A stretch of DNA of 64,000 bases from Leisingera caerulea DSM 24564 (GTDB lineage Bacteria; Pseudomonadota; Alphaproteobacteria; Rhodobacterales; Rhodobacteraceae): contig NZ_KI421514.1 of assembly GCF_000473325.1 (NCBI RefSeq), forward strand, positions 314,340 to 378,339. Reading direction: 5' to 3'. Every line of letters starts with the position of its first letter. The stretch's first letter is position 1. The notes below the pieces were generated by a model. That model did not search any database. It had not been told where the DNA came from and saw only the letters and a list, made by a program, of their open reading frames with translations. Below, one piece after another: positions 1 through 64,000 of the stretch. Both the position numbers and the translations under genes were made by a program.

Positions 1-675
1 CACCAGCAGCCCGTTCTCCAGCTTCACCTGCCGGTCCATCCGCGCCGCCAGCTCCAGGTTGTGGGTGGCAATCAGCGCCGACAACCCCGTGCCGCGCACC
101 AGCTCCATCAGCGCCGCAAACACCTGGTCGGAGGTGCCGGGGTCCAGGTTCCCGGTCGGCTCATCCGCCAGCAGCACCCGCGGCGCATTGGCCAGCGCCC
201 GGCAGAAGGCGACCCGCTGCTGCTCGCCGCCCGACAGCGCCGCCGGACGGTGATCTGCGCGCCCTGCAAGGCCCACGGTGCCCAAAAGATCCGCCGCCCG
301 CGACACCGCGGCCTTCTGCGAAGCGCCATTCGCCAGCTGCGGCAGCACAATGTTCTCCAGCGCTGAAAACTCCGGCAGCAGGTGGTGGAACTGGTAGACA
401 AAGCCAACTTCTTGGCGGCGCACACGGGTGCGGCGGCGGTCGCCCTTGCGGGTCACGTCCTCGCCCGCCACGTGCACTTCGCCCGCGTCCGGCGTGTCCA
501 GAAGCCCTGCGATGTGCAAGAGCGTCGACTTGCCCGCACCGGACGGTGCCACCAGCGCCACGACCTCGCCCGCCTGCAGGCTCAGATCCGCACCGCGCAA
601 CACGTCGACCTGCCCCGGCGTGCCGGTCAGGTAGGATTTGGTGATCCCCTTCAGCTCCAGCGTGATCTCACTCAT
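1..675 (-). CDS. lolD: Lipoprotein-releasing ABC transporter ATPase LolD (3' end cut by window)
   Basis: ATPase of the inner-membrane complex that releases mature lipoproteins to the periplasmic chaperone LolA. The 225 visible codons cover almost the whole protein (family about 225-235 residues); only the last few residues fall off the window edge. Visible motifs are Walker A APSGAGKS (residues 43-50, with Ala at the usual first Gly), signature LSGGEQQR (147-154), Walker B VLLADEP followed by TGNLD, and the H-loop His near 205. The ATG overlaps the lolC stop by eight bases (ATGAGTGA), so the two genes are translationally coupled. Assignment to LolD rather than another MacB-type ATPase rests mainly on the adjacent LolC/E permease. 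Confidence 0.93.
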
Positions 676-1954
676 AGCGCAGTGCCTCCACCGGGTTGAG
701 GCGCGCCGCGCGGCGGGCCGGGAAAATGGTCACGAAGAACGACAGCCCCAAGGACAGCGCCGTGGCCGAGACCACATCCGCCAGCCGCAGCTGTGCCGGC
801 AGAGCATAGATGCCGCGGATCGACGGATCCCAGACACCGCCGCCCATGACGTAGTTCACAAAGGAGAAGATCGGGTCGATATAAAGCGCAAACAGGCAGC
901 CCAGCACCACGCCGCAGATGGTGCCGATCACGCCGGTGAAGGCGCCGCAGATGAAGAACACCCGCATGATAGACCCTTCGCTGAGGCCGATGGTGCGCAG
1001 GATGCCGATGTCGCGGCCCTTGTTCTTGACCAGCATGATCAGGCCCGAGACGATGTTCATCGCCGCGATCAATACAAGGATCGAAAGGATGATGAACATC
1101 ACGTTGTCCTCGACCTCCAGCGCCCGCAGGAAGCCGCCGGAGGCATCGCGCCAGGTCCACACACCCGCGGTGCCGCCCGCCGCCTGCTGGATCGCCAGCG
1201 CCATTGCGTCAACGTTTTCGGGATCTTCCACCATCACCTCGATCTCATCCGCGATGCCTTCGCGGTTGAAAAAGGCCTGCGCCTCGGCAAACGGCAGGTA
1301 GACCCGGGTGCGGTCGATGTCCCAGCGCCCGGCGGTGAAGACATAGACCACCTCATAGGCGTTGACCCGCGGGCTGGTGCCAAAGGCGGTTTTGACGCCA
1401 TTGGGCGAGATCAGCTTGATCTTGTCCCCGACCGAGACCCCCAGCTCCCGCGCGACGCCGGAGCCGATGGCGATGCCGTCTTCGAAGCGGGCCAGATCGC
1501 CCACGGCCTCTTCGCTTTGGGCCACGCCCGGGATGCCCTGGATGTCAGCGGCGGAGATGCCATAGACCTCGACGCCCGCATTGCGCTGGCGCAGGTTTGC
1601 CATCACCTGCCCCTTGACCAGCGGCGCGGCGCGGGTGACGCCCGGCACCGCAGCCACGGTCTCCGCCAGCGCCTCGTAATCCTTCAGCGAGCGGTCCAGC
1701 ACGCCCGCCTCGTTCACCTCGCCATAGGAATAGAGGGTCACATGGGCGTTGGCGCCCAGGATGGTGCCAACGAATTCCGACCGGAAGCCGGAGCGCACCG
1801 CCAGCGTGGCAATCAGCGCAAAGACCGCAAGGGTGATGCCGATCAGGCTGATCCAGGTCATCACGCTGACCCCGCCCTCGGCCTTGCGGGCGCGCAAGTA
1901 GCGCCAGGCGATGATCCATTCGAAACGGGAAAACGGCGGTGGTGTCGTGGCCAT
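668..1954 (-). CDS. lolC: Lipoprotein-releasing ABC transporter permease LolC/LolE
   Basis: Membrane subunit of the Lol lipoprotein exporter, 428 residues from the ATG at 1954. An upstream in-frame start at 2107 would add 51 residues without family character and run into a hairpin element, so it was not used. The protein has an N-terminal transmembrane helix (about residues 27-47), a large periplasmic MacB-like domain, three C-terminal helices of the FtsX fold, and the typical family tail [17 protein letters not shown]. Alphaproteobacteria often have one LolC/E protein acting as a homodimer, so LolC versus LolE naming is arbitrary. It is followed by and overlaps lolD. Confidence 0.93.
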
Positions 1955-2079
1955 GTGGGGGTCCTGCCCGGGAAATTTGCCTGCAACCTGTGCTGCATAA
2001 CGCGCGGGGTCAAGGTGCGGTTGCATATCCGCCCGGATATCCGCCTGCCGCGGCAGGTTCAGGCCGCCGCCGCACGCGG

Positions 2080-2130
2080 AAATCTTTTTAAGGAAAAGAT
2101 TTGCCAAGAGTTTTTCCTAAAACTCTTGGC
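2080..2130 (-). repeat. Tandem hairpin element (copy 1), probable terminator
   Basis: Two adjacent palindromes. The first has 9-bp arms at 2080-2088 and 2094-2102. The second has perfect 12-bp arms at 2103-2114 and 2119-2130 (GCCAAGAGTTTT type). A related pair lies at 55885-55933. Both pairs sit downstream of a minus-strand gene, here the AhpD-like gene ending at 2281, so read from the minus strand they look like tandem intrinsic terminators. Confidence 0.6.
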
Positions 2131-2280
2131 GGCAGCACCGGGTTCTCTGCCTGTTACTGCTGACCGGTGCCTGGCGGGCACTGGCGGCGGGCCTGCCGAT
2201 ACCCGGGATGAGCGCGTCTTGCCTGCCCCATCCGCCCGCGGGCGCCGTTGCGCTGGCGGCGATTTCCGCCGTGTAAAGAC

Positions 2281-2796
2281 CTAGTTACCGCGCACCGCCG
2301 CCGCCATCGCGGAATAGGAGTTTTCCAGCTCCTCTGCCGTTGGCCGCGGGTCCGGCGCCTGTCCCGGCGCGGCCAGCCCGGCAGCCTTGACGATGGTGTT
2401 GATAAAGCTGAAGACGCCGCAGACCTCAACCACCTCATAAAGCGCGGCCTCGCTCCAGCCCGCGTCCATGGCGGCGGCAAAAGCCTGAGAGATGCCATCG
2501 TCCTTTCCGGCGTGCAGGGCGCGGGCATAGTCCAGCAGGGGCCTGATCCGGTCCTGTGCCGCCGCCGGGCTGCAGCAGAACACCTCGGAGAACAGACTGT
2601 GGAAATGGACGCAGTAAGCCACACCGTTCAGACCGGAGACATAGGCAGCAATTGCCTCCCGCTCGCCCCGCGGCAGGGCGCCGCTGCCGCACATGATGCT
2701 GTCCAGCAGGCGCATGAGCTGTTCGGAATTGCGCGGAAAGGATGACAGCACATGCGTCAGCCCGCTGTCCGCTTCTATACCGCTGAATTTGGCCAT
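2281..2796 (-). CDS. AhpD-like / carboxymuconolactone decarboxylase-family protein with one motif Cys
   Basis: A 171-residue all-helical protein resembling peroxidase-related AhpD-fold proteins. The region EREAIAAYVSGLNGVAYC followed by VHFH matches the family's E-x(n)-N-x-C-x-Y-C-x3-H core, with Glu46, Cys62 and His66 in place. The first Cys of the CxxC-like pair is replaced by Val, so classical disulfide-based peroxidase chemistry is doubtful. The gene stands alone, downstream of proS and separated from it by a terminator. The substrate is unknown. The family call rests on the motif and helical pattern. Confidence 0.7.
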   Translation of the reverse strand: MAKFSGIEADSGLTHVLSSFPRNSEQLMRLLDSIMCGSGALPRGEREAIAAYVSGLNGVAYCVHFHSLFSEVFCCSPAAAQDRIRPLLDYARALHAGKDDGISQAFAAAMDAGWSEAALYEVVEVCGVFSFINTIVKAAGLAAPGQAPDPRPTAEELENSYSAMAAAVRGN

Positions 2797-2884
2797 TTGC
2801 GCTCCGCCCGCTTGGAATCATGACAAGGCTAGCAGCAAGGCCGTGCGCAGTCAGCGGTCCGCTGCCCTGCCTGGCATAAGGAAA

Positions 2885-2908
2885 CCCCGCCAGCTTTTGC
2901 CAGCGGGG
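2885..2908 (-). terminator. Intrinsic terminator downstream of proS
   Basis: A 24-base hairpin with a 10-bp stem (two G-U pairs on the minus-strand RNA) and an AAAA loop, followed on the minus strand by TTTCCTT. It lies 27 bases past the proS stop and just upstream of the AhpD-like gene. Confidence 0.7.
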
Positions 2909-2935
2909 CTTTTGTTCCCTGACTTCCGGACCGGC

Positions 2936-4294
2936 TCAGAACCCGCGGCCGGTGCGGTGCTTCTCGTAGATGGCAACCACCTTCTTGACCGCCTCTTCCG
3001 GGCTCAGCTCTTCGCTTTCGCCGGTGCGGCGGGAGGTCAGTTCCACCACGCCGTTCTTCAGGCCCCGCGGACCGACGGTGATGCGCCAGGGCAGACCAAT
3101 CAGGTCCATGGTGGCAAACTTGCCGCCCGCACGCTCGTTGCGGTCATCATAGAGCGGATCCAGCCCGGCCGCGCTCAGCGCCGCATAGAGCTGGTTGCAG
3201 GCGGCATCCGCCTCGTCATCGCCCTGCTTGAGGTTGACGATACCGCAGTGGAACGGGGTCACGCCCTCGGGCCAGATGATGCCCTTGTCGTCGTGGCTGG
3301 CCTCAATGATGGCGCCCAGCAGGCGCGAGACGCCAATGCCGTGGCTGCCCATGTGGACCGGCACCGGCTTGCCGTCGGGGCCCTGCACGGTGGCGCCCAT
3401 CGACTCGGAATACTTGGTGCCGAAGTAGAAGATCTGCCCCACCTCGATGCCGCGGGCAAAGCGGCGGCGCTCTTCCGGAACCTGCTCCTGGAACACCACC
3501 TCGTCGTGGGTCTCGTCGGTGCGGGCGTAGCGGGATGTGAATTCCTCCAGCACCGCCTGGCACTGCTCGACGCTGTCATAGTCGATGTCGCGGTCGCCGA
3601 AGGTGAGGTCGGTCACCGCAGAGTCATAGAACACCTCGGACTCGCCGGTTTCGGCCAGCACCAGGAATTCGTGGGTGTAATCGCCGCCGATCGGGCCGCC
3701 GTCGGCGCGCATCGGGATCGCCTGCAGGCCCATGCGCTCATAGGTGCGCAGGTAGCTGACCAGGTGGCGGTTGTAGGCGTGCAGCGCGTCTTCCTTGCTG
3801 AGGTCGAAGTTGTAGCCGTCCTTCATGTAGAACTCGCGCCCCCGCATCACGCCGAAGCGCGGGCGGATCTCGTCGCGGAACTTCCACTGCACCTGGTACA
3901 TGGTCAGCGGCAGGTCCTTGTAGGAGGACACATGGGCGCGGAAGATGTCGGTGATCATCTCCTCGTTGGTGGGGCCGAACAGCATGTCGCGGTCGTGGCG
4001 GTCCTTGATGCGCAGCATCTCCTGGCCGTAGTCGTCATAGCGGCCGGACTCGCGCCACAGGTCGGCGGGCTGCATGGTGGCCATCAGCATCGGGATGTGG
4101 CCCGCGCGGATCTGCTCGTCATGGACGATGCTTTCGATCTTCTTCAGCACCTTGAAGCCCAGCGGCAGCCAGGAATAGATCCCGGCGGAGGATTGCTTGA
4201 TCATCCCGGCGCGCAGCATCAGCCGGTGGCTGACGATCTGGGCTTCCGAGGGGTTCTCTTTCAGAACCGGCAGAAAATAGCGGGACAGGCGCAT
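2936..4294 (-). CDS. proS: Prolyl-tRNA synthetase (short alphaproteobacterial form)
   Basis: Charges tRNA-Pro with proline in the cytoplasm. At 452 residues it is the short ProS type that lacks the editing insertion domain of the roughly 570-residue E. coli enzyme, as is usual in Alphaproteobacteria. It begins [18 protein letters not shown], shows class II motif 2 ([11 protein letters not shown]) and motif 3 ([12 protein letters not shown]), and ends with an HGTP anticodon-binding domain ([12 protein letters not shown] region). The ATG at 4294 was chosen because the 88 further in-frame upstream codons have no family character. A terminator follows the gene. Confidence 0.97.
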
Positions 4295-4629
4295 CTTGGC
4301 TCCATCGGTGATGTGGGTTCTCGTTCCCGCCCGGTTTAGTGGGTGTGAGGAGTGCGGGCAAGGGCGGAGGTGGCGGGGGGTTCCAATCCGCAGGGGCCGA
4401 GTTCCCCCGGATGAAGCTAAAGGCGCCGGGCCGCAGCGCCCCCACCGGAACACAAGGTCAGGCGCGGGCCGTGCCGCTGCGCGGCACGGCCCAGAAAAAT
4501 GCTCCTCCCTGCATGTCGTTTTTGGAACACCCCGGCGCAAAAGAACTTGAATCGTCATTCAAGATTCGGAAGTGTTAGCGGAAACGCCCCGGACAGACCG
4601 GGGCGCAAAGAGTCCGTGGGGAGAGAGAC
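4295..4629. other. Divergent intergenic region between proS and the FAD oxidoreductase
   Basis: 335 bases without a convincing gene. It must hold the promoters of proS (minus) and the oxidoreductase (plus). It contains a perfect 12-bp inverted repeat with a 3-base loop at 4466-4492 (G+C-rich, no T-run on either side, and upstream of both genes, so not a terminator for either) and a BetI-like dyad at 4547-4562, described separately. Confidence 0.6.
4547..4562. promoter_or_regulatory. BetI-like operator (TTGAAT-N4-ATTCAA dyad)
   Basis: TTGAATCGTCATTCAA is a dyad with 6-bp perfect arms and a 4-base spacer, 67 bases before the start of the FAD oxidoreductase. It has the same arms, the same spacing and the same right flank (CATTCAAGATT) as the dyad in the betI/BCCT intergenic region at 42584-42599. 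Two such matches among intergenic sites suggest a shared TetR-type regulator, with BetI the obvious candidate. Binding is inferred. Confidence 0.55.
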
Positions 4630-5994
4630 GTGACCAGAACCATCCATGAGCCGGCGCGCGAGATTCCGGTCATCCACGAAACCGAGGTGCTGGTGGTGGG
4701 CTCCGGCCCCGGCGGGCTGGCGGCGGCCTTGGCGGCGGCGCGGGCGGGGGTGGAGGTTACCCTCCTGGACCGCTTCGGCTGCTTTGGCGGCAATATCACC
4801 ACCGTCGGCGTCGAGGGCTTTGCCTGGTACCGGCACGAGGAAACAGTGGAGGCCGGCGGCATCGGCTGGGAGTTCGAGGAACGCGCCAAGGCGATGGGCG
4901 CGGCGGTGCCGGAGAGCCAGTCGCTGTCCTATGAACTGGACAGCGAGGGCTTCAAGCTGGTGGCGGACAAACTGGTCGAGGAGGCCGGCATCCACCCGAT
5001 GCTGCACCGGGTGTTCGTGGCGCCGATCCGCGAGGGCAACCGGATCACCGGCGTCATCGTCGAGAGCAAGGCGGGCCGCGAGGCCATTCTGGCGAAACGG
5101 GTGATCGACGCCACCGGCGACGCCGACATCGCCCATATGATGGGCGCGCCGACCGTCAAAACCCCGGTCGAGCAGATGCAGGCGGCCAGCGTGATGTTTC
5201 ACATCGCAGGCGTCGACAAGCAGAAGTTCATGGAGGGCGTGAAGGCCGATCCGCAGACCTATGCCAACTGGTCAACCGGCGAATGGCAGGTGGAGACCGA
5301 TGGCAAGGAGGACGGGATGTTCTCTCCCTTCCTGGCCAAGCCGTTTTCGCAAGCGATCCGCGACGGGGTGATCCCGGCGCATCTGAACACCATCGGCGGC
5401 ACCTGGGGCGCGGTGCATGACAGCGGCGAGATGACCTATATGAACCTGGTGCATCTGGCGGGCATCGACGGCACCGACCCCGACAGCATGACCAAGGGCG
5501 AGATCGAGGGGCGCAAGCAGGCGATGCACGCGATTGACGCGCTGCGCGCCTACACGCCGGGCTGCGAAGGCGCGCGCCTGCGGAACTTCGGCATGACCAT
5601 CGGCATCCGCGACACCCGCAAGATCGACGCGCATCACAACATCACCGAGGATGAGACCCGCAATCAGGGCCGGTTCGAGGACACCATCGGCATCTATCCG
5701 GAGTTCATCGACGGCTACGGCGTGCTGATCCTGCCGACCACAGGGCGTTACATGCAGATCCCCTACCGGTCGATGCTGCCGAAGGGGGTGGAGGGGCTGC
5801 TGGTCACCGGCCGCGCCATCGGCGGCGGCAAGATCGCCCATGCGGCGACCCGCAACATGGCCTGCTGCGCCGTTGCAGGACAGGGCGCAGGCATCGCCGC
5901 GGCGCTGTCGGTGAAATCGGGCTGCGGGTTTGACGCAGTGAACATTTCCGATCTGCAGCGGGAGCTGCAGCGCCAAGGGGTGAGAATTCACTGA
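4630..5994 (+). CDS. FAD-dependent oxidoreductase (FAD_oxidored-type)
   Basis: A 454-residue flavoprotein with a Rossmann FAD-binding start: GSGPGG at 24-29 followed by an acidic beta2 end and FGCFGGN, then the internal DATGDADIA motif and a C-terminal GRAIGGGKIAHAATR segment that closes the FAD site. This layout fits the PF12831-type FAD_oxidored family, whose substrates are mostly unknown. The start is GTG with a strong GGGGAGAGAG ribosome site; no in-frame ATG competes. There is no signal peptide. It is monocistronic, preceded by a BetI-like dyad and followed by a strong hairpin. A role near choline/betaine or methylamine metabolism is only an inference from that dyad. Confidence 0.85.
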   Translation: MTRTIHEPAREIPVIHETEVLVVGSGPGGLAAALAAARAGVEVTLLDRFGCFGGNITTVGVEGFAWYRHEETVEAGGIGWEFEERAKAMGAAVPESQSLSYELDSEGFKLVADKLVEEAGIHPMLHRVFVAPIREGNRITGVIVESKAGREAILAKRVIDATGDADIAHMMGAPTVKTPVEQMQAASVMFHIAGVDKQKFMEGVKADPQTYANWSTGEWQVETDGKEDGMFSPFLAKPFSQAIRDGVIPAHLNTIGGTWGAVHDSGEMTYMNLVHLAGIDGTDPDSMTKGEIEGRKQAMHAIDALRAYTPGCEGARLRNFGMTIGIRDTRKIDAHHNITEDETRNQGRFEDTIGIYPEFIDGYGVLILPTTGRYMQIPYRSMLPKGVEGLLVTGRAIGGGKIAHAATRNMACCAVAGQGAGIAAALSVKSGCGFDAVNISDLQRELQRQGVRIH

Positions 5995-5998
5995 TAAG

Positions 5999-6027
5999 GG
6001 ACCGCGCCCCGGCGCGGGGCGCGGTCC
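5999..6027 (+). terminator. Hairpin after FAD oxidoreductase gene
   Basis: Perfect 11-bp stem (5999-6009 with 6017-6027) and a 7-base loop, five bases after the stop codon. No T-tract follows, so it may be a weak terminator or an mRNA 3'-end stabiliser. Confidence 0.5.
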
Positions 6028-6219
6028 GCAGCAGAAGGTTGAACGCCAGCAGCCCGCGGCACGGCTGAGGCTATCCAGAATTTGCCCCCGGCCTTTTGCG
6101 CCTTATCCCCGCCTTGCCCACAGGCGATTTGCCCGCGCCCCTTGCAAGCGCCTGCCCCATCAGGGAAGACTACCGCCAAGGATCCTGAACCAAACAGGCC
6201 AAGGGCGGGTTGTCTGAAC

Positions 6220-7293
6220 ATGGCGCTACCAGCAAAGAAACAGTTGAAATACTGGGGCGTTGCCGCCCTGGTCTTTGCCGTGGTGATGTGGTCGCTTGGC
6301 CATGTGCTGCTGCCCTTCATCCTGGGCGCCGCGATTGCCTATATGATCGACCCGATTGCCGACCGGCTGGAGGCCTGGGGCATGAGCCGCGCGGGCGCCA
6401 CCGCCACCATCACGGTGGGCACGCTGGTGGTGTTCGTGCTGGTGATTCTGCTGGTGGTGCCGACGCTGATCTATCAGATGATCGACCTGTTCAACGTGGT
6501 GCCCAAGCTGATCGGCGATGCGCGCAGCTTCGTCAATGAGCGCTTCCCGGCGGTGTTTGAACAGGACAGCCGCGTGCATCAGGCAATCACCGCCCTGGCC
6601 GAAACCCTGCAATCGCGCGCGGTGCAGGTGCTGCAATCGGTGGCAGGCTCCGCGGTGTCGCTGCTGAATGTGGTGGTGCTTTTGGTGATCGTGCCGGTGG
6701 TGGCGGTCTATCTGCTGCTGGATTGGGACCGGATGATCGCCCGCATCGACGAGCTGCTGCCGCGCGACCACCAGCCGGTGATCCGCCGCCTGGCCCGTGA
6801 CATCGACGCGGCGCTGGCCTCCTTTATCCGCGGCATGGGCACGGTGTGCCTGATTCTGGGCACCTACTATGCCGTGGCGCTGATGCTGGTCGGGCTGAAC
6901 TTCGGCCTCGCCGTCGGCTTTATCGCCGGGCTGGTCACCTTCATTCCCTACCTTGGCGCGCTGATCGGCGGCGCGCTGGCGATCGGGCTGGCGCTGTTCC
7001 AGTTCTGGGGCGATTGGATCTCGATCGGGCTGGTGGCGCTGATTTTTGTCGTCGGCCAGGTGGTCGAGGGCAACTTGCTGACCCCCAAGCTGGTGGGCGA
7101 CTCGGTCGGGCTGCACCCGGTCTGGCTGCTGCTGGCGCTGTCGGTGTTCGGCGCCCTGTTCGGCTTTGTCGGGATGCTGATCGCGGTGCCGGTGGCGGCA
7201 GCGCTGGGGGTGGTTGCCCGCTTTGTGACCGAGCAGTACCTGGACAGCCGCCTGTATCAGGGCCAGGGCCACCGGGACGCGGAAACGGACTGA
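6220..7293 (+). CDS. AI-2E family transporter / PerM-type permease
   Basis: A 357-residue polytopic inner-membrane protein. Hydrophobic segments group as two N-terminal helices, a third at about 65-90, a cytoplasmic-type soluble stretch around 95-145, and four to five helices in the C-terminal half, matching the UPF0118/AI-2E exporter fold. Typical family features are GLNFGLAVGFIAGLVTFIPY and the C-terminal GNLLTPKLVGDSVGLHPVW segment. The ATG at 6220 gives a normal N-terminus; the extra upstream codons are proline-rich non-family sequence. It lies five bases before hda, so the two are probably co-transcribed. The transported substrate cannot be read from sequence. Confidence 0.88.
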   Translation: MALPAKKQLKYWGVAALVFAVVMWSLGHVLLPFILGAAIAYMIDPIADRLEAWGMSRAGATATITVGTLVVFVLVILLVVPTLIYQMIDLFNVVPKLIGDARSFVNERFPAVFEQDSRVHQAITALAETLQSRAVQVLQSVAGSAVSLLNVVVLLVIVPVVAVYLLLDWDRMIARIDELLPRDHQPVIRRLARDIDAALASFIRGMGTVCLILGTYYAVALMLVGLNFGLAVGFIAGLVTFIPYLGALIGGALAIGLALFQFWGDWISIGLVALIFVVGQVVEGNLLTPKLVGDSVGLHPVWLLLALSVFGALFGFVGMLIAVPVAAALGVVARFVTEQYLDSRLYQGQGHRDAETD

Positions 7294-7298
7294 ACCAG

Positions 7299-8006
7299 AT
7301 GGCACAGCAGCTGAGCTTTGATCTCCCGGCGAAACCGGCGCTGGGGCGGGAGGATTTCTTTGTCGCGCCCTCCAATGCGATGGCGGTGGCGCTTCTGGAC
7401 CCGCAGTTCGCCTGGCCCAGCGGCAAGCTGGTGCTGACCGGCCCCAAGGGCGCCGGCAAGTCGCATCTGGTGCATGTCTGGGCCAGCCAGACCGGCGCCC
7501 GCATCATTCCTGCGGCAGAGCTGACGGCGGAGGCGGTGCCGCAGCTGGCGCACGGCCCCATCGCGGTGGAGGACGTGCCGCAGATCGCCTGCGACCCTGA
7601 ACGGCAGAACGCCCTCTTCCACCTGCACAACCTGGTGCTGGCGCAGGGCCATGCGCTGGTGATGACCGGCCAGCCCGCGCCGAACCTATGGGGTCTCAGC
7701 CTGCCCGATCTGCAAAGCCGGGTGCAGGCCGCCACCCATGCAGAGCTGCAGCCGCCGGACGACCAGCTTTTGGCGGTGGTGCTGGCCAAGCTGTTCAACG
7801 ACCGCCAGATCACCCCCAAGCCGGATGTGATTCCCTATCTGGTGGCGCATATGGACCGCTCCTTTGCCGCCGCGGCGCAGATCGTGCGGCGGCTGGACCA
7901 CCTGTCGCTGGCCGAAAAACGCAGCCTGTCCCGCCCTCTGGCGGTGCGGGCGCTGTCGGAGATCCGCGAAGAGGGCACGGAAAATGACGCAGCCGCAAGC
8001 GGTTGA
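7299..8006 (+). CDS. hda: DnaA-related regulatory protein Hda
   Basis: A 235-residue DnaA-like AAA+ protein lacking the DNA-binding domain IV. The N-terminal QLSFDLP (4-10) fits the beta-clamp binding hexapeptide of Hda; Walker A is GPKGAGKS (48-55) and the Walker B region is IAVEDV. Hda bound to the clamp promotes hydrolysis of DnaA-ATP and so limits re-initiation of replication. Gene order (permease, hda, ppx/gppA) is common in Rhodobacterales. It starts five bases after the permease gene, supporting an operon. Confidence 0.88.
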   Translation: MAQQLSFDLPAKPALGREDFFVAPSNAMAVALLDPQFAWPSGKLVLTGPKGAGKSHLVHVWASQTGARIIPAAELTAEAVPQLAHGPIAVEDVPQIACDPERQNALFHLHNLVLAQGHALVMTGQPAPNLWGLSLPDLQSRVQAATHAELQPPDDQLLAVVLAKLFNDRQITPKPDVIPYLVAHMDRSFAAAAQIVRRLDHLSLAEKRSLSRPLAVRALSEIREEGTENDAAASG

Positions 8007-8058
8007 CCCCTGCCCGCCCTTCGGCGATCCTGACCGCGGATTGCAAGACGGAGCCCTC

Positions 8059-9645
8059 ATGACCGTGACCCAGGACCCCGCCGCCGCCAGCACCGATTGG
8101 GGCCCCTTCGGGCGTCCGATTTTCCACGATCCCGGCGCCCGGGCGCTGTCCCGGGTGGGGGTGGTCGATGTCGGCTCCAACTCGGTCCGCCTGGTGGTGT
8201 TCGACGGCGCCGCCCGCAGCCCGGCCTATTTCTACAACGAAAAGATCATGTGCGCGCTTGGCGCGGGCCTGTCGGAATCGGGCCGCCTGAACCCCGAGGG
8301 CCGCGCCCGCGCCCTGTCGGCCTTGCACCGGTTCCAGTACCTGGCCAAGGGCATGGGGCTGCCGCCCCTGTCCGCGGTGGCCACCGCCGCGGTGCGCGAC
8401 GCCGAGGACGGGCCGGAGTTCTGCGAAGAAGTGCTGCGCGAGACCGGCCTCAAGATCCACGTGATCGACGGGCGCGAGGAGGCGCGGCTGTCGGCGCAGG
8501 GGGTGCTCTTGGGCTGGCCCGGTGCCTATGGGCTGGTCTGCGATATCGGCGGCTCCTCGATGGAACTGGCGGAGATCCAGGAAAACACCGTCGGCCGCCG
8601 GGTGACCTCGCCGCTGGGGCCGCTGAAGCTGCGCGACGTCAAGGGCGGCCGCAAGGGCCGCAAGGAGTACATCAAGACTGTCATCGAGCAGCTGAAGGAA
8701 GAGATGGGCACCCAGCGCGACCGGCTGTTCCTGGTCGGCGGCAGCTGGCGCGCCATTGCCCGCATCGACATGCACCGGCGCGGCTATCCGCTGAAGGTGC
8801 TGCACGAATACCGGATGACCGCCAAGGACGTGCGCGAAACCGCCCGCTATATCGAGACCCGCAGCCTGGACAAGCTGCGCGAGGCCTGCGGCGTCTCCTC
8901 GAGCCGGATGTCGCTGGTGCCCTATGCCATCGACGTGCTGACCCGGCTGATCAAGACCTTCAAGCCCAAGGACATTGCAGTGTCCAGCTATGGCATCCGC
9001 GAGGGGCTGCTGTACGAGCAGATGCCGCAGCGGCTGCGCGCCCGCGATCCGCTGATCGAGGCGTCGCGCTTTGCCGAGATGAAGGACGCGCGCGTCCCCG
9101 GTTTCGGCAAGACGCTCTTTGATTTCGTGAGCCCCCTGTTCAGCGGCGCCCGCCACAGCAAGCGGCGGCTGGTCAAGGCCGCCTGCCTGCTGCATGACGT
9201 CAGCTGGCGGGCGCATCCCGACTACCGCGCCGAGGTCTGTTTCGACAACGCCACCCGCGCCAACCTCGGCGGGCTCAAGCATTCGGAGCGGGTGTTTCTG
9301 GGGCTGGCGCTGCTGCACCGCTACAGCAACAAGCGGCAGGGCAGCTCATTCGAATACCTTTACGGGCTATTGGACGAAAAAGACCAGCACGAGGCCGAGG
9401 TGCTGGGCAAGGCGATGCGGTTCGGCGCCATGATGATGATGACCGGAAACGGCGATATCGGATCGCTGCGCTGGCAGCCGCGCAAGCGGGTTCTGCACGT
9501 GGAGCTGCCGGGCGCGGCGCGGCCGCTTTACGGCGAGGTTGCGGAGGCGCGGCTGAAATCGCTGGCCAAGGCCCTGGAGGCGGAGATTGAGCTGAAGTTC
9601 AGCAAGCCCGCCCCGCCGCCGGACACGGAGTCCGGGGCAGAATAA
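8059..9645 (+). CDS. Ppx/GppA family exopolyphosphatase / pppGpp phosphohydrolase
   Basis: A 528-residue cytoplasmic phosphatase of the actin-like ASKHA superfamily. The phosphate-1 loop VGVVDVGSNSVRLVVFDG begins near residue 34, and GGSSMELAEI is the second phosphate-binding motif. The C-terminal third is helical and HD-like (CLLHDVSWRAHPDYR). It could hydrolyse polyphosphate or (p)ppGpp; sequence alone does not separate these. I prefer the ATG at 8059 (GGAG five bases upstream). An in-frame ATG at 7984 overlapping hda would add 25 residues with atypical codons and remains possible. Confidence 0.9.
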   Translation: MTVTQDPAAASTDWGPFGRPIFHDPGARALSRVGVVDVGSNSVRLVVFDGAARSPAYFYNEKIMCALGAGLSESGRLNPEGRARALSALHRFQYLAKGMGLPPLSAVATAAVRDAEDGPEFCEEVLRETGLKIHVIDGREEARLSAQGVLLGWPGAYGLVCDIGGSSMELAEIQENTVGRRVTSPLGPLKLRDVKGGRKGRKEYIKTVIEQLKEEMGTQRDRLFLVGGSWRAIARIDMHRRGYPLKVLHEYRMTAKDVRETARYIETRSLDKLREACGVSSSRMSLVPYAIDVLTRLIKTFKPKDIAVSSYGIREGLLYEQMPQRLRARDPLIEASRFAEMKDARVPGFGKTLFDFVSPLFSGARHSKRRLVKAACLLHDVSWRAHPDYRAEVCFDNATRANLGGLKHSERVFLGLALLHRYSNKRQGSSFEYLYGLLDEKDQHEAEVLGKAMRFGAMMMMTGNGDIGSLRWQPRKRVLHVELPGAARPLYGEVAEARLKSLAKALEAEIELKFSKPAPPPDTESGAE

Positions 9646-9674
9646 CCCAGGCGGCATAACCCGGGCGGCGGGCG

Positions 9675-10055
9675 TCAGATCTCGGTGACGCCTTCCTCTT
9701 CGGCTGTTTCCTTGTCGGCGGGCACGTTGTCCTTGGGCTTTTTGCGGATGATGATATCGCCGTTGGGCAGGATCTCGGGCAGCTCATAGGCGCTCCAGTC
9801 CTCCACCTCCTTGGCGATACCGGCCAGCGCAGGCCCCATTTGCGACAGGAACTCAGCCATCGAGGGGCCGGCTTCCTCCATCATGCCCTGCAGGCCCTCC
9901 AGCGCCGGCGCCATCTCCTGGCGCAAGCCCTCCCAGAACAGCTCCGCCCCGCGCTCCATCAGCGAGGGGCCGCTGTCCTCCGTGTCCGCGTCCTGGGCGT
10001 CAAGCGGGCTGGAGATAAGGGCGATCAGGGCGGCGGGCAGAAGGATCTGTTTCAT
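9675..10055 (-). CDS. Conserved secreted protein of unknown function
   Basis: 126 residues, beginning with a short signal peptide (MKQILLPAALIALISSPLDA) and followed by a Met/Glu/Gly-rich amphipathic central part (residues 30-80, GLRQEMAPALEGLQGMMEE) and a charged tail rich in Lys and Glu. No catalytic motif is recognised. It is convergent with ppx/gppA, 29 bases away. The periplasmic location follows from the signal peptide; no function is assigned. Confidence 0.75.
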   Translation of the reverse strand: MKQILLPAALIALISSPLDAQDADTEDSGPSLMERGAELFWEGLRQEMAPALEGLQGMMEEAGPSMAEFLSQMGPALAGIAKEVEDWSAYELPEILPNGDIIIRKKPKDNVPADKETAEEEGVTEI

Positions 10056-10155
10056 GGGGCTAATATAGGGGCACCCGCGCTGCGCGAACAGAGGGGGGCG
10101 GAACAAAGGGGGGGCGGGCCGGGCGTGTTCTCGGCCCGCAAACAGTCAGAGCACT

Positions 10156-10183
10156 TTGTCACTGGCACAACCTTATAGATACT
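10156..10183 (+). promoter_or_regulatory. Possible sigma70-type promoter of the secreted orphan
   Basis: TTGTCA (5/6 match to -35) and GATACT (4/6 match to -10) are separated by 16 bases in an unusually A+T-rich stretch about 60 bases before the ATG at 10244. Confidence 0.3.
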
Positions 10184-10243
10184 AAGCCACAACAAATTAG
10201 TGTAATCTGACTTGGTATGTTATTTGTACAAGGAGACCACTTC

Positions 10244-11293
10244 ATGCGCTCCCTTTGGGTTTCCCTATTAACTTTGGTCCTCGCCGTTTCCCCTGCTGCG
10301 GTTCAAGCAAGTGAAATAGCCGAGGCACTGACAAAGCTTCGGGCGTCCTTTGCGCGCACGGCTTTTTCTCATTTCAAGGCCATGCCTCTGCACCTCCGGT
10401 ACGACGTGGAAGTTGGTGAAGTCATCCGCATCCAGGATGAACAGCGGCTGTTCGAAAGCGCTAAATGCTACCCGGGACTTGAGATTGAGGAAGACAGCAC
10501 AACAGAATCCGTATCAGTTTCGCTGTCGCGGAAATCGGCGGTTGCCTTGGGTCTTGGGGGGAGCGCAAGTGTTTACGGGATCCCTGCTTCCGCCGAGGCT
10601 CAATTCAACAGGAATGTTCGCAGGAGCGTCCAGTCGGTACTGGTGAGAACCTCCCTGGCTTACCCGATGGCCGGTGCAATCGAATTGGTGTCCCCTACGG
10701 CGGATAGTGCTGACTGCGAGGCGCTTTTTCCGCCTGCCAGCATTCCGATGGGCCCCGGACTGCTGGTGTCGTCCGTATTCACCGGCAAACTGATCACGCA
10801 GCAGGCAATCGACAGCGAAATTGCAGCCGGGATTGACGCCAGCGCCAAGCTGACACCCAGAGGGCTGCCCGTGGAAGTTACCGGCGAAGTGGATGCGAGC
10901 ACCAGCACAACATCCGTCATTGCCCATCTTCGCCCGGAAGGCAGCATCGCTGTGCAGTCCGCCTTTATCAGCCGCCGCGCCCTGATGGACTATTATGCGC
11001 TGGCTCAGAATAATCTGGAAACCTGGGCGGAGCTGGAAGCGTTGATCGAAAGCTATATTTCGGGCGAAGAGCCCGGCCTGCTGGCAGACATCAAAAAAGA
11101 AATCTGGTCGCTATGGGAAAGACTCGACCAGCCTGAAGAAAGCCTCACCCGGTACAGGGAACGGCTGTTTGCGTCAGAAGATGCAGATTTTGTGGAGAAG
11201 GCCGCAGACTTGGATGTTCCAGAAGAAGCCTGGGATCGTATCGGAGACGTTGCGGCGGCTGAAGTGATCGTCACGACAACCATCGCTGAATAA
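10244..11293 (+). CDS. Secreted protein of unknown function, atypical composition
   Basis: 349 residues from the ATG at 10244, preceded by AAGGAG with an 8-base spacer. An N-terminal signal peptide ends at about VQA-SE. The mature part alternates beta-rich segments with repeated Ser/Thr (SVSVSLSRKSAVALGLGG), two Cys (in AKCYPG and SADCEA), and an acidic helical C-terminal third (WAELEALIESYISGEE, then WERLDQPEE). Codon use is visibly less G+C-biased than in the neighbours (TTT, GAA, AAA and CAA codons are frequent), suggesting recent acquisition. I do not recognise the family. A secreted effector, adhesin or binding protein would all fit. Confidence 0.8.
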   Translation: MRSLWVSLLTLVLAVSPAAVQASEIAEALTKLRASFARTAFSHFKAMPLHLRYDVEVGEVIRIQDEQRLFESAKCYPGLEIEEDSTTESVSVSLSRKSAVALGLGGSASVYGIPASAEAQFNRNVRRSVQSVLVRTSLAYPMAGAIELVSPTADSADCEALFPPASIPMGPGLLVSSVFTGKLITQQAIDSEIAAGIDASAKLTPRGLPVEVTGEVDASTSTTSVIAHLRPEGSIAVQSAFISRRALMDYYALAQNNLETWAELEALIESYISGEEPGLLADIKKEIWSLWERLDQPEESLTRYRERLFASEDADFVEKAADLDVPEEAWDRIGDVAAAEVIVTTTIAE

Positions 11294-11349
11294 GCTCTTT
11301 ATGGCGGTGGCATAGCCTTGGAATACAGCCCGCCCCGGCCTCCGCCCTG

Positions 11350-12345
11350 TCACTCCAGCGCGATATCCAGCGTCACCGGGAAGTGGTCGGAGGCGTTGAG
11401 CAGCGACTCGCGCAGCTCCTCGTCGGCGTAGCATTCGGCGTCGTCGAACGGGTGCCAGATCCGCCACTGCGGGTCAAAGCGCATCAGGCTGTGCGAGATC
11501 ATCACATAGTCCAAGAGCGCCGGGAAATAGCGTTTGCTGTCAGGGTTGTAAAACCGCGAGGTGCTGGGCAGCGAGGTGGCGCGCGGCTGCAGCAGGGATT
11601 GCGCGTGGGGGTCGTTCAGCAGATCGCCCAGCACGATCTCGATCGAGGACTGGCCGAAATGCTTTTCGTATTCGTCGGCGCCGGGGCCGTCATTCAGATC
11701 GCCCAGAACAATCACATGCTCGCCCGCCGCCGCATGCTCCGCCACCCGCCGGTGCAGCCAGTTGGCCTGCGCCAGTTGCTTGCGCTGGTTGGCGATCGAC
11801 AGCGCTGTGATCTCTTCCGGCCCGTTGGCCCCGTGCGGCGCCTTGGACTTCAGATGCGCGCCGATCATCCGCAGCGCGGTGCCGCCGCGGGTGGTGACGG
11901 CCAGCTCCAGCGGCGGTTTGGAGAACGCGACCGTGTCCAGATGGTCGTCCACGTCGAGGTCGATCTCGAAGGCGCCGTTGAACTGCGGCGCGGCGGCGCT
12001 GGCGCGGGCGTCATGCACCGCATCCAGCGCATCGGGATCATAGAGCAGCGCGATTTCCTGATGGGTGTCATTGGGAAACCCGCTGACCGCTTCGCGCGCG
12101 CGCAGGCCCGCCTCCGCTGCGAACGCCTCCAGCGCGCGGGTGGTGCGCTGGGTGCGTCCCGTATTAGGGGCCTCGATCACCATCACGGCATCGGCATCCA
12201 GTCGGCGCAGCACATGGGCAATCGCCCGGCCCTGGGTGTAGCGGTCCACCCCGTGCACACCGGACGGCTTGCCGTCCAGCATCAGCCGGTCGTGCTTGTC
12301 GAACAGGTAGGCGAACCATTCGATATTATACGTGGCCAGCCGCAT
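11350..12345 (-). CDS. Endonuclease/exonuclease/phosphatase (EEP) family protein
   Basis: 331 residues with the complete EEP (DNase I-like) metal-dependent phosphoesterase signature: ATYNIEW near the start, MVIEAPN with the metal-binding Glu, IGAHLKSK, VLGDLNDGPG, LDYVMIS and NASDHFPV with the catalytic Asp-His near the C-terminus. There is no signal peptide, so a cytoplasmic enzyme is likely. Substrate (nucleic acid, phospholipid or sugar phosphate) cannot be told. The ATG overlaps the end of the upstream J-domain gene by 20 bases, so the two are co-translated. Confidence 0.9.
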   Translation of the reverse strand: MRLATYNIEWFAYLFDKHDRLMLDGKPSGVHGVDRYTQGRAIAHVLRRLDADAVMVIEAPNTGRTQRTTRALEAFAAEAGLRAREAVSGFPNDTHQEIALLYDPDALDAVHDARASAAAPQFNGAFEIDLDVDDHLDTVAFSKPPLELAVTTRGGTALRMIGAHLKSKAPHGANGPEEITALSIANQRKQLAQANWLHRRVAEHAAAGEHVIVLGDLNDGPGADEYEKHFGQSSIEIVLGDLLNDPHAQSLLQPRATSLPSTSRFYNPDSKRYFPALLDYVMISHSLMRFDPQWRIWHPFDDAECYADEELRESLLNASDHFPVTLDIALE

Positions 12346-13024
12346 TGCCGCCGCACCCGCTTATTTCATCCCAGGCGCGGTTGATGTCGATCATCCGCTT
12401 TTCCGCCAGCCGCACCGCTTCCTCCGGCACCCCGCGGGCGATCATCGCATCCGGGTGGGTGTCGCGCACCAGCTTGCGCCAGTGCTTGCGGATCTCCTCG
12501 CGCGGCATGTCCGGAGAGACGCCTAGCACCGTATAGGGATCCTTGGGCGCATCCGGCACAAAGCGCGCGCGCAGGGCCTGGAACTGCTGCGGGGATTGGC
12601 CGAAGATGCGGCTCACCTCTTCCAGAAACTCGTTTTCGCCGGGGTGGTAGAACCCGTCCGCCATGGCGATGTGGAACAGCCCCTCCATCAGGTCGCACAG
12701 CGTTGTGGGGTCGTTGGCAAACATCTTCTGGATGCGGCGGGCGTATTCCTGGTAGCCCGCAACGTCGGTGCGCGCCATGTCAAAAACCCGCGCCGCGCCG
12801 GCCTCGTCATCGCGGGCGATCTGGAACACCTCGCGGAAGGCGGTGACCTCGTCCCGCGTGACCTGGCCGTCGGCCTTGGCCATCTTGGCGCCAAGCGCAA
12901 TGACGGCAATGGCAAAGGCCACGGTGCGTTCGGGCGGAGCGCGCAGGCGGTCGAAGACTTCGCTGAGGCTTTCGCCTGCGGCAAGCGCGGCCAGCGCGTC
13001 GGATATGCGGGTCCAAAGTGACAT
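12326..13024 (-). CDS. DjlA-like protein: TerB-type helical domain plus C-terminal J domain
   Basis: 232 residues. The N-terminal two thirds form a helical TerB/DjlA-type domain with acidic motifs (MAKADGQVTRDEV and MADGFYHPGENEFL). The C-terminus is a J domain starting DPYTVLGVSPDM, with the HPD motif in VRDTHPDAM. It would stimulate an Hsp70 such as DnaK. E. coli DjlA has an N-terminal membrane anchor; none is visible here, so this is probably a soluble co-chaperone. Its end overlaps the EEP gene. Confidence 0.88.
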   Translation of the reverse strand: MSLWTRISDALAALAAGESLSEVFDRLRAPPERTVAFAIAVIALGAKMAKADGQVTRDEVTAFREVFQIARDDEAGAARVFDMARTDVAGYQEYARRIQKMFANDPTTLCDLMEGLFHIAMADGFYHPGENEFLEEVSRIFGQSPQQFQALRARFVPDAPKDPYTVLGVSPDMPREEIRKHWRKLVRDTHPDAMIARGVPEEAVRLAEKRMIDINRAWDEISGCGGNAAGHV

Positions 13025-13034
13025 GGAAGCGAGC

Positions 13035-13556
13035 CTATCGGGGTTTGGGGGCGCTGTCAGGGGCGGGAATCCCCGGGGTCAGGATTTTCTGCATGAAAAC
13101 AGTGTCGAGCCAGCGCCCCTGCTTGCAGCCAAGTTCAGGCATCCGGGCGGTTTCCGCATAGCCCAGGGCGGCGTGAAAGGCGATGGCGCCGGGATTTGCG
13201 CTGCTGACGCTGGCAATCAGCACGTGGATCTCTGCCTGTTTTGCCTTCTCCTCCAGCGCCTGCATCAGCCTGCGCCCCGCGCCCTGCCCCTGTGCCGCGG
13301 GCAGCAGGTGGATGGTGTGTTCGGCGGTAAAGCGGTAGCCGGGGCCGGAGCGGAAGGGGAAGAAATACGCGTGGCCGAGGATCCGGGCGTCCTGTTCCGC
13401 CACCAGATAGCTCCCGTTGCAGGCGGCGATTTGCGCGCGCACCTGCTCGGGCGTTTTTTCGATGGTGTTGAAGGTGGCCAGCGTGTCGCGGATCACCCAG
13501 TTGGCGATGGCGCAGACGGCCTCCGCATCGGCGGGGGTTGCGGGGCGGATGATCAC
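13035..13556 (-). CDS. GNAT N-acetyltransferase (phosphinothricin acetyltransferase-like)
   Basis: 173 residues starting IIRPATPADAEAVCAIANW, the typical beta1 and opening helix of PAT/MnaT-type GNAT enzymes. The acetyl-CoA loop is AAQGQGAGRRLM (Q/R-x-x-G-x-G/A), and the late PGAIAFHAALGY motif is common to this subfamily. It probably acetylates amino groups of amino acids or amino-acid-like toxins such as methionine sulfoximine. The start is GTG within a GTGA overlap with the upstream VOC gene, so expression is coupled. Confidence 0.87.
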   Translation of the reverse strand: MIIRPATPADAEAVCAIANWVIRDTLATFNTIEKTPEQVRAQIAACNGSYLVAEQDARILGHAYFFPFRSGPGYRFTAEHTIHLLPAAQGQGAGRRLMQALEEKAKQAEIHVLIASVSSANPGAIAFHAALGYAETARMPELGCKQGRWLDTVFMQKILTPGIPAPDSAPKPR

Positions 13557-14161
13557 CGCAGCACCCGTGGCCCGTGCGGCGTAGCGAGTTCCGCCATCAT
13601 TGCCGGCTCCCCGGCCTCCACCTTGAGGCGTGGGTCATTGAGAATGCGGTCCAGTGCGGTTTGCAGCTCTGCCGCCTCCGGGTGGCTGAGAACCAGACGG
13701 GTCAGCCGGCAGCCGGACTGCGGCAGCTTGCCTGCGGGCGGCTCTGCCTGCCACTGGAGGACAGCAGGAAAGAGGTTATCAAACGGCAGCAGCCCGTCCG
13801 CAGGCACCGTCATCAGCCAGCGCAAGCCGCCGCGCTGCATCGAGACATGCCGCTGCGCGTGGGGCGGCAGCAGGTGTTTCTCCGCTTCCAGATCGCCGCT
13901 GCGCAGGATCCAGTTGCTGAGCCGCGCGGGGCCTTCAAACCGGTCGAGGTTGAACCAGCGCGGCTGTTCTTCCGGCCGGGCATCCGGGTTGATGGCGATG
14001 GCCTCCAGATAGAGGCCGTCCTCCAGCCCGATCAGCCGGTTATGGGTGCCATAGCGGGCATGCTGGCCGCCGGTGCCGAGGGGGATGCCCAAAGCCTCTT
14101 CTGTATGGGCAACAGCTTCTTGCAGCGTCTGCCCTGCCACCGCCAGATGATCGAGTATCAT
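13553..14161 (-). CDS. VOC/glyoxalase-like domain protein
   Basis: 202 residues opening with MILDHLAVAGQTLQEAV, typical of the Glyoxalase_3-like VOC proteins of Rhodobacterales, then GTHNRLIGLEDGLYLEAIAI with the conserved Asn and Glu. No enzyme activity can be assigned. The start at 14161 was chosen because the 40 residues upstream are Arg/Ser-rich and non-conserved in character. The stop overlaps the acetyltransferase start by four bases. Confidence 0.82.
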   Translation of the reverse strand: MILDHLAVAGQTLQEAVAHTEEALGIPLGTGGQHARYGTHNRLIGLEDGLYLEAIAINPDARPEEQPRWFNLDRFEGPARLSNWILRSGDLEAEKHLLPPHAQRHVSMQRGGLRWLMTVPADGLLPFDNLFPAVLQWQAEPPAGKLPQSGCRLTRLVLSHPEAAELQTALDRILNDPRLKVEAGEPAMMAELATPHGPRVLR

Positions 14162-14246
14162 ATCCGCCCTCCCCCTTTTGCGCGTGAGACTAGCCGGACG
14201 GCGGCGGGGTGCAAGGCGGGAAATGCGGCCGGATGCGGCGGTTTCT

Positions 14247-14735
14247 TCAGACCCAGACCGCCGCCGCCCAGATACCGGCAATCACCGTCGGGTAAAACGT
14301 CCCGGCGAAACCGAGCCCCCGCAAGGGCGGCGACAGGTGGTAGCCGGCCCAGAACAGTACCCGCATCAGCGCAAACGAGAGGCCAAGCGCGATGGCCACG
14401 GCGCCGCCCAGAGTGACGGCAGCAACGGGCCAGATGGCCAGCGCCAGCACCAGTTGCTCAACGGTGTTGGCCAGCACCCGCTGGTCGATTTCCGCCGCGG
14501 TGCCGGGCGCGAAGGGCTGGCCGTCGATGATGGCGTCATCGAAGAACCGCCGCTGCGCCAGGCGGCCTATGATCAGGGCCAGCACCAGTCCCGGCGCAAG
14601 AAAGGCACCCGGCAAGGCGATGGGGGCCGGGATGTACGGCAGGCCCAGCCATTGCGGCAGGCCGGTGACGACAACCCCCCAGAGGGCGCCGAGGGCCATG
14701 CCAATGAGGATCTGAGGGCGTTTTGAGCGCAGCAT
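14247..14735 (-). CDS. MAPEG family membrane protein
   Basis: 162 residues with four hydrophobic helices and the internal segment DQRVLANTVEQLVLALA, which resembles the conserved R-x-x-N-x-x-E core of MAPEG (membrane-associated proteins in eicosanoid and glutathione metabolism). Bacterial members are of mostly unknown substrate. The ATG at 14735 (LRSKRPQILIGMALG) gives a normal N-terminus; the longer frame to 14891 reads through the palindrome cluster and was rejected. Confidence 0.8.
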   Translation of the reverse strand: MLRSKRPQILIGMALGALWGVVVTGLPQWLGLPYIPAPIALPGAFLAPGLVLALIIGRLAQRRFFDDAIIDGQPFAPGTAAEIDQRVLANTVEQLVLALAIWPVAAVTLGGAVAIALGLSFALMRVLFWAGYHLSPPLRGLGFAGTFYPTVIAGIWAAAVWV

Positions 14736-14870
14736 GACGCCACTCAACCACCGCCCCACGGGTTTGCCAAGGCGCAGCGCGCTGGCCGCGGCAGAAAGCT
14801 GCGGCACGCGGTACCGAGGCCGTGAAAACAGGCACTCCCGCCCGGCGCCGGCCTGTGCCGAAGGCACATC

Positions 14871-14939
14871 CGCGCCCGTTGGGCGCGGCATCGCGCCTCC
14901 GCGCGATGCAGGCAGCCCGCCCCAACGGGGCGGGCTGCC
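14871..14939. repeat. Cluster of three consecutive G+C-rich palindromes
   Basis: Between the MAPEG and mutase genes lie three back-to-back inverted repeats: about 14871-14885 (6-bp arms, GTT loop), about 14889-14909 (8-bp arms), and 14911-14939 (perfect 13-bp arms, AAC loop). None is followed by a T-run. They lie downstream of the mutase gene on the minus strand, so they may end or protect its transcript. The rest of the 291-base gap shows nothing else. Confidence 0.6.
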
Positions 14940-15026
14940 GGACCCAAAGCCGCCAAGGGGGCGGCCCGTAGGGCGGGCACCTGCGGCTGCGGGAGAGCTC
15001 CCCTGCCCCGCGCGGCCCTCGTTTGC

Positions 15027-17156
<2,130 letters not shown>

Positions 17157-18234
17157 CAGGTCTTCCTCTTGTCAGTGCGATACGGGGCGGGTTCGTGCCC
17201 GCCGCCTGTTTATCCGGGTCCTGTGCCAGCGCGGCGAGGCCGTCGGCCCCGCCCGCAAGCCACATCATGTCGTCGGCATACGCCTCGCGCAGATATGCGG
17301 TCTGCGCGCCGGTGAAGGGCCGCCAGCGGCCTGTGCCCTCGGGCAGCTCAGCCGCCGCGGAGGACGGCAGGCTGGCGCGCAGGTCCTGCAGGCAGAGCGA
17401 CGCATTCAGGCGCACCCGCGCGTGGGTGCGCGGCGCCTCAATGCCGGTGAGGGCCTCCAGCGCCGCTTCGGGCCGGGTGCCGAAGGTTTCGAACGGCAGC
17501 ACGTGCAGGCGCACACCGGGCATCGCGCAGGCAATGTCGGTGATCACGTCGCGCCAGCTGCGCGGCGCCTGCGCCAGCCGGTCCAGGCTGGCCTCCGTGG
17601 GCATCTTGTGGCCGCGCGCGACGGCATAGGCCAGCGCCGAGGTCCAGTAGGCATCAAGGCTGCGGATGCTGAGCGCGACATCGGTCACCGCACCGCCGAA
17701 GGCCTCGGCGAAGCGCGCCATACGCTCCCCCGCACCGCTGTAGAGGTCGCCGATGCGCAGGTTGGCGCGGACCGCGCCAAGCATGTTTTCCTCGCTGACC
17801 AGCAGCTGCTGCACACCTGCGTCGCGGCTGGCCGCCATCTGGATTTGCAGCCGCCCCTGGGCCCGTTGCACCAGGTCACGGCCGGTGACCGGAACCGGGC
17901 CTGGCTGGATGCCATGGAACAGCCCCCCGCCGCGGGTGCGGAATGGCCCCCAGAAGCCAACGCCCTGGCGGTGCAGCGGCTGCGCGTTCTGGCGCATGTA
18001 TTCCTGAAACGATGTGGTTGCGCAGCGGTGCGCGCCGGTGTGAAGGATGACTTTCATCGTGTTACGGGACCTCTGCTGGAGGGCCGCAGGCCGCAGCCCG
18101 GTCGTGGGGAATTGCACAATCATGGCCGGCAACCCCTCATTATCCCGTTAACGATGATATTTTTTGGCCGGGCCGCGGAATTCACGGTCGCATTTGCCGC
18201 CGCCGCACATATATTCAACGGGACAGGAGAGATC

Positions 18235-18669
18235 ATGAAAGCAATCCTATCCGTTGTTTTGGCAGGCTTTATTCCGCTGGCGTCAGTGGCCGCCGACGGC
18301 AGCACATCCGACTTGATCCAGCCCGGGTATGATGTGGAGCTGGAGGAGTTCCAGTGGACGCACCGCCCGGTTGTGGTGTTTGCCGACAGCCCCGAGGACC
18401 CGCGGTTCCACGAGCAGGTCGAGCGTCTGATGCAGGGCGCCGACGCCCTGCGCGAGCGCGATGTGGTGGTGCTGACCGACACCGATCCGGCGGCCAAATC
18501 CGCCCTGCGGAAGAAGCTGCGGCCGCGCGGTTTCATGCTGGTGCTGGTGGGCAAGGACGGCGGCGTCAAGCTGAGGAAGCCGCATCCCTGGACGGTGCGC
18601 GAACTGTCCCGCACCATCGACAAGTTCCCGGAACGGCTGCGCGAAGTGGAAGAGCGGCGCGGCGGCTGA
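18235..18669 (+). CDS. Secreted DUF4174-type protein
   Basis: 144 residues with a clear signal peptide (MKAILSVVLAGFIPLASVAA) and a thioredoxin-like core that begins RPVVVFADSPEDPRFHEQ and contains LRKKLRPRGFMLVLVGKDGG and KLRKPHPWTVRELSRTIDKFP, typical of DUF4174. No CxxC is present, so it is not a thiol oxidoreductase. An AGGAGAG ribosome site precedes the ATG. It is probably periplasmic; function unknown. Confidence 0.82.
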   Translation: MKAILSVVLAGFIPLASVAADGSTSDLIQPGYDVELEEFQWTHRPVVVFADSPEDPRFHEQVERLMQGADALRERDVVVLTDTDPAAKSALRKKLRPRGFMLVLVGKDGGVKLRKPHPWTVRELSRTIDKFPERLREVEERRGG

Positions 18670-18688
18670 GCCCGCCGGGCAGCTCCGG

Positions 18689-19192
18689 TCAGCCGTTGCC
18701 CCGGACGTAGATCAGCGCCATTGCCTGTTTGTCCAAGACCACCATCGCGCCGGTTTCCGGCACGAAGACCAGGCTGGAAGCCGGGTTGCGGATCGCCTGA
18801 TAGTACACCGATTTGACCAGGTCGGTCATGCAGCTGACCCCTGCCAGACCGGAGTTCAGCACCCCCAGCCCCTGCGGCAGGTCGCGGGACATGATGTCCT
18901 CTGTCACCGCGTTGGGGGATTTGCCGGACACCGCAAACAGCACCGGCTGGCCCGCCTCCAGCATCTTCATGCCGGTGTTGAGCGAGCGGGCCCGGCCCAC
19001 CAGCGAGGTGATGCGCGGGTTTTCCGCAGTGTGGAACACCGCGGCGGTGCAGCTCATCGAGCTTTGGAAGAAAAACGTCTCCCCCAGGTCCACCCAGGCG
19101 GACAGCTGGGCGCGCAGCGCCTCCTCCTTGTCCAGCGCGCAGCCGGACAGCAGCGCCAGAGCGGTCAACAGGCAGGTCAGGAGACGGGTCAT
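18689..19192 (-). CDS. Putative lipoprotein of unknown function
   Basis: 167 residues with a lipobox LSGC (Cys near residue 18) after a hydrophobic stretch, so it is probably anchored to the outer or inner membrane. The mature part has the recurring segments FFFQSSMSCTAAVFH and SGLAGVSCMTDLVKSVYY and no known catalytic motif. The ATG at 19192 was preferred over one seven codons upstream because AAGGTG lies at proper spacing. It lies convergent to the DUF4174 gene and downstream of pccA. Confidence 0.72.
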   Translation of the reverse strand: MTRLLTCLLTALALLSGCALDKEEALRAQLSAWVDLGETFFFQSSMSCTAAVFHTAENPRITSLVGRARSLNTGMKMLEAGQPVLFAVSGKSPNAVTEDIMSRDLPQGLGVLNSGLAGVSCMTDLVKSVYYQAIRNPASSLVFVPETGAMVVLDKQAMALIYVRGNG

Positions 19193-19339
19193 GCGGCACC
19201 TTGAGGTCTTCAAACGCCCTCAAGCTGGCAGTAATTCCTGAAGATTCGGTGCATGGCGCACCAGGGGCCGGGGCAGGCACGGCAGCGGGGGCGGGGAAAC
19301 CCGCCTGCCCGGCTGCATATGCGCCTGCCCCGAAGTGCA

Positions 19340-21385
<2,046 letters not shown>

Positions 21386-21513
21386 AGGCAGTCCCTTGTT
21401 TCTTGGTATTCCGGAATGCAAAACGCCGCGCCCGGGGCAAGCCCAGGCACGGCGTAAGCGCGATAGGATGTGCAGCCCCGGCGGGGCCGCTGTTCAAAGC
21501 TGCGGCGGCAGCC

Positions 21514-21717
21514 TCAGCATTTGCGGGGGTTTTGTTCGCAGTAGACAAGGTTTGCGGCAACGCCGACAGCGGCGCCGGTGACCAGGTTGGCGTCCAAGAG
21601 CGCAGCGCCCGCTGCGCCCGCGCCTGCGCCATAGACGACGCGTTCGCCGGTGGTGTCGCCGCAGGCCGCCGCCAGGCCGCACAGCGAGAGCGCTGCGATA
21701 AGAGATTTTGCCCGCAT
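21514..21717 (-). CDS. Small glycine-zipper secreted protein
   Basis: 67 residues: signal-like start (RAKSLIAALSLCGLAAACG), a Gly/Ala-rich segment VYGAGAGAAGAALLDANLVTG with alternating small residues (glycine-zipper type), and the tail VYCEQNPRKC. The Cys after LAAA resembles but does not meet the strict lipobox. The second ATG (21717) is preferred because AAGGA is too close to the first (21723). It lies just upstream of pccA in the same direction and may share its transcript. Confidence 0.7.
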   Translation of the reverse strand: MRAKSLIAALSLCGLAAACGDTTGERVVYGAGAGAAGAALLDANLVTGAAVGVAANLVYCEQNPRKC

Positions 21718-22394
21718 GTCCATGTTCCTTCTTCCGGGGACGTAAGTGTCCCGGCGGAATTTGCAGGCAAGGCAGTCAGGCGCAACGGCCGAGCGGCAGG
21801 GACCCTCTGTTGGGCGGAGGCTTGCCGTATCGGGGGGGCGTAACGGCAAGCTTCCGCCGCTGCCTGAAGGGGATAAAAGACGGGCAGGCCGCGGATGGGG
21901 TCGCGTACCTGCCCGTTCAGGCGAAGGGGCCGGAACAGATGCTCGGCACAGCAGCGTGGCTGCGCTGCTTGACTCACGATGCACGCCATGGCCGCGGGTG
22001 TAAGCCCCTGAAATCCGGCGCCGCGGATTTGGGCAGATTCCCGCTGTTTCACAGGGGCCGTGTGCGAGTTCACGCCGATGTTACGGACCGCACCCCGGCA
22101 ACTGCCGCGGGAGCGCATCAGCGGCGTCACATATCCGTGACGCAGGTGACGCTGCCGTGAACCGCGGCGGCTGCCGCGCAAGGCCGCGCGTGAACAGACC
22201 CCTTTGCCGGGGACAGGATTCCGGTTGCCAGGCATGGCCTTGGGGCACGGGTTCACAAATCCGGCAGCAGAGCGTGAGTTTCCATCACCTTTAGCGGCGC
22301 TGTGGATCACGGCTGCTCTCTTTGATGTCACTTCCCCCTGTTTGACCTGCATGGGAGCCTTGAAGAACACCAAATAAGGAGGAGGGATAACCCC
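21718..22394. other. Long structured intergenic region before the porin gene
   Basis: 677 bases with no supported gene but several strong inverted repeats: 21813-21828 with 21843-21858 (16-bp arms, one G-U), 21881-21915 (8-bp arms plus inner pairing), 21950-21969 (7 bp), 22011-22030 (7 bp), and 22124-22143 (7 bp), the last with a second competing right arm at 22147-22153. It must hold promoters for the small glycine-zipper gene (minus) and the porin (plus). A strong AAGGAGGAGGG ribosome site lies at 22376-22386. It could include a structured 5' leader or small RNA. Confidence 0.5.
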
Positions 22395-23540
22395 ATGAAA
22401 AAAGTGCTTAAAGGGCATTTCACCCTGGCTGCTGCAGCCCTTGCCGCCAGTGCCGGGCTGGCGCAGGCGGACACCCAGTCCGAACTGCTGGACCTGCGGG
22501 CCCGCGTCGAGGCGCTGGAGGCGGAAAACCAGCAGGCCGGCAGTATCCCCGGCGACTTCCGGCTTGGCGGCACGTCGGTCGATATCTACGGCTATGTCAA
22601 AGCCGATTTCTTCTATGACTTCGACTTCATCCAGGGCGACAGCGCGTTCGTGAACAACATCGGTGAACCGGTGAACGCCACCGACGGCAGGTTCGACGCA
22701 ACCATCCGGCAAACCCGGCTGGGTATCCGCACCAGCACGCAAACCGGTATCGGCCTGCTTCAGGGCCAGCTCGAACTGGACCTGTTCGGCGGCTCCGCCA
22801 GCAGCCCGGAACTGCGGGTGCGCCACGCCAATATACAGATCGGCGACAACTGGCTGATCGGCCAGACCTGGACCAACTTCATGCCCATCGGCCAGTATCC
22901 CGTGTCGGTGGAATTCAACGGCCCGGTTGGCATCGCCTTCGCCCGCAAGCCGCAGGTGCGCTACAGCAACAGCTTCGGCAACGGTTTCGACTACAGCCTG
23001 TCGATCGAAGAAAGCGCGGTTCCGTCCAGCGACCCGATTTTCACCGCTGCGGCGCAGTACAGCAATGACCTGTTCACGGCCCGGATTGCCGGACTGGTCG
23101 GCAATGCTGAGAGCGGCGCCGTCGAAGTCGACCAGACCGGCGTCACCCTGTCGGGCGCGATCACCCCGTGGACCGGCGGCCTGATCCAGGCCACATATGT
23201 CACCGGCGAGGCGATCGGCCCGCTGCTGATCGGGCTTGGCGATGCCATTGTCGGCGGCCAGGCCAACGACGTGGACGGCTATACGCTGGAATTCCGGCAG
23301 CAGATCAACGACCAGTGGAATGTCGGCGTCGCCTACGGGCGCGAAGATTACGATCTGCCGACCTCGACCGGCACGCTGTCGTTCACCGAGCTGGAAACCA
23401 TCCACGTGAATGCGTTCTACAGCCCGACCGACAACCTGACGTTCAGCGCCGAATATATCTTTGGCGAGCGCAACGACACGATCTCCGGCAACAGCTTTGA
23501 CGGCGACCGGATCCAGCTGGCGGTGCAGCTGGACTTCTGA
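22395..23540 (+). CDS. DcaP-like outer-membrane porin
   Basis: 381 residues. The signal peptide ends near LAQA-DT, followed by a short N-terminal coiled coil (ELLDLRARVEALEAENQQ, about residues 29-46), then repeated amphipathic beta strands (VDIYGYVKADFFYDFDFI, LRVRHANIQIGDNWLIGQ) and a C-terminal Phe (QLAVQLDF), the hallmark of BAM-assembled barrels. The coiled coil followed by SVDIYGYVKAD fits DcaP-type trimeric porins, which take up small organic acids. It lies in the middle of the propionate locus on the opposite strand, so uptake of carboxylates is a reasonable inference but not shown. A very strong ribosome site suggests high expression. Confidence 0.88.
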   Translation: MKKVLKGHFTLAAAALAASAGLAQADTQSELLDLRARVEALEAENQQAGSIPGDFRLGGTSVDIYGYVKADFFYDFDFIQGDSAFVNNIGEPVNATDGRFDATIRQTRLGIRTSTQTGIGLLQGQLELDLFGGSASSPELRVRHANIQIGDNWLIGQTWTNFMPIGQYPVSVEFNGPVGIAFARKPQVRYSNSFGNGFDYSLSIEESAVPSSDPIFTAAAQYSNDLFTARIAGLVGNAESGAVEVDQTGVTLSGAITPWTGGLIQATYVTGEAIGPLLIGLGDAIVGGQANDVDGYTLEFRQQINDQWNVGVAYGREDYDLPTSTGTLSFTELETIHVNAFYSPTDNLTFSAEYIFGERNDTISGNSFDGDRIQLAVQLDF

Positions 23541-23571
23541 AAGGCGGGCCGCCCCGCAGCGCAGACCCCTG

Positions 23572-23593
23572 CCCCGCAAGAAACCTTGCGGGG
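23572..23593. terminator. Terminator after the porin gene (shared, convergent)
   Basis: Perfect 9-bp stem (CCCCGCAAG / CTTGCGGGG) with an AAAC loop, 31 bases after the porin stop and 34 before the stop of the convergent minus-strand gene. Only TT follows, so efficiency is uncertain. Confidence 0.6.
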
Positions 23594-23626
23594 TTGCGGG
23601 CGTAATATGCGTGCGGGGCGCCTGCA

Positions 23627-23971
23627 TCAGCTGAACGCCTCCGGGAACGCGGCGCGCGCCGCGGACTCGTCAATGACCAGCAGCGCCTCATAGCTTTCCG
23701 GATCAAACGGATCTTCGGCCGGGATCACCTCGCGGCCGAACAGCCAGCTGAGACGCCCTGCGTCGAGGTTGCCGCGTTCAAACGGCTGGTCGCCGAAATG
23801 CTCCCACAGCGCCTGCATGAAGACGGCATCGACGCGCCTGTCGACGTTCTTGCGGTCGCGGAAGCGCTCGCGCCGGATCAGCGGCGTCACCCCTTTGGGG
23901 TTGGGGCGGCGGATGGTGAATTGGAAATCAGTGCCGGGCATACGGCCCGGGAACCCGCGGTGTTTCAGCAT
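23627..23971 (-). CDS. Conserved hypothetical protein
   Basis: 114 residues from the ATG at 23971. It is basic in the first half (RNRDRK-like stretch RRERFRDRKNVDRR) and acidic in the second (PAEDPFDPESYEALLVIDES). There is no signal peptide or membrane helix. No family is recognised. It lies in the minus-strand series between pccB and pccA and could be co-transcribed with the small lipoprotein upstream. Coding character is supported by G/C-rich third positions throughout. Confidence 0.7.
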   Translation of the reverse strand: MLKHRGFPGRMPGTDFQFTIRRPNPKGVTPLIRRERFRDRKNVDRRVDAVFMQALWEHFGDQPFERGNLDAGRLSWLFGREVIPAEDPFDPESYEALLVIDESAARAAFPEAFS

Positions 23972-24006
23972 ATGGGTGCCTCCTGTCCGGCACCCCACGG
24001 GGCGGC

Positions 24007-24032
24007 GGGGGCCGGCCGCAGGGCCGGACCCC
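24007..24032 (-). terminator. Hairpin after the small lipoprotein gene
   Basis: Ten paired bases with one internal mismatch around a GCAG loop (6-bp inner stem 24012-24017 with 24022-24027), nine bases after the lipoprotein stop. No T-run follows. Confidence 0.4.
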
Positions 24033-24040
24033 TGTAGTGA

Positions 24041-24181
24041 TTAGTTGTACTTGCCGGTGAATTCCGGCTCTTGCGAGACCGGCTGCGGCTCAACCACAAC
24101 GAACTCTTCTTCCTGCTGGGCGCAGGCGGTGACGGCGGCCAGCAGGCCGGCCAGGGCGATAAGCTTGATGCTCTTGGACAT
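24041..24181 (-). CDS. Small lipoprotein (46 residues)
   Basis: A short gene: ATG at 24181 preceded by AGGAGA at good spacing, reading MSKSIKLIALAGLLAAVTAC, then an acidic tail (QQEEEFVVVEPQPV) ending TGKYN. VTAC is a valid lipobox with Cys20, so the mature peptide would be about 27 residues with an N-terminal lipid. Function unknown; small entericidin-like lipoproteins have a similar build. It lies within the pcc gene series. Confidence 0.72.
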   Translation of the reverse strand: MSKSIKLIALAGLLAAVTACAQQEEEFVVVEPQPVSQEPEFTGKYN

Positions 24182-24395
24182 TTCTGTCTCCTGATAAAAT
24201 TTGTGAAACCTGCGGGGGCTGCGCCCGCCGCCTGCCTCAACCTCAATGCGAAGGCAGCCAAACGACTGCCCGGGCCGAGGATAGCCCGGTTTGCATCCGA
24301 GTCACATGCAAATCGCGGCAATTGGCAGCGCTGTGGCTGCAATGCCGCAAGTTTCCGCCGATCTGAGCTTTGCCCCGCAAGATATTGTGGACGCA

Positions 24396-24890
24396 TCAGA
24401 AAGCCTCCCACATGCAGGCCGCGCCGTCGGGGCGGTAGGCCTCAAAGAACTGGGTCGCCTCCGGGTCCTGCGCGCCAAAGGGCAGCTCCCGGTCGGACAG
24501 CGAAATCACCACCCGCGCGGCCGTCATCCCGCGGTCGGCCAGGTAAGGCAGCGCCAGAGTGCCGCACAGGTGGTCCATGTCGGGGGCCGCGGTTTCATAG
24601 CTGACGGTGCCGGTGCCGCGGGCGATCTGCGGCGCCAGGAAACGGAACCGCGCCCAGGTCTGGCCCGGCTGGCCGGGCGCCTGGTCCAGCAGCACTTCGG
24701 CCAGCGTCACGGGCTGGCCCGAGGGCACGGCAATGACGTCTGCGGCCAGCGCGGCCTGGGCCAAGAGCGCAAAGGGGATGGCCGCCAGATATCCGCAGCC
24801 CCGGCCCCCGGTTTCCCGGGCTCCTCCGGCCGGAGCTGCAGGCGCTGCGCAAGTCGCGCGCGCTGTCTGATATCGGCTGGAGCGGATCAT
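24396..24890 (-). CDS. DUF6497-type secreted protein
   Basis: 164 residues. An N-terminal charged stretch of about 33 residues precedes a hydrophobic signal segment (YLAAIPFALLAQAALAA), then SGQPVTLAEVLLDQAPGQ and PDMDHLCGTLALPYLADRG, ending YRPDGAACMWEAF. The pattern fits the Rhodobacterales-restricted DUF6497 family of periplasmic proteins with two Cys. The ATG at 24890 overlaps the upstream stop (ATGA), which supports this start in spite of the unusually long pre-signal region. Function unknown. Confidence 0.7.
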   Translation of the reverse strand: MIRSSRYQTARATCAAPAAPAGGARETGGRGCGYLAAIPFALLAQAALAADVIAVPSGQPVTLAEVLLDQAPGQPGQTWARFRFLAPQIARGTGTVSYETAAPDMDHLCGTLALPYLADRGMTAARVVISLSDRELPFGAQDPEATQFFEAYRPDGAACMWEAF

Positions 24891-25315
24891 GACGCTGATT
24901 CGCTCTTCATGTCAATTTTTGCCGCGAATCTGTGCGAATCTCCCGCATCTGCCCGGGAATCACGCAGCCCGGCCCCCTGCCGTCTGCCGGCATGGCGGAC
25001 CCAGCGGGCCCGGCTGGCCGGGTTCTCCAGGATCTCAGCGATTTGCCCGGCGGCATTGCCGGGCACCCGGCCCGTCACCTGCCCGCCCGCGCGCACTTTG
25101 ACGCCCTGCCCGTCAGCGGTGATTTCCACCACCGGGGAGAAGCCGCGCAAGGACTGCAGCTTGCGCCACATGTCCTGACGGATCTGATGCGCCAGCCGCA
25201 GCGGGTCGCCCGCGGGCAGCGCAGTCTCCGCCGCCACATCAAACCGCGCAGGCAGGCGGCGCGACAGCGTCAGGCTGCTGTCCGTGCGGATGATATGCCA
25301 ACGGCTGCGGGTCAC
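24887..25315 (-). CDS. Conserved hypothetical protein (GTG start)
   Basis: 142 residues beginning with GTG at 25315. Contents: TRSRWHIIRTDSSLTLSRRL, a helical region HQIRQDMWRKLQSLRGFSP, and VVEITADGQGVKVRAGGQV, which looks like a short beta sheet. It is basic overall, with no signal peptide. No family recognised. It lies 79 bases downstream of pccB, after its terminator, and is coupled by a four-base overlap to the DUF6497 gene. Confidence 0.65.
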   Translation of the reverse strand: MTRSRWHIIRTDSSLTLSRRLPARFDVAAETALPAGDPLRLAHQIRQDMWRKLQSLRGFSPVVEITADGQGVKVRAGGQVTGRVPGNAAGQIAEILENPASRARWVRHAGRRQGAGLRDSRADAGDSHRFAAKIDMKSESAS

Positions 25316-25326
25316 GCTCCCGGATC

Positions 25327-25380
25327 CTTCTTCTTCTGGCTAAAAATATCCTCGGGGGTGCGGGGGCAGACAGCCCCCGC
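25327..25380 (-). terminator. pccB terminator plus dispersed repeat (copy A)
   Basis: On the minus strand, an 8-bp perfect stem with a 5-base loop (25360-25380) starts 14 bases after pccB and is followed by CCCCCGAGGATATTTTTAG. The tail (25327-25358) is the first of three copies of a repeat built on GGATATTT...CCAGA-GAA; the others are at 39602-39634 and 59365-59398. Confidence 0.7.
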
Positions 25381-25394
25381 TGAGACATCCGCTG

Positions 25395-26927
<1,533 letters not shown>

Positions 26928-27000
26928 GGCACATGTCCCCTGTAGATGTCACCGGGACCATATATTGCGCAGGCGCTGAGCCAAAGGACATTATCGCAAA

Positions 27001-27019
27001 TTTGCAAACCGTTTGCATA
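27001..27019 (-). promoter_or_regulatory. Putative PccR/ScfR binding site upstream of pccB
   Basis: TTTGCAAA, three bases, then TTTGCATA, 74 bases before the pccB ATG. In Rhodobacter sphaeroides the ScfR-family regulator PccR recognises paired TTTGCAAA elements upstream of pccB (established; as I recall with a 4-base spacer, so the 3-base spacing here is slightly different). Related half-sites occur before the ScfR-family gene at 32928. Confidence 0.65.
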
Positions 27020-27095
27020 CGCTGTTGGCAAAGTTGAAAATCAGCAAAGTCACGGCGCAGCCCGCCGCCGTGTTCCGGCGGCAAGGAATGCGGTT

Positions 27096-28304
27096 TCAGG
27101 CGGCTTTTGCGATGTCCGCCATCTGCCGCAGCGCGCTGGTCAGCGGCGCCTTGACCGGGACGGAGACGCCAAACGGGTTGTCCTCGACCATGCCGATCAC
27201 CGGGTCGTCCTTGAGGAACTTGAGATAGGCCGCAATCTGGGCCAGCAACGCCTGCGCCGCGGCCTTGCGGGCATCGCCGGTGGCGGATTTCATCTCGAAC
27301 AGCGCCTTCATCAGGGCGGTCTGGTTGCCGTCGGTGACGCCTGCCAGACCGGCATCGGCGATCTGCGCCAGCACCGGGTGGTTCTGCGCCCTGAGCGCAT
27401 CCTGCAGGCTGGAGACGCCGCGGTCGACGTCCTCCTTGGCGGCCTGCCAGATCTCCATCGGGTCGGCCTGCGGCGCCGCCGCCTCTGCCGGGGCGTCCAG
27501 CGCCTTGACCAGCGCCTTGAGGCCCTCTGCAGCTGCCGGCAGGGCGCCCGCCTTCAGACTGGCGGCGATGCCCCGCGCCTGTTCCGCAAGCGGTGCGGCC
27601 TGCTCCGGCGGCAGGGTCTTGATCCGGGCCGCCTGCGCCGCCAGCAGCTTGCTGAGCTTGGCGGCCTGTTCGGACTGCGCCGGGGCCGGTTTGGGCTGCG
27701 CCTGCAGCTTGGCCAGCGCGGCCTCCAGCCGGTCGAGCCGGGCGGCGCAGCCGTCGTGGTCGCCCTGCCTCAGCAGCTTGGCACTGGCCTTGATTTCCGG
27801 CGCCAGCTTGCCCGCCAGCTCCGGATTGCCCAGCGCCTTGACCGCGCCCGCAGCGGCGGCGATGCGTTGTTTCAGAGCGGCTGCCGCGCCATCATCCGCC
27901 TGCGGCGGCGCGCTGGCTTCAACCGCTTCGGCGTCGTCATCCGGCAAGCTGTCCTCGTCGATGATGCTGCCGTCGGGGCCGACCAGCACCGGCTTGAACT
28001 TGACCATGCCTTCGGCTTTGAACCGCTTCTTCAACTGCTTGATGATGCCCTTCACGGGCTTTTCAGGCTGCAGGAAGACCTCGTTCTCCTCCACCCGAAG
28101 GGTGCCGAAGCAGGTTTTCTTGATGCCCGGCATTTTCTTCATGTCGCCGCGCAGCACCTTGCCGGGCTTGCGCAGGTCGATCATCAGGCCGCAACTCTCC
28201 GGCTTGCCCGCCAGTCCGAAAGCAAAGGGCAGCTCGTTGCCGCTGGCCTTGGACTTTTTCAGCAGTTTCAGGACGGCGTCGGACTCAAAAGCCTGGTCTG
28301 GCAT
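27096..28304 (-). CDS. Third gene of an uncharacterised cassette; N-terminal domain plus Ala-rich helical repeats
   Basis: 402 residues from the ATG at 28304. The first ~120 residues form a compact alpha/beta region with ELPFAFGLAGKPESCGLMID, LRKPGKVLRGDMKKMPG and CFGTLRVEENEVFLQPEKPV. An acidic linker (DEDSLPDDDAEAVEASAP) follows, then about 250 residues of Ala/Leu/Lys helical repeats similar in style to those of the 922-residue protein in the same cassette. There is no signal peptide, membrane segment or known motif. It starts ten bases after the middle gene, so it is the last gene of a three-gene operon. It might be a chaperone, adaptor or immunity partner of the large protein; this is inference only. 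Confidence 0.75.
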   Translation of the reverse strand: MPDQAFESDAVLKLLKKSKASGNELPFAFGLAGKPESCGLMIDLRKPGKVLRGDMKKMPGIKKTCFGTLRVEENEVFLQPEKPVKGIIKQLKKRFKAEGMVKFKPVLVGPDGSIIDEDSLPDDDAEAVEASAPPQADDGAAAALKQRIAAAAGAVKALGNPELAGKLAPEIKASAKLLRQGDHDGCAARLDRLEAALAKLQAQPKPAPAQSEQAAKLSKLLAAQAARIKTLPPEQAAPLAEQARGIAASLKAGALPAAAEGLKALVKALDAPAEAAAPQADPMEIWQAAKEDVDRGVSSLQDALRAQNHPVLAQIADAGLAGVTDGNQTALMKALFEMKSATGDARKAAAQALLAQIAAYLKFLKDDPVIGMVEDNPFGVSVPVKAPLTSALRQMADIAKAA

Positions 28305-28314
28305 GGCATCCCCC

Positions 28315-28695
28315 CTAGCTGGCGCCGGTAACGGCGGCCCACTCCTCAGCACTCATATCAACAAACTCCAGATCCGCCTCATCGCCCGGTTCCGACAGCG
28401 GCTGGTCCGGCCAGATCATCCCGTAAGCGCGGCGGAACAGCGCCTGCAGCTCCGCCTCGTCAAAGGGGTACTGCTGGCCTGCGAACTGGCCGATGCGGCC
28501 GCGCGGGCTGGCGATCAGGGAGTCCAGCGCCAGCCGCAGCCAGTCGAGGTTGCCTTCGTTGCGGGCGCGCTTGTGCATCGCACGGATGTCGGCATCGAAC
28601 TGGGAGAGGTCGGCCATCGGATCGGGCGCGTTGACGGCGCGGCCCATGGTCAGCAGCCGCGTGTAGCCCGCGATCAGTTCCTTGCGGATTTTCAT
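28315..28695 (-). CDS. Small acidic-tailed protein, middle gene of the cassette (candidate immunity or adaptor)
   Basis: 126 residues, MKIRKELIAGYTRLLTMGR, then mostly helical (SQFDADIRAMHKRARNEGNLDWLRL), with FDEAELQALFRRAYGMIWPD, and an acidic C-terminus (EPGDEADLEFVDMSAEEW). The ATG overlaps the stop of the 922-residue gene by four bases (ATGA), so the two are made together. Size, acidity and tight coupling directly after a large protein with a toxin-like C-terminus are what an immunity gene would show, but no family is recognised and an adaptor role is equally open. Confidence 0.72.
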   Translation of the reverse strand: MKIRKELIAGYTRLLTMGRAVNAPDPMADLSQFDADIRAMHKRARNEGNLDWLRLALDSLIASPRGRIGQFAGQQYPFDEAELQALFRRAYGMIWPDQPLSEPGDEADLEFVDMSAEEWAAVTGAS

Positions 28696-31460
28696 GGGAT
28701 CATGTTCCCCGGATTGGCGTTGGTGTAGGTCTTGGTTTCATTGTCCCAGCCATCGGCGACCGGGTATTGCTGCATCATCACCCAGCGGCCCGGGATCTTG
28801 GTTGGGGCGGTGCCGTGCCGGGCCTTGTACTTCTCGGCGTAATCCGCGTTGTCCTGGGTTTCTTCCTCCGGGTAGTGGGTCCCGGGATTAGGATGACCGG
28901 TGGTCTCATCCGGCAGATCCTCCGGTTCCCAGATGAAGTTCACATAGGCGCGGGTCAGCCCCTCAACTTCCTCGAAGCTTTCATAGGTCTTGTCGGGCAC
29001 GGGTTCGTCATCCATGCGGACGTGCTTCTTGTGGCCGATGTAGGCCTTGTCGATCGCGCGGCCGTGCTCGACGGTGAAATCGGCGTTTTCTTCCGGCCAG
29101 TCCAGCGGGTCGCCCGAGACGTCCATTTCGGCCGCGTCGATGTCGATGCCCTTGGCCTTGGCCGCCTGGGCCGCCAGCTCGCGGCCTGCCAGCCAGTCCT
29201 GCGCGCTGTGGAACTTGGACGACGCGCCGGTGTAGGAGCGCTCATCATCCGATTTTGCATTCGGCGGCTTGCCGGTCTTCAGGCGCTCGATCAGGTCATC
29301 GTCGCTGACCCCTGGGCCGTGGCGGTCCAGCGAGTGGCCCGCGTTGCTGCCTACGCCATCCTTCGCCTCGCAGTCCTCGGCGGCCTCCGTGCAAAGCGCC
29401 TGCAAGTCGGTGCGGATGCCGTCAAACGCGGTCTTGGCCGTGGTGAAATCCGGCTTCTTCGCCTCGTCCTCAGCCGCCGCAACCCGCTCCTTGAAGGGGG
29501 TCAGCTTGGCGGCGTCCGTGCCTGCCCGCTCCAGCGCCTTGAGGATGCCATTCACCTGGAAACGGGCGGTGGCCATCGGCTTGACCTCTGCCAGCAGTTT
29601 CTGGTGGGTGTCCAGCAGCAGGAAGGCGTCGCCGTATTCCTTGTCACTGTCCGCCCGGTCTGTGGCGGTTTTCAGTGACGCATCCAGCGCATCCTCTGCC
29701 GGGGCCAGCTTGAGGTATTTTTTGGTCCGGCTGTGCTCTTGCTGAACTTTGGCCAGCTTGGCGCGGTAGTCCGCCATCGCCAGCACCAGGTCCATGTAAT
29801 CAGTACCGTCCAGCACCGCCTGCAGGTCGCTGGCGGCCTTGGCCGGATCGCCGCCGCGCGCCGTCACCTCTGCCGCCTTGATTGCCGCATCCAGCGGGCC
29901 GGTCAGCTCATCCGCATCGCCGGGCAGCACCGCCAGCAGATCCCGGGCCGCCGTTCTGGTGTCCAGATAGGCGGGCATCGCGCGCAGCTTTGCCAAAGCG
30001 TCAGGCACGGCTGCCACCGCCTCCGGGTATTTCTTCGCGGCCAGGGCGTCCGCCACCGGTTTCTGAAATTCATATGCTGCAGCAGCTGGATGGCGCTGCA
30101 GGATCAGCGCCATCTCGCGGCGTTCGTCCACCACCTTCTCCAGCTTGAACAGCTGGTCAAGTTTGGCGTGATACTGCGGCGCGCCGGTGTCCTTGTCGAA
30201 GTTGTCCGCATCCGCCAGGAGTTTATGCGCGTCCCAGGTGGCTTTCAGATCGCTCAGCTCCGGGTCGGTCAGGACCTTGCTGAGGGCCTGGTATTTCTTT
30301 TCCAGCGCCTTGACGATCTGCTTGGACAGGCTCTTGCGCATCAGGGCGCGGTTGGACTTCTCCCAGGCCTTGAGGTCGGCCATCGCCCCGGCGGGGTCAT
30401 TGGTGCCCTTGAATTTCTGCTTGGTTTCGGCCGCCGCCAGGGTATCGCGGAACCCCTGGTCCGCCCGGAGAGAGCCATCGAAGCTGCGCATGTAGCGGGC
30501 CAGTGCGCCGCGCTCCTGGGAGCTGTAGGCGATCAGCTCCTGCACCAGCGCCTCCGCTTCGGTGAATTTCTGCTCCTTATAGGCCTTTTTCTTGGCGTTC
30601 TTCAGGTGGTTGCGGTAGTCCCGGGCATCCGGCACCGCACTGGCAAGGATGAATTCGCAGCGGTCATGGGCGTTTGCCATATAGTCCGCCAGCAGCGCGT
30701 CAAAGCTGAGCGCCTTGGCCAGGTCCCCTTCATCGCCGAGGTTGGCCTTCCAGCCCTCCAGCGCCGTCCTGGCAGCGCCGAAAGCGCCGGTTTCGGAATG
30801 CCCGGCTGCGGTTTTCATCCGGGCGCTGCGGTCATCCTCTGCGGCGTCCTTGGCGCCGCCGTTCATCGCGGCAATCAGCGCCAGCGTGCCGCGGGTCCAG
30901 TTGTCGAAAAACTGGCCGTAGGCATGCGCGGCCTCCGCCTGGACGGTGATGTCCTTGGCCGATGCCTCCACAGCCTCGAAGTCAGACGCTGTGACAGCGG
31001 CCGCCATCGCCTTGTGCGCCGCCTTGATCAGCCCTTCGAGATAGGTGAAGGCGCCCTGGTCGAGGCTGTCGCGCACTGCTTTGAATTTCTGTTCCGCCGC
31101 GGCAACGGCGGCCTGCGCCTTGTCCCGGGCTGCGGCAGTGGCCAGCTGCGCGGCGATCTGGCTGGACAGGTCCTGGATATCGCTGTCGATCTGACCGAAG
31201 GCCTCCACCCCGCCCGCACTTATGATTTCCTTTTTCAGCGCCTTGCGCCCGCCCGCCAGGCTGCGCCGTGCGCCGGAGCTGAGCGCGGCGGGGATGGGGA
31301 TCTTGGCCAGTTCCGCCAGCGCCGCCTTACGCCGGGCGTCCAGTTCCTCATCGCCGGGATCCGGCATATCCGGCATGGTCCAGGCCTTGACGGCATAAAA
31401 CCGTTCTGCCCATTGGCGGATGGCCGGGTTGTTGGCAAGCGGATCCGGGGTATTGGCCAT
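28692..31460 (-). CDS. Large helical-repeat protein with toxin-like C-terminal domain
   Basis: 922 residues, no signal peptide or membrane helix. Residues about 1-690 are Ala/Lys/Leu-rich helical units of roughly 70-90 residues (for example FTEAEALVQELIAYSSQERG and FDKDTGAPQYHAKLDQLFKL). From about residue 702 the composition changes to Gly/His/Asp/Pro-rich: GHSLDRHGPGVSDDDLIERL (708-727), then GASSKFHSAQDWLAGRELA, and a tail with YVNFIWEPEDLPD and IPGRWVMMQQYP. His709, Arg713, His714 and the SSKF element (747-750) recall C-terminal nuclease domains of polymorphic toxins, but I cannot name the family. It heads a three-gene operon lying between pccB and the divergent MFS gene. No secretion genes (VgrG, PAAR, TpsB) are in view. 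Confidence 0.8.
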   Translation of the reverse strand: MANTPDPLANNPAIRQWAERFYAVKAWTMPDMPDPGDEELDARRKAALAELAKIPIPAALSSGARRSLAGGRKALKKEIISAGGVEAFGQIDSDIQDLSSQIAAQLATAAARDKAQAAVAAAEQKFKAVRDSLDQGAFTYLEGLIKAAHKAMAAAVTASDFEAVEASAKDITVQAEAAHAYGQFFDNWTRGTLALIAAMNGGAKDAAEDDRSARMKTAAGHSETGAFGAARTALEGWKANLGDEGDLAKALSFDALLADYMANAHDRCEFILASAVPDARDYRNHLKNAKKKAYKEQKFTEAEALVQELIAYSSQERGALARYMRSFDGSLRADQGFRDTLAAAETKQKFKGTNDPAGAMADLKAWEKSNRALMRKSLSKQIVKALEKKYQALSKVLTDPELSDLKATWDAHKLLADADNFDKDTGAPQYHAKLDQLFKLEKVVDERREMALILQRHPAAAAYEFQKPVADALAAKKYPEAVAAVPDALAKLRAMPAYLDTRTAARDLLAVLPGDADELTGPLDAAIKAAEVTARGGDPAKAASDLQAVLDGTDYMDLVLAMADYRAKLAKVQQEHSRTKKYLKLAPAEDALDASLKTATDRADSDKEYGDAFLLLDTHQKLLAEVKPMATARFQVNGILKALERAGTDAAKLTPFKERVAAAEDEAKKPDFTTAKTAFDGIRTDLQALCTEAAEDCEAKDGVGSNAGHSLDRHGPGVSDDDLIERLKTGKPPNAKSDDERSYTGASSKFHSAQDWLAGRELAAQAAKAKGIDIDAAEMDVSGDPLDWPEENADFTVEHGRAIDKAYIGHKKHVRMDDEPVPDKTYESFEEVEGLTRAYVNFIWEPEDLPDETTGHPNPGTHYPEEETQDNADYAEKYKARHGTAPTKIPGRWVMMQQYPVADGWDNETKTYTNANPGNMIP

Positions 31461-31640
31461 GTATCACCTCGACATAAAAAAGGGGCGGCCTTGGGAAAGG
31501 CGCGAAAACATGCGGCGCCTGAGCAACCATAGGCGGCGCCGCGAATTTCTTGCAAGGGTCTTTTGACGCTGCGGCACCTGTGTGCGTGGCTGCGCAGAGG
31601 ATTGATGGACAACGCCGGCCGACTGCTCTAACCGGATTGT

Positions 31641-32852
31641 ATGTCCACATATGATACCCGGGCCCCCGGCCAGCGGACGCCTCCGCGCATCTTCACCCTG
31701 ATCCTGCTGGCAGGCCTGTCGGCGCTTGGCATGAACCTGCATCTGCCGTCGCTGGCGGGCATGTCCGAGTATTACGCGGTCGACTACCGGGTGATGCAGC
31801 TGTCGGTGGCGCTGTATCTGGCGGGCAATGCGGTGGTGCAGATCTTTGTGGGGCCGATTTCCGATCAGATGGGGCGGCGGCCGGTAATCCTGACCAGCAT
31901 CGTGCTGTTCCTGCTGGCCACGCTGGGCTGTATCTGTGCGCCGACGGCAGAGATATTCCTGATGTTCCGGGTGGCCCAGACGGCGGTGGCGGCCACCATG
32001 GTGCTGAGCCGCGCCGCGGTGCGCGATCTTTATGACACCAACGAGGCCGCCAGCATGATCGGCTATGTCACCATGGGCATGGCAATCGTGCCGATGATCG
32101 GCCCGGCAATCGGCGGCTTTCTGGATCAGTGGATGGGATGGAAGGCGAATTTCTGGATGCTGTTCCTGGTCGGCGCGGCAACGCTGATGATCACCTTCAC
32201 CGATTTCGGCGAGACCGCGCACAAGAGCGGCAAGACGCTGATGGCGCAGTTCCGCGAGTATCCCGAGCTGCTGCGCTCGCCGCGGTTCTGGGGCTATTCG
32301 CTGTCTTCGGGCCTCGCCTCGGGCGCGTTCTTTGCCTACCTGGGCGGCGCGCCGTTTGTCGGCACCGAGGTTTACGGGCTGAACACGGCGGAGCTGGGCG
32401 TTTACTTCTCCGCGCCTGCAGTGGGGTACTTTGCGGGCAACTTCATTTCCGGCCGCTACTCCATGCGGCTGGGGGTCAACCGTATGGTGCTGTGGGGCTG
32501 CGTGATCAATGGCGGCGGGGTGCTGCTGTCGCTGCTGATTGCAATGGCGGGCGCGGACAGCGTGATAACCTTCTTCGGCCTCATGTGCTTTGTCGGCCTC
32601 GGCAATGGCATGGCGATCCCCAATGCCACTGCCGGCGCGATTTCGGTGCGGCCGCATCTGGCAGGCACCGCCTCCGGCCTCAGTGGCGCAATCATGATCG
32701 GCGCGGGCGCGGCGCTCAGCGCGTTTGCGGGGATGCTGCTGGTGCCGGGATCCACCGCGGTGCCGCTGCTGGTGATCATGTTCGCCACTGCCGCGTGCGG
32801 CCTGGTTGCGATCCTGCTGGTGGTCTGGCGGGAGCGGCAGATCCGCGCTTAA
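31641..32852 (+). CDS. MFS transporter, Bcr/CflA-like drug efflux family
   Basis: 403 residues with about twelve hydrophobic helices. The loop 2-3 motif GPISDQMGRRPVIL and the motif following helix 4 (VLSRAAVRDLY) are typical of the Bcr/CflA DHA1 subfamily, which exports drugs and small metabolites. The start at 31641 is the first ATG. It is divergent from the cassette gene at 31460 (180-base gap) and 75 bases before the ScfR-family regulator, which has its own TTTGCAAA half-sites, so co-regulation with propionate metabolism is possible but not shown. Confidence 0.88.
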   Translation: MSTYDTRAPGQRTPPRIFTLILLAGLSALGMNLHLPSLAGMSEYYAVDYRVMQLSVALYLAGNAVVQIFVGPISDQMGRRPVILTSIVLFLLATLGCICAPTAEIFLMFRVAQTAVAATMVLSRAAVRDLYDTNEAASMIGYVTMGMAIVPMIGPAIGGFLDQWMGWKANFWMLFLVGAATLMITFTDFGETAHKSGKTLMAQFREYPELLRSPRFWGYSLSSGLASGAFFAYLGGAPFVGTEVYGLNTAELGVYFSAPAVGYFAGNFISGRYSMRLGVNRMVLWGCVINGGGVLLSLLIAMAGADSVITFFGLMCFVGLGNGMAIPNATAGAISVRPHLAGTASGLSGAIMIGAGAALSAFAGMLLVPGSTAVPLLVIMFATAACGLVAILLVVWRERQIRA

Positions 32853-32879
32853 GCGCCGCCGCGGTCTTGCAGGCAGCCC

Positions 32880-32917
32880 TTTGCAATTATACTCTTCGCA
32901 GGAGTTTGATTTGCAAA
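32880..32917 (+). promoter_or_regulatory. TTTGCAAA-type half-sites before the ScfR-family gene
   Basis: TTTGCAAT at 32880-32887 and TTTGCAAA at 32910-32917, the second only ten bases before the regulator's ATG. The similarity to the pccB upstream pair suggests autoregulation. The 22-base spacing between half-sites differs from that pair. Confidence 0.5.
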
Positions 32918-32927
32918 GGCGCGCTTC

Positions 32928-34316
32928 ATGGCCACCCAGAAACTTTATGCCGGCGCCAAGCTGCGCGAGATGCGGCAGCGGCTGGAGCTGACGCAGAAGG
33001 ATTTTGCCGCCAAGCTGGGCGTCTCCCTGCCCTATCTGAACCAGATGGAGAATAACAACCGCCCGGTGTCGACCACGGTGGTGCTGGCGCTGGCGCAGGA
33101 ATTCGGCATGGATGTGACCGAATTGTCGGCTGGGGACAGCGAACGGCTGGTCAGCGACATGCGCGAGGCGATGGCGGATCCGGTGTTTGCGGATGACGCG
33201 CCGCCCCTGGCGGACCTGCGGCTGACCGCGTCGAACGCGCCGGCGCTGGCGCGGGCGTTTCTGACATTGCACCAGGCCTACCGCCAGACCCATGAACGCC
33301 TTGCCTCATTGGATGAGGCGCTGGGGCGGGAGGATGCGCGCATTCAGGCCAGCCCTTGGGAGGAGGTGCGGGATTTCTTCCATTATTGCGACAACTACAT
33401 CGACGCGGTGGACCGCGCGGCGGAGCATTTTGCCGCCACCAGCGATATCCGCGCCGCCGCGGTGGCGGAACTGGAGCGCGGCGGGGTTGCCGTGAAGCAG
33501 ACCGAGATGGAGGGGCTGCGCCACTTTGATGCGGAGGCGGGCGTGCTGCATCTGTCCAACCGCTCCGCCCCGCAGACGCAGCTGTTCCAGATGCTGCTGC
33601 AGGTCGCCCTGCTGCGGCAGAACCAGCTGCTGGAGGCAACGCTGGATTTTGCAAAGTTCCAGAGCGAGGAGGCCCGCGCCATCGCCAAGATCGGTCTGGC
33701 CAATTATTTCGCGGGGGCTGCCCTGATGCCCTACACCCGGTTTCTGGAGGCGGCGCAGGCCTGCCGCCACGACCTGGAGCTGCTGGCGATCCGTTTCGGC
33801 GCCTCGATCGAGCAGATTGCGCATAGGCTGTCGACGATGCAGCGGCCGGGCGCCAAGGGGGTTCCGTTTTTCTTCGTGCGGGTCGATCAGGCGGGCACCA
33901 TCACCAAGCGCCATTCGGCCACGCGGCTGCAGTTTGCCCGTTTCGGCGGCGCCTGCCCCTTGTGGAACGTGCACCGGGCGTTTGAGACGCCGGGCCGGTT
34001 CCTGCGCCAGCTGGCAGAGACGCCGGACGGGGTGCGCTATATCTCGCTGGCGCGGGATGTGTCGAAGCCCGGCGGCTCCTTCGGCGCGCCGGTGCGCCGC
34101 TATGCGATTGCCTTGGGGTGCGAGGTGCGCCACGCCGATGCGCTGGTCTATGCCGACGGGCTGGATGTCAGCAACGGCAGCGCCTATGAGCCGATTGGCA
34201 TTTCCTGCCGCATCTGCGAGCGCAAGGACTGCCATCAGCGCTCTGTCCCGCCGTTGGAGCGGCGGCTGACCATCAACACCGACCAGCGCGGCGTGCTGCC
34301 CTATGAGGTCAGCTGA
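32928..34316 (+). CDS. pccR: Short-chain fatty acyl-CoA regulator (ScfR family), PccR-like
   Basis: 462 residues. The N-terminal XRE helix-turn-helix is at about 8-62 (KLREMRQRLELTQKDFAAKL, PYLNQMENNNRPVS). The middle is an ImmA/IrrE-like/DUF2083 region (EGLRHFDAEAGVLHLSNRSA), and the C-terminus carries CRICERKDC (C-x2-C-x4-C), conserved in the RamB/ScfR family. ScfR proteins sense acyl-CoA thioesters and control the pathways using them; PccR of Rhodobacter activates pccB. Location within the pcc locus and the TTTGCAAA sites before pccB and before this gene make PccR the best call; RamB- or MccR-like specificity is the alternative. Confidence 0.82.
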   Translation: MATQKLYAGAKLREMRQRLELTQKDFAAKLGVSLPYLNQMENNNRPVSTTVVLALAQEFGMDVTELSAGDSERLVSDMREAMADPVFADDAPPLADLRLTASNAPALARAFLTLHQAYRQTHERLASLDEALGREDARIQASPWEEVRDFFHYCDNYIDAVDRAAEHFAATSDIRAAAVAELERGGVAVKQTEMEGLRHFDAEAGVLHLSNRSAPQTQLFQMLLQVALLRQNQLLEATLDFAKFQSEEARAIAKIGLANYFAGAALMPYTRFLEAAQACRHDLELLAIRFGASIEQIAHRLSTMQRPGAKGVPFFFVRVDQAGTITKRHSATRLQFARFGGACPLWNVHRAFETPGRFLRQLAETPDGVRYISLARDVSKPGGSFGAPVRRYAIALGCEVRHADALVYADGLDVSNGSAYEPIGISCRICERKDCHQRSVPPLERRLTINTDQRGVLPYEVS

Positions 34317-34361
34317 TGCCCCGGCTGGCCTGCATGCGCTGCGCGTTCTAGGTTAGGTTTC

Positions 34362-35189
34362 ATGGCAGCATTTGAACAACTGGTCCTGTCCGGCGGTGGA
34401 TGCCGCTGTTTCTGGCAGGGCGGCTTTCTGCACGTGGTGCAGGATAAGCTGCCGCTGAGCCCGGCCCGCGTGACCGGGGTGTCCGGCGGCGCCCTGACGC
34501 TGGCCGGGTTCCTGGCGGGCCGCGGCGAGCGGGTGCTGGCAGAGATGAAGGATGCCTTCCGCAGGACCGGCAGCAACATCAGCTGGCATGAGCCCGGCGA
34601 GGGCGGGCTGACACCGCACCAGCGGGTCTATGGCGAGGTGGTGGGCCGGGCCTTGGACGGCGATGCAATGGCGCGGGTGGCCAACGGGCCGCAGGCGCAG
34701 ATCCTGCTGGGGCATCCGCCCTCAGACCGCTGGGCGCGGCTGAGCGGCAGTATGGCCACGCTGGCCTATGAGGCGGAGCTGCACATGGTCGGCTCACCGC
34801 ATTTCAACTGGGCAGAGCGGATCGGCGTCACCTCCAGCCTGGTGGACGCGAACGCTGCGGCGCGCGACGGGCGGCTGGCCGATCTGGTGCGGTTCGCCGC
34901 CACCATTCCGCCGGTGTTCAAGCCGCCGCGCTGGAACGGGCGGGCGGTGATCGACGGCGGCATGGCCGATCAGGCGCCGATGCCGGAGCCGGATGAGGGG
35001 CGCACGCTGGTGCTGCTGACCCGCAATTACAAGCGCCTGCCGGACGTCCCGGGACGGCTGTATGTCGCGCCGGAAGAAGAAGTGCCCGCGGACAAGATCG
35101 ACTTTACCGATCCGGCGAAGATCCAGGCGACCTGGGACGCTGGCCTGGCGGCGGGCGAAGCGTTCCTGCGGGACACCGCCGCGGCCTGA
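34362..35189 (+). CDS. Patatin-like phospholipase
   Basis: 275 residues with the full patatin Ser-Asp dyad architecture: the oxyanion-type GGGCR at 11-15, the nucleophile elbow GVSGG with Ser41, and DGG with Asp198. There is no signal peptide. It is probably a cytoplasmic or membrane-surface lipid acyl hydrolase. It starts 45 bases after the ScfR-family gene in the same orientation, with a weak ribosome site, so it may be read through from that gene. The substrate is unknown. Confidence 0.9.
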   Translation: MAAFEQLVLSGGGCRCFWQGGFLHVVQDKLPLSPARVTGVSGGALTLAGFLAGRGERVLAEMKDAFRRTGSNISWHEPGEGGLTPHQRVYGEVVGRALDGDAMARVANGPQAQILLGHPPSDRWARLSGSMATLAYEAELHMVGSPHFNWAERIGVTSSLVDANAAARDGRLADLVRFAATIPPVFKPPRWNGRAVIDGGMADQAPMPEPDEGRTLVLLTRNYKRLPDVPGRLYVAPEEEVPADKIDFTDPAKIQATWDAGLAAGEAFLRDTAAA

Positions 35190-35389
35190 CCCAGCCTGCC
35201 GCACGGCCCGGCCTGCGGGATTGATCTGCGTTATTGCGGCAGAATTCCGGCGGTGGAACACTGCACCTGTCAGGCACGGCCAGACGCGGCCGCAGCAGTT
35301 CCGGCAGCCCCTGCGAGACAGGGAACAGCCGCGCCTGGGTGTCTCACGCTTTTGTTTTGGTACGGGTATTTCTGGTTTGGGAGAATGAC

Positions 35390-35848
35390 ATGACTATTGC
35401 CAAGAAAATCGGGCGCAAGGTGCCTGTGGCCGTTTACGCTTGTGTTTCGCTGATTGCCTTCGCGGGTCAGGGCAGTGCGCTGGATGAAGCCGCGCAGGTG
35501 GCCTTGGGGCAGTCGGAATACATGGCGCAATGCGCATCCTGCCATGGTCCGAGGGGCAAGGGCGACGGCCCCGTGGCCCAGGTGCTTGTGAAGAAGCCGC
35601 CGGATCTTACCGCTATTTCAGCGCGCTACAGCGGCCAGTTCCCGGCCGATGAGATTCAGGCGATCGTGGATGGCCGGAACATGGTCAACCCGCATGGCGA
35701 CCGGGGGATGCCTATCTGGGGAAACCGTTACTTTGCCGTGGGCATGGAAAAATCAAAGTCGGTTCCGCATGACGTCGACGCGCAGGCGCTTGCGTTCGGA
35801 CGCGTGGCCGCGCTGGTGAAGTTCCTGGAGTCCATTCAGGCCGAATGA
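35390..35848 (+). CDS. Class I c-type cytochrome
   Basis: 152 residues with a signal peptide ending near GSA-LDE, haem-binding CASCH at 48-52, and the axial Met107 in GMPIWG. It is a soluble periplasmic mono-haem cytochrome of the cytochrome_CBB3-like type. The start at 35390 follows GGGAGA with 8-base spacing; the upstream in-frame extension is rejected. The 200 bases before it show no other gene. Its electron partner is not in the window. Confidence 0.9.
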   Translation: MTIAKKIGRKVPVAVYACVSLIAFAGQGSALDEAAQVALGQSEYMAQCASCHGPRGKGDGPVAQVLVKKPPDLTAISARYSGQFPADEIQAIVDGRNMVNPHGDRGMPIWGNRYFAVGMEKSKSVPHDVDAQALAFGRVAALVKFLESIQAE

Positions 35849-35905
35849 CCGGCAGCGCCAGCCGCGGCGCGACGCGGCGCACGCCAGAACCTGTGGCAGC
35901 GGCGC

Positions 35906-35934
35906 AAAAAAGGGGAGCATCGGCGATGCCCCCC
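35906..35934 (-). terminator. Strong intrinsic terminator of the DUF465 gene
   Basis: On the minus strand, a 10-bp stem (one G-U) with a GCC loop is followed directly by TTTTTT (35906-35911). It lies 25 bases after the stop at 35959. Confidence 0.9.
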
Positions 35935-35958
35935 TTCGGTCACGAACCCGTCTTTGCC

Positions 35959-36198
35959 TTATGCGTTGGACAGGATCCCCCAGATCTCATCCTTCAGCGC
36001 AGCGCGCTGCTTGCGCATCTCGGTTTCGGCCTGGGCGCTCACCGGCTCCACGTTGGTTTCTGCCCGGTGCACGGCGCGGTTCACCGCGTGGTATTCGTCC
36101 GACAGTTTGGCGAAATGCGCATCCGTCTGTTTCAGCTGGCTCATCAGCGCCGCTTTTTCGGGGAATTCTTCGGACAGTTCATGGGGAGTGTTGGACAC
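35959..36198 (-). CDS. DUF465 / YdcH-family small coiled-coil protein
   Basis: 79 residues, highly helical (FPEKAALMSQLKQTDAHFAK, then EYHAVNRAVHRAET, and MRKQRAALKDEIWGIL), which is the DUF465 pattern with its KxxRxxLKDEI ending. The start is GTG at 36198 with AGGAG eight bases upstream; the first in-frame ATG (36144) would cut into the family domain. Function unknown in this family. It has its own strong terminator. Confidence 0.85.
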   Translation of the reverse strand: MSNTPHELSEEFPEKAALMSQLKQTDAHFAKLSDEYHAVNRAVHRAETNVEPVSAQAETEMRKQRAALKDEIWGILSNA

Positions 36199-36318
36199 CT
36201 GCTCGCTCCTTTTTCCTAGGGTCGGTTGCAGATTATGCCGCCCCCTGCCCCGCCACTTTGACGCGGATCAAAAGATGTGCGCGGCGCGCTGATTTTCAGA
36301 AAAAATTTTATGGCCAAT

Positions 36319-36354
36319 AAGCCGCCCGCACAAAGGGGAGGTGGCGGGCGGCTT
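36319..36354 (-). terminator. Terminator after betA
   Basis: 11-bp perfect stem (AAGCCGCCCGC / GCGGGCGGCTT) with a 14-base loop, 18 bases beyond the betA stop, followed further on by AAAATTTTTTC on the minus strand. Confidence 0.7.
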
Positions 36355-36372
36355 GCTGGCTTGGCAGCAGGA

Positions 36373-38028
36373 TCAGCGCTGCGCTTCGCGCCAGTTCGGG
36401 TTGAACCACGGCTCTGCGTTGGAGGACGGCAGGCGGCGGCCCAGGATGTGGTCGGAGGCTTTCTCACCGGTCATGATCGAGGGGCCGTTGAGGTTGCCGT
36501 TGGTGATGCGCGGGAAGATCGAGCTGTCAGCGACCCGCAGGCCGTCAACGCCGATCACGCGGCATTCCGGGTCGACCACCGACATCGGATCCTCCACGGC
36601 GCCCATCTTGCAAGTGCCGCAGGGGTGATAGGCGCTTTCCACGTGTTCGCGCAGGAAGCCGTCGATCTCGTCATCGGTCTGCACATCGGCGCCCGGCTGG
36701 ATCTCGTGCTTGAGGAACGGCTTCATGGCGTCCTGGGCAAATATCTCGCGCGTCAGGCGCACGCATTTGCGGAAGTCGATCCAGTCCTGCTCGGTGGACA
36801 TGTAGTTGAACAGGATGTTCGGCGCGTCCTTGGGATCGTTCGACGCCAGCGTGACCTCGCCGCGAGACGGCGAGCGCATCGGGCCGACGTGGGCCTGGAA
36901 GCCGTGCCCCTCGGCCGCGGCCTGGCCGTCGTAGCGGACCGCGATCGGCAGGAAGTGGTACTGGATATCCGGGTAGTCGACGCCTTTGTCGGAGCGGATG
37001 AACGCGGCGCTTTCGAACTGGTTGGAGGCCCCCAGTCCGGTCTTGGTGAACATCCACTGGGCACCGACAAGGCCCTTGCCGAACAGGTTCCAGTACTTGA
37101 ACAGGGTGATCGGTTGCTTGCAGGCGAACTGGAAGTAGAATTCCAGGTGGTCCTGCAGGTTCTGGCCCACACCGGGGCGGTCGGCAACCACGTCGATGCC
37201 ATGCTCTGCCAGGTGCTTGGCCGGACCGATGCCGGACAGCATCAGCATTTTGGGGGAGTTCAGCGAGGAGGCGGCCAGGATCACCTCGGCATTGGCGCGG
37301 ATCACCTCGACCTTGCCGCCGCGTTCGATCTCGACGCCCACGGCGCGGCCGTCCTCGATCACCACCTTGCGGGCGAAGGCGCGGATCAGGTCGCAGTTTT
37401 CACGCTTGAGCGCCGGCTTCAGGTAGGCGTTGGCGGCGGACCAGCGGCGGCCCTTGTAGACCGTCATCTCCATCGGGCCGAAGCCCTCCTGCTGCTCGCC
37501 ATTATAGTCGGAGGTGACAGGGTAGCCTGCCTGCTCGCCCGCCTGGACGAAAGCGTCGTGCAGCGGGTTGTCGCGTGGGCCGCGGGTCACGTGCAGCGGG
37601 CCGTCCTTGCCGCGCCAGTCCGGGTCGCCGCCATGGCCGCGGTCGTTCCAGGTTTCCATGCGTTTGAAGTAGGGCAGCACGTCGGCATAGGACCAGCCCG
37701 CCGCGCCCGACTCGGCCCAGTGGTTATAGTCGCCCGCGTGGCCGCGCACATAGACCATGCCGTTGATCGAAGAAGAGCCGCCGATCACCTTGCCGCGCGG
37801 GCAGACCAACTCGCGGCCGCCCAGGTGCGGTTCGGGCTGGGATTTGTAGCCCCAGTCATAAAGCGGCATGTTCATCGGGTAGCTGAGCGCGCCCGGCATC
37901 TGGATAAACGGCCCGGCATCGGTGCCGCCGTGTTCGATCACCAGCACCTTCTTGCCGGCCTCGCTGAGCCGGTAGGCCATGGCACAGCCCGCAGAGCCGG
38001 CCCCGACAATCACATAATCCGCGTTCAT
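36373..38028 (-). CDS. betA: Choline dehydrogenase
   Basis: Membrane-associated FAD enzyme of the GMC family that oxidises choline to betaine aldehyde. 551 residues (E. coli BetA 556): the FAD-binding GAGSAG is at 9-14, GMC signature 1 is [20 protein letters not shown]-like, GMC signature 2 lies in [16 protein letters not shown], and the C-terminal catalytic region is [10 protein letters not shown] and [11 protein letters not shown]. It is the last gene of the minus-strand bet series, 107 bases after betB, and is followed by a terminator. Confidence 0.96.
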
Positions 38029-38135
38029 TTCTACTCTCCATCCGGCAGCCGGAGGTTCTGGATTGCTGCCGTTTTCGTTTGATTGGGCGGGCGCGCGGGG
38101 CGCCCTGCCCGGCCGTTGCCTTCAGGCAGATGCGC

Positions 38136-39593
38136 TCAGAATGCCGCTTCGACGTCGCCCATGCGCACGTAGACGGATTTCACCTGGCTGAAGTGCTTGA
38201 TCGCCTCTTTCGAGTTCTCGCGGCCCACGCCGGAGGCCTTCACCCCGCCAAACGGCGCCTCGACCGGCGCGTCGTTGTAGGAGTTGATGAAGCAGCTGCC
38301 CGCCTCCAGCTGGCCGATCACCCGGTGGGCGCGGCTGAAGTCGTTGGTGAAGACGCCGGCAGACAGGCCGAATTCGGTGTCATTGGCGCGGGCGATTACC
38401 TCTTCCTCGGTGTCGAAGTCGAGGACGGACATGACCGGGCCGAAGATTTCCTCGCGGGCGATGGTCATATCGTCGGTCACATCGGCGAACACGGTCGGCT
38501 CGATGAAGAAGCCGTCCTTGTCGGCGCGCTTGCCGCCGCAGACCAGGCGGGCGCCCTCTTCCTTGCCTTTCTCGATGTAGCCCAGCACGATGTTCATCTG
38601 GTTCTCGCTGACCATCGGGCCAAAGCTGGTGGCCTCATCCATCGGGTCGCCGATGATGGCGTTGCCGGTGCGTTCTGCCAGACGGGCCAGGAATTTCTCC
38701 TTGATGCCTTTCTGCACGAACACGCGGGTGCCGTTGGAGCAGACCTGGCCGGAGGAGTAGAAGTTGCCGTTGATGGCACCGCCGACGGCGTTGTCGATGT
38801 CGGCGTCGTCGAAGATGATCAGCGGCGACTTGCCGCCCAGCTCCATCGTGACGTGCTTCATGCCCTCGGCGGCGGCGGCATAAACCTTCTTGCCGGTCGG
38901 GACGGAGCCAGTCAGCGAAACCTTGTCGACGCGCGGGTCGGTGACCAGAGCGCTGCCGACCTCACCCATGCCCTGAACGACGTTGTAGATACCAGCGGGG
39001 GCGCCGGCCTCGATCAGGATTTCCGCGACTTTCAGAGCGCAGAGCGGCGTGGTCTCAGACGGTTTGAACACCATCGAGTTGCCGCAAGCCAGCGCAGGCG
39101 CGCCTTTCCAGCAGGCGATCTGGGTCGGGTAGTTCCAGGCGCCGATGCCCACACACAGGCCCAGCGCCTCGCGCACGGTGTAGACCCAGTCCTCACCCAT
39201 CGGGATATGCTCGCCGGTCAGCGAGGCGGCGAGACCGCCGAAGTATTCCAGCGCATCGGCGCCGGAGGTGGCGTCGGCGACCAAGGTTTCCTGCAGCGGC
39301 TTGCCGGTGTCGTAGGTTTCCAGGACGCTGAGTTCGTGGTTGCGCTCGCGCATGATGTCGGCGGCGCGGCGCAGGATGCGGCCGCGCTCGGTGCCGGTCA
39401 TCTTGGCCCATGCCTTTTGCGCTTCCTTAGCGGTGGAGAGCGCCTGTTCGACGATTGCGGGCGTCGCGGCGTAGACGGTGGCGATCTGTTCGCCGGTGGC
39501 GGCATAGATCACCGGGATCGGGGTGCCTGCGGTGTCTTCGACGTATTCGCCGTTGATGAAATGGCTGGCTTTGGGCTGTGCGGGGTGTGTCAT
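38136..39593 (-). CDS. betB: Betaine-aldehyde dehydrogenase
   Basis: NAD(P)-dependent oxidation of betaine aldehyde to glycine betaine. 485 residues from the ATG at 39593. ALDH motifs are complete: [20 protein letters not shown], the catalytic Glu in [10 protein letters not shown], the catalytic Cys in [16 protein letters not shown], and the C-terminal [15 protein letters not shown]. Gene context between betC and betA makes the BetB assignment firm. The 62 bases before it hold a dispersed repeat (copy B). Confidence 0.96.
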
Positions 39594-39601
39594 ATTTTCG
39601 T

Positions 39602-39634
39602 GCCTCCAGCGGGGATATTTGGGGCCAGAAGAAC
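39602..39634. repeat. Dispersed intergenic repeat (copy B)
   Basis: Between betC and betB: GCCTCCAGCGGGGATATTT followed by GGGGCCAGAAGAAC. It matches copies at 25327-25358 (inverted) and 59365-59398 at most positions. Here no strong hairpin adjoins it. Confidence 0.6.
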
Positions 39635-39655
39635 TGGCGGGATGCTGTTTTCGGG

Positions 39656-41164
39656 TTACTCGCCCCGGGGAAAACGTTTGCTTTCCTCGAGGGTGTCGAG
39701 ATTCATGTGGTTGCGCATGTAGCGCTCCGAGGCTTTTTGCAGCGGCTGGTAATCCCATGGGTAATAGCCGCCTTGGCGCAGGGCCTCGTAGACAACCCAG
39801 CGGCGGGCCTGGCTGGCGCGCACCTCTGCGTCGAAGGTTTCCAGGTTCCAGCGGGCTTCGGACTTGGCGCGCAGGGTTTGCAGGGTGCCTGCATGGGCCG
39901 GGTCGTCCGCAAGGTTTGTCAGCTCGTGCGGGTCGGCCTCCAGATCGAACAGCTGGTCGGGGTCCAGGGCGCAGCGGTTGTATTTCCACTTGCCATAGCG
40001 GAGCGACACCAGCGGCGCATAAGACGCCTCCGCCGCGTATTCCACGGCGACCGGTTCGCTGCGTTCAGTCCCGTTGGCCAGCGGCACCAGGTTCTGGCCG
40101 TCAGTCCAGGGTTCGATTTCTGCCATGTCGACACCGGCCAGCGCGCCCAGCGTCGGGGTCACGTCCAGCGTGGAGACCGGGGTTTCAATGAGGCCCGCGG
40201 GCAGATCAGGCGCCGAGATCATCAGCGGCACGCGGGAGGAACCCTCGTAGAAGCTCATCTTGAACCAGAGGCCGCGCTCGCCCAGCATGTCGCCGTGGTC
40301 GGAGACAAACAGGATGATCGCCTCCTGCCTTGTGGTTTCCAGCACGTTCAGGATCTCGCCGATCTTGTCATCCAAGTATGAGATATTGGCGAAGTACGCG
40401 CGGCGGGAGCGTTTGATGTTCTCTTCAGTAATGTCGAAGCTGCGCCAGTCGTTGGCGTCAAAGATCCGCTGGGCGTGGGGATCGTGGTCCTCGTAGTCCA
40501 TCGCCGGGACTTCAGGCAGCAGATGCTCGCAGTCCTCGTACAGGTCCCAGTACTTGCGGCGCGCCACGTAGGGGTCGTGCGGGTGGGTGAAGGAGACGGT
40601 CACGCACCAGGGGCGGTCGTCCAACCCGCGCGACAGCTCATAGAGCTTGGCGGTGGCGTTATAGGCAACCTCGTCATCGTATTCCATCTGGTTGGAGGTT
40701 TCCGCCACCCCTGCCCCGGTGACCGACCCCATGTTGTGATACCACCAGTCGATCCGCTCACCGGGCTTGCGGTAATCCGGTGTCCAGCCGAAATCGGCCG
40801 GGTAGATGTCGGTGGTCAGGCGGTCCTCAAACCCGTGCAGCTGGTCGGGGCCGACAAAGTGCATCTTACCGCTGAGGCAGGTGTAATAGCCCGCGCGGCG
40901 CAGGTGGTGGGCGTAGGTGGGGATGTCGCTGCGGAACTCAGCCGCGTTGTCATAGACGCCGGTGCGCGAGGGCAGCTGGCCGGACATGAAGGAGGCGCGG
41001 CCCGGCGCGCAGAGCGGCGACGCGGTATAGGCGTTTGCAAAGCGGGTGGAGCGTTCCGCCAGCTTTTTCAGGTTCGGAGCATGCAGCCATTCGGCGGGGC
41101 CGTCCGGGAAAAGCGTCCCATTCAACTGGTCTACCATCAGGATCAGGATATTCGGGGCACTCAT
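39656..41164 (-). CDS. betC: Choline-sulfatase
   Basis: Hydrolyses choline-O-sulfate to choline and sulfate, feeding BetA/BetB. 502 residues of the alkaline-phosphatase-fold sulfatase family: metal-binding MVDQLNG near the start, formylglycine motif CAPGR with Cys52, GKMHFVG, and [11 protein letters not shown]. The C-terminal [19 protein letters not shown] is characteristic of choline-sulfatases. Activity needs conversion of Cys52 to formylglycine by an enzyme not in the window. There is no signal peptide, so it is cytoplasmic, as in known BetC. Confidence 0.95.
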
Positions 41165-41290
41165 CGCGGACCTCCCAAGTATTGGCGATGTTTCTTCGAA
41201 AGGCGCCTGGCAGGCCCGAAGGCGCTGCCAGGCAGTTGGTGGCTGGTCCCGTCATTCGGGGAAACTTGGGGGCCAGCCGGGAGACCGCCC

Positions 41291-42499
41291 TTAGTGGGCC
41301 GTCTTGATCTTTTCGAAGTCGAGAATGTTCTCCTCGGGCGAGGCGTCGATGCTCATCACTTCGCTGCGCTTGGCGATCATGATGTAGGCCAGGCAGGCCA
41401 CATAGATGCCGATCACGATGGTGCCGATCCACTGGATCTGCAGCCACTGGCTTTGGAAGGCCAGAGTGAGGCCGAAGAGCACAACCGCGTTGCCCAGCAC
41501 GTAAGGGATGGTGCCGAACCGCTTGGCCGTCAGGTTCAGGTTGTCGGTGTAAAGGCGGATCAGCGAGTCAAAGGAGTTGACCACGAAGATGATGCCCACC
41601 GCGACCATGGAGACGTTGATCAGCAGCGTCGTTTCGATGCTGTTCAGGTGGTAGTAGTACAGCACCGAGAACCACACCCCCAGCGGGATCGACGGGAAGA
41701 TCAGCAGCGCTGCCAGAACCTGCCAGGTGCGCAGGCCGCCGACAAAGCGGGACGTGAACTGGCCGATCATGATCGACCATGCAAACCACCAGAACAGGTA
41801 GAACTCATGATAGTCGGTCAGCGGCAGGATGAATTTGTGGATGTTGGAGAAATAGCCGCCGATGTTGGAGGCGGTATCACCAAAGGCGCCCAGGCCCATG
41901 CCGGCATAGGCCCACATGCCCAGGATCAGCGCCATGAACAGAACGGTGGAGCCCACCGACAGGATGCGGACGTATTTGATGTCGGTGGAGGAGAAGGCGG
42001 CAAACAGGATCACCAGGAAGGTAATGACATAGAAGGCCGGGATCACGGTTTCACCGTCGCCCATGAAGGTGGCGTAATACGGCAGGTAGATCAGGAACAG
42101 CGCGCCGGTGAAGGCGCAGGTGCCGATGATCACGATGTTGTTGATCCATTTCACCAGCGGGATCTCGAAGAACTTCACCCGCGGCTCGATCACGCAGAAA
42201 TAGAAGGTGGTCAGGAAGTAGAAGCCCCAGATCAGGAAGCCCCAGAAGCCGAACTCCAGCGCCAGCGGGTTGGTGAAGGCGTAGGCGGGCTCTGCCGCGG
42301 TATCCGCATAAAGCGGGAAGTCCCAGGCCAGCGGGAACATGATCAGGCCCACATCCAGACCGGAGGTGAACAGGATTGCGATGAAGGTGAAAAGGTGAAC
42401 GGGGGTCACGCCGACGTTGCGGACGTTCCACCACTTGATCACGCAGAACGCCACCAGCGCAAAGGCCAGCAGAATCCCGAATGAGATGATTGAAGTCAT
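41291..42499 (-). CDS. Short BCCT-family transporter (probable choline or choline-sulfate uptake)
   Basis: 402 residues with about ten to eleven helices, much shorter than the usual 500-670 residues of BCCT proteins. FYLFWWFAWSIMIGQFTSRF followed by VGGLRT aligns with the BCCT signature (W-x-W-x-x-W and the F-x-x-R-x-S-x-G-R-T end). The helix-3 Gly-rich motif is altered (GLDVGLIMFPLAWDFP). No C-terminal osmosensing extension is present. Position directly before betC and divergent from betI argues for uptake of choline or choline-O-sulfate. The start at 42499 was chosen because the longer frame runs through the operator region. Confidence 0.82.
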   Translation of the reverse strand: MTSIISFGILLAFALVAFCVIKWWNVRNVGVTPVHLFTFIAILFTSGLDVGLIMFPLAWDFPLYADTAAEPAYAFTNPLALEFGFWGFLIWGFYFLTTFYFCVIEPRVKFFEIPLVKWINNIVIIGTCAFTGALFLIYLPYYATFMGDGETVIPAFYVITFLVILFAAFSSTDIKYVRILSVGSTVLFMALILGMWAYAGMGLGAFGDTASNIGGYFSNIHKFILPLTDYHEFYLFWWFAWSIMIGQFTSRFVGGLRTWQVLAALLIFPSIPLGVWFSVLYYYHLNSIETTLLINVSMVAVGIIFVVNSFDSLIRLYTDNLNLTAKRFGTIPYVLGNAVVLFGLTLAFQSQWLQIQWIGTIVIGIYVACLAYIMIAKRSEVMSIDASPEENILDFEKIKTAH

Positions 42500-42583
42500 T
42501 TGTCCCTCCCATTTCCGGGCGGTATCCGCCCTTAGACATGGATTGGGTACATAACACAGCCGGCTGATCGGCCAAATGGTTTT

Positions 42584-42599
42584 TTGAATGACCATTCAA
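42584..42599. promoter_or_regulatory. Probable BetI operator between betI and the BCCT gene
   Basis: TTGAATGACCATTCAA, 7-bp arms around AC, midway between the divergent starts at 42499 and 42659. BetI of other bacteria is a choline-responsive TetR repressor that binds a dyad in exactly this position (established); the specific site here is inferred. A sister site lies at 4547-4562. Confidence 0.75.
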
Positions 42600-42658
42600 G
42601 ATTTCAATTCACGCGAACAACAGTTGAAACGGCGCCCCAATTGCCGCACAACTTTGTC

Positions 42659-43234
42659 ATGAGCAGGAAACGCATCCGGGACATCCGCAACGAAGAGCTG
42701 ATCGAAGCGACCATCGTCGCCGTGCACAAGCGCGGTTACGGCGTTGTTACCATGGCGGAAATCGCCAGGGAGGCCGGGGCTTCGGCGGCGTCGATCAACT
42801 ACTATTTCGGCTCCAAGGAAGGGCTGATGGAAGCCACGATGCTGCATCTTTTAGGCAAGCTGCGACGGGCGATGAGCGAAGGTTACGCCACTGCGCGCAC
42901 CCCGCGCGAGCGGCTGTATGCGGTGATGGATGCGAACTTTGCCGACGATCTGTTCACCGTTCCGCAGTGCAGCATCTGGATGCAGTTCTGGGCAAATGCC
43001 CCCTATTCGCCGCGCCTCAGCCGCCTGCACCGAATCAACCGTTCCCGGGTGCGCAGCCATTTCCTGGCCGAGCTGCGGGCGCTGCTGCCGGCGGGACAGC
43101 TGGAGACCGCGCGCCAGGCGCTGCAGTGCTATATGGACGGTGTCTGGCTTCAGGCGGCGCAATCCGAGGAAGCGCTGAACCCGGAGGATGCGCGCGCGGC
43201 GGCGCACCGGGTGGTGGATCTGGTGATCCCCTGA
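42659..43234 (+). CDS. betI: Choline-responsive transcriptional repressor BetI
   Basis: 191 residues (E. coli BetI 195). The TetR-type HTH lies at about 12-60, with ELIEATIVAVHKRGYGVVTM, AEIAREAGASAASINYYFGS and KEGLMEATM. The ligand-binding half contains PQCSIWMQFWANAPYSPRLSR, close to the BetI pattern for choline binding by aromatic residues. The ATG at 42659 fits family length; an upstream ATG at 42584 lies inside the operator and is rejected. Divergent from the BCCT-betC-betB-betA series. Confidence 0.92.
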   Translation: MSRKRIRDIRNEELIEATIVAVHKRGYGVVTMAEIAREAGASAASINYYFGSKEGLMEATMLHLLGKLRRAMSEGYATARTPRERLYAVMDANFADDLFTVPQCSIWMQFWANAPYSPRLSRLHRINRSRVRSHFLAELRALLPAGQLETARQALQCYMDGVWLQAAQSEEALNPEDARAAAHRVVDLVIP

Positions 43235-43252
43235 ACGGCTGCGGCCCCGCCC

Positions 43253-44254
43253 CTAGCCCTCCGGCTGGCGCCGGTAGACCAGGCGGTTGCCGCGCGGCAG
43301 GTAGATCAGGGTCAGCTCATCAGGGCTCAGGGAATGGATCCGGTAGCACAGGCTGGTGCCGCGCTCGCTGTCGCGGGCGATCAGGAAATCGCCGGCATCG
43401 TCCGCACCGCGGCAGCTGTCCTGCACCGAGACGAATTCCGGCGGCATCGCGCTGCCCATGTAGCTGACCTGGCGGACCGCGCCGGCAATCGTGAAACTGT
43501 CGCCGGGGTCTGCTGCTGACACCCATTTGCCCTGCATCTGCTGCAAAATCCGGTCATGACGTTTGGGCTGGCGCAATGCAGCGCTGTGCAGGTCCAGCTC
43601 TCCGTGGGAGCCGAAGAAACTGGTCAACTCTCCCTCAACCGCCAGCAGCGCCCCCTGCTGCAGCCCCATCAGCATGGCAAATACCGGCGCGGCGGCCGTT
43701 TCGCCGCTGGCGGCCCTGATCTCCATACCGCCTCCGACAAAGCGGCAAGCCACTGTTGCGCCTGGCTGGCGCTGGCGGCAGCCCTGGAAAACCACATCCG
43801 CCGCATAGGGCGTTGCCGCGGCGGCGGCCGAGTGCTCCGCCGCCGCGGCCGCCTGAGAGCGGGAGCTGAGCAGGATCTCCTGCCCGTCCGCAGCGGTACG
43901 GACCCTGGCAAATGCCTGCTCGCGATAACCGCGGGCTGCACAATCGCCGCCCCCGGCGCGGAACGGCCCCGCTTTGGTGCAGAAGCGGATGCTGTCGTCG
44001 CGGAACTGGTATCCCGGGCTTTCGGCGCGGAAGTAGAAGAACCGGCCCTGGTGCCCCTCCGGCAAAGGAGTGATGCAGTCGCCGGGCGCCAGAGCCTGCC
44101 AGCCCTCGGTGACCCAGCTGCCCTCGGTACGGACACTCACGGCAAGCTGATGCAGGGCACCGGTATCATTGCAGATACTGGTCCCGGCATTGGCGGCCGC
44201 CGGATCTGTAAGGGCCGCCAGCAGCAGCGCGGGCAGCCAAAGGAAGAACGCCAT
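43253..44254 (-). CDS. DUF1036-containing secreted protein (paralogue 1)
   Basis: 333 residues. Signal peptide (MAFFLWLPALLLAALTDPAAA) followed by a DUF1036 domain: SICNDTGALHQLAVSV, WVTEGWQALAPGDC, and FCTKAGPF with DCAARGY. The second half is a beta-rich domain ending LTLIYLPRGNRLVYRR. The whole architecture repeats in the protein at 48943-49944, also 333 residues, ending LTLMFLPRGNLLQYRK. Probably periplasmic; function unknown. Convergent with betI. Confidence 0.85.
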   Translation of the reverse strand: MAFFLWLPALLLAALTDPAAANAGTSICNDTGALHQLAVSVRTEGSWVTEGWQALAPGDCITPLPEGHQGRFFYFRAESPGYQFRDDSIRFCTKAGPFRAGGGDCAARGYREQAFARVRTAADGQEILLSSRSQAAAAAEHSAAAAATPYAADVVFQGCRQRQPGATVACRFVGGGMEIRAASGETAAAPVFAMLMGLQQGALLAVEGELTSFFGSHGELDLHSAALRQPKRHDRILQQMQGKWVSAADPGDSFTIAGAVRQVSYMGSAMPPEFVSVQDSCRGADDAGDFLIARDSERGTSLCYRIHSLSPDELTLIYLPRGNRLVYRRQPEG

Positions 44255-44320
44255 TCACAGCCCCCGCTGACATCTGTAAGGGCGCGAGATTACCCCGGGC
44301 ATGTAACATCTATAAGACGA

Positions 44321-45241
44321 TCAAAGCCCAGCCGGGTTACCCGAAGGTGTAGCTGCTTTCTTTTTGATCCTGGCTTCACGCCAGGAGATGAAACTGACTG
44401 CCGCCAGGATCAGCCCGCCGCCGGAGACCACCCAGATGTCCACCGGCTCGGCGAACACCAGGGCGCCCAGCAGGGTGGCCCAGACCAGCTGCAAAAAGGT
44501 GACTGGCTGGGTCACCGTCACCGGAGCGGCGGCAAAGGCCAGGGTCATGGTGTAGTGGCCCGCAGTGGCAAAGCAGGCGACGCCGAACAGGATTGCGACC
44601 TCTGCCAGGGTGGGTGTCACCCAAACGGCCAAGGCAAAGGGGGCAAGCCCCAGGGTGACAAAGACCGAGAGCATCGCCACCACCACCGCCGGGCTGTTGC
44701 TGCCGACGGTGAATTTGGCAATCAGGTAGGAGGCGCCAAAGGACACCGCGGTGAACAGCATGGCAATGTGGCCGGGCGACACCTCGCGGAAGCCCGGGCG
44801 CAGGATGATCAGCGCGCCGATCAGCGCCACGGCAATGGCTGAGATGCGGCGGAACGCCAGCTTCTCGCCCAGAAACAGCGCCGCGCCCAGGGTGACGTAA
44901 ACCGGCGACAGGTAGTTCATCGCCGTGACTTCGGCCAGCGGGATCTGGGTCATCGCGTAAAACCACAGCATCACCCCGGCGGAGTGCACCACGCCGCGGC
45001 CCGCATAAAGCCCCCACAGCCGCGGGGTCAGGCGCGCCTTGCGCAGGGCGCCGATCATCGGCAGCAGAAAAACCAGCCCCAGGAGATAACGCAGAAAGGC
45101 GCTTTCGGCGGGCGGGATGCGGGTGCCCAGGTATTTGACCAGCGCTGTCACCGCGACAAAGCACAGGCCCGTCACCACCATCCAGAACACGCCTTTGAGC
45201 GGGTTTTGGAGGGCTGGGGCGGTGTCTGCGGTCTGGCTCAT
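44321..45241 (-). CDS. EamA/DMT-family permease
   Basis: 306 residues with ten predicted helices in two five-helix repeats. ESAFLRYLLGLVFLLPMIG and EVTAMNYLSPVYVTLGAALF, followed by LGEK, are the typical EamA motif of repeat one, and QPVTFLQLVWATLLGALVF that of repeat two. It exports or imports an unknown small metabolite. The ATG at 45241 gives the usual short cytoplasmic N-terminus. Stands alone. Confidence 0.88.
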   Translation of the reverse strand: MSQTADTAPALQNPLKGVFWMVVTGLCFVAVTALVKYLGTRIPPAESAFLRYLLGLVFLLPMIGALRKARLTPRLWGLYAGRGVVHSAGVMLWFYAMTQIPLAEVTAMNYLSPVYVTLGAALFLGEKLAFRRISAIAVALIGALIILRPGFREVSPGHIAMLFTAVSFGASYLIAKFTVGSNSPAVVVAMLSVFVTLGLAPFALAVWVTPTLAEVAILFGVACFATAGHYTMTLAFAAAPVTVTQPVTFLQLVWATLLGALVFAEPVDIWVVSGGGLILAAVSFISWREARIKKKAATPSGNPAGL

Positions 45242-45335
45242 GAGGTGACAGAACACCCGTTCGGGCGGCGGCACAAGGCTTCACATGTGAATTATCTCTG
45301 GGCAGGCCGCTTTCCGCCCCGGAAACGCTGCGGCG

Positions 45336-46268
45336 TCACGGCAGCGGGATGAACTCCTGATCGTCGCCGGGCGGCAGCTGAAAACGCCCGTGCTGCCAGT
45401 CGCCGGCAGCCCAGGAGTCCTTGGCGGCCTCGATCCGGTCGCGGGAGGAGGCGACGAAGTTCCACCAGATATAGCGCGGCCCGTTCAGCGTCTCGCCGCC
45501 CAGCGCCATCAGCCGGGCGCCCTCGGGGCCTGCGGTCACGGTGATTTCATCGCCCGGGCGGAACACCATCATGCGGCCGGCCTCGAAGGTTTCGCCTGCG
45601 ATTTCGACAGAGCCCTGGGTGACATAGATGCCCCGGTCCTCGTGATCCGTGGGCAAGGGCAGCTTGGACCCGGCCTGCAGAACCACATCTGCATAGAAGG
45701 TGTCGGAATAGAGCGTAGCTGGCGCTTTCTCCCCCCAAGCCGTGCCAAGGATCAGCCGGGCGGCCTTACCCTCGCCCTCCAGCAGCGGCAGCGCCTCCTT
45801 GCCGTGGTGTTCAAAGGTTGCGGGCGCATCCTCGTGGCTTTCCGGCAGTGCGATCCAGGTCTGGATGCCGAACAGGCTGCTGGCGCCCTGGCGGGTGGCG
45901 GCGGAGGTGCGCTCGGAATGGGTGACGCCCTCGCCCGCCACCATCCAGTTCACCTCGCCCGGATAGATCATCTGGTGGGTGCCTAGGGAATCGCGGTGCT
46001 CGAACTCGCCTTCGTACAGATAGGTGACGGTGCCGAGGCCGATATGCGGGTGCGGGCGGACGTCGATGCCCTGCCCGGTCAGGAACTCGGCAGGCCCCGC
46101 CTGGTCGAAGAAGATAAAGGGCCCGACCATCTGGCGGCGCGGCGCGGGCAGCGCGCGGCGGACCTCGAAGCCGCCGATGTCGCGGGCGCGCGGGATGATC
46201 ACCGTTTCGATCGCGTCGAGATCGCCCGCATCGGGGCATTGCGGTTCCAGTGCCGGGTTCCAGCTCAT
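45336..46268 (-). CDS. Pirin family protein
   Basis: 310 residues, two cupin domains. The N-terminal pirin signature contains FIFFDQAGP, DVRPHPHIGLGTVTYLYEGE and FEHRDSLG, giving the metal-binding His pair and His-Glu. The second cupin begins near residue 185 and has LPLPTDHEDRGIYVTQGSVE. Bacterial pirins act as quercetinase-like dioxygenases or redox-dependent regulators; which applies here cannot be seen. Ends PPGDDQEFIPLP, typical of the family. Confidence 0.92.
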   Translation of the reverse strand: MSWNPALEPQCPDAGDLDAIETVIIPRARDIGGFEVRRALPAPRRQMVGPFIFFDQAGPAEFLTGQGIDVRPHPHIGLGTVTYLYEGEFEHRDSLGTHQMIYPGEVNWMVAGEGVTHSERTSAATRQGASSLFGIQTWIALPESHEDAPATFEHHGKEALPLLEGEGKAARLILGTAWGEKAPATLYSDTFYADVVLQAGSKLPLPTDHEDRGIYVTQGSVEIAGETFEAGRMMVFRPGDEITVTAGPEGARLMALGGETLNGPRYIWWNFVASSRDRIEAAKDSWAAGDWQHGRFQLPPGDDQEFIPLP

Positions 46269-46352
46269 CCTTCCCTCCTGTCGGTGGCTACAGGGACAAG
46301 GTAGCGCATTTCAGTGCAGGCGTTAGGGCGGGACGCGCACAGGCGCTGTTCG

Positions 46353-46955
46353 TCACATCAAGAGAAGCTTGGCGGCAATTGCCCACATGGTCAGGCCGAC
46401 TACGGCGTCCAGCACCTGCCAGGCGCGCGGGCGGGCAAAGACCGGGGCCAGCAGGCTGGCGCCATAGCCCAGCGTGAAGAAGAAGGTGAAGCTGGCGATG
46501 GTGGCGCCGGCAGCAAAGACCAGCGGCTGCGGGTACTGGGCGGAGATTGAGCCGAGGAGCACCACGGTGTCCAAGTAGACATGCGGGTTCAGCCAGGTGA
46601 GCGCCAGCACGGTGGCGAGCACCGGCAGCAGCGCGGCGCCTGCGCCCTCCTGCGCCGCTTCCAGTTTTTCCCCGCCCTGCCAGGCGGCGCGCAGGGCGCG
46701 GGCGCCGTACCAGATCAGAAAGGCGGCGCCGCCCAGCCGCATCGCCTGTTCGAACCACGGCACCGCCAGTGCCAGGGAGCCGAAACCGAAGACGCCGGCG
46801 GTGATCAGCACCGCATCCGAGCCCGCGCAGGTGAGGCAGATCCAGAACACATGCTGACGCCGCAGCCCCTGGCGCAGGACAAAGGCGTTCTGGGCGCCAA
46901 TCGCCATGATCAGGCTGAGGCCCAGGGCAAATCCGGCAATCAGGCTGGGGGGCAT
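46353..46955 (-). CDS. lysE: LysE/ArgO-type amino-acid exporter
   Basis: 200 residues with six helices. The LysE-family start GFALGLSLIMAIGAQNAFVLRQGL is split around the conserved GAQNAFVL core, and TWLNPHVYLDTVVLLG is the second family motif. It exports basic amino acids (lysine/arginine). It is divergent from an ArgP/LysG-type LysR regulator 90 bases away, the classical arrangement, in which excess lysine or arginine activates export. Confidence 0.92.
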   Translation of the reverse strand: MPPSLIAGFALGLSLIMAIGAQNAFVLRQGLRRQHVFWICLTCAGSDAVLITAGVFGFGSLALAVPWFEQAMRLGGAAFLIWYGARALRAAWQGGEKLEAAQEGAGAALLPVLATVLALTWLNPHVYLDTVVLLGSISAQYPQPLVFAAGATIASFTFFFTLGYGASLLAPVFARPRAWQVLDAVVGLTMWAIAAKLLLM

Positions 46956-47045
46956 GGATGTCTCCTCGTATTCGTACGAAGTTTGACTAACCCCCGCCCT
47001 GCCATTAATCCAGTTAAAGAGACTTAGGCTAGATTAGAGCTTCTA

Positions 47046-47930
47046 ATGAATATGGATCCCAGCCAGCTGGCCGCGCTGAGCGCGGTGCTGCGCCTTGGCA
47101 GCTTTGAAGCGGCGGCGCATGCGCTGGCGGTGACGCCCTCGGCCATATCCCAGCGGATCAAGGCGCTGGAGGACCGGACCGGCACCGCGCTGGTGCTGCG
47201 CGGCGCGCCCTGCACCGGCACCGCGGCGGGGCTCAGGATTGCCAAACACGCGGAGGACATCGGCCTCTTGGAAGCGCAGCTGGCGCGCGAGCTGGCGCTG
47301 GAGGCGGGTCACGGCCCGGTGCGGCTGCGGATTGCGGTCAATGCCGACAGCCTGGCCAGCTGGTTCATAGGGGCGATGGCGGCGGTGGAGGGGGTGCTGT
47401 TCGATCTGCTGGTGGATGACCAGGACCACAGCGCGGAGTGGCTGAAACGCGGCGAGGTTTCTGCCGCGGTGACTGCCAGTTCCAAGCCGGTGACCGGGTT
47501 CGAGGCCTATCCGCTGGGCACGCTGGATTACGCGGCGACCGCCAGCCCGGCGTTCATGGCGCGCTGGTTTGCGGACGGGGTGACGCCCGAGGCCGCTGCA
47601 AAAGCGCCCTGTATGATCTTCAACGCAAAGGACAATCTGCAGCGCCTGTGGCTGGAGCGGAATGTGGCGCCAGGTCTGGCGCCACCGGCGCATTTCCTGC
47701 CCTCGACCCAGGCGTTCATTGACGCCGCCGCCGCCGGATTGGGCTGGGGCATGAACCCGCTGGCGATGGTGGCGCAGGATATCCGAACCGGGCGGCTGGT
47801 GCCGCTGATCCCGGACAGCACGCTGCCGGTGCCGCTGACCTGGCAGGTGGCGCGGGTGATGGCGCCTGCCCTTGCCGAAGTCACCCGCGCCGTGCAGAAA
47901 TCGGCTAGGCAGTACCTGACGCAAGACTGA
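47046..47930 (+). CDS. argP: LysR-family regulator ArgP/LysG type
   Basis: 294 residues. Winged HTH at about 5-62 (QLAALSAVLRLGSFEAAAHA, TPSAISQRIKALEDRTG), then TALVLRGAPCTGTAAGLRIA, typical of ArgP/LysG rather than other LysR proteins. The effector domain has LRIAVNADSLASWF, the ArgP signature. It would activate the divergent lysE gene in response to basic amino acids. ATG at 47046 or 47052 are both possible starts. The A+T-rich 90-base gap carries the shared promoters. Confidence 0.9.
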   Translation: MNMDPSQLAALSAVLRLGSFEAAAHALAVTPSAISQRIKALEDRTGTALVLRGAPCTGTAAGLRIAKHAEDIGLLEAQLARELALEAGHGPVRLRIAVNADSLASWFIGAMAAVEGVLFDLLVDDQDHSAEWLKRGEVSAAVTASSKPVTGFEAYPLGTLDYAATASPAFMARWFADGVTPEAAAKAPCMIFNAKDNLQRLWLERNVAPGLAPPAHFLPSTQAFIDAAAAGLGWGMNPLAMVAQDIRTGRLVPLIPDSTLPVPLTWQVARVMAPALAEVTRAVQKSARQYLTQD

Positions 47931-47954
47931 CCCGCCGCGCCGGAAAGGGCCGCA

Positions 47955-48035
47955 ATGATTATTGAAGGCAAACCGCCGCCTGTGCTGCAGCCGCGGGCTG
48001 TCCGTGCCAAGGCGGCTGCGGGAACGGGCGGGTGA
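47955..48035 (+). CDS. Possible 26-residue leader peptide
   Basis: ATG at 47955, preceded by GGAAAGGG, reads 26 codons (MIIEGKPPPVLQPRAVRAKA, then an Ala/Gly tail) and stops in GTGA, overlapping the GTG start of the next gene by three bases plus one. It may serve translational coupling for a gene that otherwise has a weak GTG start. Evidence is only positional. Confidence 0.25.
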   Translation: MIIEGKPPPVLQPRAVRAKAAAGTGG

Positions 48036-48865
48036 CCGCCCTGCCCCTGCCGCGCAGCCTGGCGCTGCAGGTCGTGCTGCCGCGGGGCTGTCTGGTGCTG
48101 GGGTGGCTGGCGCTGAACCAATGGATCCGGCTGCCGGTGCCGCTGGCTTTTTTGCTGATGGCGGCGGACGGGTTGTTCCTGCTGTGGCAGGCACGGGCGT
48201 TTCAGCTGAGCGCTGATGCGCATGTGCGCAGCACCGGGGCGATGATGCCGGTCTGGGGCGGCTATCTGGTGCTGCTGTTTGCAGGCTTTGCCGCGCTGAT
48301 CCTGTGGTGGGACGCGCTGCTGATTGCCCGGACGGTGGCGGAGCCGGCCTATGCCGAACAGCAGCGGCTGAAGCGCGAGGCCAAATACAGCCTGGCGGTC
48401 TCCGGCGATGGCCGGGTGCTGATCTTTGACGGCGAAATCACCCATGGACTGACCAAGCGGCTGCGGCAACTGGCCCAGGACCACCCGGACATAGAGCAGA
48501 TGGAGCTTGCTGGCCCCGGCGGGCTGATTGCAGAGGCCCGCGGCGCCGCCCGGGTGATCCGGGATCAGGGCTGGAACACTTACGCAGACGGGCTGTGCGC
48601 GTCCGCCTGCACGCTGCTCTTTGCAGCCGGCAGCCGCCGCAGCCTGGGACCGGCAGGGCAGCTTGGGTTCCACAGCTATGCCCTGCAGTCCAGCAGCGGG
48701 CTGCCGCACATAGACATCCGCAAGGAACAGCAGAAGGACCGCGCCTTCCTGGTCGGGCAAGGCGTGCGTGCGGACTTTGCAAGCAGTATTTTTGACGTCC
48801 CCTTCAGCGGCCTCTGGATCCCTCAGGCCGGCGAACTGCTGGCTGGCGGGGTCATCACCGACTGA
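48032..48865 (+). CDS. Membrane-anchored ClpP/crotonase-fold protein (COG3904-like)
   Basis: 277 residues, GTG start. Two or three N-terminal helices (LVLPRGCLVLGWLALN region, LAFLLMAADGLFLLW, and YLVLLFAGFAALILWW) are followed by a ClpP-like domain: VLIFDGEITHGLTKRLRQL, AGPGGLIAEARGAARVIRDQ, then CASACTLLFAAGSRR and GQLGFHSYA. Ser in the CASAC element and His in GFHSY occupy the places of the ClpP nucleophile and base, so protease activity against membrane or periplasmic substrates is possible. Upstream of the second DUF1036 gene and in the same direction. Confidence 0.75.
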   Translation: MTALPLPRSLALQVVLPRGCLVLGWLALNQWIRLPVPLAFLLMAADGLFLLWQARAFQLSADAHVRSTGAMMPVWGGYLVLLFAGFAALILWWDALLIARTVAEPAYAEQQRLKREAKYSLAVSGDGRVLIFDGEITHGLTKRLRQLAQDHPDIEQMELAGPGGLIAEARGAARVIRDQGWNTYADGLCASACTLLFAAGSRRSLGPAGQLGFHSYALQSSSGLPHIDIRKEQQKDRAFLVGQGVRADFASSIFDVPFSGLWIPQAGELLAGGVITD

Positions 48866-48942
48866 CCGGGCGGACCGCCGCGGGAACGGGTTTTCCTTGC
48901 CGGACCGGCCTTTGCCTCCTACGGTCATCCCGGGGACATTGC

Positions 48943-49944
48943 ATGAAGAGCATTATACTGACCGCGGCCATTGGGCTGGCAGCATCGCCGGCACTGGCCG
49001 GACTGGAAATCTGCAACAATGCCGGCCAAAGCCTGAGCCTGGCCATCGGATATTCCAACGGCGAAGAATGGATTTCAGAAGGCTGGTGGAACATTCCCGC
49101 AGGGGAGTGCAAAACGCCGGTAACCGGCGATTTGAAGAAACGCTATTACTATTACCGGGCCAATGCCGGGGGCACGGCGTTTGCCAGCGGCGAGTACAGC
49201 TTTTGCACCACCTCGCAGGCCTTCACAATTCACGGTGACAGCAACTGCGCCGCGCGCGGCTATGAAACCCAGGGTTTCCGCAAGCTCGACACCGGCGAGA
49301 CCGCGACCCGTTTCACGCTGACTTTGAACGCCGCGGCAGGGGCACCGGCCGAACAGCCGCCGGCCGCGCCGCAAGGCAGCGCGCCGGGCACCTTTGGCGA
49401 GCCTTACACGGACAATGTGATCTTGCAGGATTGCCATTCGGACGGGCAGCGGGCCTGCAGTTTTCATGCCGGCGGCACCAAGTTCTTTGTCTATGACGAC
49501 GGGCGCACACCGCAGTTTGTCTTTGCCGCGATGGAGGCGCTGGATCCCGGAACACCGCTGACCGTCGAAGGTGATCTGGAGGCCGTGTACGACCGGACTG
49601 CGGATGTTGTGCTGCGGGATGCGGCCGTGCGGCCGTGGACGGAGCATGACGGGCTTTTGAACAAGCTGCAGGGACATTGGTATTCAGTGGACGATCCCAA
49701 CGCGCAGTTCACCGTGCTGGGGGCTGAGCGGGACAATACCTATGACGGCGCCTATGCCGGACGGGAGTATCTGTCGGTGTCCGGATGGTGCCAGGACTTT
49801 GACGGCAGCGGACCGTATCTTTATGCCCGGGAGGAGGAAACCGGCGAAGAATACTGTTATGTCATCGACTACGTCGACCATCTGGAACTGACGCTGATGT
49901 TCCTGCCGCGCGGCAATCTCCTGCAGTACCGCAAATTGGATTGA
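48943..49944 (+). CDS. DUF1036-containing secreted protein (paralogue 2)
   Basis: 333 residues. The signal peptide ends ALA-GLE; the DUF1036 domain has EICNNAGQSLSLAIGY, WISEGWWNIPAGEC and NCAARGYETQGF. The C-terminal beta domain has FVFAAMEALDPGTPLTVEGD and ends LTLMFLPRGNLLQYRKLD. Equivalent landmarks occur in the same order in the protein at 43253-44254. Four to six Cys could form disulfides in the periplasm. Function unknown. Ends at a bidirectional terminator shared with yebC. Confidence 0.85.
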   Translation: MKSIILTAAIGLAASPALAGLEICNNAGQSLSLAIGYSNGEEWISEGWWNIPAGECKTPVTGDLKKRYYYYRANAGGTAFASGEYSFCTTSQAFTIHGDSNCAARGYETQGFRKLDTGETATRFTLTLNAAAGAPAEQPPAAPQGSAPGTFGEPYTDNVILQDCHSDGQRACSFHAGGTKFFVYDDGRTPQFVFAAMEALDPGTPLTVEGDLEAVYDRTADVVLRDAAVRPWTEHDGLLNKLQGHWYSVDDPNAQFTVLGAERDNTYDGAYAGREYLSVSGWCQDFDGSGPYLYAREEETGEEYCYVIDYVDHLELTLMFLPRGNLLQYRKLD

Positions 49945-50053
49945 GGCACAGGGGCGCTGCCTCCCGGACTTCGGCCTCTGTCCGGGGTGTCAGGGCCCCG
50001 AAAGATGCAGCCGAGAGGCCGCAGCGGCCCAGAGAGGTATCATCAGCAAAGAA

Positions 50054-50079
50054 AAAGGCCCGCCGGAAGGCGGGCCTTT
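50054..50079. terminator. Bidirectional terminator between the DUF1036 gene and yebC
   Basis: Perfect 11-bp stem AAAGGCCCGCC / GGCGGGCCTTT with a GGAA loop; the arms themselves supply A- and T-runs for both directions, with TTTTTC continuing on the minus strand. Confidence 0.9.
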
Positions 50080-50100
50080 GCATGTCCGGTCCGGGGCGGG

Positions 50101-50841
50101 TCAGAGCTGCGCCATGACCTCGTCGGTGGCTTCGAAGTTGGTGGTGACGCGCTGCACGTCGTCGTCGTCCTCCAGCGCATCGACCAGCTTCATCAGCTTC
50201 TGCATGCCTTCCAGGTCCAGCTCGGTGGTGGTGGTCGGCTTCCAGACCAGCTTGGTCGACTCGGATTCGCCCAGCTCCGCTTCCAGAGCGTTGGAAACAT
50301 CGTTCAGATCAGTGTCGGCGCAATAGATGATGTGGCCGTCCTCGGAGCTTTCGACATCCTCGGCCCCGGCTTCGATGGCTGCCATCATCACGGTGTCGGC
50401 ATCGCCGACAGAGGCCGGATAGGTCACTTCGCCCTTGCGGTCGAACATGAAGCCCACGGACCCGGTTTCGCCCAGGTTGCCGCCGTTCTTGGAGAAGGTG
50501 GAGCGCACGTTGGAGGCGGTGCGGTTCTTGTTGTCGGTCATCGCCTCGACGATCACCGCAACGCCATTGGGGCCATAGCCCTCATAGCGGATTTCGTCGT
50601 AGTTTTCGGCGTCGCCGCCAACGGCCTTCTTGATCGCGCGCTCAATCACGTCCTTGGGGACGGACTGGCTTTTGGCTTCCTTCACGGCCAGGCGCAGGCG
50701 CGGGTTCTTGTCGGGATCAGGGTCGCCCATTTTGGCGGCCACGGTGATCTCCTTGGCCAGCTTGGAAAACAGTTTTGACCGCGCCGCGTCCTGACGGCCC
50801 TTGCGGTGCTGAATGTTAGCCCATTTTGAATGGCCTGCCAT
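50101..50841 (-). CDS. yebC: YebC/PmpR-family protein
   Basis: 246 residues, beginning [20 protein letters not shown], the invariant YebC N-terminus; the middle has [20 protein letters not shown] and the acidic C-terminus [15 protein letters not shown]. Described as a transcriptional regulator (PmpR) and more recently as a factor relieving ribosome stalling at polyproline stretches. It stands alone, with its own terminator. Confidence 0.97.
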
Positions 50842-50964
50842 GGTGCATCCTTGCTGCTGAATATCTGAATTGGCGCTCATATAGCCTTGGGCGCGGCCCG
50901 CTTTCAAGCGCTGCCGCCCAGTCTTGGTCCTTGTTCCGCGGTTTTGAGCGGCTAAGGTGGCGGT

Positions 50965-52740
50965 ATGACATTCGATCAAAGTGTTTTATTTGCCCTTTTT
51001 GCCGCCGTCTTTGGCCTGCTTCTGTGGGGGCGCTGGCGATACGACCTGGTGGCCTTTGCCGCGCTGATGGCAGGCGTGGTGCTGGGGGTGGTGCCCGCGG
51101 GCGAGGCGTTTGCCGGTTTCGGGCACCCGGCAACGCTGGTGGTGGCGCTGGTGCTGATCGTCTCGGCCGGGCTGGTGCGGTCGGGCGCGGTGTTCTTGAT
51201 CACCCGGACGCTGGTGGACAGCGCCCGCGGCCTGGGCGCCCACATCGCGCTGATGGGCGGGGTCGGCGCTGTGCTGTCGGCCTTTATGAACAATGTGGCA
51301 GCGCTGGCGCTGCTGATGCCGGTGGATATTCAGACTGCCCGCAAGGCGGGCCGCGCCCCGGGGCTGAGCCTGATGCCCCTGTCCTTTGCCACCATCCTGG
51401 GCGGCATGGCGACACTGATCGGCACCCCACCCAACATCATAATCGCTGCGATCCGCGAGGAAACCCTGGGCGAGCCGTTCCGGATGTTCGATTTTGCCCC
51501 GGTGGGCGGTGCGGCGGCGCTGGCGGGCTTGGCATTTGTGGCGCTGATCGGCTGGCGGCTGATCCCGGCGCGGGAGAACGCGGCCGGCGCCTCGGAGGCG
51601 CAGCTGGCGCCTTATATCGCCGAGCTGACGGTGGGCGAGGAGTCCGATCTCATCGGCAAGCGGCTGGGGGAGCTGGAAGAAGAGGCTGAGAAGGCGGATG
51701 TCGCCATTCTCGGGCTGATCCGGGACGGCAAGCGGCGCTACGGGCGCTCTGTCGCTGCCATTCTGCGGGAGGGCGACGCGCTGGTGATAGAGGCCGAGCC
51801 GGAAGCGCTGGATGAATTCCGCAGCGCGCTGAAGCTGGATTTTGCAGATGCCGCCCGTCAGGAGAAGCTGACCGCGGCGGGTGAAGGGCTGGAGCTGCTG
51901 GAGCTGGTAGTGCCCGAGACCGCGCGCATCCGCGGCCGCAGCGCCCAGGCCATCGGGCTGTCCTGGCGGCAAAGCGCAGTGCTGCTGGGGATTGCCCGCC
52001 AAGGCCGCCGGATCACTCACCACATCCGCCAGACCAAGATCGAGGCGGGGGATATCCTGCTGCTTTTGTGTCCGCGCGGGCGCAGCGCCGATGTCGCTGA
52101 TTGGCTGGGCTGCCTGCCGCTGGCCGCGCGCGGCCTGTCGGTGACTGCCAATGACAAGACCTGGGCCGCGATCGGGCTGTTTGCCGCGGCAGTGGTCGCG
52201 GCCTCGGTTGGGCTGCTGTATCTGCCGGTTGCGCTGGGTTTGGTCGCTGTGGGCTATGTGCTGCTGAAGATCCTGCCGGTGGCAGAGATCTATGACCATG
52301 TTGAGTGGCCGGTGGTGGTTTTGCTCGGCTCGATGATCCCGCTGGGGGCGGCGCTGGATTCCTCTGGCGGCACCGCGCTGATTGCCAATGCGCTGAACGG
52401 GCTGACGGCGGGGCTGCCGGCCTGGGCGGTGCTGGCGGTGCTGATGGTGGTCACCATGACGCTGTCGGATGTGCTGAACAACACCGCCACGGCGATTGTC
52501 GCGGCCCCTGTGGCGATCGAGATGGCAAACACCCTGGGGGTCTCTCCGGATCCGTTCCTGATGGCGGTAGCGGTTGCGGCGTCCGCGGCGTTCCTGACCC
52601 CCATCGGGCACAAGAACAACACGCTGGTGCTGGGGCCTGGCGGCTATCGCTTTGGCGATTACTGGCGCATGGGCCTGCCGCTGGAGGTGCTGGTCATCGC
52701 GGTGTCGATCCCGGCCATTCTGGTCTTCTGGCCGCTGTAG
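50965..52740 (+). CDS. SLC13-type permease with two RCK_C domains (1)
   Basis: 591 residues: an N-terminal membrane half ([15 protein letters not shown] and [19 protein letters not shown], the paired Na+/anion-binding motifs), two soluble RCK_C/TrkA-C domains between about 205 and 380 ([33 protein letters not shown]), and a C-terminal membrane half with [16 protein letters not shown] and [19 protein letters not shown]. It resembles the sulfate/anion-type divalent anion:Na+ symporters of bacteria. The substrate is unknown; sulfate or dicarboxylate are candidates. Shares architecture and length with the gene at 53029-54807. Confidence 0.9.
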
Positions 52741-52783
52741 CCGGCGGCGGAGAACGTTTGCTCAGAAGGTCGGCCAGAGCCCG

Positions 52784-52915
52784 TCAGAAGGGTTTTGCGG
52801 CCTGCGATGCAGCCAGAACCGCCTGACCGGCATCGGGCGCCCAAACCTGCGACGCCAGCGCGATGGCCGTCGAACCAGCCAGCACAACAAACAGAAATAT
52901 TCTCCTCGTCTCCAT
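52784..52915 (-). CDS. Possible 43-residue membrane or secreted peptide
   Basis: ATG at 52915, with AAAGGGGG seven to eight bases upstream, reading METRRIFLFVVLAGSTAIAL, then ASQVWAPDAGQAVLAASQAA and KPF. Basic start plus one hydrophobic helix fit a signal peptide or single membrane span. It lies in the gap between the two SLC13 permeases, on the strand of the second. Not recognised; support is the ribosome site and sensible peptide build only. The rest of this 288-base gap shows nothing clear. Confidence 0.45.
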   Translation of the reverse strand: METRRIFLFVVLAGSTAIALASQVWAPDAGQAVLAASQAAKPF

Positions 52916-53028
52916 CTTTACCCCCTTTGGACTCTTACTCTGTTCCATATGGGGTGGGCGCCGCTAATTTCCCGTAAAGACCTGCACGTCCGGCGGGTGT
53001 CCGCCGCTTTCAGTCCCTTTTGCGCTGA

Positions 53029-54807
53029 TCAGAGCGGCCACATGAAGGGAATGATCAGCGAAGCCAGCATGCCGACAGTCAGGTTCAGCGGGATGCCGAC
53101 GCGCAGGAAATCGGTGAACTTGTAGCCGCCGGGGCCGTAGACCAGCGTATTGGTCTGATAGCCGATCGGGGTGGCAAAGGAGGCCGAGGCCGCCACCATC
53201 ACCGCCACCACCAGCGGCCGCGGATCCACGCCCATGGCCTGCGCCAGTCCAATGGCGATCGGGGTGACGACCACCGCGACAGCATTGTTGGAGACCAGCT
53301 CCGTCAGCACCGACGTGAGCAGGTAAACCGCCCAGACCAGCAGGAACGGCGGCAGCATCGACAGGGCTGGCGCAATGGCGTTGACGATCAGGCTGACAGC
53401 ACCGGAGCTTTCCAGCGCCGCACCAATCGCCAGCATAGAGAAAATCAGTGCCAGAAGCCGGCCGTCCACAAAGGAAAACGCCTCATCCGCGTCGATGCAG
53501 CGGGTCACAAAAACCAGTGATACCGACATCACCGACAGCATCAGGATCGGCGCTACGCCAAAGGCCGCCAGCACAACGATGCCGAACAGCGCCACAACCG
53601 CAATCGGCGCATGGCTGCGGCGGTAAGCGCGCTGGGTCGGCTGCGAGACATCGGCCAGGTCCATGTCGGCCGCCAGACGCTGGATGTCGGCGGGGGCGCC
53701 CTCCAGCAGCAGCGTGTCGCCGATCCGCACCACCAGATCATCAAGCTGCACGCCGATATTCTGGTTCCGCCGGTGCACCGCCAGCGTATATACACCATAG
53801 CGGCGGCGCAGACGCATGGCGCCAAGCGAACGTCCCACCATGCGGCAGCCGGGGGTGATCAGCACTTCGACGGTATGGGTCTCCACCGCGGAGACCTGAT
53901 CGACCCGCTTCAGCTCCTTGTTGCTTTGCAGGCTCAAAAGTTCGGTCATCCTTGTGCGCAAAACAACGCGGTCGCCGACCTGCAGCTCGACGCCTTTGAG
54001 GTTGCGGCGCAAGGAATCGTCGCCGCGGATCACGTCGATCAGCCGCACGCCCGGGCGCTTGAACAACTGCACGCCGGTGACTTCGCGGCCGATCAGGTTG
54101 CTTTCCGGCGGGATTACCGCCTCGGTGAAGAACTTCATTTTCGACTTGTCGCTCAGCATCGCCGCCATGCTGTCGCGTTCCGGCAGCAGCCGCGGCGCGA
54201 TGAAGCGCAGGTAGACCATGCCGTAGACGATCAGGATCAGCCCCAGCGGGGTGACCTCGAAGATGGTGAAGGGTTTCAAGCCCTGCGCCCGGGCAACACC
54301 ATCCACCAGAAGGTTGGTCGAGGTGCCGATCAGGGTCAGCGTCCCGCCCAGGATTGCGGCATAACTCAGCGGGATCAGCATCTTGGAGGCCGAAACCTTC
54401 AACGTCCGTGCGATCTGGATGAACACCGGGATCATCACCACCACCACCGGCGTATTGGACACCACGGCCGAGGCGGACACCACAAAGGCCATCAGCAAGG
54501 CCACGGCGAGCCTGGGGTTCACCTCCGCCTGCTTCTTGGCAATCTGGGTGAAGGCGTCGAGGGCGCCTGTCCGCACCAGGGCGCCCATGATGATAAACAT
54601 CGCCGCAATGGTCCAGGGCGCCGGGTTTGCCAGCACCGGCAGCGCCTCGCTGTAGGGGAGAATGCCGGTGGCCAGCATCGCCGCCACGCCGGTCAGCGCC
54701 ACAACCTCTGTCGGGTAGGTTTCCCGCAGGAACGCCAAGAACATGGCCAGGACAATTGCAAGCGCCAGGACCGCGCTGCCGGTGTCACCAAGTTGGAAAA
54801 ACTGCAT
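53029..54807 (-). CDS. SLC13-type permease with two RCK_C domains (2)
   Basis: 592 residues with the same layout as the permease at 50965: N-terminal helices with VVSNTPVVVVMIPVFIQIA and LSYAAILGGTLTLIGTSTN, two RCK_C domains (about 210-385; PPESNLIGREVTGVQLFKRP and VGRSLGAMRLRRRYGVYTLA), and a C-terminal half with ELVSNNAVAVVVTPIAIGLA and TPIGYQTNTLVYGPGGYKF. Na+-coupled anion uptake is likely; the substrate is open. The RCK_C domains suggest allosteric control by a nucleotide or ion. Convergent with its paralogue, with a possible small peptide gene between. Confidence 0.9.
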   Translation of the reverse strand: MQFFQLGDTGSAVLALAIVLAMFLAFLRETYPTEVVALTGVAAMLATGILPYSEALPVLANPAPWTIAAMFIIMGALVRTGALDAFTQIAKKQAEVNPRLAVALLMAFVVSASAVVSNTPVVVVMIPVFIQIARTLKVSASKMLIPLSYAAILGGTLTLIGTSTNLLVDGVARAQGLKPFTIFEVTPLGLILIVYGMVYLRFIAPRLLPERDSMAAMLSDKSKMKFFTEAVIPPESNLIGREVTGVQLFKRPGVRLIDVIRGDDSLRRNLKGVELQVGDRVVLRTRMTELLSLQSNKELKRVDQVSAVETHTVEVLITPGCRMVGRSLGAMRLRRRYGVYTLAVHRRNQNIGVQLDDLVVRIGDTLLLEGAPADIQRLAADMDLADVSQPTQRAYRRSHAPIAVVALFGIVVLAAFGVAPILMLSVMSVSLVFVTRCIDADEAFSFVDGRLLALIFSMLAIGAALESSGAVSLIVNAIAPALSMLPPFLLVWAVYLLTSVLTELVSNNAVAVVVTPIAIGLAQAMGVDPRPLVVAVMVAASASFATPIGYQTNTLVYGPGGYKFTDFLRVGIPLNLTVGMLASLIIPFMWPL

Positions 54808-55020
54808 GTGCCGTGACTATGCCCATATTGATTAAGGCGGGTTTAGCGCGCGGGACAGCGCTGTGCCATCGCGCAGTTTCCCTGAAACTTTTTGGCGGGG
54901 CAAGAATTACCGCACCCGCTGGGGCTGATCCGGTGCCAATCAGGAAAATTGGCAGCAATTCGCTGCCATTCCGGCCGAACTTTCCGCCTCAGGCAGCGCA
55001 AGAGGACATGCGGCCGCCGG

Positions 55021-55833
55021 TCAGAGCGCCGATTCCTGCAGCAGCCCGCCATTGCGCACCATCCGAATCTGTTTCGCAGCGCCGGTGCGGTCGTCGGTTT
55101 CCACAAACACGCCGGACAGGGTCGCTTCGCCGTTTGCCGGGGTAAAGCGCGTTTTCGGCATGCCGGTCAGGAAGCGGCGCATCGGTTCGGCCTTGTCCAT
55201 GCCAATGACCGAGTTGTAATCGCCGCACATGCCCGCGTCGGTCAGATAGCCGGTGCCTTCGGACAGGATCTGCGCATCGGCGGTCGGCACATGGGTATGG
55301 GTGCCTGCAACCAGCGACGCGCGGCCGTTGCAGAAATGGCCCATTGCCATCTTCTCTGAGGTCGCCTCGCAATGCATGTCGACAATGACCGCCTGCGCCA
55401 GCCCGCCGCGCGGATGCGCTTTCAGCACAGCCTCCACCGCGCCGAAGGGGTCGTCAAAGGCGCGTTTCATGAACACCTGCCCCAGCACCTGCACCACCAG
55501 CACCTTGCGCCCGCCCGGCGCATTGAACAGCCGGAAGCCGCGGCCCGGCGCGCCCTTGGCAAAGTTCAGCGGCCGGATGATGCGCTGTTCCTTCTCGATG
55601 AACTGCAGCATGTCCTTCTGGTCGAAGGCATGATCGCCCAGTGTCAGGCAGTCGACGCCGGCGTCCAGCAGCAGCTTGGCGTGCTCGCCGCTCAGCCCCA
55701 TGCCGTTGGAGGCGTTTTCGCCGTTCACCACGACAAAATCGAGCCGCCACTCCTGCCGCAGCCGCCGCAGATTTTCGGTGACGGCACGGCGCCCGGCGCG
55801 GCCCATCACATCGCCTAGAAACAGAATTCGCAT
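55021..55833 (-). CDS. YmdB-family metallophosphoesterase
   Basis: 270 residues starting RILFLGDVMGRAGRRAV with the first metal-binding Asp. Further metal and catalytic motifs are VVNGENASNGMG, LTLGDHAFDQ, VDMHCEATSEK and GTHTHVPTADAQIL. These match the TIGR00282/YmdB group of cyclic-nucleotide phosphodiesterases with di-iron sites. It lies 51 bases beyond the tandem hairpin element that separates it from the cyclo-ligase gene. Physiological substrate in Alphaproteobacteria is not established. Confidence 0.92.
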   Translation of the reverse strand: MRILFLGDVMGRAGRRAVTENLRRLRQEWRLDFVVVNGENASNGMGLSGEHAKLLLDAGVDCLTLGDHAFDQKDMLQFIEKEQRIIRPLNFAKGAPGRGFRLFNAPGGRKVLVVQVLGQVFMKRAFDDPFGAVEAVLKAHPRGGLAQAVIVDMHCEATSEKMAMGHFCNGRASLVAGTHTHVPTADAQILSEGTGYLTDAGMCGDYNSVIGMDKAEPMRRFLTGMPKTRFTPANGEATLSGVFVETDDRTGAAKQIRMVRNGGLLQESAL

Positions 55834-55884
55834 TGCGGCGTGGTACGCGGATGCGCCCGCCAGGACAAGTCCCGCGGCGGGCGC

Positions 55885-55933
55885 GCAAAACTTTTCTGAA
55901 AAGTTTTGCCAAGATTTTTCAGAAAAATCCTGG
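55885..55933 (-). repeat. Tandem hairpin element (copy 2), probable terminators
   Basis: GCAAAACTTTTC / GAAAAGTTTTGC (12-bp perfect, 1-base spacer, 55885-55909) joined to a second 12-bp hairpin with one mismatch (55909-55933). Same design as 2080-2130. It begins 17 bases after the stop of the minus-strand cyclo-ligase gene, so it most likely terminates that transcript. Confidence 0.65.
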
Positions 55934-55949
55934 CTGCCGGGGGCCGGCG

Positions 55950-56513
55950 TCAGCGTTTGAACTGCAAAATGCGGCTTTCGGTCACGATCATGTCGAGCGG
56001 CTGGTCGGTGGGTTCCAGCGGCAGGTCTTCGGCCTCTTGCGCGTCAAAGGCAAAGCCGATCGCCAGCGTCGCCCGCTTGCCGCGCAGCAGTTCCAGCGTG
56101 CGGTCGTAAAAGCCGCCGCCATAGCCCAGCCGCCCGCCAGTGGCATCAAAGGCAACCAGCGGCACCACCAGGATTTCCGGTTCAAAGAAATCGTCAACCT
56201 CCGGCACCATGGCGCCGAACGGGCCGTCACGCAGCGGGCCGTCGGGCTGCCAGCGGCTGAACTTCAGCGGCTTGCCCGCGCCCATGATCACCGGCACGCC
56301 GACGGGCCCGTGTGCTGCGGCCTCTGCCATGGCAGGCACCGGGTCAATCTCGGTGCGGATTGGCAAGAAACCTGACAGCGGCACGCCCCGGTAGCCGGCC
56401 AGCACCTCCGACAGGTGGCCCGCAGCGCCGGGAATGTTGCGGGCATGCGCCTCCTTGCGGCGGGCAAAGGCGGCCTTGCGGGCGGCGGCCTTGATTTCGG
56501 TCAGATCCGTCAT
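55950..56513 (-). CDS. 5-formyltetrahydrofolate cyclo-ligase
   Basis: 187 residues. The signature GGRLGYGGGFYDRTL is the ATP/phosphate-binding motif of the family, preceded by VPLVAFDATG, and an N-terminal Lys/Arg-rich helix (KAAARKAAFARRKEAH) supplies the nucleotide-binding base. Converts 5-formyl-THF to 5,10-methenyl-THF with ATP. Length is normal. Nine bases lie between mgtE's stop (56523) and its start (56513), so mgtE and this gene form an operon. Confidence 0.94.
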   Translation of the reverse strand: MTDLTEIKAAARKAAFARRKEAHARNIPGAAGHLSEVLAGYRGVPLSGFLPIRTEIDPVPAMAEAAAHGPVGVPVIMGAGKPLKFSRWQPDGPLRDGPFGAMVPEVDDFFEPEILVVPLVAFDATGGRLGYGGGFYDRTLELLRGKRATLAIGFAFDAQEAEDLPLEPTDQPLDMIVTESRILQFKR

Positions 56514-56522
56514 AGCGGTCTC

Positions 56523-57911
56523 CTACAGCAGTACGGCGGCGGCCAGGCCCAGGAAGGCGAAGAAGCCCACCACGTCGGTCACCGTGGTTACAAAGGCGCC
56601 GGAAGCCAGGGCCGGGTCAATTCCGGTCTTCTCCAATAGAACCGGGATCACGGTGCCCGCCAGCCCCGCCACGACCAGATTGACCACCATAGCGACGGCG
56701 ATCACCACACCCAGCATCGGCGAGCCAAACCAGGCCAGGCCCACCAGCCCCATCACGATGGCAAAGATCACACCGTTGACCAGCCCCACCAGAACCTCGC
56801 GGCGGATCACCCGCCAGACGTTGGAGCCTGTGAGGTCGCGGGTGGCGATGGCGCGCACCGCCACCGTCAGCGACTGGGTGCCCGCATTGCCGCCCATGGA
56901 GGCGACAATCGGCATCAGCACGGCCAGCGCCACGATCTGGGCAATCGCCGCCTCGAATTGAGCGATGACCAGCGAGGCCAGCACTGCCGTCACCAGGTTG
57001 ACCGCCAGCCAGGGAAAGCGGCGCTTGGTGGTCTCAATCACCCGGTCGGCGAGCGAGCTTTCCTCGCCGACGCCAGCCAGGCGCAGAATGTCCTCCTCGT
57101 GTTCCTCGTCCAGCACGATCATCGCATCGTCGATGGTGATCACGCCGACCAGCCGCCCCTCGTCGTCCACCACAGGGGCCGAGATCAGGTGGTACTGATT
57201 AAATGCATAGGCCACGTCTTCCTCGTCCTGATCGGCGGGAATGACCTGAAACGTCTCCTCCAGCAGATCGGTCAGCGGCACTTCGCGCTTGGCGGCCATG
57301 ATCCGGCCCAGGGTGACGTTGCCAACCGGATGGAGGCGCGGATCAACCAGAACCACATGGTAGAACTGCTCCGGCAAGTCCTCGGAGTTGCGCATGAAAT
57401 CAATGGCCTGCCCGACATTCCAATGCTCGGGCGCCATCACCACCTCGCGCTGCATCAGACGGCCGGCAGAGTTTTCCGGGAAGCTCAGGGATTGTTCGAC
57501 CGCGACCCTGTCGGCATCCTCAAGCGCATCCAGGATGGCTTCCTGCTGCGGCACCTCCAGGTCTTCAAGCAGATCGACGACATCGTCGCTTTCCATCTCC
57601 CGCACCGCATCGGCCAAGACCAGCGGGTTGAGGATTTCGATGACCTCTTCGCGGATGCTTTCATCCAGTTCCGACAGGATTTCGCCGTCGAATTCCCGGT
57701 CATAGAGGCGGATCAGCCTGGTCCGCTCCGCCGATTCGATCTGTTCCAGAAGGTCGGCGATGTCAGCCGCGTGCAGGCCTTCCAGCAGCTCAGTCAGGGC
57801 CTGCTGGTCGCCCTGCTCCACCGCCTCCAGAATCTGGGCCACCAGCTTGCGGTCCAGGTCATAGGCGTCGTCCTGAGACAGGTCGCCGGAGATGTTGTCG
57901 CCGCTGCTCAT
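56523..57911 (-). CDS. mgtE: Magnesium transporter MgtE
   Basis: 462 residues from the ATG at 57911: N-terminal acidic superhelical domain (EGLHAADIADLLEQIESAER), a CBS pair (GRLMQREVVMAP; YHLISAPVVDDEGRLVGVIT) acting as Mg2+ sensor, a plug helix, and five C-terminal membrane helices with GNAGTQSLTVAVRAIA and the pore-lining GLAGTVIPVLLEKTGIDPA. Imports Mg2+ and closes when cytoplasmic Mg2+ is high. I see no M-box-like leader in the 146 bases upstream. Confidence 0.96.
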   Translation of the reverse strand: MSSGDNISGDLSQDDAYDLDRKLVAQILEAVEQGDQQALTELLEGLHAADIADLLEQIESAERTRLIRLYDREFDGEILSELDESIREEVIEILNPLVLADAVREMESDDVVDLLEDLEVPQQEAILDALEDADRVAVEQSLSFPENSAGRLMQREVVMAPEHWNVGQAIDFMRNSEDLPEQFYHVVLVDPRLHPVGNVTLGRIMAAKREVPLTDLLEETFQVIPADQDEEDVAYAFNQYHLISAPVVDDEGRLVGVITIDDAMIVLDEEHEEDILRLAGVGEESSLADRVIETTKRRFPWLAVNLVTAVLASLVIAQFEAAIAQIVALAVLMPIVASMGGNAGTQSLTVAVRAIATRDLTGSNVWRVIRREVLVGLVNGVIFAIVMGLVGLAWFGSPMLGVVIAVAMVVNLVVAGLAGTVIPVLLEKTGIDPALASGAFVTTVTDVVGFFAFLGLAAAVLL

Positions 57912-58057
57912 GTGATGCCCCCGGAGTATTTTGTGAGTATTTGCCTGCAAAATAGAAGAAGCCGCTACCGGAAAACAATGACAATGGCATAATCTGTCCG
58001 GAGCTGATGCGGCGGGTACCCTGCGCGGGGTGCATTTGCAAGGAAAGGGTTGGAAAT

Positions 58058-59344
58058 ATGGCCACCGGTTTCATCCTGAAGGGACAGGTTCTGTCCTTCT
58101 CCGGCTCGCCTTTTGACGGGGAGCGCCCGGAATACGCGGCCCGGCTGCAGGAGGCGGTGGCGGTGCAGGACGGGCGGATCGCGGGTGCCGGCACGCTGGC
58201 GGAAATGCAGGCGCTTCTGCCAGAGGCGGCGACCGTGGATCACAGCGGCAAGCTGATCATGGCGGGCTTTGTCGATGCCCATGTGCATTACCCGCAGACC
58301 GCGATCATCGCCAGCTGGGGCAAGCGGCTGATCGACTGGCTGAACAGTTATACCTTCCCGGAGGAAATGCGGTTTGCGGACCGGGCCTATGCCGATGAAA
58401 TCGCCGCGCGCTATCTGGACCTGACCGCGGCGCATGGCACCACAACGGTCTGCAGCTATTGCACTATCCATTCCGAAAGCGTCGATGCGTTCTTTGCCGC
58501 GGCGCAGGCGCGCGGCCAGCGGGTGGCGGCGGGCAAAACCTGCATGGACCGCAACGCGCCGGAGGGGCTGCGGGACACGGCGCAGTCGGCCTATGACGAC
58601 TCGGAGGCTTTGATCGGACGCTGGCACGGAGTGGACCGCCTGGAGTACGCCATCACCCCGCGGTTCTCCCCCACCTCGACGCCGGAGCAGCTCGAGGCGA
58701 TGGGCGCGCTGTGGGGCAAGCATCCGGAATGCCTGATGCAGACGCACCTGAGCGAGCAGACAGATGAGATTGCCTGGGTCCGGGAGCTGTTCCCGCAGGC
58801 GCGGGATTACCTGGACACCTATGAGGAGTTCGGCCTGCTGGGCGCCAAGGGGCTTTATGGCCACGCCATCCACCTGGAGGAGCGCGAGCGGCACCGGCTG
58901 CGCGATTATGGCGCGGCGCTGATCCATTGCCCGACGTCAAACACCTTCATCGGCTCCGGCCTGTTTGACATGGCCGGGCTGATGGCGGAGGGGCAGCGGA
59001 TCGGCCTTGCCACCGACACCGGCGGCGGGTCGAGTTTTTCGATGCTGCGCACGATGGCGGCGGCCTATGAGATCGGCCAGCTGCGCGGCACGCCGCTGCA
59101 CGCGGCGCAGCTGTTGTGGCTGGCGACCCAAGGATCAGCCACGGCGCTGCGGATGGATGGGAAGATCGGCAATATCGCGGCAGGCATGGAGGCGGATCTG
59201 GTGGTGCTGGACCTGGCCTCCACCCCGGCCATTGCGCAGCGCGCCGATAGGGCCGAAGATGTCTGGGAAGCGGTGTTCCCGACCATCATGATGGGTGATG
59301 ACCGCGCCATTGCCGAGACCTGGATCGGCGGCAAGCGGGTTTAG
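58058..59344 (+). CDS. guaD: Guanine deaminase
   Basis: 428 residues of the amidohydrolase superfamily. Metal site HxH in GFVDAHVHYPQTAII, the GuaD-specific WLNSYTFPEE, then TYEEFGLLGAKGLYGHAIHL, CPTSNTFIGSG and ATDTGGGSSFSML. Converts guanine to xanthine and ammonia. ATG at 58058 with GGAAAGGG upstream. Convergent with 8-oxoguanine deaminase, so both purine base deaminases share a terminator. Confidence 0.95.
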   Translation: MATGFILKGQVLSFSGSPFDGERPEYAARLQEAVAVQDGRIAGAGTLAEMQALLPEAATVDHSGKLIMAGFVDAHVHYPQTAIIASWGKRLIDWLNSYTFPEEMRFADRAYADEIAARYLDLTAAHGTTTVCSYCTIHSESVDAFFAAAQARGQRVAAGKTCMDRNAPEGLRDTAQSAYDDSEALIGRWHGVDRLEYAITPRFSPTSTPEQLEAMGALWGKHPECLMQTHLSEQTDEIAWVRELFPQARDYLDTYEEFGLLGAKGLYGHAIHLEERERHRLRDYGAALIHCPTSNTFIGSGLFDMAGLMAEGQRIGLATDTGGGSSFSMLRTMAAAYEIGQLRGTPLHAAQLLWLATQGSATALRMDGKIGNIAAGMEADLVVLDLASTPAIAQRADRAEDVWEAVFPTIMMGDDRAIAETWIGGKRV

Positions 59345-59398
59345 GAGAGGCGCTGGCGCGCCTCTGCCTCCGGCGGGGATATTTTCAGCCAGATGAAG
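59345..59398. terminator. Terminator plus dispersed repeat (copy C)
   Basis: Perfect 8-bp stem AGAGGCGC / GCGCCTCT with a TGGC loop directly after the guaD stop (59345-59364), continued by GCCTCCGGCGGGGATATTTT, then CAGCCAGATGAAG (59365-59398). The tail is the third copy of the repeat also found after pccB and before betB. Confidence 0.75.
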
Positions 59399-59408
59399 GA
59401 CGGATCCT

Positions 59409-60743
59409 CTACTGCATCAACCGTTGCGCCAGCTGGCCGTGGCGCTCGATCAGGCGCGGCAGGTCCAGTGTGGTGAGTTCGCCGCCGCGGATGATCTGCT
59501 TGCCCTCGACGAACAGGTGTTTGACCTGCGTGGGGCCGGCCAGCAGCAAGGCCGCCGGGTCCCAGCTGCCGCTGGAGGCGATGCCGGTGGCGTCCCAGAT
59601 CGCAATATCCGCGCGCTTGCCGGGTTCGAGGCGGCCGCAGTCGGGGCGGCCCAGCACATCAGCGCCGCCGCGGGTGGCGATCTCCAGGGTTTCATAGGCG
59701 CTCATCGCGTCCGCGCCATTGGCGACCCTTTGCAGCAGCATGGCTTGGCGTGCTTCGGCACTGAGGCTGGCCATATCGTTGCTGGCAGAGCCATCCACCC
59801 CCAGCCCGACCGGCACGCCTGCGTCGCGCATCGCGCGCACCGGCGCGATACCGCTTCCCAGGCGGCAGTTGGAACAGGGGCAATGGGCAACTCCCGTTCG
59901 GGTTCTGGCAAAAAGATCAATCTCTTGCACGTCGAGCTTGACGCAATGCGCGTGCCAGACATCATCGCCGGTCCAGCCGAGTTCCTCGGCGTATTGGCCG
60001 GGGCGGCAGCCGAACTGCGCCTGGGAATAGGCGATGTCCTCGTCGTTTTCGGCCAGGTGGGTGTGCAGCATCACTCCCTTGTCGCGGGCCAGCAGCGCGG
60101 CGTCGCGCATCAGCTCCCGGCTGACTGAGAACGGCGAGCAAGGTGCCAGGCCAACCCGGCACATGGAGCCTTCAGCCGGGTCATGGAAGGCGTCCACCAC
60201 CCGGATCATGTCGTCCAGGATGGCCCGTTCGTCTTCGACCAGGCTGTCCGGCGGCAGGCCGCCGTCGCTTTCGCCGATGCTCATCGCGCCGCGGGTCGGG
60301 TGGAAGCGCAGGCCCACGTCACGGGCGGCGTGGATGGTGTCCTCCAACCGGGAGCCGTTGGGGTAGAGATACAGGTGGTCGGAGCTGAGGGTGCAGCCCG
60401 ACAGTGCCAGTTCGGCCAGGCCCAGCTGGGCAGAGACGAACATCTCGTCAGGAGTGAACTGCGCCCAAACCGGATACAGCCGCTGCAGCCAGCCGAACAG
60501 CAGCGCGTCCTGCGCGCCCGGCACTGCGCGGGTGAGGTTCTGGTAAAGGTGGTGGTGGGTGTTGACCAGACCGGGCGTCACCACGCAGCCGCGGCCGGAG
60601 ACGGTCTCGCCGCTGGTCTCCAGCCCCTGCCCTACCGCGGCAATTTGGCCGCCGCGGATCAGCACATCCGCCCCGTGCAGCACCCGCCGCGCATCGTCCA
60701 TCGTCAGGACGGTATCGGCATTTTGAATCAGGATTTCTGCCAT
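59409..60743 (-). CDS. 8-oxoguanine deaminase
   Basis: 444 residues, amidohydrolase superfamily. PGLVNTHHHLYQNLTRAVPG matches the 8-oxoguanine deaminase active site (a Cys/His-rich variant distinct from cytosine deaminase); further metal and substrate motifs are LHTHLAENDEDIAYS, HCPCSNCRLGSGI and GLGVDGSASND. Converts 8-oxoguanine to urate, removing the oxidised base. The ATG at 60743 follows AAGGAG; a GTG two codons upstream is possible. Convergent with guaD. Confidence 0.93.
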   Translation of the reverse strand: MAEILIQNADTVLTMDDARRVLHGADVLIRGGQIAAVGQGLETSGETVSGRGCVVTPGLVNTHHHLYQNLTRAVPGAQDALLFGWLQRLYPVWAQFTPDEMFVSAQLGLAELALSGCTLSSDHLYLYPNGSRLEDTIHAARDVGLRFHPTRGAMSIGESDGGLPPDSLVEDERAILDDMIRVVDAFHDPAEGSMCRVGLAPCSPFSVSRELMRDAALLARDKGVMLHTHLAENDEDIAYSQAQFGCRPGQYAEELGWTGDDVWHAHCVKLDVQEIDLFARTRTGVAHCPCSNCRLGSGIAPVRAMRDAGVPVGLGVDGSASNDMASLSAEARQAMLLQRVANGADAMSAYETLEIATRGGADVLGRPDCGRLEPGKRADIAIWDATGIASSGSWDPAALLLAGPTQVKHLFVEGKQIIRGGELTTLDLPRLIERHGQLAQRLMQ

Positions 60744-60861
60744 CGTCACACACTCCTTTTGGCAGCCCGCTTCAGTGGAATGTGTGATTGGCCGATGGAA
60801 AACGGGCGAAGAACCGGCCTGTTGCGCAGATTACAAGCAGGCTCCGCCGGTTTCAAGCCTG

Positions 60862-61653
60862 TCAGGCCTGGCGCAGCAGCTCCAGCGCAGCGGCGTGAAT
60901 CCGTGGATTGGCGGCGGCCAAGGCACGGCCGCCCTGATGCGCCGGGTTGCCCTGCCAGTCTGTCACGATGCCGCCCGCCGCCTGGATCAATGCTATCGGC
61001 GCCTGGATGTCATAGGCGTTGAGGCCCGCCTCAATCACCAGATCAACCTGTCCTGCGGCCACCAGCGCATAGGCATAGCAATCGGTGCCGTAACGGGTCA
61101 GCTTGGCGCGGGCAGACACCCGCTCGAACCCGGCGCGCTCCTCGGCGGTGCCGACCTCCGGAAAGGTGGTGAACAGGATGGCGTCCTCCAGCGCGGCGGT
61201 GGCGCGGGTTTCCAGCGGCCTCTCGCCCAGCGGGCCGGTCATCATGGCGGTCTCAGGGCCGCCGCAAAAACGCTCGCCGGTGTAGGGCTGGTCGATCACC
61301 CCCAGGAACGGGCCATTTTCATCCGCCAGCGCAATCAGAACGCCCCAGGTCGGCGTGCCGCTGATGAAGCCGCGGGTGCCGTCGATCGGGTCCAGCACCC
61401 AGGTGCGGCCGGAGGTGCCGGGTTCTGAGCCGAACTCCTCGCCCAGGATGCCGTCCGCAGGGCGCAGCTCTGCCAGCACGGCGCGCATTGCTTGCTCTGC
61501 CGCGCGGTCGGCCACGGTGACGGGATCAAACCCGCCAGCCAGCTTGTTTTCGGTGTTCAGGGAGGTGGTGCGGAAATGCGGCAGGATGGCAGCGCGGGCC
61601 GCGTCTGCCATCCTGTGCGCAACATCGAGATCGGAAAAAGCGGCCTGTGTCAT
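60862..61653 (-). CDS. hisN: Histidinol-phosphatase, inositol-monophosphatase type
   Basis: 263 residues of the Li+-sensitive phosphatase superfamily: ILGEEFGSEPG, the metal-binding WVLDPIDGTRGFISG, and YDIQAPIALIQAAGGIVTDW. The F-I-S-G continuation after DGT-x-x and the AP-I-A-L-I form are typical of HisN rather than SuhB or CysQ. Hydrolyses histidinol phosphate in histidine synthesis. Stands alone. Confidence 0.88.
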   Translation of the reverse strand: MTQAAFSDLDVAHRMADAARAAILPHFRTTSLNTENKLAGGFDPVTVADRAAEQAMRAVLAELRPADGILGEEFGSEPGTSGRTWVLDPIDGTRGFISGTPTWGVLIALADENGPFLGVIDQPYTGERFCGGPETAMMTGPLGERPLETRATAALEDAILFTTFPEVGTAEERAGFERVSARAKLTRYGTDCYAYALVAAGQVDLVIEAGLNAYDIQAPIALIQAAGGIVTDWQGNPAHQGGRALAAANPRIHAAALELLRQA

Positions 61654-61750
61654 GCGTGAACGGGTGCCACCCGGCCGGTTTTATTGCAAGCGCAAATCCC
61701 GCCGCGAAGCCGGTTTTGCGCCGCAATGGCCGTCAGGACCCGTCCAGCTT

Positions 61751-62122
61751 TCAGGCGGCGTCGCTCAGCACCCGCGCCAGTTCGAACAGGCGGCGGCGCT
61801 GGTTTTCCGGGATCGCGTAGTAGGACCGCACCAGATCGAGCGCTTCCTTGTCGCCCATCAGATCCTCCGGCACGGCGGTCTTTTCGGCCGGGGCCTTGCC
61901 TTCTTCCTGCAAGCCTTCGAAGAAAAAGCTCACCGGCACCTCGAGGGCGTCGGAAATATCCCACAACCGCGACGCGCTGACCCGGTTGGCACCGGTCTCA
62001 TACTTCTGAATTTGCTGGAATTTAATGCCGACTTGTTCGGCTAGCTGCTGCTGCGTCATGCCGATCAGCCACCGGCGGTGGCGGATGCGCTTTCCCACAT
62101 GCACGTCAACGGGATGAGCCAT
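61751..62122 (-). CDS. XRE-family transcriptional regulator
   Basis: 123 residues. HTH at about 8-63: GKRIRHRRWLIGMTQQQLAE, VGIKFQQIQKYETGANRVSA. The C-terminal part (DKEALDLVRSYYAIPENQRR) is common in a conserved alphaproteobacterial regulator group. AGGAG precedes the ATG at 62122. Divergent from the quinone oxidoreductase gene across a 351-base gap. Target genes are unknown. Confidence 0.88.
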   Translation of the reverse strand: MAHPVDVHVGKRIRHRRWLIGMTQQQLAEQVGIKFQQIQKYETGANRVSASRLWDISDALEVPVSFFFEGLQEEGKAPAEKTAVPEDLMGDKEALDLVRSYYAIPENQRRRLFELARVLSDAA

Positions 62123-62473
62123 GCGTTTCTCCTAGTCTCAAAATCCGGCTGCACCCCGGACCGCTGCATTCCTATAACCTGTTCTGGCGCCTTCAAATCT
62201 TTGCCGGAACACGGTTCCCCATCAGAGCGATCTGAGATCAACCTCTAAGCAAAAGTGTACAACCCTTGCGGTTGATTGCAAGACTGCCGTCGCCCCCGGC
62301 GGGGCCCGAAAGCTCAACCGCATGATTTCATGTATCATTTTTATAAACGTTTTATTGCCAAGCGGCTGCAGATCGCGTACCTCCCCAAAAATAGCGAGGT
62401 GTGCCCGGGTGCGGAGGCCCGGCAGTGTACCGCTTCGAATCACCCCGATTCCCGCAAAAGGTGAGGAAGAAAT
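62123..62473. other. Divergent intergenic region, XRE regulator / quinone oxidoreductase
   Basis: 351 bases without a supported gene. It contains an A+T-rich core (about 62318-62360) with the short dyad ATGAT-N7-ATCAT and the imperfect dyad CAACC-CTTGC-GGTTG near 62260-62275, either of which could be an operator for the XRE protein. A GAGGAA ribosome site precedes the oxidoreductase ATG. Confidence 0.45.
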
Positions 62474-63442
62474 ATGCTGGCTTACCAAGTTTCCGGCTTC
62501 GACAGACCGGCAGCCCTGACGGAAACCGGATGCCCGCAGCCAGGCCCGGGAGAAGCGGCTATTGCGCTGCGGGCCTGCGGCCTGAACTTTGCCGATCTGC
62601 TGATGATGAAGGGCAGCTATCAGGACACGCCGGAACCGCCCTTCACCCTGGGGCTGGAGGCCGCCGGCGTGGTGACGGCGCTGGGAGAGGGAACCGAAGG
62701 ATTTGCCGTTGGCGACCGGGTGGCTGTGTTCGGCGGCTGCGGCGGGCTGGCGGAGGCGGGCGTGTTCGATGCCGCGCGGCTGATCCGGATCCCCGATGAA
62801 ATGAGTTTCGAACATGCCGCGGCGATGCAGATCGCCTATGGCACCAGCCATATGGCGCTGGATCACTGCGCCCGGCTGCAGCCTGGCGAGACATTGCTGG
62901 TGACGGGCGCTGCCGGCGGTGTCGGCCTGACAGCGGTCGAGATCGGCAAGCTGATGGGGGCAACGGTAATTGCCCAGGCCCGCGGCCAGGAGAAGCTGGA
63001 GGTGGCCGCAGCCGCCGGGGCGGATCACCTGATCGACGCGGGCGAGGACCTGCGCAGTGCGGTGAAGGCGCTTGGCGGCGCGGATGTTGTTTACGATGCA
63101 ATCGGCGGCGACGTGTGGAAGGCCGCCTTCCGGTCCGCCAATCCCGGTGCGCGGCTGCTGCCGGTGGGCTTTGCCGGCGGCGAGGTGCCGCAGATCCCGG
63201 CCAACCACCTGCTGGTGAAGAACCTGACGGTGATCGGATTCTATCTGGGCGGCTACATGAAATTCCGTCCCGAAGCGGTGCGCCGGTCCTTTGAGACGCT
63301 GTTTGCCTGGCACGGTGAGGGCCGCATCAAGCCGCACATCAGCCACGTGCTGCCGCTGGAACAGGCTGGTGAAGGGCTGGAGCTGCTGCGCAGCCGCAAA
63401 TCCACTGGCAAGGTCGTAATCACCACAGGCACCGGCAGCTGA
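62474..63442 (+). CDS. NADPH:quinone oxidoreductase family protein (MDR superfamily)
   Basis: 322 residues of the zinc-free medium-chain dehydrogenase/reductase group: N-terminal GroES-like domain (ALRACGLNFADLLMMKGSYQ), then the NADPH-binding GAAGGVGLTAVEIGKLMGA (AAxGGVG form) and late GFAGGEVPQIPANHLLVKN. No structural zinc Cys cluster. Reduces quinones or enals with NADPH. The following 215 bases to 63657 show only weak hairpins. Confidence 0.9.
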   Translation: MLAYQVSGFDRPAALTETGCPQPGPGEAAIALRACGLNFADLLMMKGSYQDTPEPPFTLGLEAAGVVTALGEGTEGFAVGDRVAVFGGCGGLAEAGVFDAARLIRIPDEMSFEHAAAMQIAYGTSHMALDHCARLQPGETLLVTGAAGGVGLTAVEIGKLMGATVIAQARGQEKLEVAAAAGADHLIDAGEDLRSAVKALGGADVVYDAIGGDVWKAAFRSANPGARLLPVGFAGGEVPQIPANHLLVKNLTVIGFYLGGYMKFRPEAVRRSFETLFAWHGEGRIKPHISHVLPLEQAGEGLELLRSRKSTGKVVITTGTGS

Positions 63443-63657
63443 TTGCAAGGGAGGGCTGACGGCCGAACAGCTGCCTGCGCGAAGGCGCCCGCCCGCCGCC
63501 GGTGCATCTGCCAATTCGCCTGGCCCAAGGCCGTTAGGGACGCGCTGGCAAAGCCAGGGCGGCCTGCGGGCGCGGGAGATGCGGCCGCCTTTTCCGCGGT
63601 CACTGTGTGCTCAATGCCCCGGCAACCGGATCCGCCCCGTGCCGGGGATGCCGCATG

Positions 63658-64000
63658 TCACCCGGCAGCCCGCAACGGTGCCGCCCACAGCCCCTGGAAG
63701 CCCTGGCGGATGAACTCGGCCAATTCTTCGACGTAAGGCGCACGCACGCGCTCCGCCCCGTAGAGATTGATGTGCTGCATCGGCAGGTCCGGCAGGCCGC
63801 AACCCTGGTCGATCAGCTCCTGATAGCCCGGCTGGGTGCCCTCGAGCAGCACGCCAACGGCTAGATCAGCGCTGACCGTCGCCTCGACCGTCCGGTCGGA
63901 ATCGCTGTCGAGCGCCATCTCCCATTCGATGCCCGCCTCATCCAGCGCGGCCGTGGCCACCGGACGGAAGCTGCAGTTGCGGCAGAAGCCGAGCCGCAGC
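63658..64000 (-). CDS. LysR-family regulator, C-terminal part (5' end outside window)
   Basis: 114 codons of the effector-binding domain: LRLGFCRNCSFRPVATAALD, AGIEWEMALDSDSDRTVEAT, VSADLAVGVLLEGTQPGY and INLYGAERVRAPYVEELAEF, FIRQGF. The order (x-C-x-F-R-P-x-A-x-x-A-L, then S-D-L-A-V-G) is that of LysR substrate-binding domains. The HTH lies beyond position 64000. The frame is open to the window edge, so this is a truncation by the window only. Confidence 0.8.
   Translation of the reverse strand, partial: LRLGFCRNCSFRPVATAALDEAGIEWEMALDSDSDRTVEATVSADLAVGVLLEGTQPGYQELIDQGCGLPDLPMQHINLYGAERVRAPYVEELAEFIRQGFQGLWAAPLRAAG

What the first reader, a model, noticed from the sequence alone, without database searches (positions are those of the whole stretch)
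27096..31460. Unrecognised three-gene cassette inside the propionate locus
Three tightly coupled minus-strand genes (922, 126 and 402 residues; ATGA overlap, then a 10-base gap) sit between pccB and the MFS/ScfR genes, with no known domain in any of them. The 922-residue protein is a long helical-repeat stalk with a compositionally different C-terminal tip. The 126-residue protein is acidic-tailed and translated in coupling with it. The 402-residue protein pairs a compact domain with similar helical repeats. This build (delivery stalk plus tip, small coupled partner, accessory) resembles toxin-immunity-adaptor units. No secretion machinery is in the window, and the link to propionate metabolism is only positional.
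Basis: partly seen in the sequence, partly recalled or inferred. Interest (0 to 1): 0.72.

Follow-up and report, generated by a model that had tools for sequence, protein, structure and literature searches.

The report
Type VI secretion toxin–immunity–adaptor cassette
Three neighbouring genes in a marine bacterium most likely encode a toxin, the protein that protects its owner from it, and an adaptor that loads it into the cell's type VI secretion "harpoon" through a delivery domain for which I found no earlier description.

The parts
28692..31460 (-). 922-aa predicted T6SS cargo effector (helical stalk + C-terminal toxin tip)
   Evidence: ORF; 10 loci with full-length relatives at 55-85%; distant homologue in G175
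29394..31460 (-). stalk, residues 1-689
   Evidence: composition; weak profile match of residues 213-313 to the mid-region of N-domain HExxH proteins (hhalign prob 71, score 56; one reversed and 11 column-shuffled controls scored at most 28)
28695..29393 (-). toxin tip, residues 690-922, possibly RNase A-like
29283..29336 (-). H709-x4-H714...R726 motif; H714 and R726 are the inferred counterparts of His175/Arg186 of CdiA-CT Ykris
   Evidence: H709, H714, R726 invariant in 12 of 12 aligned sequences; correspondence inferred from the end points and the active site given in passages of PMC9086364
28764..28772 (-). Q897-Q898-Y899, inferred position of Thr276/Tyr278
   Evidence: Q897 invariant; residue 899 is Phe in L010 and L034
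28315..28695 (-). 126-aa predicted immunity protein, ATGA overlap with the 922 gene
   Evidence: in 16 of 21 genus genomes, each time next to the 922 gene, never alone there; 46% identical partner in G175
27096..28304 (-). 402-aa predicted T6SS adaptor
27951..28289 (-). N-terminal delivery domain (residues 6-118)
   Evidence: HMM; A1 profile, 35 of 394 genomes
27120..27455 (-). C-terminal helical domain (residues 284-395), shared by adaptors next to different large proteins
   Evidence: HMM
27053..31603 (.). stretch missing at the same site in trio-less relatives (limits from L108)
   Evidence: blastn of window 25301-33000 against L108-L112

Best explanation
The three genes are an orphan T6SS cargo cassette. 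The 922-residue protein is a cargo effector: a long stalk with a C-terminal toxin, at about even odds an RNase A-like ribonuclease acting in the target cytoplasm. The 126-residue protein is its immunity protein, made in translational coupling. The 402-residue protein is a secreted or loading adaptor: its N-domain docks on the T6SS tube or spike and its helical part holds the effector. In other Rhodobacteraceae the same N-domain is fused directly to the toxin; here it acts in trans. Shown: the unit, its conservation, the empty site, the N-domain shared with T6SS loci and with proteins ending in toxin-type domains, the co-occurrence with T6SS. Inferred: secretion, what docks on what, RNase activity, immunity.
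Against: No secretion, toxicity or binding data. Tip model mean pLDDT 59.8, the five models 36.6-59.8, residues 19-29 (holding H709 and H714) under 50; Foldseek finds nothing (best E 0.54) and VIA-align saw only its top 1000 chains; no PF18431 match; Thr276 corresponds to Gln and residue 899 is Phe in two relatives. The tip is acidic (pI 4.6), unlike the positively charged RNA-binding surface reported for MafB2 (passage). The 922 protein has no N-domain of its own. The HExxH proteins (4 of the 10 scanned) have no Pfam match, so 'toxin' rests on a motif. N-domain genome G027 has no VipB match. Several N-domain operons show no toxin motif or small partner, so the N-domain need not always mean a toxin. 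The trio lies on another contig than the T6SS.
Confidence: 0.77

Rival explanations
1. Same cassette, but the tip is not an RNase A-like enzyme: another RNase of the wider BECR group, another activity, or an unrelated fold.
For: Weak tip model, no match to PF18431, only part of the CdiA-CT active site kept. [quoted passage not shown]
Confidence: 0.45
2. The N-domain is a T6SS structural or assembly part, and the 402 and 922 proteins are accessory parts of the machine with no toxin.
For: N-domain beside tssC in 19 of 34 genomes; N-domain operons with two large proteins and no small partner.
Against: N-domain fused to NS-type nucleases and HExxH proteins with small neighbours; the trio has a coupled small partner and is absent from 4 VipB-positive genus genomes.
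Confidence: 0.13
3. A toxin-immunity unit delivered by another route (CDI, extracellular contractile system), with the T6SS association incidental.
For: The best fold match of the tip is a CDI toxin.
Against: No Pfam match to a CDI or other delivery domain in the three proteins (signal peptides were not tested); N-domain/VipB association p 2.7e-21.
Confidence: 0.05
4. A propionate-pathway accessory operon.
For: Position next to pccB in 8 of 8 Leisingera loci examined (three have one extra gene between).
Against: Other flanks in L010 and L011; empty site with pccB present in 5 of 5 trio-less genus genomes.
Confidence: 0.01

Closest known systems
RIX-domain T6SS effectors and secreted adaptors of Vibrionaceae (Kanarek 2023, PMC10435454; passages seen)
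   Same: A family-restricted N-terminal domain both fused to diverse toxins and carried by adaptors in three-gene adaptor-effector-immunity operons.
   Different: Other taxon (Rhodobacteraceae); a ~110-residue lysine-rich (16% K) domain rather than an arginine-rich one; also present beside tssA; cargo of about 900-1,950 residues; secretion not shown; gene order here effector-immunity-adaptor.
CdiA-CT/CdiI of Yersinia kristensenii 33638 (5E3E; RNase A-like; passages of PMC9086364)
   Same: Top and isolated fold match of the tip; His and Arg near the matching places; small coupled partner.
   Different: No sequence match found; Gln where it has Thr276; delivered by CDI, not T6SS; tip 120 residues longer than the 113-residue chain.
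Roseobacter T6SS with fused sheath protein TssCL (Suria 2022, PMC9515649; passages seen)
   Same: Probably the T6SS type that goes with the N-domain: 33 of 35 N-domain genomes have two or more VipB matches; equating the second, weak match in a long ORF with TssCL is my inference.
   Different: That study searched Leisingera sp. ANG-M7 for effectors by BLAST against SecReT6; the passages seen do not mention this domain, although ANG-M7 carries the trio (L007).
Human phosphohistidine phosphatase PHPT1 (2nmm, 2ai6)

Membership tests
T6SS cargo effector-immunity-adaptor module | genome has a T6SS | tested here: met
   VipB in 20 of 21 genus genomes, all 16 trio carriers included; own T6SS on C3
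T6SS cargo effector-immunity-adaptor module | effector and small partner gene adjacent | tested here: met
   16 of 16
T6SS cargo effector-immunity-adaptor module | T6SS-dependent export, toxicity, protection | not testable with these tools
   needs experiment
T6SS cargo effector-immunity-adaptor module | a known adaptor family (DUF4123, DUF1795, DUF2169; names recalled) in the 402 protein | tested here: not met
   Pfam scan listed only FliT at E 0.49
RIX-domain class | N-terminal domain shared by polymorphic effectors and adaptors in three-gene operons | tested here: met
   genomic pattern only
RIX-domain class | RIX sequence | not tested
   no RIX sequence was compared; reported as widespread in Vibrionaceae; membership not claimed
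Bacterial RNase A-like toxins (CdiA-CT Ykris, PF18431) | PF18431 match | tested here: not met
Bacterial RNase A-like toxins (CdiA-CT Ykris, PF18431) | RNase A-like fold | tested here: inconclusive
Bacterial RNase A-like toxins (CdiA-CT Ykris, PF18431) | active-site His, Arg, Thr, Tyr | tested here: inconclusive
   His714 and Arg726 invariant, Gln for Thr, Tyr/Phe; correspondence inferred from alignment end points
Polymorphic toxin with exchangeable tip | same N-terminal delivery part with different C-terminal parts | tested here: met
   for the N-domain as a class; not for the 922 stalk, whose tip is the same in all 12 aligned sequences

The most novel reading that the evidence does not exclude
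Rhodobacteraceae with a TssCL-type T6SS use a clade-specific loading domain, one copy beside tssA and others either fused to giant toxins or supplied in trans by an adaptor, to launch unusually long (900-1,950-residue) stalked cargo; the window's trio is the split form and carries an RNase A-like toxin.
Probability: 0.4. Interest if true: 0.85.

Novelty: new variant of a known kind. Interest (0 to 1): 0.72.

Why it matters
A 2022 survey (PMC9515649, passages seen) states that verified activity of any roseobacter T6SS had not been reported, and it looked for effectors by BLAST to known ones. A domain that marks their cargo gives a search handle (90 N-domain matches in 35 of 394 genomes). The RIX authors speculated that other bacterial families have their own T6SS secretion domains; this would be such a case. 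It also makes a role for the T6SS of squid-associated Leisingera testable: strains JC1 and ANG-M7 carry the trio.

Tried and rejected
Pfam, NCBIfam and PHROGs on the trio and PDB sequence searches gave nothing significant; the phospholipase C hits (E 0.12-0.54) and the eL22 hit (E 0.025) were taken as chance. Plasmid collection: no match for the 922 protein; two for the 402 protein (E 2e-18 and 6e-4), both annotated hypothetical protein.

I first thought that the C-termini of the L039-L041 proteins (H-x3-RHT motif) were the same toxin as the window's (RHGP motif); profile comparison gives no support (hhalign E 0.056, prob 1%). The 922 family and the ~930-aa proteins of L035-L038 share an N-terminal W...F...K.W motif, but hhalign gives prob 7, E 0.005, so no claim.

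Foldseek, both models: no E below 0.06. VIA-align for the 402 model lists mostly helical bundles (McpS, talin, designed repeats), taken as common arrangement.

Rows dropped: of 32 genomes with a 402-protein match at E up to 0.01, 11 with E above 1e-3 were left out of the 21-of-21 VipB count. Eight of the 11 have no VipB match, three do (G128, G206, G356); G128 and G206 later proved to have the N-domain.

A partner gene without its effector in trio-less genus genomes: none. The pI values of 12 small partner candidates (L039-L041, L052 and 8 of the 15 in L077-L096) are 4.05-5.07, but I ran no background, so acidity is not used as evidence.

Literature: ten searches; judged by titles and abstract openings, plus passages of five papers, none describes this domain. 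The library holds no preprints and lacks most subscription papers.

Full report
The observation. The window lies in a 5.34-Mb genome, contig C8. Close relatives in genome contigs are eight Leisingera, one Tritonibacter and Roseobacter GAI101. The genus is Leisingera by this evidence; a passage in PMC4337385 mentions a 109-kb T6SS plasmid in L. caerulea and contig C3 here has 108,530 bases, but the species is my inference.

Conservation and place. The 922 protein is found in 16 of 21 genus genomes, the 126 protein in the same 16 and adjacent each time, and a 402-type N-domain next to them in all 16. In a family-wide sample (mostly one genome a genus) 2 of 394 genomes match the 922 protein, G000 and G175; in G175 the trio is kept at 26, 46 and 40% identity. 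In 8 of 8 Leisingera loci fetched the order is ScfR-MFS-trio-pccB, with one extra gene before pccB in L004, L005 and L007; in L010 and L011 the flanks differ. In the 5 trio-less genus genomes pccB and MFS lie together and window 27053-31603 is missing; one of them, G401, has another MFS-like gene there. Against four relatives pccB has dN/dS 0.02-0.07; the trio's parts have 0.08-0.34 against six; in the two distant pairs (L010, L011) tip and 126 gene have about half the dN of the stalk.

The N-domain. Iterated profiles of the first 120 residues of the 402 protein found the domain in 37 gene calls (35 distinct) of the loci then held. They fall into three settings. (a) T6SS core clusters: in the seven fetched clusters that cover this spot (L062 of the own genome, L066/L048, L068/L053, L069, L072, L074, L076) an N-domain gene lies divergent from the gene I read as tssA, which precedes tssB-tssC-hcp. 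In the own cluster ten other proteins were confirmed as T6SS parts by Pfam and tssC by VipB; tssA is named by reading only, and the cluster appears to run across the ends of contig C3. (b) Stand-alone adaptors: of the 20 regions, 12 have a stand-alone N-domain gene in a run with at least one large ORF, 2 have only the adaptor's C-terminal part in such a run, 3 are fusions, 2 are core clusters and 1 is cut by a contig edge. (c) Fusions: of the 20 regions, 17 hold an N-domain protein of 1,078-1,945 aa and 3 (L094-L096) a stand-alone one; 15 of the 17 fusions are followed on the same strand by a gene of 130-250 aa, L084 and L087 are not. Nine proteins (L050-L052, L077-L082) carry HExxHAVDD near the C-terminus; the one partner of these that was scanned is a CpXC protein (L050). 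Of ten C-terminal stretches scanned, two are Endonuclea_NS_2 above cut-off, one is a sub-threshold Peptidase_M15_3 (E 0.003), and seven, four of them HExxH proteins, have no match at E 0.01. No Pfam or NCBIfam model covers the domain: best E 0.0006 and 0.0007, each in at most 2 of 30 members; DUF4854 in 4 members at E 0.03 or worse.

Association with T6SS. With the 30-row profile A1, 35 of 394 family genomes have the domain; 34 have VipB (102 of 394 overall; p 2.7e-21) and 33 have two or more VipB matches (51 of 394; p 1.2e-32). The exceptions are G027 (no VipB) and G013 (one VipB; its N-domain match is weak, E 8e-4). The second, weak VipB match in a long ORF agrees with TssCL, a TssB-TssC fusion of roseobacters (PMC9515649 passages); not every second match was listed. 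In a class-wide sample of 289 genomes only G000 and G451, the latter of another family, have the domain. The p-values treat genomes as independent, although they are related.

How it would work (inferred). The 402 protein is loaded on the T6SS tube or spike through its N-domain and holds the 922 protein by its helical part; the fused relatives do the same in one chain, and part of the 922 stalk resembles the mid-region of the HExxH type (column shuffles are a weak control, the reversed profile scored 28 against 56). After firing, the tip acts in the target, perhaps on RNA; sister cells are protected by the 126 protein. Where the 126 protein resides was not tested.

Novelty. As a mechanism it is a new variant of a known kind, a RIX-like delivery domain with adaptors (PMC10435454 passages). 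The domain itself was not found described in the searches listed under Tried and rejected.

Noticed in passing
L035-L038, L042, L044, L046, L049, L094: Operons with an N-domain adaptor plus two large (773-1,173 aa) proteins and no small partner; one of the two shares a stretch like N[SP]TL[SA]K...AYG in seven of the loci whose C-terminus I printed. Perhaps other cargo or a machine part.
   Followed up: partly
L083, L085, L086, L089, L093: Five N-domain fusions with a common C-terminal part (H.F..LPN.PS ... AD[TS]NWG), no significant Pfam match in the three that were scanned (L083; L086, L093), and a 144-148-aa partner.
   Followed up: partly
G027:C37 (L079): N-domain HExxH fusion in a genome without a VipB match: an effector without its T6SS, or an assembly gap.
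   Followed up: no
G411:C27:314803-315123: An N-domain match with three in-frame stops in a genome of the genus: a decayed copy.
   Followed up: no
L065:3667-4521, L071:7195-8052, L072:7259-8107: A 282-285-aa protein that reads like an ion-channel segment (by recall, not tested) lies directly 5' of the long sheath-type ORF in these T6SS clusters.
   Followed up: no
L004, L005, L007 between the 402 gene and pccB; L111: An extra opposite-strand 192-aa gene in three of eight Leisingera loci, and an extra MFS-like gene in G401: the site may be an insertion hotspot.
   Followed up: no
Large proteins of L035-L049 and L094, first ~25 residues: Many of the large proteins next to an adaptor begin with a short motif around W(L/A/I) or F(L/I/V); a possible docking signal.
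   Followed up: partly
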